A DNA stretch of 64,000 bases from Haloferula helveola (lineage in GTDB: Bacteria; Verrucomicrobiota; Verrucomicrobiia; Verrucomicrobiales; Akkermansiaceae). Below the pieces are notes generated by a model that saw nothing but the letters and a program-made list of their open reading frames with translations, ran no database searches and was not told the origin of the DNA. Shown here piece after piece: positions 1 to 64,000 of the stretch (positions within the stretch are counted from its first letter, which is position 1; every line of letters begins with the position of its first letter). A program made the position numbers and the translations under genes. The stretch lies in contig NZ_AP024702.1 in the NCBI RefSeq assembly GCF_037076345.1, positions 1,302,001 to 1,366,000 on the forward strand. Direction: 5' to 3'.

Positions 1-3000
1 TGGAGCCGGCACCGGTATCGGTCGCGAGATTGGAAACCGAGTTGGTATCGAAAAGCACCGCGTCACCAACGCCGGGAGAAGCACCACCGATCCAGTTCGA
101 TCCCGCCGCCCAGGTCGCGTCGGTCAGACCTTCCCAGGTCTTGAGACTGCTGCCGGACTCGGGGACCAGCGTGATCGTAACCTCAGCCGGGGTCGATGTG
201 TTGACGCCATCGCTCACTTCGAAGGTCAAAACGTCGGTGCCCGATGCGCCACCATTGGGGGTGTAGGTGAGATTGGGAGCGGTTCCGCTCAAAACGCCCT
301 TCGACGGGCTGTCGACGACCGTGAAGGTCAGTACCCCGGGTTCGAAGTCGCTTCCGGTCAGCGTGATCGGTGTCGCGGCTCCGCCGAAAATGGTCAGGCT
401 CTGAGGATCGGCGACCGGCACGTAGTTCGCCGGCGGAACCGCGGTGTCACTGACCGTGCCGCCGACCTGGTATTCAAGCACCGCGCCCGGCAAGGGAGCA
501 GCGCCACCCGTCGGGGCGGCCCACACTCCCGGCGACTGCCAGTTCCAGGTGAAGCTGCAGTGGTCGCCGCCACCGCCTTCCTTGTGGAGAACCTCGACGT
601 AGTAGCGTTGGCCGCCAACAAGGGTGATCGGAGCGGAAGCGGGTGCTCCCGACCAAGCGCGATACCCACGATAGCTCGGCTCCGACGCGATCAGCACCCG
701 GTTCGCCCGTGTGGCGTCGGTCGAGAGCCAGAGTTCCGAAGCATCGTCGGTCGCGAGGTAGAATGTGTAGTCGCCATTCTCCGGCGGTGTGATCCAGCCG
801 GCGATCCGTTGCCCGTAGTTGTCGGCGTAGTTCTGCGGAGCCTCACCGCCGGCAATGAACTCACCCACGTCCGGGAAGTTCGGATAGGAAGCGGCACCGG
901 TCAGGGAAGCGACCGAGGCCCCGGAAATGCCCGTGTAGACGTCGCGCCAAAGCCCACCCCAACCGAAGCTGCCGACCCCATCGACGCTCAGCGTCGCCAC
1001 GTCGCTGGTGGTCGTCCCGTAGGCATTGGAGATCACGCAGTCGTAGTCTCCCGCGGAAGCCGCGGCCACGTTTGGAATGCTCAGCAACGGCGAGGTGCTG
1101 GCGGAGCCGATCGGCGATCCGTCGAGACGCCATTGGTAGACGAGTGGCGTGGTGCCTTGGGCATCGACGGTGAAACTCACGGACTCGCCTTGGGAAGCGG
1201 TGCGCGACGATGGCTCCGTCACCACGTAAGGTGCGATGCCCGCGGGAGGCGCCACCGTATCGACCAGCAAATCGATCGGCTCGGTCAGCGTGTAGCCCGC
1301 GGTCGTCACTTCCAGCTGCACCCGGTAGGTGCCGTCCGAGGGAACCGTGACATCGGTCGTCGCGGCGGCAGGGCTGCCGAAGGTGGCCGTTCCGGGTCCG
1401 GAAACATGCGTCCAACTCGCGGTGTAGCTTGCCGGGGCGAGCACGTTGCCGTCGATGTCGGTGATGTCGACCTCGAGCGATTTCGTCAGCGAGTCCACCC
1501 GTGCCTGACGCGCCTCGAGCGCCGGCCAGGAGTTCACCGGAGCCTTCATGTGGAACACGAGCTGGTCGGGATCGGGAACCGGGAAACCGGGCAGGTTGCC
1601 CGACCGGATCGCGGTCGCGATCGCCCCGTTCACCAGCGCGACGTTGCCCTTGTTCAGATAGCTGTCGCCACCGTTGTTCTGGCGACCGGGGAAGTAGGCG
1701 ACCGAACCGCTCGGGCCGCGCGACAGCACGGTGTAAAAGCGCGAGTTCTCCTGATAGTGGCGGCGGCCGCGGTCACCGACCCACGGCATCGCCATTTGCG
1801 ACAGCGCGACACCGCCAAGGGTGTAGGCGTGCGCGTGCTGCTGCCGGAACCAACGCCGCACGAGATAGTCCTCCTGGCGCGCCGCCTTGTCGTTGTCGTC
1901 CGCCGTTCCGGCCAGGCCGTAGAGATTCCATCCGGCGAAGGCTCCGCCGGTGCGGCCGGAACTGTCGCCACCGCCCTGCTGGCCGACGTAGCCGACATTG
2001 CCGTCGTCGGATCCGCCGCCAACATTGGTCGCGACCTTGATCCGGTCCCAGCACCACAGGAATTTCTCCTCGATGTCGGGCAAGGGATCGCCCGAAGCGT
2101 CGTTCAGCGTCGTCCCCGGTGTCACGGTGTGATCCGCCCCGGCCAGCTTGGTCAGCGCCAGCGCGGTGACCGCGTGGGCGTTCATGATGTTGAGCCCGCC
2201 CGCGCCGTTGTAGTGCGAGTAGTCACCGTGCACGCCGCCGTGTCCCATGCGTCCGTCACCCGCAACAAAGACGGTGCCGGCGTCGTTGTATTGGCTCCAG
2301 TGCTGGACCCGGTTGGCCACCATCTCGGCGGCTTTCTGGACGATCGTGTCGGCCGAAGTGTCGCCCGTCTTCGAGCGGTAAAGTGCGAGAAACATCGTAC
2401 TTGCGCAGACGTCCCAGTTTTCAAGCCCCGGTCCCTGCGAGTCATAGAGCGCCTGGTCGATGCTCGGCTCCACCGGCTCGAAGGCGCGGCCGTTCAGGTA
2501 GTCCTCGCAACGCGTGCGGAGCTTGTCGATCGAGTTGCGGAACGGTCTCGCGCCGGTGGTCGAGTTCCAGTCCGGGTGCGACAGCAGGATGATTCCGAAC
2601 CAGCCGCTGTTGTAGCCGAAGTTGCCGTTCGAACTGGCATTCACCTTGGCGTGGATCTCGTCGCAGCACCACTCGTAGGCGGCATCGCCCTTCGAACTCC
2701 CCGCGGGCCATGCCGGTCCGAGCTCCCCGGAGGTGCCGACGGTGACCGGAATGTCGACGCCGCCGGTGCCGCTGCGGATCACGTTGAGGGTCACGATGCC
2801 GGTTCCGCCCTCGGCCCGGTCGATCGCCATGCCGAGATCCTGAACCGCTCCCTGGTAGCCGTTGTTCGAGTTCGTCGAGTGGACCCCGAACGGGATCCCG
2901 TCGGCGCCGGCGATGAAATCACCCGCCAGCAGCCCGGCGGTGGCGCCCGGTCCTCCGGACTGGACACTCTTGACGACGACCAGCCCGGATCCGGGCACTC

Positions 3001-3109
3001 CGTCGCCGGTCCCTCCGATCGGACCGAGTGGGAAATCTTCAGCGGAAACGGCGGCTGGCAGGCCAAGCGCAGCCAAACAGACCAGCAAACGAGCGGGCAG
3101 GCACTTCAT
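1..3109 (-). CDS. Large secreted multidomain protein (PDZ, DUF6288-like, Ig-like, PA14), 3' end outside window
   Basis: The reading frame starts with ATG at 3109 and stays open to the left edge, giving about 1036 residues and no stop, so the C-terminus is missing. A Sec signal peptide (MKCLPARLLVCLAALGLPAAVSAE) is followed by a PDZ-like segment at about residues 38-115 (GSGLVVVKSVQSGGPGA). A central region of about residues 150-540, with repeated W, H and G-rich motifs, resembles the DUF6288 proteins of Verrucomicrobia. Then come an Ig-like domain (about 625-700), a PA14-like domain (about 716-855, with YTFYLATDDASELWLS) and a cadherin-like/Big domain (about 900-985). The last residues (LKTWEGLTDATWAAGSNW) look like the beginning of an autotransporter-associated beta-strand repeat. 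It is probably a cell-surface or released protein that binds or acts on polysaccharide; that role is inferred from the domains. A long opposite-strand frame covers the same bases and is a shadow. Confidence 0.85.
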   Translation of the reverse strand, partial: MKCLPARLLVCLAALGLPAAVSAEDFPLGPIGGTGDGVPGSGLVVVKSVQSGGPGATAGLLAGDFIAGADGIPFGVHSTNSNNGYQGAVQDLGMAIDRAEGGTGIVTLNVIRSGTGGVDIPVTVGTSGELGPAWPAGSSKGDAAYEWCCDEIHAKVNASSNGNFGYNSGWFGIILLSHPDWNSTTGARPFRNSIDKLRTRCEDYLNGRAFEPVEPSIDQALYDSQGPGLENWDVCASTMFLALYRSKTGDTSADTIVQKAAEMVANRVQHWSQYNDAGTVFVAGDGRMGHGGVHGDYSHYNGAGGLNIMNAHAVTALALTKLAGADHTVTPGTTLNDASGDPLPDIEEKFLWCWDRIKVATNVGGGSDDGNVGYVGQQGGGDSSGRTGGAFAGWNLYGLAGTADDNDKAARQEDYLVRRWFRQQHAHAYTLGGVALSQMAMPWVGDRGRRHYQENSRFYTVLSRGPSGSVAYFPGRQNNGGDSYLNKGNVALVNGAIATAIRSGNLPGFPVPDPDQLVFHMKAPVNSWPALEARQARVDSLTKSLEVDITDIDGNVLAPASYTASWTHVSGPGTATFGSPAAATTDVTVPSDGTYRVQLEVTTAGYTLTEPIDLLVDTVAPPAGIAPYVVTEPSSRTASQGESVSFTVDAQGTTPLVYQWRLDGSPIGSASTSPLLSIPNVAAASAGDYDCVISNAYGTTTSDVATLSVDGVGSFGWGGLWRDVYTGISGASVASLTGAASYPNFPDVGEFIAGGEAPQNYADNYGQRIAGWITPPENGDYTFYLATDDASELWLSTDATRANRVLIASEPSYRGYRAWSGAPASAPITLVGGQRYYVEVLHKEGGGGDHCSFTWNWQSPGVWAAPTGGAAPLPGAVLEYQVGGTVSDTAVPPANYVPVADPQSLTIFGGAATPITLTGSDFEPGVLTFTVVDSPSKGVLSGTAPNLTYTPNGGASGTDVLTFEVSDGVNTSTPAEVTITLVPESGSSLKTWEGLTDATWAAGSNWIGGASPGVGDAVLFDTNSVSNLATDTGAGS

Positions 3110-3255
3110 TGGGCTTGAACGGGTTGGGCAGTAATTTGGGATGGGGCAGTGTCCGACTTCCGTCTGGACAAAGACCATACAATGGGCAAAACGGATCCTG
3201 AAACACGCTTTTTTTTGATCTTTAGCGCCAGCATACGCAAATTCCCTTAGCTTTC

Positions 3256-4056
3256 ATGAAGTTACGTCCCCTGCCATTTCTGATCGGCCTGCCACTGCTC
3301 GGGCTGGCGATCTATGGCATTTCCCGAATGGGTGACGGTGCGCCGGAGGAGAAATTGGAGATCATTGAGGAACCCGCGAATCCAACACCCGAACCCTCCG
3401 GGCCGCCGGAATCTCCGCCCGCCGAAGTGCCAGGTGCCACACCGCCCAACGAATCCGCCGTGGTCCCGCTCGGCGACGAGCGCTACCGGATCGGCCGGGT
3501 CGAGTTCGACAAGTCGAAGCGGACGATCACCGTTCCCGCCGCCGTTCTGATGCGAGAGAATCCGGTCGAGTACATGCTGGTGACCCGCAAAGGAAAGGTC
3601 CACGAGTCGGTGTTCGTGACCGACGTCGAGCCGCGCGACATCCACGTGGCTGCGCTGCTGATGGGCATGCAGCCGACGGCAGAACTGGGGCCGATGGAGC
3701 AGGCCCTCGCCGTGCCGAAGGGATCCGCCATCCAGGCGTGGATCGAGTGGGACCGGAACGGACCACCGGCGAAGATCAACCTCCACGAAGCGCTCGCGCT
3801 GACGGGTGCCGGAGGCGACGGGGCCGGTCAGAGCCCGGCGCCCGCCACGCTCTGGCTCTACAACGGCTCGCGGGTCCAGCAGGACGGCACCTTTGTCGCA
3901 AGCCGCGACGGATCCGTCATTTCGATCATCCGCGACGGTGAAGCGCTGATCAATTACCCGGGATCCACCCGTGACAACGACGAGGTCCACATCCCCAACA
4001 CCGAGGCCCTGCCGAAGGTCGGTCACCCGGTGCGCATCGTCTTCAAACTCCGCTAG
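3256..4056 (+). CDS. YdjY-domain exported/membrane-anchored protein
   Basis: 266 residues. An N-terminal hydrophobic segment (PLPFLIGLPLLGLAIYGI) acts as signal or anchor, followed by a Pro/Glu-rich spacer to about residue 75. The rest resembles the YdjY family: a beta-rich stretch with VLMRENPVEYMLVTRKGK, then HESVF and HVAALLMGMQP. YdjY-type proteins are common in Planctomycetes and Verrucomicrobia and their biochemical function is unknown. The gene stands alone between the divergent large secreted protein and uvrA, which begins 31 bases downstream. An equally long antisense frame is judged a shadow because only this strand gives a signal peptide and a recognisable family. Confidence 0.8.
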   Translation: MKLRPLPFLIGLPLLGLAIYGISRMGDGAPEEKLEIIEEPANPTPEPSGPPESPPAEVPGATPPNESAVVPLGDERYRIGRVEFDKSKRTITVPAAVLMRENPVEYMLVTRKGKVHESVFVTDVEPRDIHVAALLMGMQPTAELGPMEQALAVPKGSAIQAWIEWDRNGPPAKINLHEALALTGAGGDGAGQSPAPATLWLYNGSRVQQDGTFVASRDGSVISIIRDGEALINYPGSTRDNDEVHIPNTEALPKVGHPVRIVFKLR

Positions 4057-4087
4057 CCACACCGGCCATCCGGCCTAGTCTGCCGAC

Positions 4088-7000
4088 GTGGCGAGCAAGA
4101 CACGCAGCAGCGCGAGAAAAACCGGCCGGAAATCGAGCAAGAAGCGGGCCGCGGAGATTCCCGCCATCCGCATCCGCGGCGCGCGCCAGCACAACCTCAA
4201 GGGCCTCGATCTCGATATCCCGCTCGGCCAGCTCACGGTGGTCACCGGTCCGTCCGGATCGGGCAAATCTTCGCTCGCCTTCCACACACTCTACGCCGAG
4301 GGCCAGCGCCGCTACGTCGAGACCTTCTCGCCCTACGTCCGGCAGTTCTTCGACCGCATGGACAAGCCGGACGTCGACCGCATCGACGGCATCCCGCCCG
4401 CGATCGCGATCGAGCAGAAGAACAACATCCGGACCACCCGCTCGACGGTCGGCACGCTGACCGAGATCAACGACTACCTGAAGCTCCTCTTCGCCCGCGC
4501 GGCGACCGGTCACGACCCGAAGACCGGCGCCGAAATCCGGCCCGACTCGCCGGAGTCGGCCGCCGAATGGGTGATCGCCAACCTTTCCGGAGAGCAGGTC
4601 CTCGTGACCTTCCCGGTGCCCGTCCCGGAGGAAACGAAGAGCGAGGACCTCTTCCCCTTTCTCAACCAGCAGGGCTACCTCCGGATCCTCGACGCCAACG
4701 GCCGGGTCCTACGCACCGATGAGCAGCCCGCAGCTTTCGAAGCCGGGACCAAGGTGGAGGTCATCCAAGACCGGATTCGCGTTTCGAAGTCGTCCCAGAC
4801 CCGACTCCTCGAGGCCTTCGAAACCGCGTTCGCGCTCGGCAAGGGCAGCGCCGCCGCGAATGCCGAGTCGCTCCCCTCGCCGCGCAGCTTCACGACGAGT
4901 TGGACCAACCCGGAGACCGGCTTCACGCTGCGTCCCCCCACCCCGTCGCTCTTCTCCTTCAACAACCCGCTCGGTGCCTGCCCGAAGTGCCGCGGCTTCG
5001 GCCGGGTGATCGGTCTGGATCTTGAGAAGGCCGTGCCGGACCCGACGCTCTCGATCGCCAAGGGAGCCATCAAGCCGTTCCAAGGAGAGCGCGGCGACGA
5101 ATGCCAGCGCGACCTCGTCCGCAACTGCCGCGAGCGCGGCATCGACATCCGAACGCCGTGGGAAGACCTCGATGAGGACGTCCGCGAGTGGGTCAATTAC
5201 GGCGACAGCCCCGACGCCGACATGGAGGAGATGGAGGAGATCTGGCGCGACGGCGGCTGGTACGGAGTGAAGGGCTTCTTCGATTGGCTCGAAACGAAGG
5301 CCTACAAGATGCACGTCCGCGTCTTCCTCTCGCGCTACCGGTCCTACACCGCCTGCCCGAAGTGCCGCGGACGCCGACTGCAGCCCGAGGCCCTCTGTTT
5401 CCGGGTGGGTGGCAAGACGTTGCCGGACCTCTGGAAACTGCCGGTCAACGAACTCCACGCTTTCTTTCGGGAGCTCGACCTGCCGCTGGAGAACAACCCG
5501 TCACTCAAGCTTGTCTGGACCGAGATCGCGTCGCGCCTCGGCTACCTTGAGCAGGTCGGGCTCGGCTACCTCACACTCGACCGCCCGGCGCGCACGCTCT
5601 CCGGCGGCGAGATCGAGCGGGTCAACCTGACGAGCTGCCTCGGTGCGTCGCTTTCGAACACGCTGTTCGTGCTCGATGAGCCCACCGTCGGTCTTCACGC
5701 CCGCGACATCGAGCGCCTCGTCGGCGTGATGCACGACCTGCGCGACAAGGGGAACACGCTCGTCGTGGTCGAACACGAGGAGACCGTGATGCGCGCCGCC
5801 GACCAACTCGTCGACCTCGGCCCCGCTTCCGGCGAACACGGCGGAACCCTGATCTACCAAGGCGAGGTCGGATCGGACGCCCCCGGCCGAAAGGCGGACG
5901 AGCGAGGGCGCTCGTCCCTACCCGGAACCCTCCCCTGGCTCACCGGCGAGCGCTCGATCGCCCTCCCTGAAAACCGCCGCGAACCGGAGAACGGCAAGCT
6001 GACGGTCAAGGGTGCGACCCGCCACAACCTGCACAAGCTCGACGCCGACATCCCGCTCGGACTGCTCGTCTGCCTCACCGGCGTTTCCGGCTCCGGAAAG
6101 TCCACCCTCGCCCACGACGTCATCTACGCCAACCTCGCCCGCAAGCTCCGTCAGCCGACCGAGGAACTCGACCCGGCCCCGATCAAGGAACTACGTGGAT
6201 CGCAGTACATCAGCGAGGTCCAGCTGGTCGACCAATCACCGCTCGCACGGACGTCGCGCTCGACGCCCGCCATCCTGCTCGGCGCGTTCAACGAGATCCG
6301 CCAGCTCTTCGCCCAGACATCCGACGCCCGTTCGCGCGGCTGCACCACCGGATACTTTTCCTTCAACTCCGGCGACGGCCGCTGCGACCGCTGCTCCGGC
6401 GCCGGCTTCGAGAAGGTCGAGATGCAGTTCCTTTCGGACATCCAGGTCACCTGCCCGGACTGCGGCGGCCGACGCTACAAGCCGTCGGCCCTCGACATCC
6501 ACTACCGCGGCAAGTCGATCGCCGACATCCTCGACCTGACCGTCGATCAGGCCCTCGCCTTCTACGCCGACGATCCGTCATCGACCTCGTCGACCCGCAA
6601 GCGCCACAGCTCGATCCGTCGCGCGCTGCTTCCATTGAGTGAGGTCGGCCTCGGCTACGTGAAGCTCGGCCAGCCGTTGAACACCTTGTCCGGCGGTGAG
6701 TCGCAACGCCTGAAGCTCTGCCAGGTCGTCGCCGAGGACACCGGCAAGCGCCACAAGAAGCCGCGCTTCCTGATCCTCGACGAACCGACGACCGGTCTCC
6801 ATTTCGGCGACATCGAACGCCTACTCGGTGTGTTCCAGAAGCTCGTCGGACAGGGCCACACGCTGCTGGTCATCGAACACAACCTCGACGTGATCAAGTC
6901 GGCCGACTGGATCCTCGAGCTCGGCCCGGGTGCCGGTGCCGACGGCGGCAAGCTAGTCGCCGAGGGCCCGCCGGAGAAGGTCGCCACGCTCAAGACCGAA

Positions 7001-9799
7001 ACCGCCCGCTTCCTCAAGCCCGCCCTCAAAGGTCGGGCCCAAAAAGGTAGGGACGAGCGCCCCCGCTCGTCCGCAGCCCGAAGGACCAACTCGTCCTCCC
7101 ACACCCTCTCCGACGCCTCCATCACCCTCCGCGGCGCACGCGAGCACAACCTCAAGAACATCGACGTCGACATCCCGCGCGACCAGTTCGTCGTGGTCTC
7201 CGGCCTGTCCGGCAGCGGCAAGTCGACCCTGGCCTTCGACATCCTGTTCGCAGAGGGACAGCGGCGATTCCTCGACTCGATGTCGGCCTACGCCCGCCAG
7301 TTCGCCGAACAACTCGAGAAGCCGGAACTCGACATCCTCAACGGCCTGCCGCCGACCGTGGCGATCGAGCAACGGGTTTCCCAAGGCGGCATGAAGTCGA
7401 CCGTCGCCACCGTCACCGAGCTCTGGAACTTCATCCGGCTGCTCTACGCCAAGCTCGGCACGCGCTATTGCCCGGACTGTGACGTGCCGGTCGAGAAGCA
7501 ATCGGTCGCGGCAATCGACAAAACCATCCACGGCCATCTGAAACGCGGCGGCGTCAGCATCCTCGCCCCCGTGATCCGCGGCCGGAAGGGCTACCACACG
7601 GAGGTCGCCGAGTGGGCACTGAAGCAGGGCTTCACGAAGCTGCTCGTCGACCGGCAGTTCCGCGAAGCCGAGGGCTTCGAAAGGCTGACCCGTTATCAAG
7701 AGCACGATATCGACGTCGTCGTGGCGGAGCCGTCGGGGCTTTCTGACAAAGCCGCCCTCAAAGACCTGTCCGCCTCGATCGAGCGGGCGCTGGAGATCGG
7801 CAAGGGCACGATCCGCATCCTCACCCCGGGCAAGGAGCTGGTTCTCCTTTCGACCGAAGCCAGTTGTCCGTCGTGCCACCAGTCCTTCGACGAACTCGAC
7901 CCGCGGCTGTTTTCCTTCAACTCACCCTACGGCTGGTGCACCGAATGCCGTGGCCACGGCCAGGTGCCGAAACGACGCCGGGCCTTTGATCCATCGCGCC
8001 ACGAATCGGTGCTCGCCGCCGAGCTCGATGCCGACCGCAAGGTCGCGCGGATGGACGACACCGAACTGGTCGAGTGTCCGTCCTGTCACGGCACACGCCT
8101 CAACCCCGAGTCCCGCGCCGTTCGCCTCGGAGGCGGAACGCCATCGTCGCGCAACAAGGCGGACTTGCGGATCTCCGACCTCTCGCGCTTCTCGGTCACC
8201 GACGCGGACACGCATTTCTCCAAGGTCAAGTTCACCGGACCTCGCGACCAGCTCATCGCACGGGACATTCTCCCCGAGATCACCCAGCGGCTCGCCTTCC
8301 TCGAACACGTCGGTCTCGGCTACCTCCAGCTCGACCGTTCCGCCACCACGCTGTCCGGCGGCGAAAGCCAGCGCATCCGGCTCGCCGCCCAACTCGGTTC
8401 CAACCTCCGCGGCGTCCTCTACGTGCTCGACGAGCCGACCATCGGCCTGCACCCGCGCGACAACGAACAGCTCCTCGACACGCTCATCGGCCTGCGCGAC
8501 CGAGGCAACTCGCTGATTGTCGTCGAGCACGACGAGGACACCATCGCCCGTGCCGACCACCTCATCGACCTCGGCCCCGCCGCCGGCCGCCTCGGTGGCG
8601 AGATCGTCTACCAAGGCGACCCGCCAACTTCGGCAGGTAGGGACGGGCGCCCCCGCCCGTCCGCCGGTCGGCCGAAGACCTCCGACCCTACCCTCTCCCC
8701 GACTTATCAGGCCCTCGTTCACCCGATCGTCCATCCGACGCGGGGAAAACGACGCGCCATTTCCAAATCGCATGCCCGGCTCAAGCTCACCGGCTGCCAT
8801 GCCAACAACCTGCGCGATGTCGACGTCGAGATCCCGCTGGGCCGCCTGACGGTGCTCACCGGCATTTCCGGCTCCGGCAAGTCGACCTTGATGCACCGCT
8901 GCCTCGCCGAGGCGGCGCGCGCCGGGAAAAAACCGAAGGGCGCGCCTTTCAAGTCGGCGGCCGGCTTCAAGGCGATCAAGTCGACTTACGAAGTCGACCA
9001 GTCTCCGATCGGCAAAACCTCGCGATCCTGCCCGGCGACCTACGTCAAGGTCTTCGACGACATCCGCAAGTTGTTTGCCCAGCTTCCCGACGCCCGCATG
9101 CGGGGCTACGATGCTTCCCGTTTTTCGTTCAATACCGGCGACGGACGCTGCGCGGTGTGCGAGGGCAACGGCCGGGTAAAGCTCGAGATGGACTTCCTTC
9201 CGACCACATGGATTCCCTGCGAGGCCTGCGACGAGCAGCGCTACAATCCGGCCACCCTCGAGGTCCGCTTCCGCGGCAAGAACATCGGTGAGATCCTCCA
9301 TCTCACGATCGAGGAAGCCGCCGCCTTTTTCGAATCGCAGCCACGGATCGCGGCTCCCCTGCAGCTCCTCGCCGACACCGGCCTCGGCTATCTCCAGCTC
9401 GGGCAGCCGTCGCCGACCGTCAGCGGCGGTGAAGCCCAGCGCATCAAGCTGGTGTCCCAGCTCATCCGCGGCCGGGGCGCCAAGGCAAGACTCGCGACGC
9501 GCGAGCTGAAGGCCACCAATCTCTACCTCATCGAGGAACCGACCGTCGGACTGCACCTCGAGGACGTGAAGCGCCTGATCGACGTCCTGCACCGGCTCGT
9601 CGACGAGGGTCACACCGTCGTGGTGATCGAGCACCACATGGCGGTTGCCGCAGAGGCTGACTGGATTCTCGACCTCGGCCCCGAGGGCGGCGCGGCGGGG
9701 GGGCGGATCGTCGCGCAGGGACCTCCGGAGAAGATCGCCCGCTCGAAACAATCGCGCACCGCGCCATTCCTCCGGGTCGAGTTGGAGAACCGGGACTGA
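4088..9799 (+). CDS. uvrA: Double-length excinuclease ABC subunit UvrA (four ABC modules)
   Basis: 1903 residues, about twice the usual 940, with GTG start. It is the DNA-damage recognition ATPase of nucleotide excision repair. Two complete UvrA units lie in tandem. Four Walker A loops are visible near residues 53, 665, 1039 and 1592 ([44 protein letters not shown]). Four ABC signatures lie near 504, 867, 1422 and 1777. The first reads LSGGEIER instead of LSGGESQR, so that site may differ in activity. Zinc-finger CxxC pairs occur in each unit ([28 protein letters not shown]). Tandem-duplicated UvrA is known from Chlamydia, so this fits a PVC-group trait. The three linkers between ABC modules each carry an in-frame copy of a genomic palindromic repeat (about residues 600-615, 985-1000 and 1516-1530). 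No uvrB or uvrC is in the window. Confidence 0.97.
5888..5925 (-). repeat. Palindromic repeat inserted in frame in uvrA, copy A
   Basis: The bases read GGTAGGGACGAGCG...CGCTCGTCC on the minus strand, a hairpin-forming element. It encodes [12 protein letters not shown] in the linker between ABC modules 1 and 2 of UvrA. The same core occurs at 7046 and 8636 inside uvrA and, as GACGACT/AGTCGTC versions, in the intergenic cluster at 13027-13350. The reading frame is kept open. Confidence 0.8.
7046..7080 (+). repeat. Palindromic repeat inserted in frame in uvrA, copy B
   Basis: GGTAGGGACGAGCG followed by CCCCCGCTCGTCCG forms a near-perfect hairpin. It encodes [11 protein letters not shown] between the two UvrA units, that is between ABC modules 2 and 3. 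Orientation is opposite to copy A. Confidence 0.85.
8636..8671 (+). repeat. Palindromic repeat inserted in frame in uvrA, copy C
   Basis: GGTAGGGACGGGCG followed by CCCCCGCCCGTCCG. It encodes [11 protein letters not shown] in the linker between ABC modules 3 and 4. The two hairpin arms differ from copy B by compensating changes (GAGCG/CGCTC against GGGCG/CGCCC), so base pairing is retained. Confidence 0.85.
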
Positions 9800-9844
9800 G
9801 TCCCGACCTCACGATCTGGCTGGGCGGCCGTCGGGCCGCCACCA

Positions 9845-10348
9845 TCAGTCGAAATCGACGCTCGATGATCCCGAGCCGTCGTGCAGCACCTGGTCGATGA
9901 CGATGCAGGCGGCGAGGATCGCCACATCATCCTCACCATCGACGATCTGCACGCCGTACACGTCGGACATGCTGAAAAACTCCTTGCTGACGTTGGCCAC
10001 GACCCGACCACCGCGGGTGAATTCGTAGTCGTGGGTCCAGAAGCGGCCCTTGATCGTGTAGTCGTTGGGACCGGGCACATCGAGCGTGAACTCCTTGCTG
10101 AACCAGCGGAACTCCTTCACCACCTCCGCGAAGAGCTGTCCATTACGATGGATCTCGTAGCGAGGCATCATGGAGAACATCTTCTGCGAGATGAAGGCGA
10201 GTTCCTGGCCCGCCATGTCCTGAAAGGACAGCTTGTCACCCCATGAGAAGGCCTTGCCCTTCACTTGGAAAACCGGCCGTCCGACGTTGTCGCAAATCTT
10301 GAAGTCATCTCCCCACGACCAGAATTTCTCACGGATCTGATAAGTCAT
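9845..10348 (-). CDS. LURP-one-related (LOR/YxjI-like) protein
   Basis: 167 residues with no signal peptide or membrane segment. The pattern of repeated short beta strands (MTYQIREKFWSWGDDFKI, VKGKAFSWGDKLSF, QKMFSMMPRYEI, KEFRWFSKEFTLDV, GRFWTHDYEFT) is that of the LOR family, a tubby/scramblase-like beta-barrel fold. Function in bacteria is unclear. Transcription converges on uvrA with 45 bases between stops. That gap holds a small GC hairpin (GGCGGCC/GGCCGCC) with no T-run. Confidence 0.8.
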   Translation of the reverse strand: MTYQIREKFWSWGDDFKICDNVGRPVFQVKGKAFSWGDKLSFQDMAGQELAFISQKMFSMMPRYEIHRNGQLFAEVVKEFRWFSKEFTLDVPGPNDYTIKGRFWTHDYEFTRGGRVVANVSKEFFSMSDVYGVQIVDGEDDVAILAACIVIDQVLHDGSGSSSVDFD

Positions 10349-10419
10349 GACGGAGTGTGTCAGACCCCGCCTGCAGTCGGCAGTTACAATCCCCTTCCGT
10401 TCTTTGGAACGCGGCTGCC

Positions 10420-10454
10420 AAAAGAGAAAAGCCGCCTCCGGGCGGAGGCGGCTT
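10420..10454 (-). terminator. Rho-independent terminator of the W-repeat protein gene
   Basis: On the minus strand AAGCCGCCTCCG-CCC-GGAGGCGGCTT is followed by TTCTCTTTT. It lies immediately after the stop of the gene that ends at 10463. Confidence 0.85.
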
Positions 10455-10462
10455 GGATCGAA

Positions 10463-12430
10463 CTACTTCTTCTTACCTTTGCCCTTGCCCGGGCCTCCAC
10501 CCTTGGAACCTCCGCCACCCTTGGAGCTTCCTCCGCCTTTGCTGCTGGAACCGGTGTCCTTCGACCGGCCGGGCGACGACTTTTGCTTCGCGCGCTCGAG
10601 TTGCTTCGCGCGTTCCTGTTGCTGCTGCTTGGCACGCTCCATCTGCTTCGCCCGTTCCTGCTGTTGTTGCTTGGCACGCTCCATCTGCTTCGCCCGTTCC
10701 TGCTGTTGTTGCTTGGCACGCTCCATCTGCTTCGCCTTCTCCTTCTGGGCAGCCGCCGCTTTGGCGCGTTCGTTCGCCTGATCCCGCTTTGCCTTTTCGG
10801 CACGGTCCCCGGCTTCCTTCGCCGCCTTTGCCTTCTGGGCGGCCTCCGACGCCTTACGTTGCTGTTCCTTCAGCTTCTCCTGCATCTGCGCGCGGGCGCC
10901 CGATCCCTTATCATTCCCCGGAGGAGCCGGTTTATCGACACGCTCCGGAGCTTTCTCGCGACCCCGGGGCTGAGACGCTTGGGATTTCTCCTTGTCGGGC
11001 CCGCGACCGACCTCCGGCCGGCCGCCATCCGATTTACCGCGCGGACCTTTGGTCTTTTCGAGGCGTTCGACGATCGCATCGCGCATCGCTTTCCCCTTCG
11101 GCTCGGGACGCTCCGGCACCTTCACCGACTTGGCAAAAGCCTCGTCACCCCGACCACGGATGGGTGAGCGCTGGAACTTCTCCTTCAACTCCTTGGCCTC
11201 GCCTTTCGGAGAAGACGAGCGGACTTCGAGCTTCTCGCGAAGCTTCCGAAACTGCTCCGCCTGCTCGCGCTGCCGGCCGATCCTCTCGATGTCCGACTTG
11301 GCGACCTGCTGGAATTTGAAGCCACCGGAATCCCGCTTCGGATAGTCCCGAATCGAGCTGGCGAAAGCACGGTCGCCGAATCCTTCCGTGCGGATCGTGC
11401 GCATCGTCGACCACGTATGGGGCGGACGCGCCTGCACGTTCGAAGTGAGATAGTTGTATCGGTCGCGATGCTTCTTCTCCCAGTGCTTGTCGCCGCGATG
11501 GCTCCAGCGCTGGTAAGCGTAGATCGGATCGTAGTGGCCACGCGCGGAGTGCCAGGCGAAGGCCGGATTGTATCCCCTCGAGAGATAACGGGAGTCATAG
11601 TAGTCGCCGAAATAGTAGTGGCAGGTCCGCGGCCGGTAGAAGAGGTGGTCGACGAACGCGTTCACAGCGACCACCACGCTCGGTTGATAACGGTAGCGGG
11701 CGCCGTGATTGCGGTGAAAATGCACCGGAGCAAAGACCACGCCACGACGGGCGACCGAGTAGTCCCAGTAGCCGTCGACAAACACATAGCCGCGGGGTGT
11801 CCAGACGTATCGGGCGGGAACCCACGTCCAGCCATCGCGAAGGGGCGACCAGTAGCCCGAGCGCCACACGTAGCGGGTATCGGCCCAAATCCATGATCCG
11901 GGAATCCAGCTATGGTCGGAGCTCGGTGCCGCGACACTCGGGCCGGCCTCGACCGTCGCGGGAGGAGCCGTCGAAAAATAGCTCACCTCCTCGACGTCCG
12001 CATCGCCCCAGTATCCGGAAACCCACTGCCACTCGGAACTTCCGAGTTCGTCCCAGTAGCCAGGAACCCACTGACGTTCGGGCGGCAGGTTCCGCCAGAC
12101 GCCACTGATCCAAAGGTAGTCGCTCTGGTCGTCTTCCCAGCCCCAATAGCCCGGGATCCACGTGACGTTGTCTCCCTCGGGCCGCATCTCCGGCGGCAGT
12201 TCTTCCAGAGGCTCAGGCGGCAGCTGGTTGACGATGATGCCTGGCTCGGGTTCAAAAGTGACGGACTCGGCGAAGGCCTCGTGGACAGGTCCGCGCGTCA
12301 GCACCTCGAAGTTGTCGACGTCCTGCGCTGGCAGCGGCACGGCCTCGGAGGTGGTTGAAGAGGCGACAAACACCGCCCCGCCAGCGAGTGCCGCGGAGAG
12401 GGCGATGATGGTGATGGTTCGGTTTTTCAT
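10463..12430 (-). CDS. Exported YXWxxGYW-repeat protein with basic coiled-coil tail
   Basis: 655 residues from the ATG at 12430, chosen because it begins a clean signal peptide (MKNRTITIIALSAALAGGAVFVAS); the frame extends upstream but without signal character. Residues of about 85-230 carry repeated W-P-G-Y-W units (WIPGYWGWEDD, WVPGYWDELG, WVSGYWGDAD, WIPGSWIWAD, WRSGYWSPL), the pattern of the YXWGXW repeat family. The C-terminal half is rich in K, R, E and Q and contains three exact 42-base repeats (RAKQQQQERAKQME units), ending in a Gly/Ser/Lys-rich tail. It is probably an envelope or extracellular structural protein. The strongly basic tail could bind DNA, polyanions or the cell surface, but that is inference. 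Confidence 0.85.
   Translation of the reverse strand: MKNRTITIIALSAALAGGAVFVASSTTSEAVPLPAQDVDNFEVLTRGPVHEAFAESVTFEPEPGIIVNQLPPEPLEELPPEMRPEGDNVTWIPGYWGWEDDQSDYLWISGVWRNLPPERQWVPGYWDELGSSEWQWVSGYWGDADVEEVSYFSTAPPATVEAGPSVAAPSSDHSWIPGSWIWADTRYVWRSGYWSPLRDGWTWVPARYVWTPRGYVFVDGYWDYSVARRGVVFAPVHFHRNHGARYRYQPSVVVAVNAFVDHLFYRPRTCHYYFGDYYDSRYLSRGYNPAFAWHSARGHYDPIYAYQRWSHRGDKHWEKKHRDRYNYLTSNVQARPPHTWSTMRTIRTEGFGDRAFASSIRDYPKRDSGGFKFQQVAKSDIERIGRQREQAEQFRKLREKLEVRSSSPKGEAKELKEKFQRSPIRGRGDEAFAKSVKVPERPEPKGKAMRDAIVERLEKTKGPRGKSDGGRPEVGRGPDKEKSQASQPRGREKAPERVDKPAPPGNDKGSGARAQMQEKLKEQQRKASEAAQKAKAAKEAGDRAEKAKRDQANERAKAAAAQKEKAKQMERAKQQQQERAKQMERAKQQQQERAKQMERAKQQQQERAKQLERAKQKSSPGRSKDTGSSSKGGGSSKGGGGSKGGGPGKGKGKKK
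10603..10728. repeat. Three tandem 42-bp coding repeats
   Basis: Units at 10603-10644, 10645-10686 and 10687-10728. The last two are identical and the first differs at a few bases. Partial units flank both sides. They encode 14-residue RAKQ/ERAKQM coiled-coil repeats, so copy number probably varies among strains. Confidence 0.9.
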
Positions 12431-12676
12431 GATCGTTGAAATTCGGTTCTGTGTTTCCGGTGCGACGGATCCCATCCGCCCGCATTCAAACGCAGACTGC
12501 TTGCCGCCTTGGGAACCGCGTTCTGACCAACTGGCAGCCAGCGCCTTATGAATCCCCCGACTTTTCCCAAGTTTCTCCGAGAACCGCACCCTGCACGGAT
12601 CCACATGGCACCCTGCACGATCCCCGTTCCGCTCTGTGAAGTTGCCTCACTCTCCCCCGCCTGACAGCGTGCGCCC

Positions 12677-13024
12677 ATGCAGGTCGAGAAAGTGAAATAC
12701 GTGCTCTGGGCGGCCGACTGGCAGCGCTGCGTGAAGTTCTACAGCGAGCTGTTCGGTGGCGAAGCGACGATGGAATCGGAAGTCTGGAGCGAGGTCGTCA
12801 TCCAAGGAGCCATCATCGGCATCCACGGCGGTGGCGAAGGCAAGCGCACCTGGACCGGCCTGTCATTCCAGCTCGACGACCTCCGCGAAGGCATCCGTCG
12901 GCTGAAGGAATGCGGTGGCGATCTGACCTGCGAGCCCACGGACACCCCGGAGGAACCGCTTCACCTCGCGATGTGCATCGACCCCGAGGGCAACGAGTTC
13001 ATGATGACCCAGCGGCGGAGCTGA
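12677..13024 (+). CDS. VOC-family (glyoxalase/bleomycin-resistance fold) protein
   Basis: 115 residues, one vicinal-oxygen-chelate domain: VKYVLWAADWQRCVKFYSELFG at the start, the central strand with GIHGGG, and the closing strand CIDPEGNEFMMTQ, where the final Glu is a normal metal ligand. The substrate cannot be told. The gene is followed directly by the palindromic repeat cluster, which may contain its terminator. Confidence 0.85.
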   Translation: MQVEKVKYVLWAADWQRCVKFYSELFGGEATMESEVWSEVVIQGAIIGIHGGGEGKRTWTGLSFQLDDLREGIRRLKECGGDLTCEPTDTPEEPLHLAMCIDPEGNEFMMTQRRS

Positions 13025-13026
13025 AA

Positions 13027-13352
13027 AGGACCGCGCGGCTCCGACCGCGCTACGGAAGGTAGGGACGACTGCCCCCAGTCGTCCGCGATCCGCCGGCAAG
13101 GCCGTTGCGACCCCGGACTCATCGGACAAGCGAGCGGCGCTTTCAGCAGGACCGTGCGGCTCCGACCGCGCCCCGGAAGGTAGGGACGACTGCCCCAGTC
13201 GTCCGCGATCTGCCCACAGGCCGTTGCGATCCTTCACGCACCGGACAAGCAAGGGCCGCTTCCAGCAGGACCGCGCGGCTCCGACCGCGCCCCCGAGAAT
13301 CGGGCATCTGTTGAGCCGGGGTTCCGGGGCGCGGTCGGAGCCGCGCGGTCCT
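13027..13352. repeat. Tandem ~120-bp units made of two palindrome types, closed by an inverted copy
   Basis: This fills the gene-free stretch 13025-13388. Units begin with AGGACCG at 13027, 13148 and 13267 (periods 121 and 119). Each full unit has a GGACCGCGCGGCTCCGACC core, then GGTAGGGACGACT-AGTCGTCC, then a less conserved spacer. The third unit is cut short, and an inverted copy of the first core (GGTCGGAGCCGCGCGGTCC) lies at about 13333-13352, giving one large foldback. No open reading frame of interest and no RNA gene was recognised. Confidence 0.85.
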
Positions 13353-13388
13353 TTCCTCCACTCCCCTACCCGCAGTCCGGACCGGCAA

Positions 13389-14258
13389 TCACGCGCGCGA
13401 CGCCGCCGCGATGGTGTTCTTCATCAGCATCGCGATCGTCATCGGCCCGACTCCGCCGGGCACCGGGGTGATGGCCTTACACTTGGGTGCGACTTCTTCG
13501 TAGGCGACGTCACCGGTCAGGCGGTAGCCGCTCTTCCGCGAAGGATCCTCCACGCGGTTGATTCCGACATCGATCACCACCGCCCCGTCCTTGACCCAAT
13601 CCGCCTTGACCATTTCCGGGCGGCCGACGGCTGCCACCAGGATGTCGGCCTCGCGGCAGATCGCGGGCAAATCACGGCTGCGCGAGTGGGCCACCGTCAC
13701 GGTCGCGTCGGAACCCTTCGCCATCAGCAGGAGCGCCATCGGCTTGCCAACGATCATGCTGCGACCGATCACCACCGCGTTCGCGCCGCTGGTCTCGATG
13801 CCCGCCTCCTTGATCAGGCGCATGCAACCGGCCGGTGTGCACGGAACGAATCCGGTGGGATCTTCCAATGCGAGTTTGGCGACGTTTTCCGGATGGAAGC
13901 CGTCGACATCCTTCGCCGGGTCGAGCGCCCTCACGATTTCCTCCTCGTCGATCTGCTCCGGCGGCGGGCTCTGGACGAGGATACCGTGAATCGCCGGATC
14001 GGCATTCAGCTCCGCCACGACTTTCAGCAACTCTTCCTGGGTGGTCTCGGTCGGTAGCTCGATCTTCCTCGAATGGATGCCGAGGTCGCCACAGGTCCGG
14101 ACCTTCGATCCGACGTAAACCATGGAAGCGGGATCCTCCCCCACCAGCACCACGGCCAGCCCGGGAGTCACTCCTTTTGCCTTCAATGAATCCACTTCCC
14201 GCCGGCACTCCTCAAGAACCGTTGCGGCCACTGCCTTTCCATCGATCACCTTGCTCAT
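13389..14258 (-). CDS. folD: Bifunctional methylenetetrahydrofolate dehydrogenase/cyclohydrolase
   Basis: 289 residues, the usual length. FolD interconverts 5,10-methylene-, methenyl- and 10-formyl-tetrahydrofolate with NADP in the cytosol. Family motifs are present: [17 protein letters not shown] with the catalytic Lys and Tyr, [11 protein letters not shown], the nucleotide-binding [15 protein letters not shown], and [10 protein letters not shown] near the C-terminus. The ATG at 14258 gives [10 protein letters not shown] and overlaps the upstream DUF374 stop by four bases (ATGA), so translation is probably coupled. It is the last gene of a three-gene operon. One-carbon metabolism links it to metH elsewhere in the window. 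Confidence 0.97.
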
Positions 14259-14926
14259 GTCGCTTCGTTGAAGTCCTCGACACCCGACCGGAGCCGGTCC
14301 TCGATCCGCGAGCGCCAAGTTTCAAATTCATCCTCTCCAAGCCGTCCCGGAACCGCAAGCGCCTCGTCGAAAATGACGCGCACCTTGCTGAACGGCACCG
14401 GCAGACGGAAGCGGTCCCAGCTGCCGAGCTGCCAGGCGCGGGTGAATTCGACGTGGATCGGGATCACCGGCGCGCCCGAAGCTTCCGCAAGTTTCACCAG
14501 CCCGGCCTGCAGGACATACCGCGGACCGCGCGGACCATCGGGCGTGACACAGCAGTCAGTCCCGTCCCGCAGCGTTTTGCGCAGCGCGACCAGAGCGGCC
14601 ACCCCGCGCCGCGAGGATGATCCGCGGACCGATCCGAGGCCGAAAACACCCACCGCGCGTGCCAGTGTGGCGCCGTCGTGGCTGGCGCTTGTCAGGACCA
14701 CCGCCTTGCGCCACTTGCCGCAGAGTTTCCGCCACGCCGCCGGCACCACGAAGATCCGGTTGTGCCACAGCCCGTAGATCACCGGCCCCTTGAGCTTGTC
14801 GCGCTCGCCGAGACCGCAGCGGTCCACCAGTTCGAAGCGCAGCGTCATGCACCACAGGCGCATCAGCCAACCGGCCAGGGACCCCAGCAGCGACGACTTC
14901 CGACTCTCGCGAATCTCGCTGCCCAT
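14255..14926 (-). CDS. DUF374 lysophospholipid acyltransferase-like protein
   Basis: 223 residues. DUF374 proteins belong to the glycerophospholipid acyltransferase superfamily. An H-x4-D-like motif is seen ([15 protein letters not shown]) after the [10 protein letters not shown] segment, and the second family motif is [11 protein letters not shown]. It is probably membrane-associated and acts on lipid A or phospholipid precursors, which is inference from family. The start is the ATG at 14926, which overlaps the kinase stop by one base (TGATG). A GTG directly before it is also possible. The 3' end overlaps folD. Confidence 0.87.
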
Positions 14927-16419
14927 CACAGGAATCCCCCCGCGTGGAGGGTCTCTGCCAAGTACTGCTGACGGGCCAGAAGCTCTCCGTAGAATTCGTG
15001 AAGTGCGGCATCGGGCAGACGCCGCGACGCCTCGTCGGCCGTCACCACATAACCCGCGATCTCATCGAAGCCGAGCTCCTCGCCCTGATCGTGGAAATAC
15101 ACCACCGCCGCCTGCATGGCCGCGCCGAGCAGCGCCCCGCCGCCACCGGAAACGGCAACGACCGGCACTCCGAAAACGTCCGCCAGAAGCTGGGCCGACG
15201 TCGGCCCGACATCGCGGGTCAGGCGCACCTCGGTCGGTTCGAATCCGATGTCGCGCAGCCGGCTCATGGCGAATCCGAATCCGAGCGCCACCCCTTCGGC
15301 CGCCGCCCTGGCGAGATTACCCGGCGTGAAATTGTCGAGCGTCATGCCGTGCAGCACACCGCAGCCGTCGGGCATCCGCGGCACCGACTCGCCTCTCAAA
15401 TACGGGAGAAACAGTAGACCGTCCGCACCCGCCGGCGCGGCGGTGATCGCGTGGTCGAACTCTGCGCCCGTCCAGCCATACTGACGCCGGATCAGCTCCG
15501 GAGCGGCGATCACATTCTCGAGATCCATGCGGGTGATGCCGTTGCCCGCGAGGTCGCAGCCGACCTTGCCCTCGCCGTGGAAGTCGACCCGCGCCTCCGC
15601 AGCCAGACCGACCAGCGCGCCTTCGGCCGACACATCCGCGAGCAGATCCTCCGGCAGCGCCGCGCCCGAGGCGAACAATCCCGCCGCGCGGCCGTCGCTT
15701 CCCGCAGCCACCAGCACTCCCTTCGGCAGCCCCCACGCGTCCCCCAGCGACTCCCGCAGCGCACCGCGCGCCTGCCGGGCTTCGAGCACCTCGGGCAGCA
15801 ACCCGCCGAGGCCTTCGCCAATGAATGCTGTCAGCGGTTCGCACCACGTCCGGTTCGGCACTTCGAAGAGTCCGCTGGCCGCCGCGGTCGATGCCGAAGT
15901 CGCGTTGGTCCCTGTCAGCCAGTAGCCGATGAAATCCTGCGCCGAGAGCAGCCGGGCGGCCCGCTGGAAGTGCTTCGGCTCGTGCTCCTTCAGCCAAAGT
16001 GCCTGGGCTGCCAGCGAACCTGCCGAGAGCGCGTTGCCGGTCATCTCGATGAGCCCCGGGGCCCCGCCGAAAGCCCGGCCGATCTCCTCGACCTGGCGAC
16101 GCGCCGAGCGGTCGTTCCCCCGTTTGGCCGGCCGGACGATGCGGTCGTCGCCATCAAGCACCACCATCCCGCCGGCGGGCGCGGTCACGCCGATCCCGGC
16201 GACCGAAGCCTTGGCATCGCCCAGCTGCGCCAGCACCTCGCGAACGGCGTGATCGACAGCCCCGATCCACCTCGCCGGGTCCTGCTCGGCATAGCCTTCC
16301 GGCAGACCCTCGATCCACTCGAGCGGGGCCGAGGCGGTCGCGGTGACGCGGGCGGCCTCGAGCTCGAGGGCCGCCACACGGGTCAATCCGTGGCCGATTT
16401 CGATTCCCAGAAAGTGCAT
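14926..16419 (-). CDS. FGGY-family carbohydrate kinase (xylulokinase-like)
   Basis: 497 residues from the ATG at 16419. The N-terminus has the FGGY phosphate loop (FLGIEIGHGLTRVAAL), then the substrate region (GMVVLDGDDRIVRPAKRGNDRSA), and the C-terminal half has FLPYLRGESVPRMPDG and SGGGGALLGAAMQAAVV. Length and motifs fit xylulokinase (D-xylulose to D-xylulose 5-phosphate), but several FGGY kinases share these. The first Asp of the usual D-x-G-T/S loop is Glu here (IEIGHG), which is uncommon. It is the first gene of the operon with DUF374 and folD. Confidence 0.85.
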   Translation of the reverse strand: MHFLGIEIGHGLTRVAALELEAARVTATASAPLEWIEGLPEGYAEQDPARWIGAVDHAVREVLAQLGDAKASVAGIGVTAPAGGMVVLDGDDRIVRPAKRGNDRSARRQVEEIGRAFGGAPGLIEMTGNALSAGSLAAQALWLKEHEPKHFQRAARLLSAQDFIGYWLTGTNATSASTAAASGLFEVPNRTWCEPLTAFIGEGLGGLLPEVLEARQARGALRESLGDAWGLPKGVLVAAGSDGRAAGLFASGAALPEDLLADVSAEGALVGLAAEARVDFHGEGKVGCDLAGNGITRMDLENVIAAPELIRRQYGWTGAEFDHAITAAPAGADGLLFLPYLRGESVPRMPDGCGVLHGMTLDNFTPGNLARAAAEGVALGFGFAMSRLRDIGFEPTEVRLTRDVGPTSAQLLADVFGVPVVAVSGGGGALLGAAMQAAVVYFHDQGEELGFDEIAGYVVTADEASRRLPDAALHEFYGELLARQQYLAETLHAGGFL

Positions 16420-16530
16420 GGATGGAAGGGTGGAAAGCGCCGGGCTTTTCGTGGTCCTCACCCTCAGCATCGGCCGGACCCTTGGCAAGCCCGGGCTTGA
16501 TCCGCCACGGGGCCGGTCCATCCTTCCCGC

Positions 16531-16989
16531 ATGAGCGACTTCGAAGACAAGGTGCGCGACGCGCTTTCCAACCCTCAGAACCAGGGTGAAATGAGCGACG
16601 CCGACTCGGTCGGCACCGTCGGCTCGCCCGACTGCGGCGATATGCTGCGGATGTGGCTGAAGTTCACCGAGAAGGACGGCAAGAAGGTGATCGACCGGGC
16701 GTCCTTCCAAAGCTTCGGCTGCCAGACGGCGATCGCGGTCGCCTCGATGGCCACCGAATTGCTCAAGGGCAAGACCGCCGAGGAGGCGGCCAAACTGTCC
16801 GCCGACGAACTGACCGGCGAACTCGGCCCCTTGCCGCCGATGAAGATCCACTGCGGCCAGCTCGTCGAGGGCGCCCTGCGCAACGCGCTCGGCGGTCCGT
16901 CCGACGAAGCCTCGGCCGAGCCGGCGAAGACGCTCTCGGCCGAGCTTCAGAAGCCGAAGGGCAACATCCGCATCGTGCCGCTGGATTAG
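16531..16989 (+). CDS. NifU/IscU-like iron-sulfur cluster scaffold protein
   Basis: 152 residues. The three scaffold cysteines are present in order: GSPDCGDML, SFGCQTAIA and IHCGQLVEGAL, matching the three Cys of IscU/NifU-N. The Asp after the first Cys is also conserved. It assembles 2Fe-2S or 4Fe-4S clusters for delivery to apoproteins in the cytosol. No cysteine desulfurase neighbour is present. A strong palindromic repeat lies directly downstream. Confidence 0.92.
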   Translation: MSDFEDKVRDALSNPQNQGEMSDADSVGTVGSPDCGDMLRMWLKFTEKDGKKVIDRASFQSFGCQTAIAVASMATELLKGKTAEEAAKLSADELTGELGPLPPMKIHCGQLVEGALRNALGGPSDEASAEPAKTLSAELQKPKGNIRIVPLD

Positions 16990-16994
16990 ATTGG

Positions 16995-17060
16995 CAAGGA
17001 GCGGCGTCCTCCGGGCGCCGTGGCGGTCCGGAATCGGCGCCCGAAGGACGCCGCTCCTTG
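16995..17060. repeat. 66-bp perfect-ended palindromic repeat
   Basis: CAAGGAGCGGCGTCCT at the left pairs with AGGACGCCGCTCCTTG at the right, and inner CGGGCGCCG pairs with CGGCGCCCG. A degenerate relative is at 32311-32372 and a half copy at 40888-40911. It may also terminate transcription of the scaffold gene, although no T-run follows. Confidence 0.85.
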
Positions 17061-17111
17061 ATCACTCCCGGCCTTGCATGTTCCGGGTGCAGGCGGGAAG
17101 CTCCACTGCAG

Positions 17112-17360
17112 ATGGAATCCCACGAATGGCGCGAACGCACGGAGGAGGGACTGCGCTTCTGGCGGGCCAACCGGCATGCCGGCCGCTGGACGTTCCAGAC
17201 GACCCTCAAGACCGATCCCGACTGGGAGCCGATCGACCCGGTGCCCCGCGAACTCTGGCAGGCGCTGCGCGAGAAACTGTGGAACAAGTACCAGCGCGGC
17301 CGCTGCCCGTGGGAACACATCGCCTACATCGACAAGTTGCTCGAAGACGACGACTCCTGA
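17112..17360 (+). CDS. Small conserved-looking protein of unknown function
   Basis: 82 residues: HEWRERTEEGLRFWRANRHAG near the start, then LWQALREKLWNKYQRGRCPWEH, ending in acidic LLEDDDS. It is rich in Trp and charged residues with no signal peptide. The start was taken at the ATG of MESHEW. The frame also runs upstream inside the scaffold gene and the palindrome, but that part looks non-coding. The gap to the aminopeptidase is 13 bases, so it is probably co-transcribed. I do not recognise the family. Confidence 0.7.
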   Translation: MESHEWRERTEEGLRFWRANRHAGRWTFQTTLKTDPDWEPIDPVPRELWQALREKLWNKYQRGRCPWEHIAYIDKLLEDDDS

Positions 17361-17373
17361 CCCTTTCCCGCCG

Positions 17374-18450
17374 ATGACCAAGAACCAAAGCGAATTCCTT
17401 TTCCGCCTGCTTGAAACCCCGAGTCCCACCGGCAGCGAGATGCTGGGCCAGCGGGTCTGGGCCGACTATCTGAAGCCAACCGCCGACGAGGTCGCATGCG
17501 ATGCCTATGGCTCGACCTGGGCGACCCTCAAGGGCAAGTCGAAGCACCGCGTGATGCTCGCCGCCCACGCCGACGAAATCGGCTGGATGATCAAGGCGGT
17601 TCAGGACGACGGATTCCTCCGCATCGACCGGGTTGGCGGTTCCGACCACGCCACCGCCCGCGGGCGCCGGCTGCGGATCCTCGGCGACAAGGGTGAAGTC
17701 CTCGGGATCATCGGCAATACCGCCATCCACCTGCGCAAGGATTCGCTCGGCGACGAAAAGGCGCCGAAGGTCCACGAGCTGTGGGTCGATGTCGGTGCCT
17801 CGTCCGCCAAGGAAGTCGCGGAGCTCGGCTTGCGGGTCGGTCACTTCGCGGTCTATGCCGACACCCCGACCGAACTCGCCCACAAACGCATCGTCTCCCG
17901 CGCGCTCGATAACCGCATCGGCTCGTTCATCATCGCCCAGGTGCTCCGACGCCTGGCCAAGTCGGAAAAGAAGTCCGACGCCTCGCTGGTCTGCCTGAAT
18001 GCGATCCAGGAGGAGATCGGCGGTCACGGCGCGGTCATGGCGACCTACCGGCTGAAGCCCGACGCCTGCATCTGCCTCGATGTCACCCATGCCACCGACA
18101 CGCCCGGCCTCGATACGAACCAGCACGGCAAGGTGACGCTGGGTGGCGGACCGACCGTCACCCACGGCACCGCCAACCATCCACTGATCGTCGAGCGCCT
18201 GATTTCGATCGCCGAGAAGGAAGGCATCCCGCTCCAGCACGAGGCGTCCAGCCGCTTCACCGGGACGGACACCGACAAGATCTTCCAGCAGCGCGGCGGC
18301 GTGCCGAGTGCCCTCGTCTCCCTCCCGCTCCGCTGCATGCACTCGGTCGTCGAGACCGCTCACCTCGACGACATCGAGAATACCATCAAACTTCTCGCCG
18401 CCTTCGTCGTTTCGGTGAAGGAGGACGAACCGTTCCATCAATCGCTGTGA
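17374..18450 (+). CDS. M42-family metallopeptidase (glutamyl/deblocking aminopeptidase type)
   Basis: 358 residues from the ATG giving MTKNQSEFLFRLLETPSPTG. M42 peptidases are cytosolic di-metal (Zn/Co) aminopeptidases forming large tetrahedral assemblies. Metal-site motifs are readable: AAHADEIG (His, Asp), SRALDNRIGS, the catalytic NAIQEEIGGHGA (Glu pair), CLDVTHATDTPG (Asp) and MHSVVETAHL (His). The 3' end overlaps the next gene by GTGA. Confidence 0.95.
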   Translation: MTKNQSEFLFRLLETPSPTGSEMLGQRVWADYLKPTADEVACDAYGSTWATLKGKSKHRVMLAAHADEIGWMIKAVQDDGFLRIDRVGGSDHATARGRRLRILGDKGEVLGIIGNTAIHLRKDSLGDEKAPKVHELWVDVGASSAKEVAELGLRVGHFAVYADTPTELAHKRIVSRALDNRIGSFIIAQVLRRLAKSEKKSDASLVCLNAIQEEIGGHGAVMATYRLKPDACICLDVTHATDTPGLDTNQHGKVTLGGGPTVTHGTANHPLIVERLISIAEKEGIPLQHEASSRFTGTDTDKIFQQRGGVPSALVSLPLRCMHSVVETAHLDDIENTIKLLAAFVVSVKEDEPFHQSL

Positions 18451-20354
18451 TCCGACTGCTTGCCGGCATCGTTTGCCTGACCCTCACCGCCCGGGCCGAA
18501 ATCGGTCCGAAGGAGGTGGCGATGGCGTATCTCGATGCGATCCGGCAAGACGACCTCGACCTGCTCGAGGACACGGCGCTTTCCCCCGGCACGACCGCCG
18601 AAAAAACCGCATCGATCCGCCTCCGGCTGGATCACCTCGCCGAAGAATTGGATCGCGGGGACTGCGAGGTCATTGAGGAAAAGCGCGAGGGCGACCTGGC
18701 CGCGATCCTGATTTCGCAGGTCACAGAATTCGATCCGACCGGCGTCCAGATCCACGCGATCGGCCTGATCAAGCGGGAAGAGAACTGGCTTCCGGCGCCG
18801 GTGCCCGCGTCGTTCGAGAACACCGGCATCAGCTACGTTCCGTCGATGGCGAAGCAGGCTGAAAAGCTTGAGGCATGGATGCTCGACCAGCGCGCCGCCC
18901 GGCTCGAAACCGTACGCACCTCCATCCGCGAAAAGCTGCTCAACGATGTCCGTGGCACGCTGACCAAGGACGAGCTCTTCGAGGGTCCGCCGGAGAAACT
19001 CGTATTCGATTTCATCGAGGCCTGCAGGAACTCCCGCCTGCCTGCCGCGCTCGCCTATCTCGGCGGGCTTGAGGACCCGCTTCCGAAAGGCTGGGACGAG
19101 ACGGTCGCGGTCACCGCAACCGGCCTGCGCCGGAATCCCCATCACACGGGCCCCTGGAGCCGCCTGGTTTCCGACCGTGTGCTGCGGGCGGTCGTCCACA
19201 CCGAAACCGAAAAGAGCCGGGCAATTGTCAGCATCGGCGACTTCGATCCGGTCGAAGCGCGCCCCGGGCAGGAATCCATCGGGATCCGCGAGTTGGTCCT
19301 CGAACGCAACGAAGCCGGCTTCTGGCGCCTCAAGCTTCCCGGCTGGTTGGTCGGAGCGGACGATGAGGAGCTTTCCGCGGCGCCTTCGTTTTTCGATCTC
19401 AAGGCCTCGTTTCCCGTCCGGCTTTTCGAAAGCGCCAAGCCCGCGGGTTTCGCCACACCGGAAGAGCTGGGTGAAACCTTCCTGAGCAAGGTAGCCGACC
19501 CGAGCCTGCGGTCGATCCTCCCCTTCATCGCGACCGACGATGAGGAGGACGCGATGCTCGCCCTGACCAGCTACGCCCACCTCTGGCGGGGATTCCGGAA
19601 CTCCCAGCAGATCCGGCTGCTGCTCGATTGCGAGACCGACGGCGACGAGGGTGCCGCGCTCTACTGCGAACTCGATCCCTATAACCCGGAACTGCGCCGC
19701 GACCTCATCCGCGAACTCCGTCTGGTGCGCCGACCCGCAGGTTGGAGACTCGCGCCCGATGCCGCTCCAAGACTCGAGGATTTCACGGACAAGCTGCGGC
19801 TCTGGCTCCAGAAAAGCCGCGACCAATCGCGCGCCGACTGGCTGGAGACGCTCGGGCTCAATGCCCGTCTCGGCGGACTGCCGGCCGACTCCGCCCCCTC
19901 CGAGGAAGATGCCCGGGCCGCTGCCGAGGCATGGGTCGCCGCGCTCCAATCGCGCAAGCCGCGACGGATCTTCGAACGTGTGGCGATCTTCGATGACGAT
20001 GAGGGCATCCGGCGGCTCTTCGCCTACCTCGGTCAGGAACTGCCGAGCCGCAGCACCTTGGAGATCCTCGGCATGCACCGGTTCGGCCGCTGGGCCGCGG
20101 TCAGCATCCGCCACCAACCGCCCGACCCCGAGGACCCGCCATTCAACCTGCTGCACCCGATCGTCAGCACGCCCGCCGGAGCGAAGGTCCTGCCCGAGGG
20201 CATCCTCTACCTTGCGGACACCCGCGCCCGCGAGTTCCTGAATGCCGACGTTTGGAAACGCCTCGGCAGGCGCCTCCCGGAGAGCGCCGTCGAAGAACTC
20301 AAGGCAGCCCACACGGCTCACACCGAACTCTGTCGCGAAGCCGACGGAGAGTAG
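18447..20354 (+). CDS. Exported protein of unknown function (635 aa)
   Basis: The gene starts with GTG inside the M42 stop codon (GTGA overlap), so the two genes are translationally coupled. A short signal peptide ([17 protein letters not shown]) precedes a long soluble region. Residues of about 20-120 ([25 protein letters not shown]) resemble the helical start of NTF2-like/DUF4878 domains. A similar pattern returns near residue 490 ([22 protein letters not shown]), so the protein may be a repeat of NTF2-like domains. That fold call is tentative. It ends five bases before the MoxR gene. Role unknown. Confidence 0.8.
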
Positions 20355-20359
20355 TCACC

Positions 20360-21298
20360 ATGCCCACGGACCCTCACCAAACCGCTCTCAAACTCGAATC
20401 CTCGGTCAGCAACGTCGTTCTCGGCCAACAGGAGGCCGTTCGCCGCATCCTCGCCTGCTTCGCCGCCGGCGGCCATGCCCTCGTCGAGGACGTCCCGGGC
20501 ACCGGCAAGACGACCCTCGCCAAGACGATCGCCCGCTCGATCTCGGGCGCCCAGTTCAAGCGGGTCCAGTTCACCCCCGACCTGCTGCCGACCGATATCC
20601 TCGGCGTGTCCGTGCTCGACCCCCGGACGCAGGAATTCAATTTCCGCCCCGGCCCGGTCTTTACCGACATCCTGCTGGCGGACGAGATCAACCGCGCCTC
20701 ACCGCGCACCCAGTCCGCACTGCTCGAAGCGATGGCCGAGCGCCAGGCGACCATCGACGGCGTCCGCCACGATCTCGACGGTCTGTTCTTCGTCATTGCC
20801 ACGCAGAATCCGGTCGAGTTCCGCGGCACCTATCCGCTGCCGGAGGCGCAAATGGACCGCTTCATGATCCGCTCGCGCCTCGGCTACGTCAGCGTCGAGG
20901 AGGAGTGCTCGATTCTTGCCGATCAGGTCGAAAAGCACCCGGTCGAGGCTCTCGAGCCCTGCATCAGCCGCGACGAGATGCTCGACCTGATCGCCGCGGT
21001 CCGGCAGGTGCGGCTCAGCGACGAGCTGCGCCGCTACATCGTCGAGATCGTCTCCGCCACCCGCCACCGCGATGACCTCCAGCTCGCCGCCAGCCCGCGC
21101 GCGTCGCTGGCCCTGATGCGCACCTCCCAAGCGGTATCGCTCTTCGAGGAACGCGACTTCGTGATCCCGGAAACGATCCAGGACATCGCCGCCGACGTCA
21201 TCGCCCACCGCCTCGTCGTCGAACCCGAGGCCCGCCTCGCCGGCACCGAAGCCCGCGGCGTCGTCGCCGAAATCCTCGCCGGCGTTCCGTCGCCGTAG
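20360..21298 (+). CDS. MoxR-family AAA+ ATPase
   Basis: 312 residues from ATG ([13 protein letters not shown]). Walker A is [17 protein letters not shown], Walker B is [22 protein letters not shown], sensor 1 is [24 protein letters not shown], and the C-terminal lid follows ([13 protein letters not shown]). MoxR ATPases act as chaperones or remodellers, normally with DUF58 and von Willebrand A proteins. Here no DUF58 gene follows, and the neighbours are the exported protein five bases upstream and a lipoprotein 20 bases downstream. Confidence 0.95.
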
Positions 21299-21318
21299 CG
21301 CCCCGAATCGAACTTCAC

Positions 21319-21972
21319 ATGAAGCTCCCCTTCTTGCTTCTGCTGGTCGCGATCACCGGGTGCAAGAAGCAGGCCGAGACGCCGCAAGCCTCGCAGGTGA
21401 CAAACAACTGGTTTTTCGAGAACGCCGGAGTCCAAGCGGAGGTCCCTTTCGACTTCGACACCGGCATTCAGTTCAAATACTGGTCGACCTACCCAAATGA
21501 TGTCGAGAAGCAGAGAGTGCTCGCCGCCTTCTCGGATCGATATGGCGTGTCCTTACCAGAGGACTTCAAGCAGCTGATCGGCGATGTGGTCGAAGGTGGC
21601 TTTGACGGCACCTACCAGGTCGCGATGGACGGCGAGAACAGCATCGAGTGGTGGAGACTGCTGTCGTTCGGTGATCCAGCCGTGGCGGGTGCCCCTCAGT
21701 CCGAGGCTGGCACCGACACCTACTTCGCGGCAACGATTCTTGAGGAGAATCCTTCGCTCTTCCACGGCGTCGATGGCAGCCTTCTCTACGTCCCGTTCGG
21801 ACGGGCATACCGGTTTGGACCAAGCGATACCGGCACATCAGGCTTCCTTGCGTTTGATCTGCTCACTCCTGGCAGAATCGTCTGGGTCGCCACTGGGTCA
21901 GACGCCCCGGTAGTGATCGGCGAAAGTTTTCGAGCGATGCTCGAGCAATCGACTTTCCTCCACTACGGTTGA
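21319..21972 (+). CDS. Lipoprotein with SUKH/SMI1-KNR4-like domain
   Basis: 217 residues. A lipobox is clear (LLLLVAITGC-KK). The segment FSDRYGVSLPEDFKQLIGDV followed by GGFDG is the usual opening of SMI1/KNR4 (SUKH) domains, and YVPFGRAYRFG...FLAFDL fits the later strands. SUKH proteins are often immunity proteins against contact-dependent toxins, but no toxin gene is adjacent. The sequence is less GC-rich than its neighbours and uses a wider codon set, which may reflect recent transfer. Family call is moderate. Confidence 0.72.
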   Translation: MKLPFLLLLVAITGCKKQAETPQASQVTNNWFFENAGVQAEVPFDFDTGIQFKYWSTYPNDVEKQRVLAAFSDRYGVSLPEDFKQLIGDVVEGGFDGTYQVAMDGENSIEWWRLLSFGDPAVAGAPQSEAGTDTYFAATILEENPSLFHGVDGSLLYVPFGRAYRFGPSDTGTSGFLAFDLLTPGRIVWVATGSDAPVVIGESFRAMLEQSTFLHYG

Positions 21973-21988
21973 AACTCGATTGCTGGCA

Positions 21989-22108
21989 GGAGTGGCGCTT
22001 TCCAAGCGCCATATCAGGGCGGGACGACCTCTAGGTCGTCCACCGGCACCCCGCCCGGCGGCTGAAAGCCGCCGCCCCATGGCCATGGCGCTCGGAGAGC
22101 GCCACTCC
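21989..22108. repeat. Nested palindromic repeat cluster (120 bp)
   Basis: Outer arms GGAGTGGCGCTTTCCAAGCGCCAT and its near complement at 22085-22108 enclose smaller hairpins: GGACGACCTCTAGGTCGTCC, GGCGGCTGAAAGCCGCC and GGGCGG/CCGCCC. It lies between convergent genes, just past the glnII terminator. No coding potential seen. Confidence 0.8.
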
Positions 22109-22110
22109 AC

Positions 22111-22147
22111 AAAAAAACCGCCCGCCCCCGGTCGGGAGCGGACGGTT
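22111..22147 (-). terminator. Rho-independent terminator of glnII
   Basis: On the minus strand AACCGTCCGCTCCC-GACC-GGGGGCGGGCGGTT folds into a 14-bp stem with three G-T pairs and is followed by TTTTTTTG. It sits 21 bases after the glutamine synthetase stop. Confidence 0.92.
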
Positions 22148-22167
22148 TGGGAATCGTTGGAAGCCGA

Positions 22168-23181
22168 TCAGGGAGTCGGGACTTCGGCGATCGTCTTGAG
22201 AATGCGCGAGGCGATCGCGTAGGGGTCGCCCTGCGAGTTCGGACGACGGTCCTCGAGGTAGCCCTTCCAGTCGTTGTTCTTGAAGCTGTGCGGAACACGG
22301 ATCGAAGCGCCGCGGTCGGCGATACCCCAGGAGAACTGGTCGATCGACTGGGTTTCGTGAAGACCGGTCAGACGCATGTGGTTGTCCGGACCGTAAGCGG
22401 CGATGTGCTCGTCGCGGTTCTTCTCGAAGGCAGCCATGAGAGCGAGGAAGTACTCTTCACCGCCCTTTTCGCGGAGATACTCGGTCGAGAAGTTGGCGTG
22501 CATGCCGGAGCCGTTCCAGTCGCCCTTGAGGGGCTTGCAGTGCCAGTCAACGTCGACACCGTAGCTTTCGCAAAGACGGAGGAGGATGTAGCGCGCGATC
22601 CAGATCTGGTCGGCGGCCTTCTTCGAGCCCTTGCCGAAGATCTGGAATTCCCACTGGCCCTTCGCCACCTCGGCGTTGATGCCTTCGTGGTTGATGCCGG
22701 CGTCGAGGCAGATGTCGAGGTGCTCCTCAACGATCTGGCGGGCGACGTCACCGACGTTCTTGTAGCCGACACCGGTGTAGTATTCGCCTTGGGGATCCGG
22801 GAAACCACCCTTCGGGAAGCCGAGCGGACGGCCATCCTCGACCAGGAAGTATTCCTGCTCGAAACCGAACCAAGCGTTCTCGTCGTCGATGATCGTGGCG
22901 CGGGTGTTGCTCGGGTGCGGGGTGCCGTCCGGGAGAAGAACTTCGCACATCACCAGCGCACCGTTGGTGCGGGTGCTGTCCGGGTAGATCGCCACGGGCT
23001 TGAGGAGACAGTCGGAGCTGTGGCCTTCGGCCTGCTGCGTCGAGCTGCCGTCGAAGCCCCACATCGGAAGCTCTTCCAGACTCGGAAAGCTGTCGTACTC
23101 CTTGATCTGGGTCTTGCCGCGGAGATTCGGGACGGGGGTGTAGCCGTCGAGCCAGATGTACTCGAGTTTGAACTTGGGCAT
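22168..23181 (-). CDS. glnII: Glutamine synthetase, type II (GSII)
   Basis: 337 residues, the GSII length, from the ATG giving MPKFKLEYIWLDGYTP. It makes glutamine from glutamate, ammonia and ATP. The N-terminal motif TPVPNLRGKTQIKEY, then WGFDGSSTQQAEGHSSDC, GFEQEYFLV, the NHEGINAEVAKGQWEFQI metal/substrate region and HETQSIDQFSWGIADRGASIRVP match the eukaryotic/rhizobial GlnII family closely. GSII lacks the adenylylation loop of GSI, so control is expected at transcription. A sigma-54-type promoter is seen upstream (23284-23299). The stop is followed by a strong terminator. Confidence 0.96.
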   Translation of the reverse strand: MPKFKLEYIWLDGYTPVPNLRGKTQIKEYDSFPSLEELPMWGFDGSSTQQAEGHSSDCLLKPVAIYPDSTRTNGALVMCEVLLPDGTPHPSNTRATIIDDENAWFGFEQEYFLVEDGRPLGFPKGGFPDPQGEYYTGVGYKNVGDVARQIVEEHLDICLDAGINHEGINAEVAKGQWEFQIFGKGSKKAADQIWIARYILLRLCESYGVDVDWHCKPLKGDWNGSGMHANFSTEYLREKGGEEYFLALMAAFEKNRDEHIAAYGPDNHMRLTGLHETQSIDQFSWGIADRGASIRVPHSFKNNDWKGYLEDRRPNSQGDPYAIASRILKTIAEVPTP

Positions 23182-23283
23182 CGTATTGGTCTTGGTTGGT
23201 ATTGATATGCGCTCGCTGGCGCGGATGGTTGTCGGGGACGACACCTCGCCATGGAGCGATGAATCGACCCGGGGAACGCGGAG

Positions 23284-23299
23284 AGCAAATACCGGGCCA
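23284..23299 (-). promoter_or_regulatory. Candidate sigma-54 (-24/-12) promoter of glnII
   Basis: The minus strand reads TGGCCCGGTATTTGCT, against TGGCAC-N5-TTGCA/T. The invariant GG and GC are separated by exactly ten bases, and only the A of TGGCAC differs. Transcription would begin near 23273, giving a leader of about 92 bases. An activator site would have to lie in or beyond the start of the divergent phosphatase gene. Confidence 0.55.
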
Positions 23300-23375
23300 A
23301 CGGCCTGCGCGAAGCCAAATTTTTATCTTTGTCCGTCTGCAATGCGTCGGCACGCTTTTCGGCGACTCCCCGTTC

Positions 23376-24191
23376 ATGGCCGACGACGACCAATCCGCCC
23401 CTGACTCCCTCCGCTGGACGGGAATCACCGACCCCGGACGCTTCCGGCCGAACAACGAGGATGCTTTCCTTTGCCTGACATTCGACTCCCGTGAAGTCCG
23501 CTATCTGGGCCGGGAGGGCGACGGCTCACTGGAGGCCTCCGACTACGTCTTCGCCGTCAGCGACGGGATGGGCGGAGCGAAGGCCGGAGAAGTGGCCAGC
23601 AAGATCGCAGTTGAGAAAATCACCCGCCTCATGCCCGCCAGTTTCCAACTCGGTGCGGCGCGGCTGGATGCGGGATTCTCCGACGTGCTCGGCACGATCT
23701 TCGAGGAAACCCACCAGTCCCTGATCGATCTCGGAAAGCACTACGAGGAGTGCCGCGGAATGGGCGCCACCCTGAGCCTCTGCTGGTTTATGCCCGACTG
23801 GATGGTCTTCGGCCACGTCGGGGACAGCCGCATCTACTACCTCCCGAAGGACGGCGAGATGGTCCAGCTCAGCGAGGACCACAGCCGGGTCGGACGGATG
23901 CTCCGCAAGGGGCGGATCAACGAGCGCGAGGCCCGGACCCATCCGCAGAAGAACATCCTCGACCAGGTGCTCGGCGGACGGAGCAACAACATCGATCCCC
24001 AGTTCGGCCGGGTTGGCTACCACTCCGGCGACCGTTTCCTGATCTGCTCGGACGGCCTCATCGACGGAATGTGGGACCGCCGGATCGACGAAATGGCCCG
24101 CGGGGAATTCTCTGCCAAGACCTTGGTCGACTACGCGGTCGCCGAGTCCGGACGCGACAACACGACTGCGATCCTGATTGAGATCGGGTAG
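23376..24191 (+). CDS. PP2C-family serine/threonine protein phosphatase
   Basis: 271 residues from the ATG giving MADDDQSAPDSLRW. Metal-dependent phosphatase motifs are in order: PGRFRPNNEDAF, FAVSDGMGGAKAGEVAS, GMGATLSLCW, VFGHVGDSRIYYL, LSEDHSRVG, FLICSDGLIDGMWD and GRDNTTAILIEI. It is cytosolic, with no membrane segment. Its target is unknown, and no partner kinase is in the window. It is divergent from glnII with 194 bases between starts. Confidence 0.94.
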   Translation: MADDDQSAPDSLRWTGITDPGRFRPNNEDAFLCLTFDSREVRYLGREGDGSLEASDYVFAVSDGMGGAKAGEVASKIAVEKITRLMPASFQLGAARLDAGFSDVLGTIFEETHQSLIDLGKHYEECRGMGATLSLCWFMPDWMVFGHVGDSRIYYLPKDGEMVQLSEDHSRVGRMLRKGRINEREARTHPQKNILDQVLGGRSNNIDPQFGRVGYHSGDRFLICSDGLIDGMWDRRIDEMARGEFSAKTLVDYAVAESGRDNTTAILIEIG

Positions 24192-24242
24192 CTCCCGATC
24201 CCGCCGGGGTCCCGAGATTCTCCCGGAATATTCTTACCCTTG

Positions 24243-24317
24243 GTTCACCGCCAAGTCGCCAAGCACGCCAAGGTGGATTGCATCGCGCTCCTTTGCGGCC
24301 TTGGCGACTTTGCGGTT
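24243..24317. repeat. Inverted repeat of the ACCGCCAAG...CTTGGCG type
   Basis: ACCGCCAAGTCGCCAAG at the left and CTTGGCGACTTTGCGGTT at the right form a long imperfect stem around a 40-base centre. This kind of repeat is widespread in bacterial genomes as an intergenic foldback. It lies between the convergent phosphatase and oxidoreductase genes and may serve both as a terminator. Confidence 0.75.
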
Positions 24318-24363
24318 CCATCAATCGCCGTCTGGGAAGTCGGCTGATTCCCGTGAGTTTGAT

Positions 24364-25755
24364 TCACACCTGCGGTGCCCAGCCGTCGCGGTAAGGACGT
24401 TTGACGAGCGCGCTCGCCGCGTCGTTGCCCTTCGCCTTCATGTTCGGACCGTCCCAGGCGATCGGCAAACCTTCGCCAACCCGCTGGGCGATGCTGCCGA
24501 GCAGGATCACTTCGGTCAGGTAGGCGGCGATCTCGAAGTTCGAGTAGGCCGGGGTTCCATCGCGCATCATGTCGATCCACTCCTGCTCGTGTCCCGGCGA
24601 ACGCGGGATCACCTGGGGCGCGTCCCGGGTCAGCGGGTGATCGGTGCCGCTGACGAACTCCTTATCGTCGTTCGTTTTCACCCAGAAGGCACGGCCGTAG
24701 TCGTCTTCGGAGTAGAGCATTCCGTTTTCGAAAACGATCAGCGCACCTGACTTCGGCGTCTTGCCGCGAAGCGCGATGATGTCCTTGAGGAGCTCAGGGT
24801 AGGGCATGATGGGTTTGAACGGATCACCCGGATTCCCGTCATACCACCAGAACTTGAGCGGCGGCAGGTCTTCCCGGGCGGGAAAGTCGAAGCGAACCCG
24901 CGAGGTCATCGGGTAGGTCTCGGAAAAGAGCTTCGAAGCCATCTCGCACTCGATCTTTTCCGGATAGCCGAGCTTCAGCGCGCGGAACGGCATGTTGACC
25001 GTGTGGCAGGCCATGTCGCCGAGTGCGCCGGTGCCGAAATCCGTCCAGCCGCGCCACTTGAACGGATGGTAGATCCCATTCTTGTAAGGACGCTCGGCGG
25101 CCGGACCGAGCCAGAGGTCCCAGTCGAGATGCTCGGGGACCGGGTCCGATCCCGACGGACGTTCAAAGCCTTGCGGCCAGATCGGACGGTTGGTCCACAC
25201 GTGGAGTTCCAGCGGTTTGCCGAGCACGCCGGTCTGGATCACTTCCACCGACCGCCTCAGTCCCTCGGCCGCACTGCCTTGGTTGCCCATCTGGGTCGCC
25301 AGCTTCTTCTCACGAGCCAAATCCCCCATCACCCGGCACTCCCAAACCGTTTGGGCGAGAGGTTTCTGCACGTAAACGTGCTTGCCCGCCTGCATTGCGG
25401 GAATCGCGGCGACACCGTGGATGTGGTCGGGCGCCGAGACGATCACAGCATCGATCTCCGCGTCCATTTTCGGGAGCATCTCGCGAAAGTCGCTGAAGGT
25501 CTTGGCCTTCGGATACTTCTTGGACATCCGACCGAGCGTCTTCGCATCGACGTCGCAAAGCCCGACGATGTCGCAGCCGCACTTCGCGACATTGTTGATG
25601 TCCGACTCGCCCTTCCCTCCCACTCCGATGGCCGCGACCCGGATCCGGTCGTTGAGGTTTTGTCCGCTGACGATGGCGGGGAATCCGAGAACCGCTCCGG
25701 CTCCGAGGCCGGTGGTGTGGAGGAACTTTCGGCGGCTGAGGTGGGTGTTAGACAT
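24364..25755 (-). CDS. Tat-exported Gfo/Idh/MocA-family oxidoreductase
   Basis: 463 residues from the ATG giving MSNTHLSRRKFLHTTGLGAG, a twin-arginine signal. The Rossmann region has VAAIGVGGKGESDINNVAKCG, then CDVDAKTLGRMSKKYPKAK, the conserved EKP-like segment appears as YVQKPLAQTVWECR, and TDFGTGALGDMACHTVNMPFRAL follows. Such secreted Gfo/Idh/MocA proteins are abundant in Verrucomicrobia and Planctomycetes and are thought to oxidise or hydrolyse sugar derivatives in the periplasm. The substrate cannot be read from the sequence. The gene stands alone. Confidence 0.92.
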   Translation of the reverse strand: MSNTHLSRRKFLHTTGLGAGAVLGFPAIVSGQNLNDRIRVAAIGVGGKGESDINNVAKCGCDIVGLCDVDAKTLGRMSKKYPKAKTFSDFREMLPKMDAEIDAVIVSAPDHIHGVAAIPAMQAGKHVYVQKPLAQTVWECRVMGDLAREKKLATQMGNQGSAAEGLRRSVEVIQTGVLGKPLELHVWTNRPIWPQGFERPSGSDPVPEHLDWDLWLGPAAERPYKNGIYHPFKWRGWTDFGTGALGDMACHTVNMPFRALKLGYPEKIECEMASKLFSETYPMTSRVRFDFPAREDLPPLKFWWYDGNPGDPFKPIMPYPELLKDIIALRGKTPKSGALIVFENGMLYSEDDYGRAFWVKTNDDKEFVSGTDHPLTRDAPQVIPRSPGHEQEWIDMMRDGTPAYSNFEIAAYLTEVILLGSIAQRVGEGLPIAWDGPNMKAKGNDAASALVKRPYRDGWAPQV

Positions 25756-26011
25756 GGAGAACCGATACGCCCCCGGCGCTGGCGATGTTTCCGGTCCGTC
25801 GATCGAGATCCGCCGAATGATCACAAAGCATCCGGGGGCGCAAACTGCACGATCAACGTTTCAATTTGGAACGTTTCGCAGCTCGCCAGCTTACCGTTGA
25901 CGCCCGGAGAATCCCCGAACTACGGGGCCTAGAGCGGGTTCGAGGCGGTGGCATGCGGCTCGCTGAGAAGAACGCACCCGTCTGCGCCCAAGCGTAGGGC
26001 GGAACGTTGCC

Positions 26012-27073
26012 ATGACCCTATGCCTGCAAATTGCCGCACTCCTCATTGTTCTGGGCAGCTTCGTGCCCCTCATCCGGAACGACAGCTGGTGGATCCGCGT
26101 GTGGGACTTCCCACGCCTGCAACTGCTGATCGTCGGAATCATCCTGATGGCCGCACTGATCGGGAAAGGCGCGATCGCCGACGCGGGTGACTGGATCATC
26201 GTCGGCCTGCTCGCCGCGGCAACGATCCACCTTGCGGCCCGAGTCTTCCCCTACCAGAGCTTCGCACCCAATCAGGTCGCATCCGGTCGGCACAGCACCG
26301 GCGTGCGACTGCTGATCTCAAACGTCCTGATGGACAACCGGGAAGCCGACGCCCTGCTGCAGTTGGTCCGGGAGGAAAAGCCGGATGTCCTGATTGCCCT
26401 GGAGACCGACGAGTTCTGGGCTCGCCATCTCGACCGGCTCGCGGATCAACTGCCCCACCGCGTCAGCGTCCCGCAGCCCGACACCTACGGCTTGGTCCTG
26501 ATGTCCCGGCTCCCGCTGATCGACGCCGAGGTGAAGTATCTCGTGCGCGAGAATATCCCGTCGGTTCACGGACAGATCGAAATGGAGACCGGTGAGCGCG
26601 TTCGTTTCCACGCCCTGCATCCCAAGCCACCATTCCCGAGCGAGGACGAAACCAGCACCGAGCGGGACATCGAGCTCATCGTGGTGGCCCAGCAGATCCG
26701 CGAAACCGGCGGACCCACGCTGGTATTCGGCGACATGAACGACGTCGCGTGGTCCCACACCACCCGCCTGTTCCGGCGAATCAGCGGACTGCTCGACCCG
26801 CGGATCGGGCGCGGGATGTTCAGCACCTTCCACGCCGGCCACTGGTGGGCGCGATGGCCGCTTGACCACGTTTTCGTCTCGCGCGAGTTCAGAGTCCGCG
26901 AGCTACGGCGTTTGCCGTCGGTCGGCTCCGACCACTTCCCGATGCTCGCCGATCTGGCCTACGAGCCGGAACGGAAGGAAACCCAGGAGAAACCCGACGC
27001 GGACTCCCGGGACTTTGAAGAGCGCGACGAGCGGGTGACCGAGCAGCCCGATCATCCGAAACCCGCCAACTGA
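26012..27073 (+). CDS. Membrane-anchored endonuclease/exonuclease/phosphatase-family protein
   Basis: 353 residues. Three hydrophobic segments fill residues 1-85 (LCLQIAALLIVLGSFVPLI, LQLLIVGIILMAALIG, WIIVGLLAAATIHLAARVF). The EEP catalytic domain follows: LLISNVLMDNREADALLQLV, DVLIALETDEFWARHL, LVFGDMNDVAWS and, near the end, PLDHVFVS and GSDHFPMLADL. The metal-binding Asn, Glu, Asp and His positions are all present. The C-terminus is charged. The related YafD group has the same build. The gene ends two bases before the cardiolipin synthase start, so the pair is an operon and an envelope lipid substrate is plausible. Confidence 0.9.
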   Translation: MTLCLQIAALLIVLGSFVPLIRNDSWWIRVWDFPRLQLLIVGIILMAALIGKGAIADAGDWIIVGLLAAATIHLAARVFPYQSFAPNQVASGRHSTGVRLLISNVLMDNREADALLQLVREEKPDVLIALETDEFWARHLDRLADQLPHRVSVPQPDTYGLVLMSRLPLIDAEVKYLVRENIPSVHGQIEMETGERVRFHALHPKPPFPSEDETSTERDIELIVVAQQIRETGGPTLVFGDMNDVAWSHTTRLFRRISGLLDPRIGRGMFSTFHAGHWWARWPLDHVFVSREFRVRELRRLPSVGSDHFPMLADLAYEPERKETQEKPDADSRDFEERDERVTEQPDHPKPAN

Positions 27074-27075
27074 TC

Positions 27076-28602
27076 ATGTTCCGGTCCCTCCGCGCATGGG
27101 CACGCCTCGGTGCGACCAAACTCGCCCATCGCTTTCCCCGCACCGCAAAGGTGCTCGGATTCGCCAACCGGCGCCGCAGGCCGCTCCTGAGGTTCTTCCT
27201 GCTCGGGATGCACGTGATCGGCTTCTTCCAGTCGATCTCGGCGGTCATGGAAACACGCACACCGCAGGGTGCCATCGCCTGGGCCATCTCGCTGAACACG
27301 CTCCCGGTCGTCGCGGTCCCGGCCTACGCGATCTTCGGAGGAGCGGACTTCGACGACTACGTCAGCACGCGAACCGCCGGACTGGAGGACATTCGCCCGA
27401 TGGCCACGTCGCTGATCGACGAGATCCATGCGGCCGAAGCTTCGGTGGAGTCGGACGAAGGGCTGATGGCGACCCTTTCGAACCTCACCAAGCTGCCCGT
27501 GACACGCGGGAACCGGGCAGAGTTGCTGGTGGACGGGAAGAACACCTTCCGTTCGATCTTCGAAGCGATCGAGTCGGCCGAGGACTACATTCTCGTGCAG
27601 TTCTACATCATCCGCGCCGACGACACCGGCCTGGAACTGAAGGAACGGCTCATCCGCAAGGCAAAGGAAGGCGTCCGGGTCTACGTCCTTTACGACGACT
27701 ACGGCTGCTTCGGTCTCCCTTCGAGCTTCCGCAAGGATCTGGCCGAGGCGGGCGCGGAGGTGCGCTCGTTCATGAACCTCGGCGACGACGTCAACCGCTT
27801 CCAACTCAACTACCGGAACCACCGCAAACTGGTGGTGGTCGATGGCAAGACCGCCTTTGTCGGCGGACACAATGTCGGTGACGAGTATCTCGGACAGCAC
27901 CCGACGCTGACGCCGTGGCGCGACAGCCACATGCGTCTGACCGGGCCGGTCGTCACCTGCCTGCAGGTCCCCTTCGCCGAGGACTGGCACTGGGCGACCG
28001 GCGAAACGCTTGCCGGCCTGGACTGGGAGATCCGGGACAAGATCGGTGCGGGTTCGGCGGAGGCCCTCTGCATTCCGACAGGACCGGCCGACGATCTCGA
28101 AACCTGCTCCCTCTACTATCTGGCCGCGATCAATGCCGCGAAGGACCGGATCTGGATCGCCACGCCATACTTTGTTCCGGACGAAGCCGTATTGCTCGCC
28201 CTCCAACTCGCGGCGAAGCGAGGCGTCGAGGTGAAGGTCCTGATTCCCGATCTCTTTGACAGCGAACTGGTACGGCTTTCGTCGTACTCCTATCTCGAGC
28301 CGATGGAAAAGGCGGGAGCCGAGATCTGGCGCTACGGCAACGGCTTCCTCCACCAGAAAGTCATGCTTGTCGACGACCGGTTCGTATCGATCGGAAGCGC
28401 CAACTTCGACAACCGCTCCTTCCGCCTGAACTTCGAGGTCCAGGTCGGAGTCGATGATCCCGCCTTCGCGAAGCAGGTCGAAAACATGCTTCAGAACGAT
28501 TTTGGAAACTCCACCAAGGCCTCCGCCGCTGACCTCGAGAGCAAGTCCGCCGTCTTCAAGTTGCGGGTGCGGGTTTCGCGGCTGCTGGCACCGATCCAGT
28601 GA
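27076..28602 (+). CDS. Cardiolipin synthase-like phospholipase D-family protein
   Basis: 508 residues. Two N-terminal membrane segments lie at about residues 35-95 (LLRFFLLGMHVIGFFQSI, AIAWAISLNTLPVVAVPAYAIFG). Two HKD motifs are seen: NHRKLVVVDGKTAFVGGHN near residue 250 and LHQKVMLVDDRFVSIGSANFD near 430. This fits bacterial cardiolipin synthase, which condenses two phosphatidylglycerols at the inner membrane. A basic N-terminus precedes the first membrane segment. It is coupled to the EEP gene upstream. Confidence 0.94.
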   Translation: MFRSLRAWARLGATKLAHRFPRTAKVLGFANRRRRPLLRFFLLGMHVIGFFQSISAVMETRTPQGAIAWAISLNTLPVVAVPAYAIFGGADFDDYVSTRTAGLEDIRPMATSLIDEIHAAEASVESDEGLMATLSNLTKLPVTRGNRAELLVDGKNTFRSIFEAIESAEDYILVQFYIIRADDTGLELKERLIRKAKEGVRVYVLYDDYGCFGLPSSFRKDLAEAGAEVRSFMNLGDDVNRFQLNYRNHRKLVVVDGKTAFVGGHNVGDEYLGQHPTLTPWRDSHMRLTGPVVTCLQVPFAEDWHWATGETLAGLDWEIRDKIGAGSAEALCIPTGPADDLETCSLYYLAAINAAKDRIWIATPYFVPDEAVLLALQLAAKRGVEVKVLIPDLFDSELVRLSSYSYLEPMEKAGAEIWRYGNGFLHQKVMLVDDRFVSIGSANFDNRSFRLNFEVQVGVDDPAFAKQVENMLQNDFGNSTKASAADLESKSAVFKLRVRVSRLLAPIQ

Positions 28603-28765
28603 TCTTTGCGGGATTGCAGCCTGCAACCCGGTGCCCGGACGTCATGTGTTCTGCACGATTCGCGCGACCTGATCGGACAATCACATAAGTCACAACTCAC
28701 TTATTACCAGCCCCCAAAGCCACGAAACGCCTCCATGGCACATCACCTGCGATTCCAGACTCGCT

Positions 28766-29065
28766 ATGAAAACCAACGTACTCCGCTCCCTCACTCTGAT
28801 CCCGGTGTCCGCCTTCGCTCTGTCGATCGCCGCATGCGACGTCGACAAGGTCGAAGATGGCGAACTTCCCGAAGTGAAGATCGAGGGAGAAACCAAGCTC
28901 CCGAAATACGAGGTCGAAGGCCCCGACGTCACCGTTGAGAAGGAGAAGGTCGAAATCGAAGTTCCGAAGGTCAAAATCGATCTCCCGGAAGAAGAGGACA
29001 ACGAGCAACCCGCAACCGAGCCGGACGCCGAGCCGGCACCGGACGCTGACGGTGACTCCGAGTAA
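28766..29065 (+). CDS. Small acidic lipoprotein
   Basis: 99 residues. Signal peptide with lipobox (SAFALSIAAC-D), then an alternating V-K/E-rich stretch (EVKIEGETKLPKYEVEG, EVPKVKIDLPEEEDN) and an acidic Pro/Ala tail. The repeated K-x-E-V-x pattern suggests extended strands. No family recognised. It is followed 24 bases later by the Pmp3-like gene, and both are probably co-transcribed. Confidence 0.8.
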   Translation: MKTNVLRSLTLIPVSAFALSIAACDVDKVEDGELPEVKIEGETKLPKYEVEGPDVTVEKEKVEIEVPKVKIDLPEEEDNEQPATEPDAEPAPDADGDSE

Positions 29066-29089
29066 TACCAACCTCCACCAAACCGAATC

Positions 29090-29269
29090 ATGAGCGCCCA
29101 ACCTTCCGCAGCGACCAACAAGCTGCTCCTGGTCATTGTTGCCATCCTTCTTCCGCCTCTGGCCGTCGGTCTGAAGCGGGGAATCGGTGGCAGCCTGATC
29201 CTCAACATCATTCTGACCATCATCTTCTACCTGCCGGGACTCATTCACGCTCTCTTGGTGGTACTATGA
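29090..29269 (+). CDS. Pmp3/YqaE-family small membrane protein
   Basis: 59 residues from ATG at 29090: two hydrophobic helices (KLLLVIVAILLPPLAVGL and SLILNIILTIIFYLPGLIHALLVVL) joined by KRGIGG. The IxLPPLAVxLxRG and NIxLTxLFYLPGxIHA pattern is the signature of the Pmp3/YqaE (UPF0057) proteolipids. Family members are linked to membrane potential and to salt, cold and stationary-phase stress. A strong hairpin without a T-run follows at 29279-29306. Confidence 0.93.
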   Translation: MSAQPSAATNKLLLVIVAILLPPLAVGLKRGIGGSLILNIILTIIFYLPGLIHALLVVL

Positions 29270-29278
29270 ACTCGCTGC

Positions 29279-29306
29279 GGGCCGTTCCTCACACGGGGAA
29301 CGGCCC
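29279..29306 (+). terminator. Possible terminator hairpin after the Pmp3-like gene
   Basis: GGGCCGTTCC-TCACACGG-GGAACGGCCC, a ten-base perfect stem ten bases after the stop. The following bases (GCCGCTCTTCTC) are only weakly T-rich, so efficiency is uncertain. Confidence 0.45.
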
Positions 29307-29324
29307 GCCGCTCTTCTCAAGCTC

Positions 29325-29624
29325 ATGCATCAACATTCCAAACTCGCGCGAATCGCGGCCATCGGCGCAGGCTTCGTCCTGCCCGCCATCGCCGCCAAGC
29401 TCGCCCGGAGTTCGGCCGGTCAGGTCTACCGGGTCGCGACCAAGTCCGATCCCCCGAGGAATCCGGCCAGCCGCGACGTGAAGTGGAGCGAAGCACTCAC
29501 TTGGACCATCGCCGCCGGCATCGTCGGCGCTGTGGCCCGCCTCGCGACCCGACGGTCGCTTCCCTACATCGGCCTGCCCGCCGAAGGCCTCGACATGGAG
29601 GAGGAAGTCGACGATCTCGACTGA
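29325..29624 (+). CDS. DUF4235-like small membrane protein
   Basis: 99 residues with two hydrophobic segments (IAAIGAGFVLPAIAAKLA and LTWTIAAGIVGAVARLATRR). The pattern of a first helix, a Pro/Asn-rich loop (PPRNPASRDVKWSEAL), a second helix and R-R matches DUF4235. The tail is acidic (EEEVDDLD). It completes the small-membrane-protein group with the Pmp3-like gene. Function unknown. Confidence 0.7.
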   Translation: MHQHSKLARIAAIGAGFVLPAIAAKLARSSAGQVYRVATKSDPPRNPASRDVKWSEALTWTIAAGIVGAVARLATRRSLPYIGLPAEGLDMEEEVDDLD

Positions 29625-29637
29625 CCTCTCCGCCGAC

Positions 29638-30915
29638 TCAGTCGGTGAAGACGAAGGTCAGGTAGGCGGTCGACTCCATCTCTTCGAAACGCATCCGGCG
29701 CGGCGTGTCCTTGCCGCTCCAGGTCTCGAGGAAAAACACCTCGCGTTTCTCCGGATCGAAGCCGGTGAGAACGGACGCGTGAAGCGGCGCATCCTCGTCA
29801 GGCCAGCTCGACGCTTCCGCCGGATCATTCGGATCCGGCATTTCCGCATCCCCTGCGGCAATCCGGTCGTGGAGCTTGTTGCGCTCCCAGCTGAAACGTC
29901 GCCAGACGACCACCGGCCGCCCTTCCGAAAGGGCCGCTTTCACGTCCGATTCGTCGAAGTCGTTGGCGCGGTCCATCCCGAGACCCGCCTCGGACGCCAC
30001 GGCGTGATAGAGTTTCACCATGTCCGAGCCCGCCGCGCTCCCGGTGTTCTGGAATCCTCCGGCAGCCGCCAGCCAGTCCTCATCAAGTGTCAGGCCGAGG
30101 TGGCGCGCCGCCATCGCCAGGGTGTTCAGCCCGCAGTAGGGCTTGTAGCCCTGCGGCATCGGCTGCAGGCCCTCGATCCTCACCGTGCCGTCGGAGTCCT
30201 TCTTCACCGCGGCGGCGAGCCTCGCACTCCGGTCGCGTTCGCTTTCGCTCTCGAAAGCCGGGTCGATCCAACCGGCCGGCAACCGGTCGCTCTTGCCGAT
30301 CATCACCCGCACCAGTCGCTCGTCGGCGGCAAACAGCCGGACCGCGAGATCGCCCTTCCGCCACTCCTCGACTTCGGCCCGCAGCGTCCGCCCCTTGCCG
30401 AACCGCACTTCTTTCGCCCGCGGCTTGTCGGCCACTTCGGCAATGGAGTCCCGGACCGTCTCGAGCGACTCGGTGTAAAGCTTGGAGAACTCGTCCTGCC
30501 GCTCTTTCACCTTCGCTTGAACCGCTTCCTCCGCCTGTCGCCGGCTCAGGCCGTCCGGGAGATCCTCATCGAAATAGCCGAAGAACGATCCGGCATCCGC
30601 AAAGGTCGCCTCGACCCGCTCCAGATTGCCGTCGCGCCGGACCGCCCGCAGGATGACCACCTCGCGGTCGAAAAGTACCGGCCTCGCCAGCAGGTGAGAG
30701 ATTTCCGAAGCCCCGACGGCCCCTTCCGCCACCCACTCCCCCGGCAGTTGGCCGTCGCCCGCGAGGGCTGCCAGCACCTGGTCGGTGAGGTCCTCGCCAT
30801 TCAGCGGGCTGTCCGACTGGACGATCGGCCCGAATACGTTGGTCGGAATGGCCACCACGGTCCCCGGCCCGATCAGGCCGGCCATCAACAGAGCGGAAAA
30901 CAGCGCGCGTTTCAT
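29638..30915 (-). CDS. Exported papain-like (C39-type) cysteine peptidase
   Basis: 425 residues from the ATG giving MKRALFSALLMAGLIGPGTVVA, a signal peptide. Residues of about 25-245 are a lineage-specific region. The C-terminal third carries a papain-like core: GYKPYCGLNTLAMAARHLG with Cys261 and DAPLHASVLTGFD with His379, followed by LETWSG. The order Cys-His-(Asp/Asn) is that of C39-like peptidases. It probably acts outside the cytoplasm; the substrate is unknown. It converges on the DUF4235-like gene with 13 bases between stops and is divergent from lysA. Confidence 0.85.
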   Translation of the reverse strand: MKRALFSALLMAGLIGPGTVVAIPTNVFGPIVQSDSPLNGEDLTDQVLAALAGDGQLPGEWVAEGAVGASEISHLLARPVLFDREVVILRAVRRDGNLERVEATFADAGSFFGYFDEDLPDGLSRRQAEEAVQAKVKERQDEFSKLYTESLETVRDSIAEVADKPRAKEVRFGKGRTLRAEVEEWRKGDLAVRLFAADERLVRVMIGKSDRLPAGWIDPAFESESERDRSARLAAAVKKDSDGTVRIEGLQPMPQGYKPYCGLNTLAMAARHLGLTLDEDWLAAAGGFQNTGSAAGSDMVKLYHAVASEAGLGMDRANDFDESDVKAALSEGRPVVVWRRFSWERNKLHDRIAAGDAEMPDPNDPAEASSWPDEDAPLHASVLTGFDPEKREVFFLETWSGKDTPRRMRFEEMESTAYLTFVFTD

Positions 30916-31009
30916 GGTCGTTACGAGAATCAGACGGAATTCCCGGCGTTGCATTCATTTTCTTTCGTCCCCCTTGCCGACCGGCCCGGGGCCGTCTAAA
31001 CCCCCCGCC

Positions 31010-32296
31010 ATGCACGGATTCGCCTACCGCAACGGCACGCTCCACTGCGAGGACGTCGACCTCGAAGGCCTCGCCAACGAGTACGGAACGCCCCTCTACG
31101 TCTACTCGGCCAATACCTTCCGCGACCACTACCGCCGCCTCGACCAGGCGCTTGAAGGCGTCGACCACGAGGTCGCCTACGCGGTGAAGGCGAATTCGAA
31201 CCTCTCGGTGCTGCGCCTGCTGGCCAACGAGGGCGCCGGATTCGACATCGTCTCGGGCGGAGAGCTGTTCCGCGTGATCAAGGCGGGAGGCGATCCGAAG
31301 AAGTGCACCTTCGCCGGCGTCGGCAAGACCCGCGGCGAAATCGAGTACGCGCTGAAGCATGGGATCTACTCGTTCAACGTCGAGAGCGAAGAGGAGCTCC
31401 GCTACCTCAACGACGTCGCCGCCGACCTCGGGCTGATCGCACCGGCGGCCGTGCGGGTGAACCCGAACGTCGACGCCAAGACCCACAAATACATTTCCAC
31501 CGGCAAGTCGGAGAACAAGTTCGGCGTCGATTTCGAACGCATCGCCGACCTCTACGACCGCGCCGCGACCGAGCTGCCCCACGTCCAGCTTCGCGGTCTG
31601 CAGATGCACATCGGCTCGCAGCTGACCTCGGTGAAGCCTTTCGTCGAAGCGGTCGAGAAGGTCGCACCGCTGGCCACCGTGTTGAAGGAGAAGCACGGCA
31701 TCGAATTCTGGTCGATCGGCGGTGGCATCGGCATCGTCTATCAGGACGCGCTCGGCGCGGGCTCGATCGACTGGTGGGACTCGCAGGCCGAACAGGACCG
31801 CCCGCTCACGCTTGCCGGCTACGGACGGGAAGTCGTGCCGCGGCTCCGGAACCTCGGACTCAAGATCCTCCTCGAACCCGGCCGCGCGATCGCCGGCAAC
31901 GCAGGCGTCCTCCTGACCCGCTGCCTTTACGAGAAGCAGGGTAGCGCGAAGACCTTTAAGATTGTCGATGCCGGCATGAACGACCTGATCCGTCCGGCCC
32001 TCTATGAAGGCCACCACGAGATCGTTCCTGTGAAGGAGCCCGGCAGCGAACGCAAGGTCGTCGATGTCGTCGGCCCGATCTGCGAAAGCGGCGACTTCTT
32101 CTGTCAGGACCGCGAGTTGCCGGAGTTCGGACCGGGTGAGTGCATCGCCCTGATGAGCGCCGGTGCCTACGGCTTCGTGATGGCTTCCAACTACAACACC
32201 CGCCCGCTGCCGGCGGAGATCCTCGTCGACGGCTCCACGGTCAGCGTCGTGCGCAAGCGCCAGACCCTCGACGACCTGATCGCCGCCGAGCTTTAG
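31010..32296 (+). CDS. lysA: Diaminopimelate decarboxylase
   Basis: 428 residues from ATG (MHGFAYRNGTLHCEDV). It converts meso-diaminopimelate to L-lysine with PLP. Readable motifs: TPLYVYSANTFRDHYR at the start, the PLP lysine in YAVKANSNLSVL, GFDIVSGGELFRVIKAG, LQMHIGSQLTSVKPF, GGGIGIVY, the EPGRAIAGNAG phosphate-binding loop and the catalytic Cys in GPICESGDFF. It has its own cistron. A palindromic repeat follows. Confidence 0.97.
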   Translation: MHGFAYRNGTLHCEDVDLEGLANEYGTPLYVYSANTFRDHYRRLDQALEGVDHEVAYAVKANSNLSVLRLLANEGAGFDIVSGGELFRVIKAGGDPKKCTFAGVGKTRGEIEYALKHGIYSFNVESEEELRYLNDVAADLGLIAPAAVRVNPNVDAKTHKYISTGKSENKFGVDFERIADLYDRAATELPHVQLRGLQMHIGSQLTSVKPFVEAVEKVAPLATVLKEKHGIEFWSIGGGIGIVYQDALGAGSIDWWDSQAEQDRPLTLAGYGREVVPRLRNLGLKILLEPGRAIAGNAGVLLTRCLYEKQGSAKTFKIVDAGMNDLIRPALYEGHHEIVPVKEPGSERKVVDVVGPICESGDFFCQDRELPEFGPGECIALMSAGAYGFVMASNYNTRPLPAEILVDGSTVSVVRKRQTLDDLIAAEL

Positions 32297-32310
32297 CGCC
32301 GCAGGCGAAC

Positions 32311-32372
32311 GGAGCGGCTCCCTCCGGGTGCCGTCACCCGTATCGGGCGCCCTGGAGGACGCCCCTCCTTGA
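32311..32372. repeat. Degenerate palindromic repeat related to 16995-17060
   Basis: GGAGCGGCTCCCTCCGGGTGCC at the left and GGGCGCCCTGGAGGACGCCCCTCC at the right pair imperfectly. The GGAGCGGC...CTCCTTGATC ends are shared with the copy at 16995-17060. Confidence 0.7.
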
Positions 32373-32386
32373 TCGGCGCCGCCCCC

Positions 32387-33280
32387 ATGAAGCCCCTCCT
32401 CCAACTCCACCTGCTGGTCTTCCTGGTCGCCACCACCGCGATCGTCGGAAGACTCAGCACGGTATCGGCGGCCAATCTTGTCACTTGGCGGACGGGCACC
32501 GCCGCGATTGCCGCGTTCCTGTGGGTCGCGCTGGTCCGTCGCCACAGGATCCCCACCAGCCGCATCCCCACCTTGCTCGGGATCGGCGGGATCATCGGGC
32601 TCCACTGGCTGTGCTTCTTCGGAGCCATCCAGTTGGCGAACATCTCGATATGCCTCGCCGGCATGGCGACCATCTCTCTCTTCACCGCCTTCACCGAACC
32701 GCTCTTCGAGCGTCGCAGGGTGCGGCCGTTCGAGGTCCTGCTCGGGCTCGTGGTCGTCGCGGGAATCCTCCTGATCGCCGGCCTCGAACGCGCCCACTGG
32801 GCCGGCCTCGGGGTCGGACTGCTCGGCGCCCTGTTCGCCGCGATCTTCCCGGTGCTGAACCGCCAGCTCGTGACCCGCGGCGGTGACCCGCTCGGAATGG
32901 TCGCATGGGAAATGGTCGGCGCCTGCCTCACCTGCCTCCTGCTCTTTCCACTTTTCGATCCGCGCGGACACGCGGCACTACTCGACCTCACCGCCATCGA
33001 CTGGGCAGGTGTCATGTGGCTGTCCCTGGTCTGCACCGTTTTCGGACACGCCTTCCACATTCATCTGCTGCGCGACATCAAGGCTTACCCCGCCAACCTC
33101 GCGATGAATGTCGAACCGGTTTGGGGCATTCTGTTCGGCGCGCTCTTCTTCGCCGAGTATGCGGAACTGCACCCCGGCTTCTATCTGGGCGTGACGGCAA
33201 TCATCGCCGCCAACCTCGCCCACCCGTGGCTCGAGCGAAAAGCCCGCCACCCCCAACTGCCCGCCCCCAAGGGTTCGTAG
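32387..33280 (+). CDS. EamA-family (DMT) transporter
   Basis: 297 residues with about ten hydrophobic helices in two EamA halves: TTAIVGRLSTVSAANLVTWR and LLGIGGIIGLHWLCFFGAIQ in the first, GLGVGLLGALFAAIFPVLNR and GVMWLSLVCTVFGHAFHIHL in the second, ending with VEPVWGILFGALFFAE. Drug/metabolite transporters of this type export amino acids or nucleosides; specificity is unknown. The start was set at MKPLLQL because the six codons before it lie in the palindrome. Confidence 0.9.
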   Translation: MKPLLQLHLLVFLVATTAIVGRLSTVSAANLVTWRTGTAAIAAFLWVALVRRHRIPTSRIPTLLGIGGIIGLHWLCFFGAIQLANISICLAGMATISLFTAFTEPLFERRRVRPFEVLLGLVVVAGILLIAGLERAHWAGLGVGLLGALFAAIFPVLNRQLVTRGGDPLGMVAWEMVGACLTCLLLFPLFDPRGHAALLDLTAIDWAGVMWLSLVCTVFGHAFHIHLLRDIKAYPANLAMNVEPVWGILFGALFFAEYAELHPGFYLGVTAIIAANLAHPWLERKARHPQLPAPKGS

Positions 33281-33282
33281 TC

Positions 33283-33316
33283 CCGCCTTCAGGCGGCCGC
33301 GGAGCCTCGGGGACTG
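33283..33316. repeat. Short palindrome GTCCC...GGGAC
   Basis: GTCCCGCCTTCAGGCGG with internal CCGCCTTCAGGCGG hairpin, closed by CGGGGAC. It lies between the transporter stop and the next gene and is possibly a terminator without a T-run. Confidence 0.45.
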
Positions 33317-33382
33317 GAACCCCGATGTAACCCCCGCCACAGGTCCGGCGTACTCCCGCACGTCAACCGACCTCCTGAAACC

Positions 33383-34267
33383 ATGAAGCACCTCCTTCTC
33401 TCCCTCTCGCTCGTCGCCGGACTTCACGCCGCCGAGTTCGATCCCGCCCGCGTCTCGCCCGACGCCAAATGGTGGCTCCACGCCGACCTCGAAGCCGCCC
33501 GCGCCACCGAACTCGGCAAGCGGGTCGTTGCCGAAGTCGACGAGAAGAAAGGCGACCAACTCCGGGCGCTCAAGCGGATGTTCTCGGTCAACCCGATGAC
33601 CGATCTCAAGGGCATCACCCTCTATGGCGACGGCCAAAAGGATCACGCGGTCGCGCTGATCGAAGGCAACTTCGACCGGGCCCATCTCGAGGACATCGCC
33701 AAGGCAGCCGACAAGCATGAGTCGGAGGAACGCGAAGGCCTGGTGATCCACTCGTGGACCGACAAGGGCAAACGCCAGCACGCGGTCTTCGTGCGCGATG
33801 ACCTGCTCGTCTTCAGCCATTTCGAGGACCTCCTCGACAGCGCCATCACCACACTCAAGTCGGGCAACGGGCTGACCGCCGATCCGTTCGTGGGTGCCGG
33901 TGCCGCCGCACCGTTCCTCGTCGGCTACGCCAATCTGCAGGAAGTCGAGATGGGCAAGGACGAGTCGAAGCTCCTCGGTCACGCCGAGACGCTGCGGATC
34001 GCCATGACCGAGGCCGCCGGACGAATGGAGGGCCGGATGCAACTTGAGGTGGTCGACAAGGCCGATGGTGATCGTTTCCGGATGGTCATGGACGGCATGG
34101 TCGCGTTGGGCGAACTCGGCAATCCGGACCTGCGCGCGGCCGACATCTCCTTCGACTCGCGCTCGGAAGAAGGCGGCAAAACGGTCCGCTGCACGCTGAG
34201 CTTCCCGACTTCCGACCTGATCTCGCTGATGGAGAAGGCCAAGGCCTTCGACAAGATCGGCAAATGA
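33383..34267 (+). CDS. Exported protein of unknown function (294 aa)
   Basis: Signal peptide MKHLLLSLSLVAGLHA, cleaved before AEFDPARVSPDAKWW. The mature region has alternating strands and helices with WWLHADLEAARATELGK, NPMTDLKGITLYG and ALIEGNFDRAHLEDIAK. This pattern recurs in exported proteins of Planctomycetes and Verrucomicrobia, where one half gathers a norm-like measure of self-similar beta-alpha repeats. No enzymatic motif is visible. It precedes the sigma factor gene by 41 bases and may belong to that unit. Confidence 0.8.
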   Translation: MKHLLLSLSLVAGLHAAEFDPARVSPDAKWWLHADLEAARATELGKRVVAEVDEKKGDQLRALKRMFSVNPMTDLKGITLYGDGQKDHAVALIEGNFDRAHLEDIAKAADKHESEEREGLVIHSWTDKGKRQHAVFVRDDLLVFSHFEDLLDSAITTLKSGNGLTADPFVGAGAAAPFLVGYANLQEVEMGKDESKLLGHAETLRIAMTEAAGRMEGRMQLEVVDKADGDRFRMVMDGMVALGELGNPDLRAADISFDSRSEEGGKTVRCTLSFPTSDLISLMEKAKAFDKIGK

Positions 34268-34308
34268 TGCTGTAGGCCGCCGATCAAAGCACCTAGGCTT
34301 GAAGAACG

Positions 34309-34902
34309 ATGGTCCCCGCTGAACCGGATGATGCGATGCTCGCGCGCGAAAGCCGCGCGGGTTCGCTCGCGTCCTTCGACCGGCTCGTTCATCGCCATCA
34401 CCCGAAGGTCTTCGCCTTTCTCCTGACCCTGACCAAGCACCGGCAGGATGCCGAGGACCTCACGCAAGAGACCTTTGTCCGGGCCTGGAAAAAGATCGAC
34501 CGTTACGACCCGTCGCTACCTATCCTGCCGTGGCTGCTGACGATCGCGCGACGCCTCTCGATCGACATGCTGAGAAAGCGCAAGCCGATCCCCGCCATCG
34601 AGGCCGATCCGGTCCTGCTGCCTCCCGCTCCGTCCGCAGGTCCCGACCTTTGGCGAACCGCCGAGCGGCATCTCTCACCCGACGCCTTCAGCGCGTTGTG
34701 GCTCCACTACCGCGACGAACTTCCGCTCGCCGAGGTGGGCCGGATCCTCGGCAAGAAGGAAGGAGCAGTGAAGGTCATGCTTCACCGTGCCCGCAAGTCG
34801 CTGGCCGAACACCTCCGACACCAACCGGCGCCGCCGCCTCCCCTTCCGCAAAGGCCACCGCCATTGCCCTCCATCTGGAACAACGCCCGCGTCACGTCAT
34901 GA
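34309..34902 (+). CDS. ECF-family RNA polymerase sigma factor
   Basis: 197 residues. Region 2 is ASFDRLVHRHHPKVFAFLL with QDAEDLTQETFVRAWKKIDRY and the end of 2.4 at WLLTIARRLSIDMLRKRK. Region 4 is LPLAEVGRILGKKEGAVKVMLHRARKSL. The C-terminal extension is Pro-rich. The stop overlaps the next start (ATGA), so the downstream membrane protein is its likely regulator. Target promoters are not known. Confidence 0.95.
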   Translation: MVPAEPDDAMLARESRAGSLASFDRLVHRHHPKVFAFLLTLTKHRQDAEDLTQETFVRAWKKIDRYDPSLPILPWLLTIARRLSIDMLRKRKPIPAIEADPVLLPPAPSAGPDLWRTAERHLSPDAFSALWLHYRDELPLAEVGRILGKKEGAVKVMLHRARKSLAEHLRHQPAPPPPLPQRPPPLPSIWNNARVTS

Positions 34903-35276
34903 ACGAGAACGACATCGACCGCCTCCTCCGCGAACAGTCACCGGAAGTCCCCGTGCGTCCCGGCTTGGAAACCCGCATTCGTGCGTCGCTGCGCAACGTC
35001 GAACAACGGCGACGCCTGCCACTCGTTTCGATCCTCGTGCCGGCCGCGCTTGCGATCGCGATTGTCGTTGCCCTGCTTCCGGAAAAGCCCGCCGAGGAAG
35101 TGGTTGATACTCCCGCGCCTTCGGAGCTCATCGAACCCGTGACCGAGTTCGCGATCGAGGAACCGTTGCCCGTCAACACGCTCGGCAACGAGGCGCGCGC
35201 GCTGCGCAACGATGCCGAGCGCACCGGCCGATTCCTGCTCGACTGCCTGCCGTCGATCACGCAGGCCACCCCCTGA
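34899..35276 (+). CDS. Putative membrane anti-sigma partner of the ECF factor
   Basis: 125 residues. The cytoplasmic N-terminus (NENDIDRLLREQSPEVPVRPGLETRIRASL) precedes one membrane helix (LPLVSILVPAALAIAIVVALL) and an acidic periplasmic tail. No zinc-binding HxxxCxxC of typical anti-sigma factors is present. The role rests on the four-base overlap with the sigma gene, and the N-terminus resembles the short segments found next to ECF factors in Verrucomicrobia. Confidence 0.7.
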   Translation: MNENDIDRLLREQSPEVPVRPGLETRIRASLRNVEQRRRLPLVSILVPAALAIAIVVALLPEKPAEEVVDTPAPSELIEPVTEFAIEEPLPVNTLGNEARALRNDAERTGRFLLDCLPSITQATP

Positions 35277-35346
35277 TGCTTCGGGATCGACGGGAAACGT
35301 GCACCGAACTTGCGCGAGCCCGCCAAATGGAGTTGTTTGAGGGGAC

Positions 35347-35721
35347 GTGAAGTCTTCTGCCACTCTCAACGGACTCGCCATCACCGCGGTCGCCGCCTGC
35401 CACATCCTCGCCGGCGGAATGATCGATCGGGTCGGAGAGGTCACCATCCGGCCTTACTTCTCCGAGATGGAAGGGATCGAGCTGCCGTTGCTCACGAAGT
35501 GGGCCGCCAGCTACATCATGAGTGCATGGCCGGTTCCGGTCGGTTTCGGTCTCGCGATCCTGTCGAGCATCATCCTCGCCGGGGTGAGCCTGACCGAAAG
35601 CGGACGCCGATTCCTGCCCGTGCTGGTCGCATTTTCCGCAGCCGCCGCCCTGCTCCATCTCGCAGGCGTCTGGTTCGCCTCGACCCTGCCCCTGATGGGC
35701 GGCCTCGAGATCGGCCCGTAG
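35347..35721 (+). CDS. Small integral membrane protein of unknown function
   Basis: 124 residues from GTG. Three hydrophobic segments: LNGLAITAVAACHILAGG, WPVPVGFGLAILSSIILAGV and FLPVLVAFSAAAALLHLAGVWF. GTG was chosen because any later start would remove part of the first helix. No family recognised. It is followed by a palindromic repeat. Confidence 0.72.
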   Translation: MKSSATLNGLAITAVAACHILAGGMIDRVGEVTIRPYFSEMEGIELPLLTKWAASYIMSAWPVPVGFGLAILSSIILAGVSLTESGRRFLPVLVAFSAAAALLHLAGVWFASTLPLMGGLEIGP

Positions 35722-35746
35722 CCGAGCGGCTTCCGTCACCACAAAC

Positions 35747-35810
35747 GGACCGCGCGAGCCCACTCGCGCCCCAGCTGTCCGGTCGATGCGCGAGTGGGCT
35801 CGCGCGGTCC
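35747..35810. repeat. 64-bp palindromic repeat (GGACCGCGCGAGCCCACTCG type)
   Basis: Left arm GGACCGCGCGAGCCCACTCG pairs with CGAGTGGGCTCGCGCGGTCC on the right around a CAGCTGTCCGG centre. The right arm recurs alone at 40946-40970. It lies between two convergent genes. Confidence 0.88.
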
Positions 35811-35834
35811 CAGCTGGCGCACCCCACCACCGTA

Positions 35835-36191
35835 TCAATCGAGCTCCGGACCCGGATCCCATCCGCGCAGCATGCGGAAGCTCAACGCGACCGCTACCGC
35901 CGCCGAACCACCGACCATCCAGCCCCAAACGGCGAACAGACGACCGGTCGACCACCCATTCAAGATCACATCCGGTTCGGACATCGATGCCTCGGGAACG
36001 ATCTCATCGACGTACGCGATCTCGCCGTGCACCCAGCTTCCCGGTGTGATGTAGCCGAAGAAATTGTCGTCCCGGCAGTCGTAGACCTTACCCGGAAACG
36101 TAGCGTCCCAGAAGATCGAGAGCGGAATGCTGAGGGCCACGAAGAAGACTCCGGCCAGAAGGATCCGGCCCAGCCATCCCCGCCAGCTCAC
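35835..36191 (-). CDS. Small membrane protein coupled to the DUF1501 gene
   Basis: 118 residues from a GTG that lies in the DUF1501 stop (GTGA overlap). Two hydrophobic helices flank a soluble loop: ILLAGVFFVALSIPLSIFW at the N-terminus and LFAVWGWMVGGSAAVAVALSF near the C-terminus. The loop contains PGKVYDCRDDNFFGYITPG. Function unknown. Coupling suggests it acts with the DUF1501/DUF1549 pair. Confidence 0.75.
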   Translation of the reverse strand: MSWRGWLGRILLAGVFFVALSIPLSIFWDATFPGKVYDCRDDNFFGYITPGSWVHGEIAYVDEIVPEASMSEPDVILNGWSTGRLFAVWGWMVGGSAAVAVALSFRMLRGWDPGPELD

Positions 36192-37486
36192 GCAAACACA
36201 TCCATGATCGGCGAGCCCTTGTCGGAGATCCGGAAGGGACGCTGGCTCGGGGACATGATCACCTGGTCGTGCGGAATGCCCATCGCATGGGCGATCGTCG
36301 CATTGAAGTCCTGCGGCGTCACCGGATTGTCCTTCACGCGCGAACCGGTCGAGTCGGTTTCACCATACTTGAAGCCACCCTTCACGCCACCGCCGGCCAG
36401 CAGGCAGCTGAACGCCGACGGATGGTGATCGCGTCCGTCGTTGTGCTCGGTCTTGATCTCCGGCGTGCGGCCGAACTCGGTCGCCACCACCACCAGCGTG
36501 TCCTTCAGCATGCCGCGCTTCTCGAGGTCGGTAATGAGCGCCGAGTAGGCCTGGTCGAACTCGTTGCAGCGGCCCTCGACGCCCGCAAAGTTGTCGTAGT
36601 GGGTGTCCCAGCCGCCGAGTTGGACCTCGACGAAGCGCACGCCGTGCTCGACCAAACGCCGGGCCAGCATGCAGCCCTGCGCGAAGCGGCCACCACCGTA
36701 GAGGTTCCGTGCCGACTGCGGTTCGTCGTTCAGATTGAAAGCCTTCAGGTCCTCGCTGTTCATCAGCCGGATCGCTTCCTGATAGAGCTCTTCGTAAGCC
36801 TTCACGTCGGCATTCTCGTAGCGTCCGTGGAATTGCTTGTTGAGCCGGTCGGCAAGCGCCAGCCGCCGATCGAAGTCCTTGCCGGACACATTGCCGGGCT
36901 TGCGGCTGTCCTTGAGACCCTCGTCCGCGCTGCCGATCGGAGCGGCGGCGTATTTCGCTCCGAAGAAGCCACCACCGGTGACGTCCGGAGAGGCGCTGAT
37001 CGCGACGTAGCCGGGGATGTCCGGATTGATCCGGCCTCCAAGCTTCAGCACCCAGGCACCCAGCGAAGGATGCTTCACCGTGCCGCGCATCGCGTAGCTG
37101 GTGTGCATCATGTAGGTCCCCTGCTCGTGCGCGCCCTGCTTCGAGTTCATCGAATTCACCACGCACACCTTGTCCATGACCTTGGCGGTCTTCGGCAGAT
37201 AGCTGCCGACGAAAACATCGGTCGCGCTGGTGTCGAGCGTCTCGACCGGTCCCATCACTTCCTTCTTCTTCGGCTTCGGATCGAAAGTGTCGAGATGGCT
37301 CATGCCACCGGACATGTAGAGATAGATCACGTTCTTCGCCTTGGCTCCCGTCGGCGCGGGTGCGGCGCTGGCGATGCTCGACCCGAGCATCGGCGCGAGG
37401 TTGACGCCGAGATACCAGCGGGCGGCGTTGGAAATGAAGGTCCGACGCGTGAGTTCGTCGTGGCGGTTGGGTTCGAAGGTGCTCAT
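36188..37486 (-). CDS. DUF1501 (sulfatase-fold) Tat-exported protein
   Basis: 432 residues. The N-terminus HDELTRRTFISNAARWYLG is a twin-arginine-like signal. The body has the DUF1501 pattern: AKNVIYLYMSGGMSHLDTFDPKP, QGAHEQGTYMMHTSYAMRG, HPSLGAWVLKLGG, VEVQLGGWDTHYDNF, VVVATEFGRTPEI and GRDHHPSAFSCLLAGGGVKGG. DUF1501 is related to alkaline-phosphatase/sulfatase folds and is nearly always paired with a DUF1549/DUF1553 protein in PVC bacteria. Biochemical function is not established. It follows the DUF1549 gene by 22 bases. Confidence 0.95.
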   Translation of the reverse strand: MSTFEPNRHDELTRRTFISNAARWYLGVNLAPMLGSSIASAAPAPTGAKAKNVIYLYMSGGMSHLDTFDPKPKKKEVMGPVETLDTSATDVFVGSYLPKTAKVMDKVCVVNSMNSKQGAHEQGTYMMHTSYAMRGTVKHPSLGAWVLKLGGRINPDIPGYVAISASPDVTGGGFFGAKYAAAPIGSADEGLKDSRKPGNVSGKDFDRRLALADRLNKQFHGRYENADVKAYEELYQEAIRLMNSEDLKAFNLNDEPQSARNLYGGGRFAQGCMLARRLVEHGVRFVEVQLGGWDTHYDNFAGVEGRCNEFDQAYSALITDLEKRGMLKDTLVVVATEFGRTPEIKTEHNDGRDHHPSAFSCLLAGGGVKGGFKYGETDSTGSRVKDNPVTPQDFNATIAHAMGIPHDQVIMSPSQRPFRISDKGSPIMDVFA

Positions 37487-37508
37487 GGCTTGCGAATCTT
37501 GCGTGGGT

Positions 37509-39428
37509 TTACTGGAGGAAGAGGAACTCGGAGGACATCACGAGCGCCGAAACGATATTCTGGTAACCGGACCGGCCGGAGGCTTTGACCTCCTCGAGCA
37601 TCCAGCCCATCTCCTCATCGGATGGCGGGCGGCTGAGGATGGCGATATAGAGGCGGCGGATCTTCTCGCGATCATCGCTCGCTCCCTCGAGACTCTTGTA
37701 GAGGTGGGCACCGCCATTGTTGACGAGTTGCTCCTGAACGAATCCGTTCATCAGCGAGAGCACTTGCCCGACATTCGGCTCCTGACTCGAAGACTCGATC
37801 ACGTCGCGGTCGGCTTGACCGAAGAGGAACAGCAGGTGCTGGCGCGGCGCCGGACTCGGAAGCTCGGAGGCGCGGACCTGGGCGTTGCCGCCATAACTCG
37901 TGACCTTCTGCATCATCATCATCGAGTCACCGGAGCTCTTGCCTCCGCCGCCCTTTTTCACGGCCGCCATGAACTTCTCGAAGTAGTTCCGCATTTCCGC
38001 CTCGGACTTGATCGCGAGGACCTCCTTCGAAAGCTGGTTCATGTCCTTGCCCTCGAAGTTGACCACCTTGCCGCGCACCCGGATACGGTTGTCCGCCGTC
38101 CGCCGGGGCTTCGTATCCGGATTGCCACCGGCCAGCGTGATCAGCGAGTCCCAGATCTGCTCGGCCGACATGCGGGTGAGCTGGCGTCCGTGGAAGTCGT
38201 CGCCGGACGCCACCTTCGACGGCTTCGGATTCGGCACGAACTGGAAGGTCTTGGTGTTGAGGAGGATCTTCTGGAAGCCCTTGAGGTCGTATTCCAGCTC
38301 GACCATCAGGCTGGTCAGATACTGCATCATGCCCGGCAGGTGGGTGTCCTTCGACTCGATGTATTCGTCGTAGGGTTCGTAGACGCCACGACCCATCACC
38401 CGTTGCCACATGCGGTTGGCAATCACGGAAGGGAACTGCTCGCCGGTGCGGGTGGTCACCCAATCGGCGAGCTCCTTGCGGCCATCGTCGGCATCGTCAC
38501 GGTCGGACATGCGCACCGCTTTGCCGAAGGGCGTGCGGGCGCCGATCATCTCGCCGGGCTCGCCGTCGCGGTACTGATAGTCGCTCGGCAGCTTGATCCG
38601 GCCGGTGCCACCGCCGCGCAGGGTCATTCCGTAAACCTCGTCCCAGAGCACCTGGGCGGCCGAGTATTCCACCGTCCGCCGGCGGTCCTCGTCGCGGAGC
38701 TCGTCCCAGAGTTTCCGCATCGGCGCGCGGTTGCCGTCGTTCTGACCGTTGGTGAACGCAGCCAGTTCGTAGAAGTCGTGCCGCTCGGTGTCCCCGAACG
38801 GGTCATCATGGCATTGCGCGCACTCGATTCGCGATCCGAGGAAGATCCGCATCGAGTTCGCCATGTTGTCGAGCGCCATGCCTTTGTCGCGGATGTAGTA
38901 GCCGACCGCCGCGTTGCCCGGATCCCAGGCGCTTCCTTTCGACGCCAGCAGCTCGCGGGTGAGGTCGTCCCAGCGCATATTGCTGTCGATCGCCTCACGC
39001 ACCCAGTGCCGGTATGGCTCGAAGCTGCCGCGGAAGCCGGGCTTGTTGTCGGCCACCCGCAACAGGTCGAAAGCCCAGTTGCTCATGTGGCTCGAGTAGC
39101 CGGGGGAATCGAGCAGGTAGTCGATCAGCTGGATCCGCTTGTCGTCCTCATCGATCTCCAAGAAAAACCGTGCCTCCTCGGCGGTTGGAATGCGCCCGAC
39201 GGAGACCAGGAACGCGCGGCGCAGGAAGGTCGCGTCGTCGGTCACCTCCGGCACGGCTAGCTTCTGCTGGCGGTACCAACCCGCGACGTAGCTATCGATC
39301 TTGAATGCCGCCTGCTTGACGAAATCCGGGTCGTCGGCCTTGGAGGGCTCGAAGGATTTCTCGGCGGCCGAGAGCAGCGGCGTCATTAGGGCGCCGGCGG
39401 CGAGGGTGAGGAGAGATCGGGTTTTCAT
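37509..39428 (-). CDS. DUF1549/DUF1553 exported protein with CxxCH motif
   Basis: 639 residues from the ATG giving MKTRSLLTLAAGALMTPLLSA (signal peptide). DUF1549 spans about residues 45-260, with TFLRRAFLVSVGRIPTAEEA and YSSHMSNWAFDLLRV. Inside it ECAQCHDDPFGD is a CxxCH motif of the kind seen in these proteins and in c-type cytochromes. DUF1553 follows (GARTPFGKAVRMSD, RKELADWVTTRTGEQFPSVIANRMW, RLYIAILSRPPSDEEMGWM). It pairs with the DUF1501 gene downstream, and no cytochrome maturation genes are nearby. Confidence 0.93.
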   Translation of the reverse strand: MKTRSLLTLAAGALMTPLLSAAEKSFEPSKADDPDFVKQAAFKIDSYVAGWYRQQKLAVPEVTDDATFLRRAFLVSVGRIPTAEEARFFLEIDEDDKRIQLIDYLLDSPGYSSHMSNWAFDLLRVADNKPGFRGSFEPYRHWVREAIDSNMRWDDLTRELLASKGSAWDPGNAAVGYYIRDKGMALDNMANSMRIFLGSRIECAQCHDDPFGDTERHDFYELAAFTNGQNDGNRAPMRKLWDELRDEDRRRTVEYSAAQVLWDEVYGMTLRGGGTGRIKLPSDYQYRDGEPGEMIGARTPFGKAVRMSDRDDADDGRKELADWVTTRTGEQFPSVIANRMWQRVMGRGVYEPYDEYIESKDTHLPGMMQYLTSLMVELEYDLKGFQKILLNTKTFQFVPNPKPSKVASGDDFHGRQLTRMSAEQIWDSLITLAGGNPDTKPRRTADNRIRVRGKVVNFEGKDMNQLSKEVLAIKSEAEMRNYFEKFMAAVKKGGGGKSSGDSMMMMQKVTSYGGNAQVRASELPSPAPRQHLLFLFGQADRDVIESSSQEPNVGQVLSLMNGFVQEQLVNNGGAHLYKSLEGASDDREKIRRLYIAILSRPPSDEEMGWMLEEVKASGRSGYQNIVSALVMSSEFLFLQ

Positions 39429-39634
39429 GGAATACTGTGGGACTATCGGCGGGATGGCACGGGGCGTCAACCGCTCCGGCGAGGGAGCGGAAACGGGCAA
39501 CCCACCATTACGCACAAGGTCGCGCGCGCCTTAGGGAAATTCGTGTCACAGGGCAGACCGGCCACCGCCGCTCCTCCCTACAATTGGCCAAACCTCCAAG
39601 GTGTTCCGGTGTCCCCCACCGAGCTCTCCGACCC

Positions 39635-40843
39635 CTACGCGCTCCAGAAAACGCCCGCGATCGCGGCGCTCATCAGGTTCGAGAACGTCCCGGCCACCAC
39701 GGCCAGCAGCCCGAATCGGGCAATTTCCTGACGCCGCGACGGCGCCATCCCGCCGAGGCCGCCGAGCAGGATCGCGATCGATGACAGGTTGGCGAAGCCG
39801 CACAGGGCCACCGTCAGGATCGCACGGCTGCGTTCTCCGAGCGCCTCCTTCCACTCCCGGAACTGGCCGTATGCCACGAACTCGTTGAGCACCAGTTTCT
39901 GCCCGATCAGGCTGCCGCCGCGACCGCTTTCGTCCCAAGGGATGCCGATCAGCCAGGCCACCGGGGAGAAAACCCAGCCGAGGATCTGTTGGAGGCTCAG
40001 GTCGGGATGGCCGAAGCTCGAGCCGATCGCTCCGAGGATCAGGTTGCAGAGCGCGATCAGCCCGATGAAGGCGAGCAGCATCGCACCGACGTTCAACGCC
40101 AGTTTCAGTCCGGCCCCCGCCCCGAGAGCGGCGGCGTCGAGGACGTTCGCCGGTTTGTCGTCGCCCTCGGCCCAGTCCAGCGACACCTCCTCGGGCGTGT
40201 CGGTTTCCGGTACGAGGATCTTCGCGAAAAGCAGCCCGCCAGGCGCCGCCATGAAGGAAGCGGCAATCAGGAATTTCAGCTCCGCACCCATGCTGGCGTA
40301 GCCCGCCATCACCGAGCCCGCGATGCTCGCCAACCCGCCACACATCACCGCGAAGAGCTCCGAGCGGGTCATCCGCGCGATGTAGGGCTTCACCACCAGC
40401 GGCGCCTCGGTCTGGCCGACGAAAATATTCGCCGCCGCCGAGAGCGACTCGGCCCGGCTGGTGCCGAGCAGCAATTTCAATCCACCGCCGAGCCCGAGGA
40501 TCACCCAGTGCATGATCCGGAGGTGGTAGAGCACCGCGATCAGCGAGGAGAAAAAGATGATCACCGGCAGCACCTTCAGCGCGAAGACGAAGCCCAGCGA
40601 ATCGACATCGACCAGCGGCCCGAAGAGGAACTCGATGCCCGAGTTACCCGCCTGGATCACCTGCGCGACCCGATCCGAGACCCATTCCAGCGACACCCGG
40701 CCCCAAGGCACCTTGAACACCCACAGCCCGATCACCACCTGCAGCCCGAAGGCCAAACCCACCGTCCGCCACCGGATCGCCGAGCGGCGCCTCGACAACA
40801 GCCACGCCACCGCGAGCAAAGCCAACATTCCGAGCACCGCCAT
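39635..40843 (-). CDS. NupC-family concentrative nucleoside transporter
   Basis: 402 residues from the ATG giving [20 protein letters not shown]; an in-frame TTG nine bases upstream is less likely. About nine or ten hydrophobic segments. Family motifs: [84 protein letters not shown] and [18 protein letters not shown]. These carriers bring in nucleosides with Na+ or H+. Confidence 0.93.
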
Positions 40844-40945
40844 GCCGCGCAACTAGCCGATTCCAAGCCAACCGACCAGCCCGCAACCAAGGAGCGGCGT
40901 CTTTCAGGCGCCGGAGCCCCATGGGGAAGCCGCTACCCTGCCACG

Positions 40946-40970
40946 ATGCGCGAGTGGGCTCGCGCGGTCC
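40946..40970. repeat. Half copy of the palindrome at 35747-35810
   Basis: The sequence ATGCGCGAGTGGGCTCGCGCGGTCC is identical to the right arm of the copy at 35747-35810. A fragment of the GGAGCGGCGTC-type repeat lies just before it at about 40888-40911. Confidence 0.8.
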
Positions 40971-40991
40971 GTTTCGAATTCCTACGCCGAC

Positions 40992-42089
40992 TCACCGGTC
41001 GACCCGAGCCGAGCCGCCACCGACGAGCTTCTTCACTTCGTCGACCGTGGCCATGGTGGTGTCGCCGGGGGTGGTCATGGCCAGCGCACCGTGCGCGGCG
41101 CCGTACTCGACCGCCATCTTGGCGTCGTCGAATTCCATGAAGCCGTAAACCAGTCCGCTGGCGAAGGAATCTCCGCCGCCGACGCGGTCGTAAATTTCGA
41201 GCTTCGGACGGTGGGTCGCTTCGTGGAACTCGCCGTCGTGCCAGCAGATCGCGCCCCAGTCGTTGATGGTGGCGGTGTGGACGTCGCGCAGGGTCGTCGC
41301 GACGACCTGGAAGTTCGGGAAATCGGCGACCGCACGCTTGATCATGTCCTTGAAGCTGTCGACCTCGAGACCGGTGACATGCTCGCTGACTCCCTCGACC
41401 TCGAAGCCGAGCGAAGCGGTGAAATCCTCCTCGTTGCCGATCATCACATCGACGTATTTGGCAATCTCGCGGTTGACCTCCTGGGCCTTGGCCTGGCCAC
41501 CGATGCTCTTCCACAGGCTCGGCCGGTAGTTCAGGTCGTAGGAAACGATCGTGCCGTGCTTCTTCGCCGCCTTGCAGGCTTCGATGGTCACCTCGGCGGT
41601 GGTTTCCGACAGCGCGGCGAAGATCCCGCCGGTGTGGAACCAACGGCTGCCCTGCGTTCCGAAAACGTCATCCCAGTCTATATCACCGGGCTTCATCTGC
41701 ATCGCGGCGGTGAGGCCACGGTCCGGTGTTCCCTTCGCACCGCGCACGCCGAAGCCTTTCTCGGTGAAGTTCAGTCCGTTGCGCACATTGCGGCCGAGAC
41801 CGTCGAAAGCGGCCCATTGGATGAAGCGGGTGTCGACTCCGCCCTGGAGGATGAAATCTTCGAGCAGACGACCGATGTCGTTGTCGGCGAATGCCGTCAC
41901 CACCGCGGCACGCTTGCCGAAGCAACGGCGCAGGCCACGCGCGACGTTGTATTCGCCGCCACCTTCCCAGACATCGAACTTGCGGGTGGTGCGGACCCGG
42001 CCATCACCGGGATCAAAGCGGAGCATGATCTCGCCGAGCGAGATGATATCGAAGGCAACGGAATCAGCGGGGCGGAGTTGGATGGACAT
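40992..42089 (-). CDS. PfkB-family sugar kinase, 2-keto-3-deoxygluconate kinase type
   Basis: 365 residues. PfkB motifs: FDIISLGEIMLRFDPGDGRV at the start, GGGEYNVARGLRR and RVGGGDSFASGLVYGFMEF with the catalytic Asp and anion hole near the C-terminus. Similarity in the start and in GDIDWDDVFG fits 2-keto-3-deoxygluconate kinases, which make KDPG or KDPGal for aldol cleavage. The neighbouring 2-hydroxyacid dehydrogenase upstream supports a sugar-acid pathway, but no aldolase or dehydratase is in the window. Confidence 0.85.
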   Translation of the reverse strand: MSIQLRPADSVAFDIISLGEIMLRFDPGDGRVRTTRKFDVWEGGGEYNVARGLRRCFGKRAAVVTAFADNDIGRLLEDFILQGGVDTRFIQWAAFDGLGRNVRNGLNFTEKGFGVRGAKGTPDRGLTAAMQMKPGDIDWDDVFGTQGSRWFHTGGIFAALSETTAEVTIEACKAAKKHGTIVSYDLNYRPSLWKSIGGQAKAQEVNREIAKYVDVMIGNEEDFTASLGFEVEGVSEHVTGLEVDSFKDMIKRAVADFPNFQVVATTLRDVHTATINDWGAICWHDGEFHEATHRPKLEIYDRVGGGDSFASGLVYGFMEFDDAKMAVEYGAAHGALAMTTPGDTTMATVDEVKKLVGGGSARVDR

Positions 42090-42122
42090 CGGTTCGTTGG
42101 GGTTGGGGACCAGAATGGGTCA

Positions 42123-42189
42123 GATGGATGGGATGGGAGACCAGGAAAGCGGGACGTCTCGGATTCCCATCCAATTCATCCCATCCATC
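42123..42189. repeat. Inverted repeat between the dehydrogenase and kinase genes
   Basis: GATGGATGGGATG at the left and CATCCCATCCATC at the right are exact complements about 41 bases apart. It sits between the stop of the upstream dehydrogenase and the start of the kinase and could reduce read-through or stabilise the upstream message. Confidence 0.7.
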
Positions 42190-42202
42190 CCGGTCCGGAA
42201 AA

Positions 42203-43183
42203 CTACTCTTCGGCGCTGGGCACGACGCCGTTGGCACAGAAGACCGGGCCTTCGCCCTTGAGGAAATTGACGAGGTTGGTGACGGCCTTCATCGCCTGAC
42301 GCGGCACGCTCTCGAAGGTGCGCGAACCGATGTGCGAGGTGACGATCGCCTTCGGATGGGAGAGCAGTGGATGGTCGGCCGGCGGCGGCTCCTCTTCCAT
42401 CACGTCGGTCGCGTAGCCCGCCAGTTTGCCGCTCTCGAGCGCTCCAAGCACCGCGGCGGTGTCGGCCAGTTCGCCGCGCCCGGTGTTCACGATGATCGCG
42501 TCGTCCGGCATCATCGCGATCCGCTCGCGGTTGATCATGTGGTGGGTCGACGCGTTCAGCTTGGTGTGCGGGCTGATGATGTCGCAGGTGGCGAAGAGCG
42601 AATCGAGCGAGTCGTGACGGGTCACGCCGTGCTCGGCGCAGAATTCCTCCGGCCAGAAGTTGCCGAAGCCGTGCACCTCCATGTCGAAGCCGCGGGCGCG
42701 CTTGACCATTTCCTGGCCGATGCGTCCGAGACCGACGAGACCGATCTTCTTGCGCCACAGCTCGTGGCCGGTCAGGCGCTTCCACTCGCCCTTGCGGGTG
42801 GCGTCGACCGTCTCGATGAGATTCCGATAGAGGGCGAGCATCAGGCAGAAGGTGTGCTCGGCGACCGTCGTGTGGTTGACACCCGGCGTGAACATCACGG
42901 GGATCCCGAGCTCCTTGGTGGCCGGGATGTCGATCTTGTCGAGGCCGATCCCGTACTTCGCGATCACCCGGAGTCGCGGCAGGCTCTTCTCGATCACCGC
43001 GCGGGTGATGCCGTCATCGCCGCAAAGAAATCCGTCGAATTCGCCGGCCAGCTCCAGCATCCGCGCCTCGCTGAGCGGGCCCCGCTCGCGGACGATCTCG
43101 TAGCCTTGGCTCTCGAAGAACTCGTGATGCGGACCGGGGGTGTCCTGAAAACTGCAGGTGGTGAGGAGAATGCGTTCGGCCAT
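42203..43183 (-). CDS. D-isomer-specific 2-hydroxyacid dehydrogenase
   Basis: 326 residues from the ATG giving MAERILLTTCSFQDTPGPH. NAD-binding motif VGLGRIGQEMVKRARGFDMEV, the catalytic Arg/Glu/His set in NTGRGELADT, DVMEEEPPPADHPLLSHP and SHIGSRTFES, and NHTTVAEHTFCLMLALYRN upstream of it. It reduces 2-keto acids or oxidises D-2-hydroxyacids; phosphoglycerate-dehydrogenase-like members share this pattern. With the KDG-type kinase 113 bases downstream it may act on sugar-acid intermediates. A candidate GntR-type operator lies just upstream. Confidence 0.93.
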   Translation of the reverse strand: MAERILLTTCSFQDTPGPHHEFFESQGYEIVRERGPLSEARMLELAGEFDGFLCGDDGITRAVIEKSLPRLRVIAKYGIGLDKIDIPATKELGIPVMFTPGVNHTTVAEHTFCLMLALYRNLIETVDATRKGEWKRLTGHELWRKKIGLVGLGRIGQEMVKRARGFDMEVHGFGNFWPEEFCAEHGVTRHDSLDSLFATCDIISPHTKLNASTHHMINRERIAMMPDDAIIVNTGRGELADTAAVLGALESGKLAGYATDVMEEEPPPADHPLLSHPKAIVTSHIGSRTFESVPRQAMKAVTNLVNFLKGEGPVFCANGVVPSAEE

Positions 43184-43210
43184 GGCTCGGGGCGGATTCC
43201 AGCACCAAAA

Positions 43211-43225
43211 AGTTGTCATACAAGT
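43211..43225 (-). promoter_or_regulatory. Candidate GntR-type operator upstream of the 2-hydroxyacid dehydrogenase
   Basis: The minus strand reads ACTTGTATGACAACT, with TTGT and ACAA spaced by three bases. This is the shape of sites bound by FCD-subfamily GntR regulators of sugar-acid genes. It lies 28 bases before the start codon. No GntR gene is in the window, so the link is inferred. Confidence 0.35.
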
Positions 43226-43336
43226 CTGAATTTCGGCCCACTGTGTCTTGCATGATCCGGCGGCGTGAAACTTGCTTCACATTTCGCGAAGTTTCTTGTC
43301 CGGAGACCGTAAGTTCATCAAATTGCGAACAAGATT

Positions 43337-44299
43337 TTGGGCCATCGACTAACAACCGCGCTGACGGGCGGCTTCGCGCTTGCCTGCGCACTCGGATTTT
43401 CCGCCTGCGACCGGGCCACCGACGCACAGGCCGACGCCGAGTGGTGGCGGCTGGAAGGTGATCGCCACGAAAAGTCGAGCCAGGTCGAACTGCTCAAGCA
43501 ACGGCTCGAGCGGAAGCAGTCCGACGGACTCGACGCGGAAGCGATCGCAGCCGGCTGGGCCGCTGTGGACGGCAAGGCCGAAGCCCTCGAGGCGCGCATC
43601 GTTGAATTGGAAGCCGCCAATGAGTCGCTGGTCGAAATGATCCGTTCGCAGCGCGAGCAGTGGCTCGCCCAACGCCGAGACGGGCAGCGCGGCCGCGAAA
43701 TCGAGGAACTCGCCAGCCGCAGCGGACGCACCTACCGCGACGTCACGATCAACCGCGTCACCGAGGCCGGGATCGAATTTTCCCATGCCACCGGACTGGC
43801 GCGGATGACTGCCGCCGACCTGACTCCGGAGCAGCGCGATGACTTCGGCATCGATTTCCAGCGCTCAACCGAACTCGTCGCCCGGGAAGACGCCCGCCAG
43901 CAGGCGTATCGCCAGTGGGTCGACGGCCAGCTGCTCGCCCGTGCCGAACAGGAGCAAAAGGACAAGCGTGCGGCCGAATTGGCGGCTGCCTCGGTTCGTT
44001 ACCGGCCGACTTTCGTGTCGGCGGCATCGGCCTCGACACTCGACACGACCCGCCGGATCAGCCCGCTCGATCAACCTGCGCGCAGCGTCGGACGCAGCAG
44101 TTTCTACAACGTCTACTACTCGCAGCCGTACCGCACGCGCTACTACACCCCGGCGAATCCTCTCTCCCGTGCGAAGTATCTCAATACGACGTCGCGCAAT
44201 GTCACCAACCGGGTCTTCCAGAACCGGCCCCGGGTCATTTCAAGAAGTCCGAATCCGCCACGCCGCCCTTCCCTACCACGTCCATGTCCAAACGACTGA
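43337..44299 (+). CDS. Coiled-coil lipoprotein with GRxYxDV domain (cluster gene 1)
   Basis: 320 residues from TTG (GHRLTTALTGGFALACALGFSAC); no ATG can supply this signal peptide, and the lipobox is GFSAC. Coiled coil at about residues 40-120 (SSQVELLKQRLERKQ, EALEARIVELEAANES). The shared short domain lies at about 133-175: SGRTYRDVTINRV, EAGIEFSHATGLARM. A Gln/Arg-rich helical stretch follows, then a Tyr-rich region (SSFYNVYYSQPYRTRYY) and a basic Pro/Arg tail. Its 3' end overlaps the next start by 16 bases. No known family; envelope role inferred. Confidence 0.78.
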   Translation: MGHRLTTALTGGFALACALGFSACDRATDAQADAEWWRLEGDRHEKSSQVELLKQRLERKQSDGLDAEAIAAGWAAVDGKAEALEARIVELEAANESLVEMIRSQREQWLAQRRDGQRGREIEELASRSGRTYRDVTINRVTEAGIEFSHATGLARMTAADLTPEQRDDFGIDFQRSTELVAREDARQQAYRQWVDGQLLARAEQEQKDKRAAELAAASVRYRPTFVSAASASTLDTTRRISPLDQPARSVGRSSFYNVYYSQPYRTRYYTPANPLSRAKYLNTTSRNVTNRVFQNRPRVISRSPNPPRRPSLPRPCPND

Positions 44300-44619
44300 C
44301 GGCCCGCACGCCATTTGCCCTCGCCCTCCTCTCCACCATCTTCCTCTCGAGTTGCGGCGATGATCCGGAACTGGTCCGGAAACGCGAAGAGCAGCGCGCC
44401 GAAATCCGCCGGCTGGAAGGCGAGCTGACGGTGCTGCGTGACAAGCTCGCCAACGCTCCCAAGGACCGGACCGCGGAGCTTGAGGAGCTGCAGAAGAAGA
44501 CCGTGGCGGAGCAGGCGAAGATCGCCGAACTGGAGACCACCGTCGCCGACCTCGGAAAGCGGAAGGATGAGCTCGAAGACGAGTTCAAGGACTACCAGCG
44601 CCAGTACCCGCTCCGCTAA
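44284..44619 (+). CDS. Small coiled-coil lipoprotein (cluster gene 2)
   Basis: 111 residues. Signal and lipobox: FALALLSTIFLSSC-GDD. Nearly all of the rest is one long coiled coil (RKREEQRAEIRRLEGELTVL, LQKKTVAEQAKIAELETTVA), ending in YQRQYPLR. This ending resembles the segment just before the GRxYxDV domain in genes 3 and 4 (EYQQSYRES, EYRRRYRIQ), so the gene looks like the stalk part of those proteins without the head. Confidence 0.8.
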   Translation: MSKRLTARTPFALALLSTIFLSSCGDDPELVRKREEQRAEIRRLEGELTVLRDKLANAPKDRTAELEELQKKTVAEQAKIAELETTVADLGKRKDELEDEFKDYQRQYPLR

Positions 44620-44637
44620 CTCCGAAACTTCCGAACG

Positions 44638-45678
44638 ATGGGAACCGACCTTTTTACCAGCAGTCGCGGCCCAGGGGTGATCGGCACCCTGATGGCTTTG
44701 CTCGTCCTCGGCGGCTTCGGCACGCTCTACGTGTTCGTCTTCGACGAAAGCCTGCAGGGCGACGGCAAGTCGCTCGAGTCGATTATTGCCGACGATGCCA
44801 AGCAGGTCGTCAGCCTCGAGAAGCGGGTCAAGTCGCACGAGGAACAGATCGCCGCGACCGAGGCCTTCAAGGACACGGCCTCACAGATTCTCTCCCAGCA
44901 GGCGAAGCTGACCGCCGCGGAAGCGCGCTCGGCGGAGTTGGAAGGCGCGGCAGCCGAGCGAAGCGCCGAAATCGAGAAACTCGAAGGATCGTTTGGCGAG
45001 TACCAGCAGTCCTACCGCGAGTCCGCCCGCGCCTCGATGGTCGGCAAGAAGATGGACGAGCTGAAGACGCTGGAAGGAACGACCTACAAGGACGTGAAGG
45101 TGACCGATGTCGATCCGGCGCGCATGCAGATCCGCCACTCCGCCGGCATTACCGGAATTGCCTTGGAACAGCTTCCGGAAGACATGCAGGACTACCTGCA
45201 GGTCGATGCCTCCGAGAAGGAGCGCCTTCTGGCCGCCGAGGAAGCAGCCAAGAAGCTCCGCAACCAGAGCGCCGACTTCGGCGAGGCGGAATACAAGATC
45301 GCGATGATGGAGCACGACCTGAAAGGGCTCGACCAGAAGCGCAAGGATGCCCGCAACCGATACAACACGGCTCAGGCGTCGATTCCCTCGCTGGAGATAC
45401 AGATTTCGCGCAAGCGGATCGAGCTTACGCAGGAAGAGCGCAAGGCGAGGTCCGGCGGCATCAGCAACGCCCCGCAGGTGCGCTCGCACATCCAGCAGCT
45501 TGAAAGCCGGATGGCCGCCGCCCAAAGCAAACTTCCATCTCTTCGCGCCGACATCTCCAAGCTCGACAACGACTACCGGGCGATGGAGCAGAAGATCGCG
45601 ATCTCCAAGCAGGAGCTGAAGACCAAGAAGGCCGAGGCCGCGGCGAAAAAGGCCGCCGAGAGCAAGGAGGAATCATGA
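44638..45678 (+). CDS. Membrane-anchored coiled-coil protein with GRxYxDV domain (cluster gene 3)
   Basis: 346 residues. One membrane helix near the N-terminus (VIGTLMALLVLGGFGTLYVFVF), then a coiled coil at about residues 50-130, then the shared short domain at about 143-188 (EGTTYKDVKVTDV, RMQIRHSAGITGI, LPEDMQDYL), then a second long coiled coil to the end (LESRMAAAQSKLPSLRADIS, KTKKAEAAAKKAAES). The single helix puts the coiled coils on one side of the membrane, probably the periplasmic side. It overlaps the next gene by ATGA. Confidence 0.82.
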   Translation: MGTDLFTSSRGPGVIGTLMALLVLGGFGTLYVFVFDESLQGDGKSLESIIADDAKQVVSLEKRVKSHEEQIAATEAFKDTASQILSQQAKLTAAEARSAELEGAAAERSAEIEKLEGSFGEYQQSYRESARASMVGKKMDELKTLEGTTYKDVKVTDVDPARMQIRHSAGITGIALEQLPEDMQDYLQVDASEKERLLAAEEAAKKLRNQSADFGEAEYKIAMMEHDLKGLDQKRKDARNRYNTAQASIPSLEIQISRKRIELTQEERKARSGGISNAPQVRSHIQQLESRMAAAQSKLPSLRADISKLDNDYRAMEQKIAISKQELKTKKAEAAAKKAAESKEES

Positions 45679-46637
45679 CCGCCTGGGACACCGATGACTA
45701 CGGCGGGATCATGGGCATCCTGCTGGGCATCATCGTCCTCGTCTTCGGTGGTATCACGGTCTCGCTCGTGATCGAGAGGCGCACCGAGGGTGCCCGCAGC
45801 GGGAAGACGCTGGAGGCGGACATCGCGCGCGACGCCAATCAGATCCTCGATCTCAAGTCGGAGATCATCACGCTGGAGAAGCGCTGGGAGAGCAACCATC
45901 AGCCGAATCTCGGACAGGATGGCGAGATCACCGCTCTCCGCGACGAGCTCAACCGGACCGTCGCGGAGCGCTCGAAGCTCCACAGCGATGCCGAGAATTT
46001 GCGGGAAGATTTGGCGGATTTTGAGGAAGATGCGCAGGAGTACCGTCGACGCTACCGGATCCAGGCCCGGGCGGATGTGATCGGTCAGGCGGTCGAAGCG
46101 CTCAAGCTGCCGAATGGCAGGAGCTATCGCGACGTCACCATCCGCAAGTGCGGTCCGGAAGGCATTCACATCCACCACTCCGGTGGCAGCGCCCGGGTCG
46201 CTTACTCGGACCTACCCACCGAGTGGAAGGACAGGCTGCAGTGGCATCCGGTCGAGGAGGAGCTTCCGGCGGTGGTGCAGGAGCAACCGAAGCCCGAAGA
46301 CGGGAAAGCCGGGCCGAAACCGGACTCCGACCGCGATGCCGAACGGGAAAAGGAGGCGTTGCGCCAGACCCGGATCCAGACCGCCCGGGACAGCATGCGC
46401 CGCTACCATGCCGACTATCTCGATGCCCGCCGCATGGCTTCCACCGCCCGCAGCCGCTCGCTGGGATCCGACCGCTCGGTGCCCGGCAGCCTGGAAACGT
46501 GGGAAGAACGGGCGCTCCGCATGGACCAGGTCGCGGCCAAGGCCCGCTCGCTGTTCATCCAAGCCCGCACGGAGCTGGCCACACTCAATCCGCGCGACCG
46601 GCTGCTCTCGGACCCCCGTTACCGCTTGGGTCCGTGA
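45675..46637 (+). CDS. Membrane-anchored coiled-coil protein with GRxYxDV domain (cluster gene 4)
   Basis: 320 residues, same plan as gene 3: membrane helix IMGILLGIIVLVFGGITVSL, coiled coil at about residues 45-125, shared domain at about 144-193 (NGRSYRDVTIRKCG, GIHIHHSGGSARVAYSDLP), then a charged helical C-terminal half (REKEALRQTRIQTARDSMRR). The overlap with gene 3 (ATGA) shows they form one translational unit. The family is unnamed as far as I can see. Confidence 0.82.
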   Translation: MTAWDTDDYGGIMGILLGIIVLVFGGITVSLVIERRTEGARSGKTLEADIARDANQILDLKSEIITLEKRWESNHQPNLGQDGEITALRDELNRTVAERSKLHSDAENLREDLADFEEDAQEYRRRYRIQARADVIGQAVEALKLPNGRSYRDVTIRKCGPEGIHIHHSGGSARVAYSDLPTEWKDRLQWHPVEEELPAVVQEQPKPEDGKAGPKPDSDRDAEREKEALRQTRIQTARDSMRRYHADYLDARRMASTARSRSLGSDRSVPGSLETWEERALRMDQVAAKARSLFIQARTELATLNPRDRLLSDPRYRLGP

Positions 46638-46684
46638 ATGCACTGAGCGCTTGAGTCGCCATCCCGCTTGGCGAAGATGCGGGA

Positions 46685-48013
46685 ATGAAAACCCGAAACC
46701 TCTTCCGCCGCGCCACGCTGGCGTCCCTCGCCGGCAGCACCGTTCTTCTCTCGTCGTGCAACGAGGACCAGTCCGCCGAGGTCGAACGCCTGACGGAGGA
46801 AGTGGAAGCGGTCCAAGGCGACTACGAGTCCGAAAAGCGGATGCGCGAGAAGGCCGAGGAGAGCTTGGAGAAGGTCTACGACGAACTCAGCGAGCTCAAA
46901 GGCGAGCTGTCCGCGGTCAAGTCGGAGCTGAAGTCGGCCAGCAGCGAACTGGCCCGCTACCGCAAGCGGGAAGAAGACGCCGAAGCCGCCGAGGAGGCGA
47001 AGCCGAGTCGCGAGGAAATGGCCCAGGCCGGACGCGAGGCGGCGGAGAAGAATCTGGCCGCCCGGGTGACCATCACCGGCGACAAGAGCACGGGCTCCGG
47101 AGTGTTGGTCGAGGAGGACGGCAAGACGTGGATCTACTTTTCCCTGAAAACCCTCGAAGGCAACAGCCAGCTCCAGATCGCCGGGTCAGGCGGCGGCGAA
47201 CTGACGAAGTTCGGCACCTTCGAAATCGACAACGCCCGCGGCCTCGCCCGCCTCGAGATCACCGAGGAGGTCCCCGCCAAGTTGTCCATTCCCGGAGAAG
47301 AAACCACCGAGACCGGCCGATCGACGACCCTCCTGACGGCCGACGAATCGGGCTCGCTGATCGAAGGCCGGTCCTACGGCCGGAGCAGCGACGGCACCAT
47401 CCGGGCCGACTCACGGATCAGCGCGGCACCGGCGGGAGCGCCCGTCCTCAAGGGCGACACCGGTGAACTGTTCGGAGTGATGGTCGAGGCCGATGAGGAG
47501 GAGCACCTGCTCTGGCCCGACAATTACAGCCGCCGTCGCCCCGGAGCGAAGACGGTGATCCGGCTTGGCGGTGACGCCGACTGGTCCGCGGTTCCGGTCG
47601 CCTCCTATCTCGAGGAAGCGAGGATCCTTTCCGAGATGGACCGCACCACCCGACTCGTTGCGGCCTTCGCGGCGATGTCAGTTTCCGGAAACACGATCAC
47701 CTACGGCACCATTCCGGATGCCCGCATGTCGGTCGAAGAAGTGCTTGAGGAACACTCGGGCGCCGATGTCGTTTCCTCGCTGAAAGAACTCTCCGATTGG
47801 CTCGGAGACAAGGGTGCCCGGGCCTCGGCGAGCGATGTCAACAAGCAGGTGGGCCGCGTGTTCGACGAGATCCAGGTGCTGTCCACCCGGCAGACCAAGG
47901 CCTTCGAAGGCAAGCGTTTCTCGGAAGCCCATACCAAGGAGGCGGCCGAGTCCCTCAAGTGGCGCAAGGAAGCCGAGACGGCGCTGGCCAAGACGATCAA
48001 CTCGATCGAATAG
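46685..48013 (+). CDS. Coiled-coil lipoprotein with inactivated trypsin-like domain (pseudoprotease)
   Basis: 442 residues. Lipobox LSSC at the start, coiled coil at about 30-105. From about residue 125 the sequence aligns with the protease at 55300-56616: STGSGVLVEEDGKTWIYF with GVGTGFLAESEGKVYLYT, and KFGTFEI with SFGKFEA. The three catalytic positions are replaced: His by Lys155, Asp by Gly186 and Ser by Ala250 (AAPAGAPV in place of QGNSGGPI). The C-terminal helical half also aligns in outline. It is therefore a pseudoprotease, perhaps a scaffold, inhibitor or substrate receptor. It follows gene 4 by 47 bases on the same strand. Confidence 0.85.
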   Translation: MKTRNLFRRATLASLAGSTVLLSSCNEDQSAEVERLTEEVEAVQGDYESEKRMREKAEESLEKVYDELSELKGELSAVKSELKSASSELARYRKREEDAEAAEEAKPSREEMAQAGREAAEKNLAARVTITGDKSTGSGVLVEEDGKTWIYFSLKTLEGNSQLQIAGSGGGELTKFGTFEIDNARGLARLEITEEVPAKLSIPGEETTETGRSTTLLTADESGSLIEGRSYGRSSDGTIRADSRISAAPAGAPVLKGDTGELFGVMVEADEEEHLLWPDNYSRRRPGAKTVIRLGGDADWSAVPVASYLEEARILSEMDRTTRLVAAFAAMSVSGNTITYGTIPDARMSVEEVLEEHSGADVVSSLKELSDWLGDKGARASASDVNKQVGRVFDEIQVLSTRQTKAFEGKRFSEAHTKEAAESLKWRKEAETALAKTINSIE

Positions 48014-48016
48014 GGA

Positions 48017-48856
48017 TCAGAGGTCCCGCGCGTCGAAGGTGTTGTTCGGGTCGAAACGCTCGCCCCGGAATCCCTTCATGAACCAGCGCACCCGCTGCTC
48101 GGACGTGCCGTGGGTGAAGGCGTCGGGAACCACGTGCCCCTGCGCCTGCCGCTGCAGGGTGTCGTCGCCAATCGCGTTGGCCGCGCGCAGCGCCTCCTCG
48201 ACGTCGCCCTCTTCGAGGAAATTGTAGCGCTCCTGCCCCTTCCGAGCCCACATCCCTGCAAGGAAGTCGGCCTGCAATTCGAGGCGCACCGAGAGCTCGT
48301 TCGCCCGCACCTTGTCCGTCCGCTGCTGCGCCTGATGGACTTGCCCGGAGATGCCGAGCAGGTTCTGGACGTGATGCCCGACTTCATGGGCGATCACATA
48401 GGCCTGCGCGAAATCGCCGGGCGCATCGAAGCGGTTCTCAAGCTCCTCGAAGAACCCGAGATCGATGTAAACCGTCCGGTCGGCCGGACAGTAGAAGGGC
48501 CCGACCTGCGAGCTGGCGAAGCCGCAACCGGAGCGCGTCGAGCCGGAGAAGATGACCATTCTCGGTTGCTCGTAGCGCTTCCCCATTTTCTCGAACTCGG
48601 CGGTCCAGATGACCTCGGTATCACGCAGAACCGTCGAGGCGAATTCAGCGAGGCGGTCCTGCTCGGGTGAAGCCGGCGCGCCGGACATCGCTCCGCCACC
48701 GCCCGTGTCCTCGAGCAAGGTCATCGGGTTGATCCCGAAAATCCATGCCAGCAGTAGCACCACGATGATGCCTCCCCCGCCCATCGCCACGCCACCACCC
48801 CCGCGACGGCGGCGGTCTTCGACATTGCGGCTTCTTTCCCGATTCTCCCAACGCAT
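48017..48856 (-). CDS. Neutral zinc metallopeptidase (YpfJ-type)
   Basis: 279 residues. The N-terminus is charged and Gly-rich, then a membrane helix (GIIVVLLLAWIFGINPM). The peptidase domain has VIAHEVGHHVQNLLG with the zinc-binding His157, Glu158 and His161. Also TRSGCGFASSQVGPFYCPAD, VYIDLGFFEEL and LQADFLAGMWA, the last giving the third ligand region. This is the YpfJ/KPN_02809 family of putative neutral zinc metallopeptidases. It converges on the pseudoprotease gene with three bases between stops. Confidence 0.93.
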   Translation of the reverse strand: MRWENRERSRNVEDRRRRGGGGVAMGGGGIIVVLLLAWIFGINPMTLLEDTGGGGAMSGAPASPEQDRLAEFASTVLRDTEVIWTAEFEKMGKRYEQPRMVIFSGSTRSGCGFASSQVGPFYCPADRTVYIDLGFFEELENRFDAPGDFAQAYVIAHEVGHHVQNLLGISGQVHQAQQRTDKVRANELSVRLELQADFLAGMWARKGQERYNFLEEGDVEEALRAANAIGDDTLQRQAQGHVVPDAFTHGTSEQRVRWFMKGFRGERFDPNNTFDARDL

Positions 48857-48995
48857 AACCCGGACTCCTCAGGCTCCCACAAACCGCCATTTCACGGCAA
48901 GCTTCGTCTTCCCGCCCGTCCAAGCATCCGGGGAATTTGTAATCGCCCGGGTGACGGGCCGTGTTAGAACAGAAGCGTAACCGAGTCCACAACCC

Positions 48996-49436
48996 ATGCT
49001 CGACCCCAAACTGCTCTGGCTCATCGCCGGGATCATCATGATCCTCCTCGAATTCGCCGCCCCCGGCGTCGTGATCGTCTTCTTCGGCTTCGGTGCCGTT
49101 GTCACCTCGATCACCACCTGGCTCGGACTGACTCCGGGCATCGGCTCGCAGTCGCTCATGTTCGGCGGCAGCTCGATCATCCTGCTCTTCAGCCTCCGCC
49201 GCTACGTGAAAAAGTGGTTCGTCGGCAACTCCGAGGACGGCGAGGGAGATCTCGACGATGACTTCACCGGTCGCGAGGCCCGCGTGACCCACGACATTCC
49301 CGGTCCGGGCGCGGACGGCCGGGTCGAGATCAAGGGCGCCGAGTGGAAGGCCCGTGCCGAGACGGCGATCGCCGCCGGCGAGACCGTGATCATCGAGAAC
49401 CGGAGCGGACTGACGCTGCACGTCCGCACGCGCTGA
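48996..49436 (+). CDS. NfeD-like membrane protein
   Basis: 146 residues. Membrane helices at the start (LLWLIAGIIMILLEFAAPG, VVIVFFGFGAVVTSITTWLG, SLMFGGSSIILLFSLRRY) and a C-terminal OB-fold domain (FTGREARVTHDIPGPGADGRVEIKGAEW, VIIENRSGLTLHVRTR). NfeD proteins are partners of stomatin-like SPFH proteins, and such a gene follows 26 bases downstream. Confidence 0.92.
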   Translation: MLDPKLLWLIAGIIMILLEFAAPGVVIVFFGFGAVVTSITTWLGLTPGIGSQSLMFGGSSIILLFSLRRYVKKWFVGNSEDGEGDLDDDFTGREARVTHDIPGPGADGRVEIKGAEWKARAETAIAAGETVIIENRSGLTLHVRTR

Positions 49437-49462
49437 GCATTTCCAACCATACCCCAAAGACC

Positions 49463-50476
49463 ATGAATGCCACCACGCTACTCGCTGAAACGCTGTTCCC
49501 CACGATCATCGGAATCGCGTTCGTCTTGATCGCCGTCATTGCCGTCATCAAGACGGCACGCGTCGTTCCGCAGCGCTCGGCCCACGTCGTTGAGCGACTG
49601 GGCAAGTACCACAAGACGCTCGAGGCAGGGTTCCACATCCTCGTTCCTTTTATCGACCGGGTCGCCTACAAGCACTCGCTCAAGGAGGTTGCGATCGACG
49701 TGCCGTCGCAGATGTGCATCACCAAGGACAACATCGCGATTGAGATTGATGGTGTTCTCTACATGCAGGTTCTCGACGCGAAAGCCGCGTCGTACGGCAT
49801 CGAGAACTACTACTTCGCCGCCTCGCAGTTGGCACAAACCACGCTGCGTTCTGAAATCGGCAAGATCGAACTCGATCGGACCTTCGAGGAACGCGACGCG
49901 ATCAACAACTCGGTGATCATCGCGCTCGACAAGGCGTCCGAGCCATGGGGCCTGAAGATCACCCGATACGAAATCGCCAACATCAAGCCACCGCAGTCGG
50001 TCCAGGACGCGCTCGAGAAACAGATGCGCGCCGAACGCGAGCGCCGGGCACAGATTGCCCTCTCCGAGGGTCAGCGCGAGGCCCAGATCAACGTCGCGGA
50101 AGGTGAGAAGCAGGACGCCATCAAGGTCTCCGAGGCGAAGAAGCTCAGCCAGATCAACGAGGCCGAAGGCAAGGCCCGCGAGATCGAGTTGCTCGCCACC
50201 GCGACCGCCGACGGCATCCGCCGCATCGCCGAGGCCATCGAGGCGCCGGGCGGACAGGCGGCCGTGAACCTGCGGATCGCGGAGCAGTACGTGAAGGAGT
50301 TCGGCAATCTCGCCAAGGAGGGCAACACGCTCATCGTGCCGCAGAACCTCTCCGACATCGGAGGAACCGTCGCATCGCTGGCGAAGATCCTCCAAGGAAC
50401 CGGAGCGGCCTCGGACGAACCGGCCGGAAGCGCCTCCCGTAATCCGGGCCCGGGAATGCCGCCACCGCTCGGCTGA
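49463..50476 (+). CDS. SPFH/band-7 stomatin-like protein
   Basis: 337 residues from ATG (MNATTLLAETLFPTIIGIA). One N-terminal membrane helix, the SPFH domain (SAHVVERLGKYHKTLEAGFH, PFIDRVAYKHSLKEVAIDVP, MCITKDNIAIEIDGVLY), then the helical region (KIELDRTFEERDAIN, LEKQMRAERERRAQIALSEG) and a Pro/Gly tail. Stomatins make membrane scaffolds. Together with NfeD it forms the usual two-gene operon. Confidence 0.94.
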   Translation: MNATTLLAETLFPTIIGIAFVLIAVIAVIKTARVVPQRSAHVVERLGKYHKTLEAGFHILVPFIDRVAYKHSLKEVAIDVPSQMCITKDNIAIEIDGVLYMQVLDAKAASYGIENYYFAASQLAQTTLRSEIGKIELDRTFEERDAINNSVIIALDKASEPWGLKITRYEIANIKPPQSVQDALEKQMRAERERRAQIALSEGQREAQINVAEGEKQDAIKVSEAKKLSQINEAEGKAREIELLATATADGIRRIAEAIEAPGGQAAVNLRIAEQYVKEFGNLAKEGNTLIVPQNLSDIGGTVASLAKILQGTGAASDEPAGSASRNPGPGMPPPLG

Positions 50477-50529
50477 CCCGGACGCAGCTCCATCGTGGGC
50501 GATCCCGTCGGAAGACGATGAATGGGAGC

Positions 50530-50600
50530 GGACCGCGAGCTTCAGCTCGCCCCATCATGCGGGCAGCCTGGGTTCCGGGGCGAACTGAAGCTCGCGGTCC
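50530..50600. repeat. 71-bp palindromic repeat (GGACCGCGAGCTTCAG type)
   Basis: GGACCGCGAGCTTCAG pairs with CTGAAGCTCGCGGTCC, with inner GCCCC/GGGGC. It lies 54 bases after the stomatin stop. A shorter hairpin (CCCGGGCAATGCCCGGG) follows directly. Confidence 0.85.
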
Positions 50601-50669
50601 ATCCCGGGCAATGCCCGGGCCTGGGAATTTTCGTGCTCCTTCGCAATCACCATCGTCGAAGCCCACCGA

Positions 50670-51824
50670 TCACCCCCCGGAATCAGCACGTCCCCAACTC
50701 GGGGGCGTGTTTGCTTTCAGGGCATGGGCGGGAACCGGATGCCCCGCGTCGAAGACCCTGAGCCGGTCGGGCGAAAGCACCTCGACCTTCGCCTCATCGG
50801 CGCGGGCGGCATCCAGCTTCCAATGCTTCGCGAGGAAAGCGTAGAGCGGCTTCCGCTTCTCGGCGTTGTAGTCGTGCTTGCCGTCCGGAAAATGCGCGTT
50901 CTCAACCCGGTCCTCTTTACCATAAAAGCCGTAGATCCGGCGGATGTGAGGAACGGCATCCTGCGGGACATGCGCGCTCCAGTCACCGCCGTCGGAGATC
51001 ACCAGCAGCGGCCGTGGCGCGATGACTGCGGCGATCTCGACCGGATTGGTCACGTGACCGGGTCGCACATGGATCGGCATGCCGCTCTCGCAGTTGCAGC
51101 CACCGTAGAAGTAGGACGAAACCATCGCGCACGGAACCGACAGCGTCACCCGGCCATCCACCGCCGCGAGTTGCATGCTCAGCGTCGCGCCACCCGAGGC
51201 ACCGGTAACTCCGACCCGCTTCGGATCCGCGCCTTCAAGTTTCTCCATGAAATCCAGTACCCGGATCGCCGACCACAATTGGATTCGCAGCACCTCGTCG
51301 CCGAAATTGTGGTCCCATCCGAGTTCGCGCGACTCGCCGAACCCGACCGCATCCCAGGCGAAGACCGCGCACCCCATCCGGGCCATCGCGCCGCAGCGCT
51401 TCTGCATGTCGTGACGGAAGCGCCCGTGCTCCGCCAGGTCCTTGCCCTGCCAGTGGCCGTGCGGACAGAGCACCAGCGGCATCCTCTCCCGATGCTCCGG
51501 AAGGTAGAGGTTTCCCGTCACGAAGAGCCCCGGCAGCGACTCGATCGCCACGTTCTCGACCGAGTAACCGTCGAGTGGTTTCACCGAATGCCGGATCGGC
51601 TTCAGCGGCGTGCGCTCCGGGAGCGGGTCGAGTTTCGCTCCCTTGAGGATTCCACCGCGGATCTTGCGCGCTTTCGCCTCCCATTCGGCCTGGCTCGCGT
51701 ACTCCTTCGTCCTCTCGGCGAGGTCAGCCGCGCCCTGCTCCGGCTCGAACACCCTCCCCTGCCTCAGCTCCTGCGCCGAGGCGCTGAAGACGGTCGCGAT
51801 CCCGAAAAACAACCATGCTCTCAT
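50670..51824 (-). CDS. Secreted alpha/beta-hydrolase (acetyl-xylan-esterase/dienelactone-hydrolase type)
   Basis: 384 residues. Signal peptide MRAWLFFGIATVFSASA. The alpha/beta-hydrolase core has PLVLCPHGHWQGKD, AWDAVGFGESRELG, the nucleophile elbow GVTGASGGATLS near residue 215, then PRPLLVISDGGDW (Asp) and FPDGKHDYN (His). Members of this secreted group are abundant in Planctomycetes and Verrucomicrobia and act as esterases on plant or algal polysaccharides. The C-terminus is Pro-rich. Confidence 0.9.
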   Translation of the reverse strand: MRAWLFFGIATVFSASAQELRQGRVFEPEQGAADLAERTKEYASQAEWEAKARKIRGGILKGAKLDPLPERTPLKPIRHSVKPLDGYSVENVAIESLPGLFVTGNLYLPEHRERMPLVLCPHGHWQGKDLAEHGRFRHDMQKRCGAMARMGCAVFAWDAVGFGESRELGWDHNFGDEVLRIQLWSAIRVLDFMEKLEGADPKRVGVTGASGGATLSMQLAAVDGRVTLSVPCAMVSSYFYGGCNCESGMPIHVRPGHVTNPVEIAAVIAPRPLLVISDGGDWSAHVPQDAVPHIRRIYGFYGKEDRVENAHFPDGKHDYNAEKRKPLYAFLAKHWKLDAARADEAKVEVLSPDRLRVFDAGHPVPAHALKANTPPSWGRADSGG

Positions 51825-51887
51825 TGCCCCAGTTCACACGAGTCCGGACGAATGTCGAATCCCCCGATCGGGTCAACCGCTTCCAGA

Positions 51888-51987
51888 GGGGAACACTCAA
51901 CATTCAACAAGGACCTCACAATGACCAAGAGGCCGCGCGTCGATCCGATGGCATTTGGACATTCCTTGTTGAATGCTGAGTGTTCCC
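51888..51987. repeat. 100-bp inverted repeat (GGGAACACTCAACATTC type)
   Basis: The 25-base arm at 51888-51912 and the complement at 51963-51987 differ at one base. The centre is a unique 50-base stretch. This type of GAACACTCAACATTCAAC foldback occurs as an intergenic element in other bacterial genomes; no transposase is present. Confidence 0.85.
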
Positions 51988-52022
51988 TTTGACCGGAACC
52001 ACTTCGCGAACGAACCAAGGCA

Positions 52023-52056
52023 ACAAAAAGCCCGTGTCCCCGGAAGGACACGGGCG
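52023..52056 (-). terminator. Rho-independent terminator of the PhoD-like gene
   Basis: On the minus strand GCCCGTGTCC-TTCC-GGGGACACGGGC is followed by TTTTTGTTG. It lies about 20 bases after the stop at 52077. Confidence 0.9.
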
Positions 52057-52076
52057 GAGAACTGCAGAAATCGACC

Positions 52077-53705
52077 TCAGCGCTTCATCGAGATCGTCCG
52101 CGGCCAGCCTTTGAACTGCTTGGCACCCGGTTTCGTCACATCCACATCCCGCGGCCAGCACTCGAAGGTCACTTCCTCGGGGTCCTTGCGGAAGCGGATC
52201 AATCCGAAGCCGCCGCCGCTCGAAGGGTTCTCCGGATTGGCGTAGGCATGCACGGTGATCTTGTTGGCGAAGCCGTCGAGGTAGTCGCCGTTCCATGGCA
52301 GCGGATTCTCCGGGTCGGGATTGCCTCCCGCCTTCTCGTCCTCCGGCCACCACCAACGGCCGTAGTAGTTGTTCACCGAAGCCGGCACCACAAACGCCCA
52401 CGGACCGTCGCGGAACTCATCGACACCATGCTGGATCAGGGTCGCGAGGTGCTGGTCACCGGCGATGTGCACGGCGTTCGCCTTCTTGATCAGCGACACC
52501 GCCTTGTTGCGGCCGGTCTGCGGCCAGCCGTTCGAGTCCATGTCTGCATGCAGCCGGTTGTTCTTCGAGCCGTGCAGGTGGGCACCACCGCAGAAGCCGG
52601 TCTGCGAAAGCACCGCTTTCATCGCGACTCCATCGGTGTCGTCCGACCAGTCCTCGAGGAACTTCAGCTGACGGTCGCCGAGCAGCTTGAGCCCGGGAAC
52701 GTCGACCACGCTGGGATCGTAATCAGGGTCGCGAATATGGTCCGGCCGCGGTCCCTTCATCGGATGACGGTCCTTCGGTCCGGTCTTGAATTTGCGGTCC
52801 TCGAGGATCGCGAAGTCGACACCACCGACGATCAGGTTGGTGTAGTAGACGCCGATTCCCTGCTCGACCGGAGTCGGGTCGTAGGGATCCGGCAGATTCG
52901 CGGTCTGGCACCGCTCGACCTGCTTCACGTAATCCGGATGGAAGAAGTATCCGCCATCGGCGCCCGAGCCGAGCTGCGCGACTTTCCCGTTTTCGCCCCA
53001 CAGATTGCCCTGGCCGATGTCATGATCGTCCGGGATCGAGATGCACGGGCGGTTGCGGAACGTCTCGCGGAACTGGAGGCCGAACTTCAGCCAGGCCGCG
53101 GTGTGCTCCTTGTGATCGTAGGACTGGTCACCCGCGAAGAAGATCAGATCGGGGTCGAGGTGGTTGATATTGCGAACGTAATTCTCCCGCATGCCGCGAT
53201 CCTTGTTCGAGTTGCACGAAAGCGCGGCCAGGACGATCTCATCCTTGTCGCCCGGATCCTTGCGGACCAGTCCCTCGAACATCGCTTTCTCGCCGTGCCG
53301 GATCCGGTACGCCACATCGCGATCGGTCGGCCAATCCTCGACCCGGAACAGCGCCGACCAACCGAGGTCGTTCACTTCGGCCTTCGCGATCTCCTGCCAT
53401 TTGTCGTCCTTCAGGATCTCCAACCGCACCGTTCGCGTCTCTTTCGGATACAAAGGATAGAGCTGGGCGGAGAGTTTCAGCGTCTTGTTGGAAACCGTGT
53501 ACAACCCGAATGCCACCACCTCATCACGCGGGACCTTCAGGTCGATGATCTTTTGCTTGGGATTCTGTGGGGTCGGGCGGTTCCACCAGTCATTCACCGC
53601 AAGGCGGTCTTCGCCTTTCTGATAGGGAGCTTTCACGGGCGGCTCACCGGGATCTTCGGCGGCCAGTGCCGCTGCAGTCATCAATAGCAAACAGGATGTC
53701 TTCAT
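52077..53705 (-). CDS. PhoD-like exported metallophosphatase
   Basis: 542 residues from the ATG giving MKTSCLLLMTAAALAA (signal peptide). PhoD-type core: DPDLIFFAGDQSYDHKEHTAA, CISIPDDHDIGQGN, IAGDQHLATLIQHGVDEF and FWxL-like DFAILEDRKFKTG. Metal-binding Asp, Asn and His positions are present. PhoD-family enzymes cleave phosphodiesters or phosphomonoesters outside the cytoplasm. A nine-base inverted repeat lies in the upstream region (53731-53782). Confidence 0.9.
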   Translation of the reverse strand: MKTSCLLLMTAAALAAEDPGEPPVKAPYQKGEDRLAVNDWWNRPTPQNPKQKIIDLKVPRDEVVAFGLYTVSNKTLKLSAQLYPLYPKETRTVRLEILKDDKWQEIAKAEVNDLGWSALFRVEDWPTDRDVAYRIRHGEKAMFEGLVRKDPGDKDEIVLAALSCNSNKDRGMRENYVRNINHLDPDLIFFAGDQSYDHKEHTAAWLKFGLQFRETFRNRPCISIPDDHDIGQGNLWGENGKVAQLGSGADGGYFFHPDYVKQVERCQTANLPDPYDPTPVEQGIGVYYTNLIVGGVDFAILEDRKFKTGPKDRHPMKGPRPDHIRDPDYDPSVVDVPGLKLLGDRQLKFLEDWSDDTDGVAMKAVLSQTGFCGGAHLHGSKNNRLHADMDSNGWPQTGRNKAVSLIKKANAVHIAGDQHLATLIQHGVDEFRDGPWAFVVPASVNNYYGRWWWPEDEKAGGNPDPENPLPWNGDYLDGFANKITVHAYANPENPSSGGGFGLIRFRKDPEEVTFECWPRDVDVTKPGAKQFKGWPRTISMKR

Positions 53706-53730
53706 GAATCGGGTTGGATGGTATGAACGG

Positions 53731-53782
53731 CAGAACCAGTTACATCGTTCGTCACTAAAAACGCCATAAAACGCTGGTTCTG
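53731..53782. repeat. Inverted repeat in the PhoD-like gene's leader
   Basis: CAGAACCAG (53731-53739) and CTGGTTCTG (53774-53782) are exact complements with 34 bases between. It lies 26 bases upstream of the start codon and could be a regulator site or a mRNA hairpin. Confidence 0.5.
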
Positions 53783-53890
53783 TCGAAAATCGGGCGTCGT
53801 TTAAGTTTCCTTCATGGTTCGGAAGCCTTGCCATGAGGGCCGCTCGCGCTTCATGAAACTATTCCGACCAAATGCTTCCGAAAGCCAAAA

Positions 53891-54718
53891 GTGGCACGCT
53901 CGCCGCTGTCGGCGCCAACCGTGAAAACACCTGGATTCCTACTCGATATGGACGGGGTGATCTACCGCGGCAACCAGCTGGTGCCGGGGGCCGATCGCTT
54001 CATCAACTTTCTCCGTGCGGAGGGACACCCGTTTCTCTTCCTCACTAACAACAGCCAGCGGAGCCGACGCGACGTCGCGCACAAGCTTTGCCGGCTCGGC
54101 ATCGAAACCTCCCACGAGGAGGTCTTCACCTGCGCCATGGCCACCGCCCGCTTCCTCGCTTCGCAGCGACCCGGAGGCACAGCCTTCGTGGTCGGTGAAA
54201 ACGGCCTCGCCAATGCCCTTCACATCAACGGCTTCACGGTGGCCGATGACGATGTGGACTTCGTGGTCGTGGGCGAAGGCAGAACGATCAACTTCGAGAT
54301 CCTCGAGCACGCGACCCGCCTCGTCGACAAGGGCGCCCGGTTGATCGCAACCAACATGGACACGAGATGCCCGACCGAGTCCGGCGCGCGACCCGGTTGT
54401 GGCGCGATCGTGGCGGCAATCGAGAAGGCCACCGGCAAGCAGGCCTTTTCGGTCGGCAAGCCGAGCCCGGTGATGATGCGCATCGCCCGCCAGGAGCTCG
54501 GCCTCCGGACCGGCGAGGTCGTGATGGTCGGCGACACGATGTACACCGACGTCCTCGGAGGTGTGCAGATGGGCTACACCACCGTGCTCGTGCTTTCCGG
54601 TCACACGACGCTCGAGGAGGTGAAGAACTACGCCTACCGGCCCGACTACATCGCATCGAGCGTGGCCGATCTTCCTGAAGAACTTTTCCGTGGCAACCGT
54701 ATCAAGGTGCCAGCCTGA
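53891..54718 (+). CDS. HAD-IIA phosphatase (NagD-like)
   Basis: 275 residues from GTG at 53891, or 265 from GTG at 53921. HAD motifs: GFLLDMDGVIYRGNQLVPGA (motif I, nucleophile Asp), FLFLTNNSQRSRRD (motif II), VGKPSPVMMRIARQELG with the Lys, and MVGDTMYTDVLGGVQMGYTTVLVLSG (motif IV). The cap type is IIA, as in NagD and 4-nitrophenylphosphatase. It dephosphorylates sugar or nucleotide phosphates; the substrate is unknown. The start is uncertain since neither has a clear ribosome-binding site. Confidence 0.93.
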   Translation: MARSPLSAPTVKTPGFLLDMDGVIYRGNQLVPGADRFINFLRAEGHPFLFLTNNSQRSRRDVAHKLCRLGIETSHEEVFTCAMATARFLASQRPGGTAFVVGENGLANALHINGFTVADDDVDFVVVGEGRTINFEILEHATRLVDKGARLIATNMDTRCPTESGARPGCGAIVAAIEKATGKQAFSVGKPSPVMMRIARQELGLRTGEVVMVGDTMYTDVLGGVQMGYTTVLVLSGHTTLEEVKNYAYRPDYIASSVADLPEELFRGNRIKVPA

Positions 54719-54826
54719 CATGCACCCGGGAACGACCTTCCGGGCTCTCGTCGCCGGCGGCGCACTTCACCTGCATCGGGTAGCGCAATCCGCGGGCACC
54801 GGGAACTCGGGTCAGCCCCGGGACTC

Positions 54827-55273
54827 TCAGGGGCGACTCATTTCCATCGTTCCCCGATCCCCGCGGTCGGAACGATACTTCGCCGAAAACTTCTCCGCAG
54901 TCACCCGGCCTTCGACCTGGTAGACGCCCACGCCGCCGGGAAGATCCATCTCTCCGTTGAACTCAATCGCGCCGTCGCCCGTCCGGGTGGCGGCGCGGTG
55001 CGTGTAGTCACCGAATTGCAGCGCCCCCCAGCCGGCGCGGTAGCGGAAGTCGTGATGATCCGGTCCGTCGGGCCGGATGACGCACCACAGCGGTCCGTGG
55101 TGGCCGTTGACCTCGCTCCGCCACTCACCCTTCCAAGGTCCGAGAGGTGATGTCGGCGGCACCGGCTGGGCGGCGACCGCCTCGCGGAAGTCCTGATGGT
55201 AACCGCCGGCGCACGACGCCACGAGCGGCACCGCCACCATGCCGAGCAGGCGAAGGAGAAATGGAATGAGCAT
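54827..55273 (-). CDS. Small lipoprotein of unknown function
   Basis: 148 residues. Signal peptide with lipobox: LGMVAVPLVASC-AGG. The mature part is beta-rich with PLGPWKGEWRSEVNGHHGPLW and YQVEGRVTAEKFSAKY, which could form a lipocalin-like barrel; this is only a guess. It lies 26 bases downstream of the protease gene on the same strand and may be co-transcribed. Confidence 0.75.
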   Translation of the reverse strand: MLIPFLLRLLGMVAVPLVASCAGGYHQDFREAVAAQPVPPTSPLGPWKGEWRSEVNGHHGPLWCVIRPDGPDHHDFRYRAGWGALQFGDYTHRAATRTGDGAIEFNGEMDLPGGVGVYQVEGRVTAEKFSAKYRSDRGDRGTMEMSRP

Positions 55274-55299
55274 GGGAAATCCCTAGCCTGCCGATGGGC

Positions 55300-56616
55300 T
55301 CAACGCAAATCGTCAACCGCCTCGTTGCAGGCCTTGTCGAGTTCCTCCCGGAGTTTCATCGCCTGCTCCGCCATCTCGCGGTGGAACCAGACGTAACGAT
55401 CCGGCTTGAACGCCCGCAGTTGGGCCCGCGACGACGACTGGATTCCGGTGAAGAGAGCGGCCACCTTCCGCTTGCGATCGGCCTCGCTGACTCCGGTGCC
55501 GCTCCCGCTTTTGTCGTCGATCCAGTCCTGGAGCGCGCGGATCTCCTTCTCAACGATGTGACCCTTGAAATCCGAAAGGCGGGAGCTCTCCCACTCGCTG
55601 GGCTGCATCGCGATGATGAACAGTTCGTTGAGATCGGTGACCTCCTTGAGCTTCTGCCCCTCACCGAGAAAACGGCCGATGGCAATGTCCTGCCATCCCC
55701 ACTTGCGGTCGAGACGGCAACCGAAACGGCGGACATCGGAATAGCGGGTCTCCTTCGCCCAATGGTCGAGACGGGCGGCAATCAGGTGCGTCACGACTCC
55801 GAGCACCTCGTGGGTCACGCCATCGAGGATCGGTCCACCGCTGTTGCCCTGAATCACGTCGGCATCAATCTCGATCGACTCCGCGCCAACACCCACGATC
55901 TTGCCCCGCTCGAAACCGACCGTGCCACCACCGCCGGCATTGCCTGCGGCGAAGACAACCATGTCCTCGCGGGCGCGACCCGATGAAGACGCGACTTTCA
56001 GCGGAGAGTCGACCTCCTCGGTCACCTCAAGGCGGACGAGATCCGCTCCGTCGGAGGCTTCGAACTTGCCGAAGGACGTGATCTTTCGCCCGTTCTGCAG
56101 CTTCACCGCCAGCCGGGTGTTGCCTGACAGCACGTGGGCGGCCGTGTAGAGATAGACCTTCCCCTCGCTCTCGGCGAGGAAGCCGGTGCCAACCCCTTGG
56201 TCACCCTCGATCACCACGATCGCCTTGGCCACCTTCTGGCCCGGCTTGGTTGCCTCACCCCGGACGACAACCGCTTCGCTCGCTTCACCCGGAGGCAGCA
56301 GGACGGACCATTCGGCCGGACCGTTGCCGAGGTCGATGCTTGCCGTGCTTTCGCGGCCGTCCTCCTCGTAACGGATCCTCACCACCCGACCGGACACATC
56401 GACCACCACCGGCTCCGGATACACCGTGCCGTCCTTGGTCTTGATCTCCTCGTAGCGGCGGCCGACCAAGCCATCGAGGGCGAACTTTCGGAGCGCCTCG
56501 TTCGACCGCTCGAGACGGTCGATCTTCTCCTCGGCCGTCTCCCCTGAGGCGATGGCAACGCATGCCGCCCAAGCCATTGCGATGGCCGCAATGCGGCCGC
56601 ATTTCACAGAAAACAT
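55300..56616 (-). CDS. Exported trypsin-like serine protease with GRxYxxV domain
   Basis: 438 residues from the ATG giving MFSVKCGRIAAIAMAWAACVAIASG. Coiled-coil-like start, then the short domain GRRYEEIKTKDGTVYPEPVV...GRVVRIRYEEDG at about residues 52-90. The protease fold has GVGTGFLAESEGKVYLYTAAHVLSG with His161, DGADLVRLEV with Asp192, and VIQGNSGGPIL with Ser259. All three triad residues are present, and no PDZ domain follows, unlike HtrA. The C-terminal 150 residues are helical. It aligns with the inactive protein at 46685-48013. Substrate unknown; probably periplasmic. Confidence 0.9.
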   Translation of the reverse strand: MFSVKCGRIAAIAMAWAACVAIASGETAEEKIDRLERSNEALRKFALDGLVGRRYEEIKTKDGTVYPEPVVVDVSGRVVRIRYEEDGRESTASIDLGNGPAEWSVLLPPGEASEAVVVRGEATKPGQKVAKAIVVIEGDQGVGTGFLAESEGKVYLYTAAHVLSGNTRLAVKLQNGRKITSFGKFEASDGADLVRLEVTEEVDSPLKVASSSGRAREDMVVFAAGNAGGGGTVGFERGKIVGVGAESIEIDADVIQGNSGGPILDGVTHEVLGVVTHLIAARLDHWAKETRYSDVRRFGCRLDRKWGWQDIAIGRFLGEGQKLKEVTDLNELFIIAMQPSEWESSRLSDFKGHIVEKEIRALQDWIDDKSGSGTGVSEADRKRKVAALFTGIQSSSRAQLRAFKPDRYVWFHREMAEQAMKLREELDKACNEAVDDLR

Positions 56617-56682
56617 CGGTGCGATGCTCCGCCATCCGGCCAGCACCCGCCAAGCCGAATCCGACCGATTGACGATTTCGCC

Positions 56683-57138
56683 TTACTCCTCCTTCTCGGG
56701 CGCCGTCTTCTCCGCAGCCGCTTCGGCGGCGGCCTTGCGGGCACGGATGAGCCCGTCGACGAAGTTCTGATCCTCCTCGCTGAGATTCGACAAGGGGTAG
56801 AGGTTGAACTGCTTGCGACCCTCCAGGAGCAGACGCACCTTGCCCTCGCTGACCAAGGTCAGCGGCTTGGTCTCGGGATCCGCCGGATTGCGTTCGAAGG
56901 CAAGCATGCAGGCGCGGATCACCTGCCCCTCCTTGTTCTTCCAGTCCCGAACGTCACAAACGGCAATGTAGGTGATCTTCTTCGGAGCTTGGTCCGGACG
57001 TGTCTTCCGGATCGAAACGGAGCCTCTCGCCGCCCCGCCATTCCCCTCGGTCTCGAAGGCGGTTGGAGATTTGCCGATTTCGTCAGCCGAAAGGCATGCC
57101 ATCAACGCGCAAACCATGCAGAGTGGGAGAGCTCTCAT
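56683..57138 (-). CDS. Exported protein with SHD1-like domain
   Basis: 151 residues. Signal peptide MRALPLCMVCALMACLSA. The region RDWKNKEGQVIRACMLAFER, then PLTLVSEGKVRLLLEGRK, then NLYPLSNLSEEDQNFVDGLI, has the spacing of the SLA1 homology domain 1: R-x-W, a V-x-L strand and PL-x-x-LS-x-x-D. SHD1 in yeast Sla1 binds NPFxD peptides; bacterial copies occur in Planctomycetes and Verrucomicrobia. The C-terminus is Ala/Lys/Glu-rich. It precedes the serine protease gene by 66 bases on the same strand. Confidence 0.78.
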   Translation of the reverse strand: MRALPLCMVCALMACLSADEIGKSPTAFETEGNGGAARGSVSIRKTRPDQAPKKITYIAVCDVRDWKNKEGQVIRACMLAFERNPADPETKPLTLVSEGKVRLLLEGRKQFNLYPLSNLSEEDQNFVDGLIRARKAAAEAAAEKTAPEKEE

Positions 57139-57237
57139 TCTCTACCCATAGCACCGGCAGGCCGCACTGCCGAACCGAAATCGCAACTTGCATCGCGCCC
57201 GAGCCGACCAAGGAACGGACGTAGACCCCTATTTCCG

Positions 57238-58137
57238 ATGAAATCGATCTCTCCGAAGGAACTGTCCGACCGACTTGGCAACGCTTCACCTCCGCGGGTT
57301 CTCGATGTGCGACTTGCCGAAGACTTCACTGCTGAACACGTGCCGGGAGCCGTGAACAATTGCGTGTTCGAAGTCTCGTTTCTCGAGCGGCTCGGCGACA
57401 CCGCTCCCGATTCCGACCTGCCCACCGTCCTTTGCGGCGCGTCCGCGAAAAGCCACGAAGCCCGCATGGCCGCCGAGAAGCTTGTCCGGAGCGGATATCA
57501 AGACGTGTCGGTCCTTGAAGGAGGCATCGAGGGCTGGAAACAAGCCGGGTTGGACACGGAGGGCACCACTTCAGCCCCGGCAATTCCCGAGCCGCCGAAT
57601 GGCACGCTCGACCTCGACCTTTCCGAGTGCCGGCTCGAGTGGACCGGGCGGAATCTGCTGAACAAACATTTCGGCACGATCGCGATTACCGCGGGGGCAC
57701 TGGACTTCGACCACGGCCAGCTGACCGGCGGGCGGATCGAGTTCGATCTGCAGTCACTCCGCTGCACTGATCTTGGTGGCGACCCGCTCCACGATGTCCT
57801 GATCCGGCACCTCCTCGATCACGATTTCCTCGACGCCGCCGAGCATCCGGATTGCCGGCTTGAAATCACTGCTGCCAAGGAGCTGCAGGATACCGCACCG
57901 GGCACGCCCAATCTCGCTGTAACGGCGGAATTGACCCTGCGAGGGATCACCGAGCCGATCGAGTTCACCGCCTGCTCCGGTCTCACCCCGGACGGCAAGC
58001 CCGCCGCCCAAGCGTCATTTGCCGTCGATCGGACCCGATGGGGAATCCTCTACGGATCCGCCCGGTTCTTCGAAAACCTCGCCGGCCACCTCGTGAACGA
58101 CATGATCGAGTTTCAAGCCCGGATCGTCACCCGTTGA
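57238..58137 (+). CDS. Rhodanese-YceI fusion protein
   Basis: 299 residues from ATG (MKSISPKELSDRLGNA). Residues 1-105 form a rhodanese domain: VLDVRLAEDFTAEHVPGA and the active-site Cys in TVLCGASAKSHEARMA. Residues of about 120-299 form a YceI-like lipocalin domain: DLSECRLEWTGRNLLNKHFGTI, GGRIEFDLQSLRC, HLLDHDFLDAAEHPDCRLEI and VDRTRWGILYGSARFF. No signal peptide is seen, so it is cytosolic, although most YceI proteins are exported. The domains may join sulfur transfer with isoprenoid-like ligand binding, which is inferred. Confidence 0.88.
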   Translation: MKSISPKELSDRLGNASPPRVLDVRLAEDFTAEHVPGAVNNCVFEVSFLERLGDTAPDSDLPTVLCGASAKSHEARMAAEKLVRSGYQDVSVLEGGIEGWKQAGLDTEGTTSAPAIPEPPNGTLDLDLSECRLEWTGRNLLNKHFGTIAITAGALDFDHGQLTGGRIEFDLQSLRCTDLGGDPLHDVLIRHLLDHDFLDAAEHPDCRLEITAAKELQDTAPGTPNLAVTAELTLRGITEPIEFTACSGLTPDGKPAAQASFAVDRTRWGILYGSARFFENLAGHLVNDMIEFQARIVTR

Positions 58138-58166
58138 GCGATCGGCAGGACCCCCGAAAATCTCCC

Positions 58167-58190
58167 ATCATCAAATCGTGATATGATGAT
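58167..58190. promoter_or_regulatory. Candidate operator upstream of metH
   Basis: ATCATCA and TGATGAT form a perfect seven-base inverted repeat with a ten-base spacer (AATCGTGATA), 41 bases before the metH start. The AT-rich block stands out in a GC-rich region. It could be bound by an ArsR- or MetR-type regulator of methionine genes, or serve as a hairpin in the leader. No regulator gene is adjacent. Confidence 0.45.
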
Positions 58191-58231
58191 TTGTCTCTTG
58201 CGGGCGGTCGGGGATTTCCTAGGTTCTGGGC

Positions 58232-62070
<3,839 letters not shown>

Positions 62071-62083
<13 letters not shown>

Positions 62084-63150
62084 CCGCCCTTCAGATCGAG
62101 GAACCGGCGAACCGCCGCGATCCGGTTCTCGACGCCGAGCCGCTGGAACACCGCCTCCAGGTGTTTCTCGACCGTCCGCGGGCTGATATCGAGGATGATC
62201 GCCGCCTCGGCGCTGGTCTTGCCTTCGGCGATCCATTCCATGATCTCGCGCTGGCGCCGGGTCAGGATCGCCTTCAGCGCTTCATCCCCACTCGGCAGGC
62301 TTCCGGACACCGGCATGATGAGAATGATCTCACCGTTCGCCTTCGGCATCGCGTAGCACGGCATCACGCCCCCGCCGAGGTCGATCTGGATCTGCTTGAA
62401 CTGCGCGGTGACCGGATCCGTCCAGGCATCCATCAGTTCCATCCGATGGGCCATGTAGGCCTCTTCGGGCATGATCCGGAACGCCTCATCGAGCGCCCAC
62501 CACTTTTCAGCCTGACGCACCGCCTCGTAGCTGAGCGGCATGATCTCCTTCTCGGAGTTCAGCTGCACGATGAAGATCGCGACCGGCGCCCCTGCCGAAG
62601 TGGTGAGAAGGAAATTGCGAACCGCATGCTCGACACTCTGGCTGCCGATGCGCTCGAGGACCGCGCGTGCGATGAACAGGACGGCATCGAACACCTCACG
62701 GTTCTCCGAGTTGAAGATTCCGTCGCGCTTGTAAGCAATCAGCAGCGTGGTCTTGCGGCAGCAGGTCGCAAGCTTGCCGAACAGCGCCTCAAGCATCGGC
62801 CTGCCTTCGTGCAGGATCTTGTTGAATTCGAGATTCGCATACTCCTCAGGATCGACAAAATCACTCGATGCCACACCCAGTTCGCCGGGGTCCTGCTGAA
62901 CCACCTTGTCGAGCAGCGGGTGTTCCCCGTAGAGCCGGTTGAGGTCGTCCAGCCTCTCCCGACCGGTATCCGCAACCCGGCCCTGCCCGTAGATGTTCAG
63001 GATCTTGCCGTGGGAACAGGACTCGCTCAAGACGCAGGAGTCCGCGCCGATCAGAGGAGGAAGATCCTTCGACAGCAAAGTGGCGACCTCAGAAAAACTC
63101 CTCGCCGATTGCAGGGAGTTCGAAAGTTGGAAGTAGGCTTTACCTAGCAC
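62071..63150 (-). CDS. GAF-LuxR transcriptional regulator
   Basis: 359 residues from GTG ([19 protein letters not shown]). The N-terminal half is GAF-like ([20 protein letters not shown]). The C-terminal HTH is LuxR-type: [45 protein letters not shown] at about residues 295-345. A cytosolic DNA-binding regulator sensing an unknown signal. A palindrome suited to a LuxR-type dimer lies 23 bases upstream and suggests self-control. The last 13 bases overlap metH tail to tail. Confidence 0.9.
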
Positions 63151-63172
63151 GGATCAGCAACGGGGGAAGTTC

Positions 63173-63188
63173 TGCGTAAGACTACGCA
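63173..63188. promoter_or_regulatory. Candidate LuxR-type operator
   Basis: TGCGTA-AGAC-TACGCA, a six-base inverted repeat with a four-base spacer, 23 bases before the regulator's start codon. The spacing and CTACG core resemble sites of NarL/LuxR-type regulators. Confidence 0.5.
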
Positions 63189-63310
63189 CGATCCCGGTAC
63201 GTATCAACACGCATTGTGGGAAAGCCCCAACGCTGACATGTTTCCCCCGCTCCGAGTGAGGAAGTTCCAACGATCTTCGCACCTGAGCGCTACAGTTTTC
63301 TTTGGGGGGA

Positions 63311-63352
63311 GACGGCTCCGTCGGACTTGTGCCGGCGGGGCCGTCCATTTTT
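63311..63352 (+). terminator. Plus-strand terminator-like hairpin with no plus-strand gene
   Basis: GACGGCTCCGTCGG-ACTTGTG-CCGGCGGGGCCGTC is followed by CATTTTTG on the plus strand. Neither flanking gene is on that strand, so it may end an unannotated small RNA from within 63190-63310. On the minus strand it is followed by TCTCCCCCC, so it is a poor terminator for ftsZ, though the hairpin could still protect its 3' end. Confidence 0.45.
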
Positions 63353-63363
63353 GAGACGTTGGC

Positions 63364-64000
63364 TCACTTGCGCTTCTTTCGCAGGAATGCGGGAACGTCG
63401 AGATCCTCGCCTTCGAAAACACTCGGATCCGAGCCCTCGAACCGCCCTTTGGGGCCCCCGTCGAAGCTCAGCTCTGACTGAGACTTGCCGCTCTTCGGAG
63501 CGAATTCGTCCTCGAGGTCGTCGAGACCTTCTCCGAACAGATCGTCAGGCGCCGAGGCGAAATCATCCGTTTCCTCCTTCGACTTCGCGGGCCGGTCCTT
63601 GCGCCGCTTGGGCAGCTTGCTACCGACCGGCTTGAGCGTGAAACCTGACTCGGCGAACGGCGCGTCATCATCGTCATCCGGCTCGAGCCGCGGAGGCTCT
63701 TCTTCCTCCTTCGGTTCGGACTCCGCAAAGAAGCCGTCATCCTCCAGAGACCTCGGGGTATCGGGCTCTTCATCCTCCTCAACCTCCGGCTCTTCAACCT
63801 CTTCAGCGACCGGCTCGTCCTCGTCCTCCGGCTCGTCGGGTTCCTCTTCCGGTTTTTCCGGTTCCTCGATCTCAGGTTCGGCGACCGCCTCAGGCTCCGG
63901 ATCCGGCGCCCACTCGGGCTCGGAGTCCTCCTCCATCTTGTCCTCGGGTTCCGGTTCGGGCTCCGGGTCCGGCTCGTCCTCCACCAGCGGCGACGCGAAG
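63364..64000 (-). CDS. ftsZ: Cell-division protein FtsZ, C-terminal part with long acidic linker (5' end outside window)
   Basis: The open frame enters from the right edge and ends at 63364, giving about 211 visible residues. The last ones, DLDVPAFLRKKRK, are the FtsZ C-terminal peptide that binds FtsA and ZipA-like partners (E. coli has a DIPAFLRKQ ending), followed by the short basic tail. Everything before it is a disordered linker made mostly of Glu, Asp and Pro (EPEIEEPEKPEEEPDEPEDE), much longer than the usual 50-70 residues. The GTPase domain would lie outside the window, so the call depends on the tail alone. Confidence 0.83.
   Translation of the reverse strand, partial: FASPLVEDEPDPEPEPEPEDKMEEDSEPEWAPDPEPEAVAEPEIEEPEKPEEEPDEPEDEDEPVAEEVEEPEVEEDEEPDTPRSLEDDGFFAESEPKEEEEPPRLEPDDDDDAPFAESGFTLKPVGSKLPKRRKDRPAKSKEETDDFASAPDDLFGEGLDDLEDEFAPKSGKSQSELSFDGGPKGRFEGSDPSVFEGEDLDVPAFLRKKRK

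Follow-up and report, generated by a model that had tools for sequence, protein, structure and literature searches.

The gene at positions 46685-48013 (plus strand) of the window, the stretch of 64,000 nucleotides of the Haloferula helveola contig NZ_AP024702.1 that was analysed as a whole, encodes a lipoprotein with a trypsin-like domain that is almost certainly a true pseudoprotease, all three catalytic residues having been replaced. The reading we favour, with a probability of roughly 60%, is that this protein is a non-cutting, stalk-mounted binding scaffold that acts independently of the paralog with an intact triad encoded at 55300-56616. The features on which the analysis rests, with the source of each in brackets, are as follows.

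46685..48013, plus strand: pseudoprotease lipoprotein, 442 aa, with signal peptide/lipobox, coiled-coil stalk, trypsin-like domain and helical C-terminal domain (sequence, BLASTP, alignment, model)
46685..46759, plus strand: lipoprotein signal peptide, ending in the lipobox LLSSC (Cys25) (sequence; similar N-termini in orthologs)
46763..46996, plus strand: coiled-coil stalk, residues 27-104, a single long helix in the model, with the heptad pattern at about residues 30-102 (model, heptad statistics)
47060..47593, plus strand: trypsin/HtrA-like domain, residues 126-303, catalytically degenerate (model, fold matches, shuffle test)
47147..47149, plus strand: Lys155 in the catalytic His position (pairwise and 74-member alignments)
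47240..47242, plus strand: Gly186 in the catalytic Asp position (pairwise and 74-member alignments)
47432..47434, plus strand: Ala250 in the catalytic Ser position (pairwise and 74-member alignments)
47594..48010, plus strand: helical C-terminal domain specific to the family, residues 304-442, without PDZ (model, profile)
43337..46637, plus strand: four-gene stalk operon cc1-cc4 (43337-44299, 44284-44619, 44638-45678 and 45675-46637) (conserved order, shared module)
55300..56616, minus strand: 438-aa paralog that retains the triad; its signal peptide lacks a standard lipobox; Pfam match Trypsin_2 (sequence, Pfam, model)
56134..56136, minus strand: His161 of the intact paralog (pairwise and 74-member alignments)
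56041..56043, minus strand: Asp192 of the intact paralog (pairwise and 74-member alignments)
55840..55842, minus strand: Ser259 of the intact paralog, in GNSGGP (pairwise and 74-member alignments)

The coordinates, reading frames and residue replacements proposed in the initial annotation were borne out: the pairwise and the 74-member alignments both placed Lys155, Gly186 and Ala250 of the lipoprotein exactly in the columns of His161, Asp192 and Ser259 of the paralog. The domain contains a single His (His274, located in a low-confidence, disordered loop of the model) and no Cys, and neither residue is among those invariant in the domain of the lipoprotein orthologs; therefore, the lipoprotein has no substitute triad. 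A different catalytic arrangement, such as a Ser-Lys pair or a displaced His, was rejected because the orthologs have no conserved His or Cys in this domain, nor have they conserved the old site. Scans of the lipoprotein against Pfam and NCBIfam returned only coiled-coil noise and sub-threshold matches, the Pfam Trypsin match being absent from the lipoprotein and from its direct orthologs alike, and a sequence search of the PDB with the lipoprotein alone as query gave no match.

Lipobox-type N-termini were also found in the orthologs of the lipoprotein's own clade (L003, L004, L104 and L109). The stalk, which had likewise been recognized earlier, is a genuine coiled coil, as 85% of residues at heptad positions a and d are hydrophobic versus 15% at the others, a bias equalled in none of 5000 shuffles. 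Its helix of 78 residues would measure about 115 Å by standard helix geometry and could thus reach across much of the periplasm.

Structure prediction assigned the trypsin-like fold to the lipoprotein, as had been anticipated. The AlphaFold2 model, computed from an alignment of 27 sequences that comprised the window proteins and related loci but not the direct orthologs of the dead protein, had a mean pLDDT of 85, with most of the protease domain exceeding 90. It matched HtrA2, DegS, DegQ and Deg1, with E values near 1e-7 and Z scores of 17-18.6; Foldseek gave E 6.5e-8 for HtrA2 and 1e-7 for other HtrA/DegS chains, and VIA-align gave Z 18.6 and an rmsd of 3.4 over 175 residues for the DegS-type structure 5jd8. 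The order of strands was equal in the models of the lipoprotein and the paralog, and the three catalytic positions fell at equivalent places, namely the His position in a short helix after the strand ending at residue 153 (lipoprotein) or 158 (paralog), the Asp position just ahead of the strand at 187 or 194, and the Ser position just ahead of the strand at 253 or 262. The C-terminal part was mainly helical in both models. No PDZ domain was found in either protein by Pfam scan, and a profile of the C-terminal domain gave only weak, chance-like matches in the PDB, while the whole-family profile matched HtrA proteases. Among the hallmarks of HtrA/DegP (S1C) proteases, the double beta-barrel fold is thus predicted for the lipoprotein, whereas the PDZ domain and the triad, the latter intact in the paralog, are missing.

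Homology between the two proteins through the trypsin-like core, as claimed from the sequence at the outset, was evident in BLASTP (354 columns, 27% identity, E 3e-28) and in a shuffle test on the protease segment (score 190 versus a shuffled mean of 35 +/- 6, z 25). It extends further than the initial annotation had recognized, spanning both the trypsin-like domain and a helical C-terminal domain of about 140 residues (score 110 versus 30 for shuffled sequences, z 15) and reaching the ends of both proteins. In the paralog, the signal peptide is followed by a small beta-rich module (about residues 50-96), the trypsin-like domain and the helical C-terminal domain that it shares with the lipoprotein. 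A lipid anchor and stalk are also carried by many catalytically intact family members, so that they are no mark of a dead copy; this points to the apparently soluble active twin as the derived form. A small gene (56683-57138) lies directly upstream of the active paralog; in genome G017 its ortholog abuts the ortholog of the gene at 54827-55273, the paralog being cleanly absent.

The family, which appears to consist of secreted HtrA-like proteins and centres on relatives of Haloferula and Luteolibacter, was defined by a search with the shared C-terminal domain as query among 260 genomes of the window's taxonomic family, and it was present in 55 of these genomes of the Akkermansiaceae-type lineage. 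Named relatives include Haloferula rosea, Haloferula luteola, Luteolibacter and Roseibacillus. Weaker matches occurred in eight further genomes from other families of the order, where the triad was always intact. The lipoprotein matched the family profile A1 with E 1.1e-45, a value to be read in the knowledge that A1 was itself built with the lipoprotein included; its membership is independent of A1 because the C-terminal part alone was related to that of the paralog in the shuffle test.

Catalytic ability has been lost at least about five separate times in this family. The H-D-S triad is kept in 49 of the 73 members of the tree and is degenerate in the other 24, which display 21 different residue sets, with all three residues replaced in ten. 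In a tree whose alignment omitted the triad columns and those next to them, and which was rooted on intact distant members, the 24 degenerate rows were nested among intact ones; seven triad changes were required (bootstrap range 6-7), at least five of them forced by well-supported branches, and placement of all degenerate members in one clade was rejected (AU p 5e-8). The lipoprotein's own clade comprises five genomes from genera g1 (that of the window), g7 and g13, in which the three positions read KGA, AAV, RPP, TGL and SDK, while 52 other positions are invariant, indicating that the old site drifts freely. Three members are degenerate only in part (L007, HDG; L043, HDS with an altered Ser loop; L105, HNS) and may represent half-way stages of loss. 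One member with an intact triad, L023 of genome G006, is split into two reading frames of 455 and 194 aa. No gene neighbour was conserved for the family as a whole beyond subgroups. In one degenerate subgroup of genus g13 (L158, L160, L163 and L164, with SST, SSA, HPT and HNS), the genes lie beside two conserved genes, one of them protein-kinase-like, and this arrangement may reflect a signalling link. Among the papers searched, nothing was found on this family or on inactive trypsin-like lipoproteins in Verrucomicrobiota. The repeated loss of the triad across the family is the part of these results that would be new to a specialist.

The variation of the catalytic residues between orthologs without any pattern could also be expected if the lipoprotein gene were a functionless pseudogene on its way out, and the split member of G006 and a dN/dS of 0.50 in one close degenerate pair (L114/L115) are in line with such passive decay. 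However, purifying selection was clear in the two other close degenerate pairs (dN/dS 0.07 for L045/L046 and 0.16 for L116/L117, like intact pairs) and weak only in the first. The direct orthologs of the lipoprotein are too diverged for dS, so that the case for selection on this gene itself rests on conservation of frame and residues: all five orthologs of the dead clade keep an open frame at roughly 31-48% domain identity, and lipobox, stalk, fold and C-terminal domain are retained without stop codons. Together with the high confidence of the predicted fold, these observations make decay very improbable. The ratio of identity in the protease domain to that in the C-terminal domain was 0.93-1.13 in degenerate clades versus 1.2-1.5 in intact clades, and such a reduced lead of the protease domain is expected if catalysis goes and the scaffold stays. 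Alternatively, the lipoprotein might belong to the cc1-cc4 operon and supply a structural envelope complex with the head domain that is absent from the stalk proteins. Its gene has the same orientation as cc4 and starts 48 bases after it. In cc1, cc3 and cc4 there is a stalk together with a small module of the GxxY type, which many full-length members of the family also have at their N-terminus. No Pfam family was found for the three cc proteins scanned. The initial annotation was thus right that a cluster of similar stalk proteins is present, but this cluster is independent of the dead gene. The order pfkB - dehydrogenase - cc1 - cc2 - cc3 - cc4 recurs in at least six related genomes, none of which has a dead gene following cc4, whereas in G014 the dead gene precedes nfeD and an SPFH gene, an arrangement also present in the window, and in G017 it follows a HAD gene, the cc3 homologs of both genomes being located on other contigs. 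The dead gene can therefore be separated from the stalk cluster, and we regard membership in this operon as improbable, if less so than decay.

The initial annotation further read the lipoprotein as a functional partner of the nearby active enzyme, that is, as a regulator, inhibitor or docking platform; its view of a pseudoprotease on a stalk stood, but the partnership was not supported by co-occurrence, by genome G017 or by the tree. According to this alternative, the lipoprotein binds the paralog, mixing into its oligomer or competing for its substrates, and thereby activates, docks or inhibits it. The two genes are no more than 9 kb apart, HtrA domains are known to trimerize, and in the MamE/MamO system the dead copy is needed for proteolysis by the active one (PMC4794232). 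A degenerate and an intact family member also occur together in G094, where they adjoin, and in G219, and the active ortholog is present in three of the five dead-clade genomes. Nevertheless, 11 genomes contain the active ortholog alone (Fisher p 0.10, from a presence/absence table compiled by hand), and G017 has the dead gene without the active one, whose two usual flanking genes are now adjacent. In addition, the degenerate copy is the sole family member in 17 of the 24 genomes that have one, 11 of these 17 being at least 95% complete, and in the window the two genes run in opposite directions, separated by several others. The absence of an active member here means none of this family, since all these genomes hold other HtrA-like proteases outside it. 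On the best tree the dead clade was not sister to the clade of the paralog. Thus, a model of an active enzyme with its dead twin is not general, and for the lipoprotein we consider it unlikely, though less so than the cc operon. Since the AU test did not reject sisterhood of the two clades (p 0.22) and both genes are present in three of the five genomes, a pair function is possible in those genomes.

A binding role for the lipoprotein is the most likely one because canonical catalysis is impossible while the scaffold is kept, and we infer an envelope location, a binding role and independence from the active paralog. The lipid anchor and coiled-coil rod would hold the trypsin-fold domain and the helical C-terminal domain away from the membrane. 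The trypsin-fold domain would then serve as a binding platform for the capture or sensing of an envelope ligand, whether protein, peptide or glycan, and the helical domain at the C-terminus might pass this on or hold the assembly together. The lipoprotein would act in its own right, and not as a partner of the protein encoded at 55300.

To our knowledge, few trypsin-fold pseudoproteases of bacteria have been worked out. The closest solved fold to the lipoprotein is the trypsin-like domain of the DegS/DegQ/DegP/HtrA proteases (Z about 18), from which it differs in lacking both PDZ domain and triad and in carrying a coiled-coil lipoprotein stalk and a helical C-terminal domain peculiar to its family. 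MamO is the closest worked bacterial precedent for a non-catalytic role: it can do without its triad, it binds metal as well as activating MamE, and inactive copies have arisen on three occasions (PMC4794232). MamO and the inactive MamE copies resemble the proteins described here in their HtrA-like trypsin fold, degenerate triad, origin by duplication, several independent occurrences and a non-catalytic role, which for the present family is proposed. In contrast, MamO binds metal and works with MamE within one gene island, whereas the Verrucomicrobiota family has no fixed partner, carries a lipoprotein stalk and a different C-terminal domain, has undergone more losses and is often represented by a sole member in a genome. 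A second likeness is to RsgI9 of Clostridium thermocellum, in which an S1C domain on a membrane-anchored sensor is reported to bind polysaccharide (cellulose) (PMC12203970), and whose S1C-NTF2 ectodomain (PDB 7sjy) was matched both by structure search and by profile. RsgI9 is likewise membrane-anchored with an S1C/HtrA-like domain, but it functions as an anti-sigma factor and contains an NTF2 domain, and neither feature was seen in the lipoprotein.

At the level of the family, it is conceivable, at a little under even odds, that the main conserved job is non-catalytic, cutting being dispensable and repeatedly lost while the lipid-anchored scaffold is kept; the lipoprotein would be one product of this process, with a sensing or binding role of its own in the envelope. 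Many such members are missed by Pfam annotation, the lipoprotein and its direct orthologs among them. While loss in MamO goes with an active partner, many of the losses described here are in genomes without another family member. The 73 members form a natural series of intact, half-dead and dead proteins that share one C-terminal domain and can be compared, so that what the scaffold does after the loss of catalysis can be asked directly.
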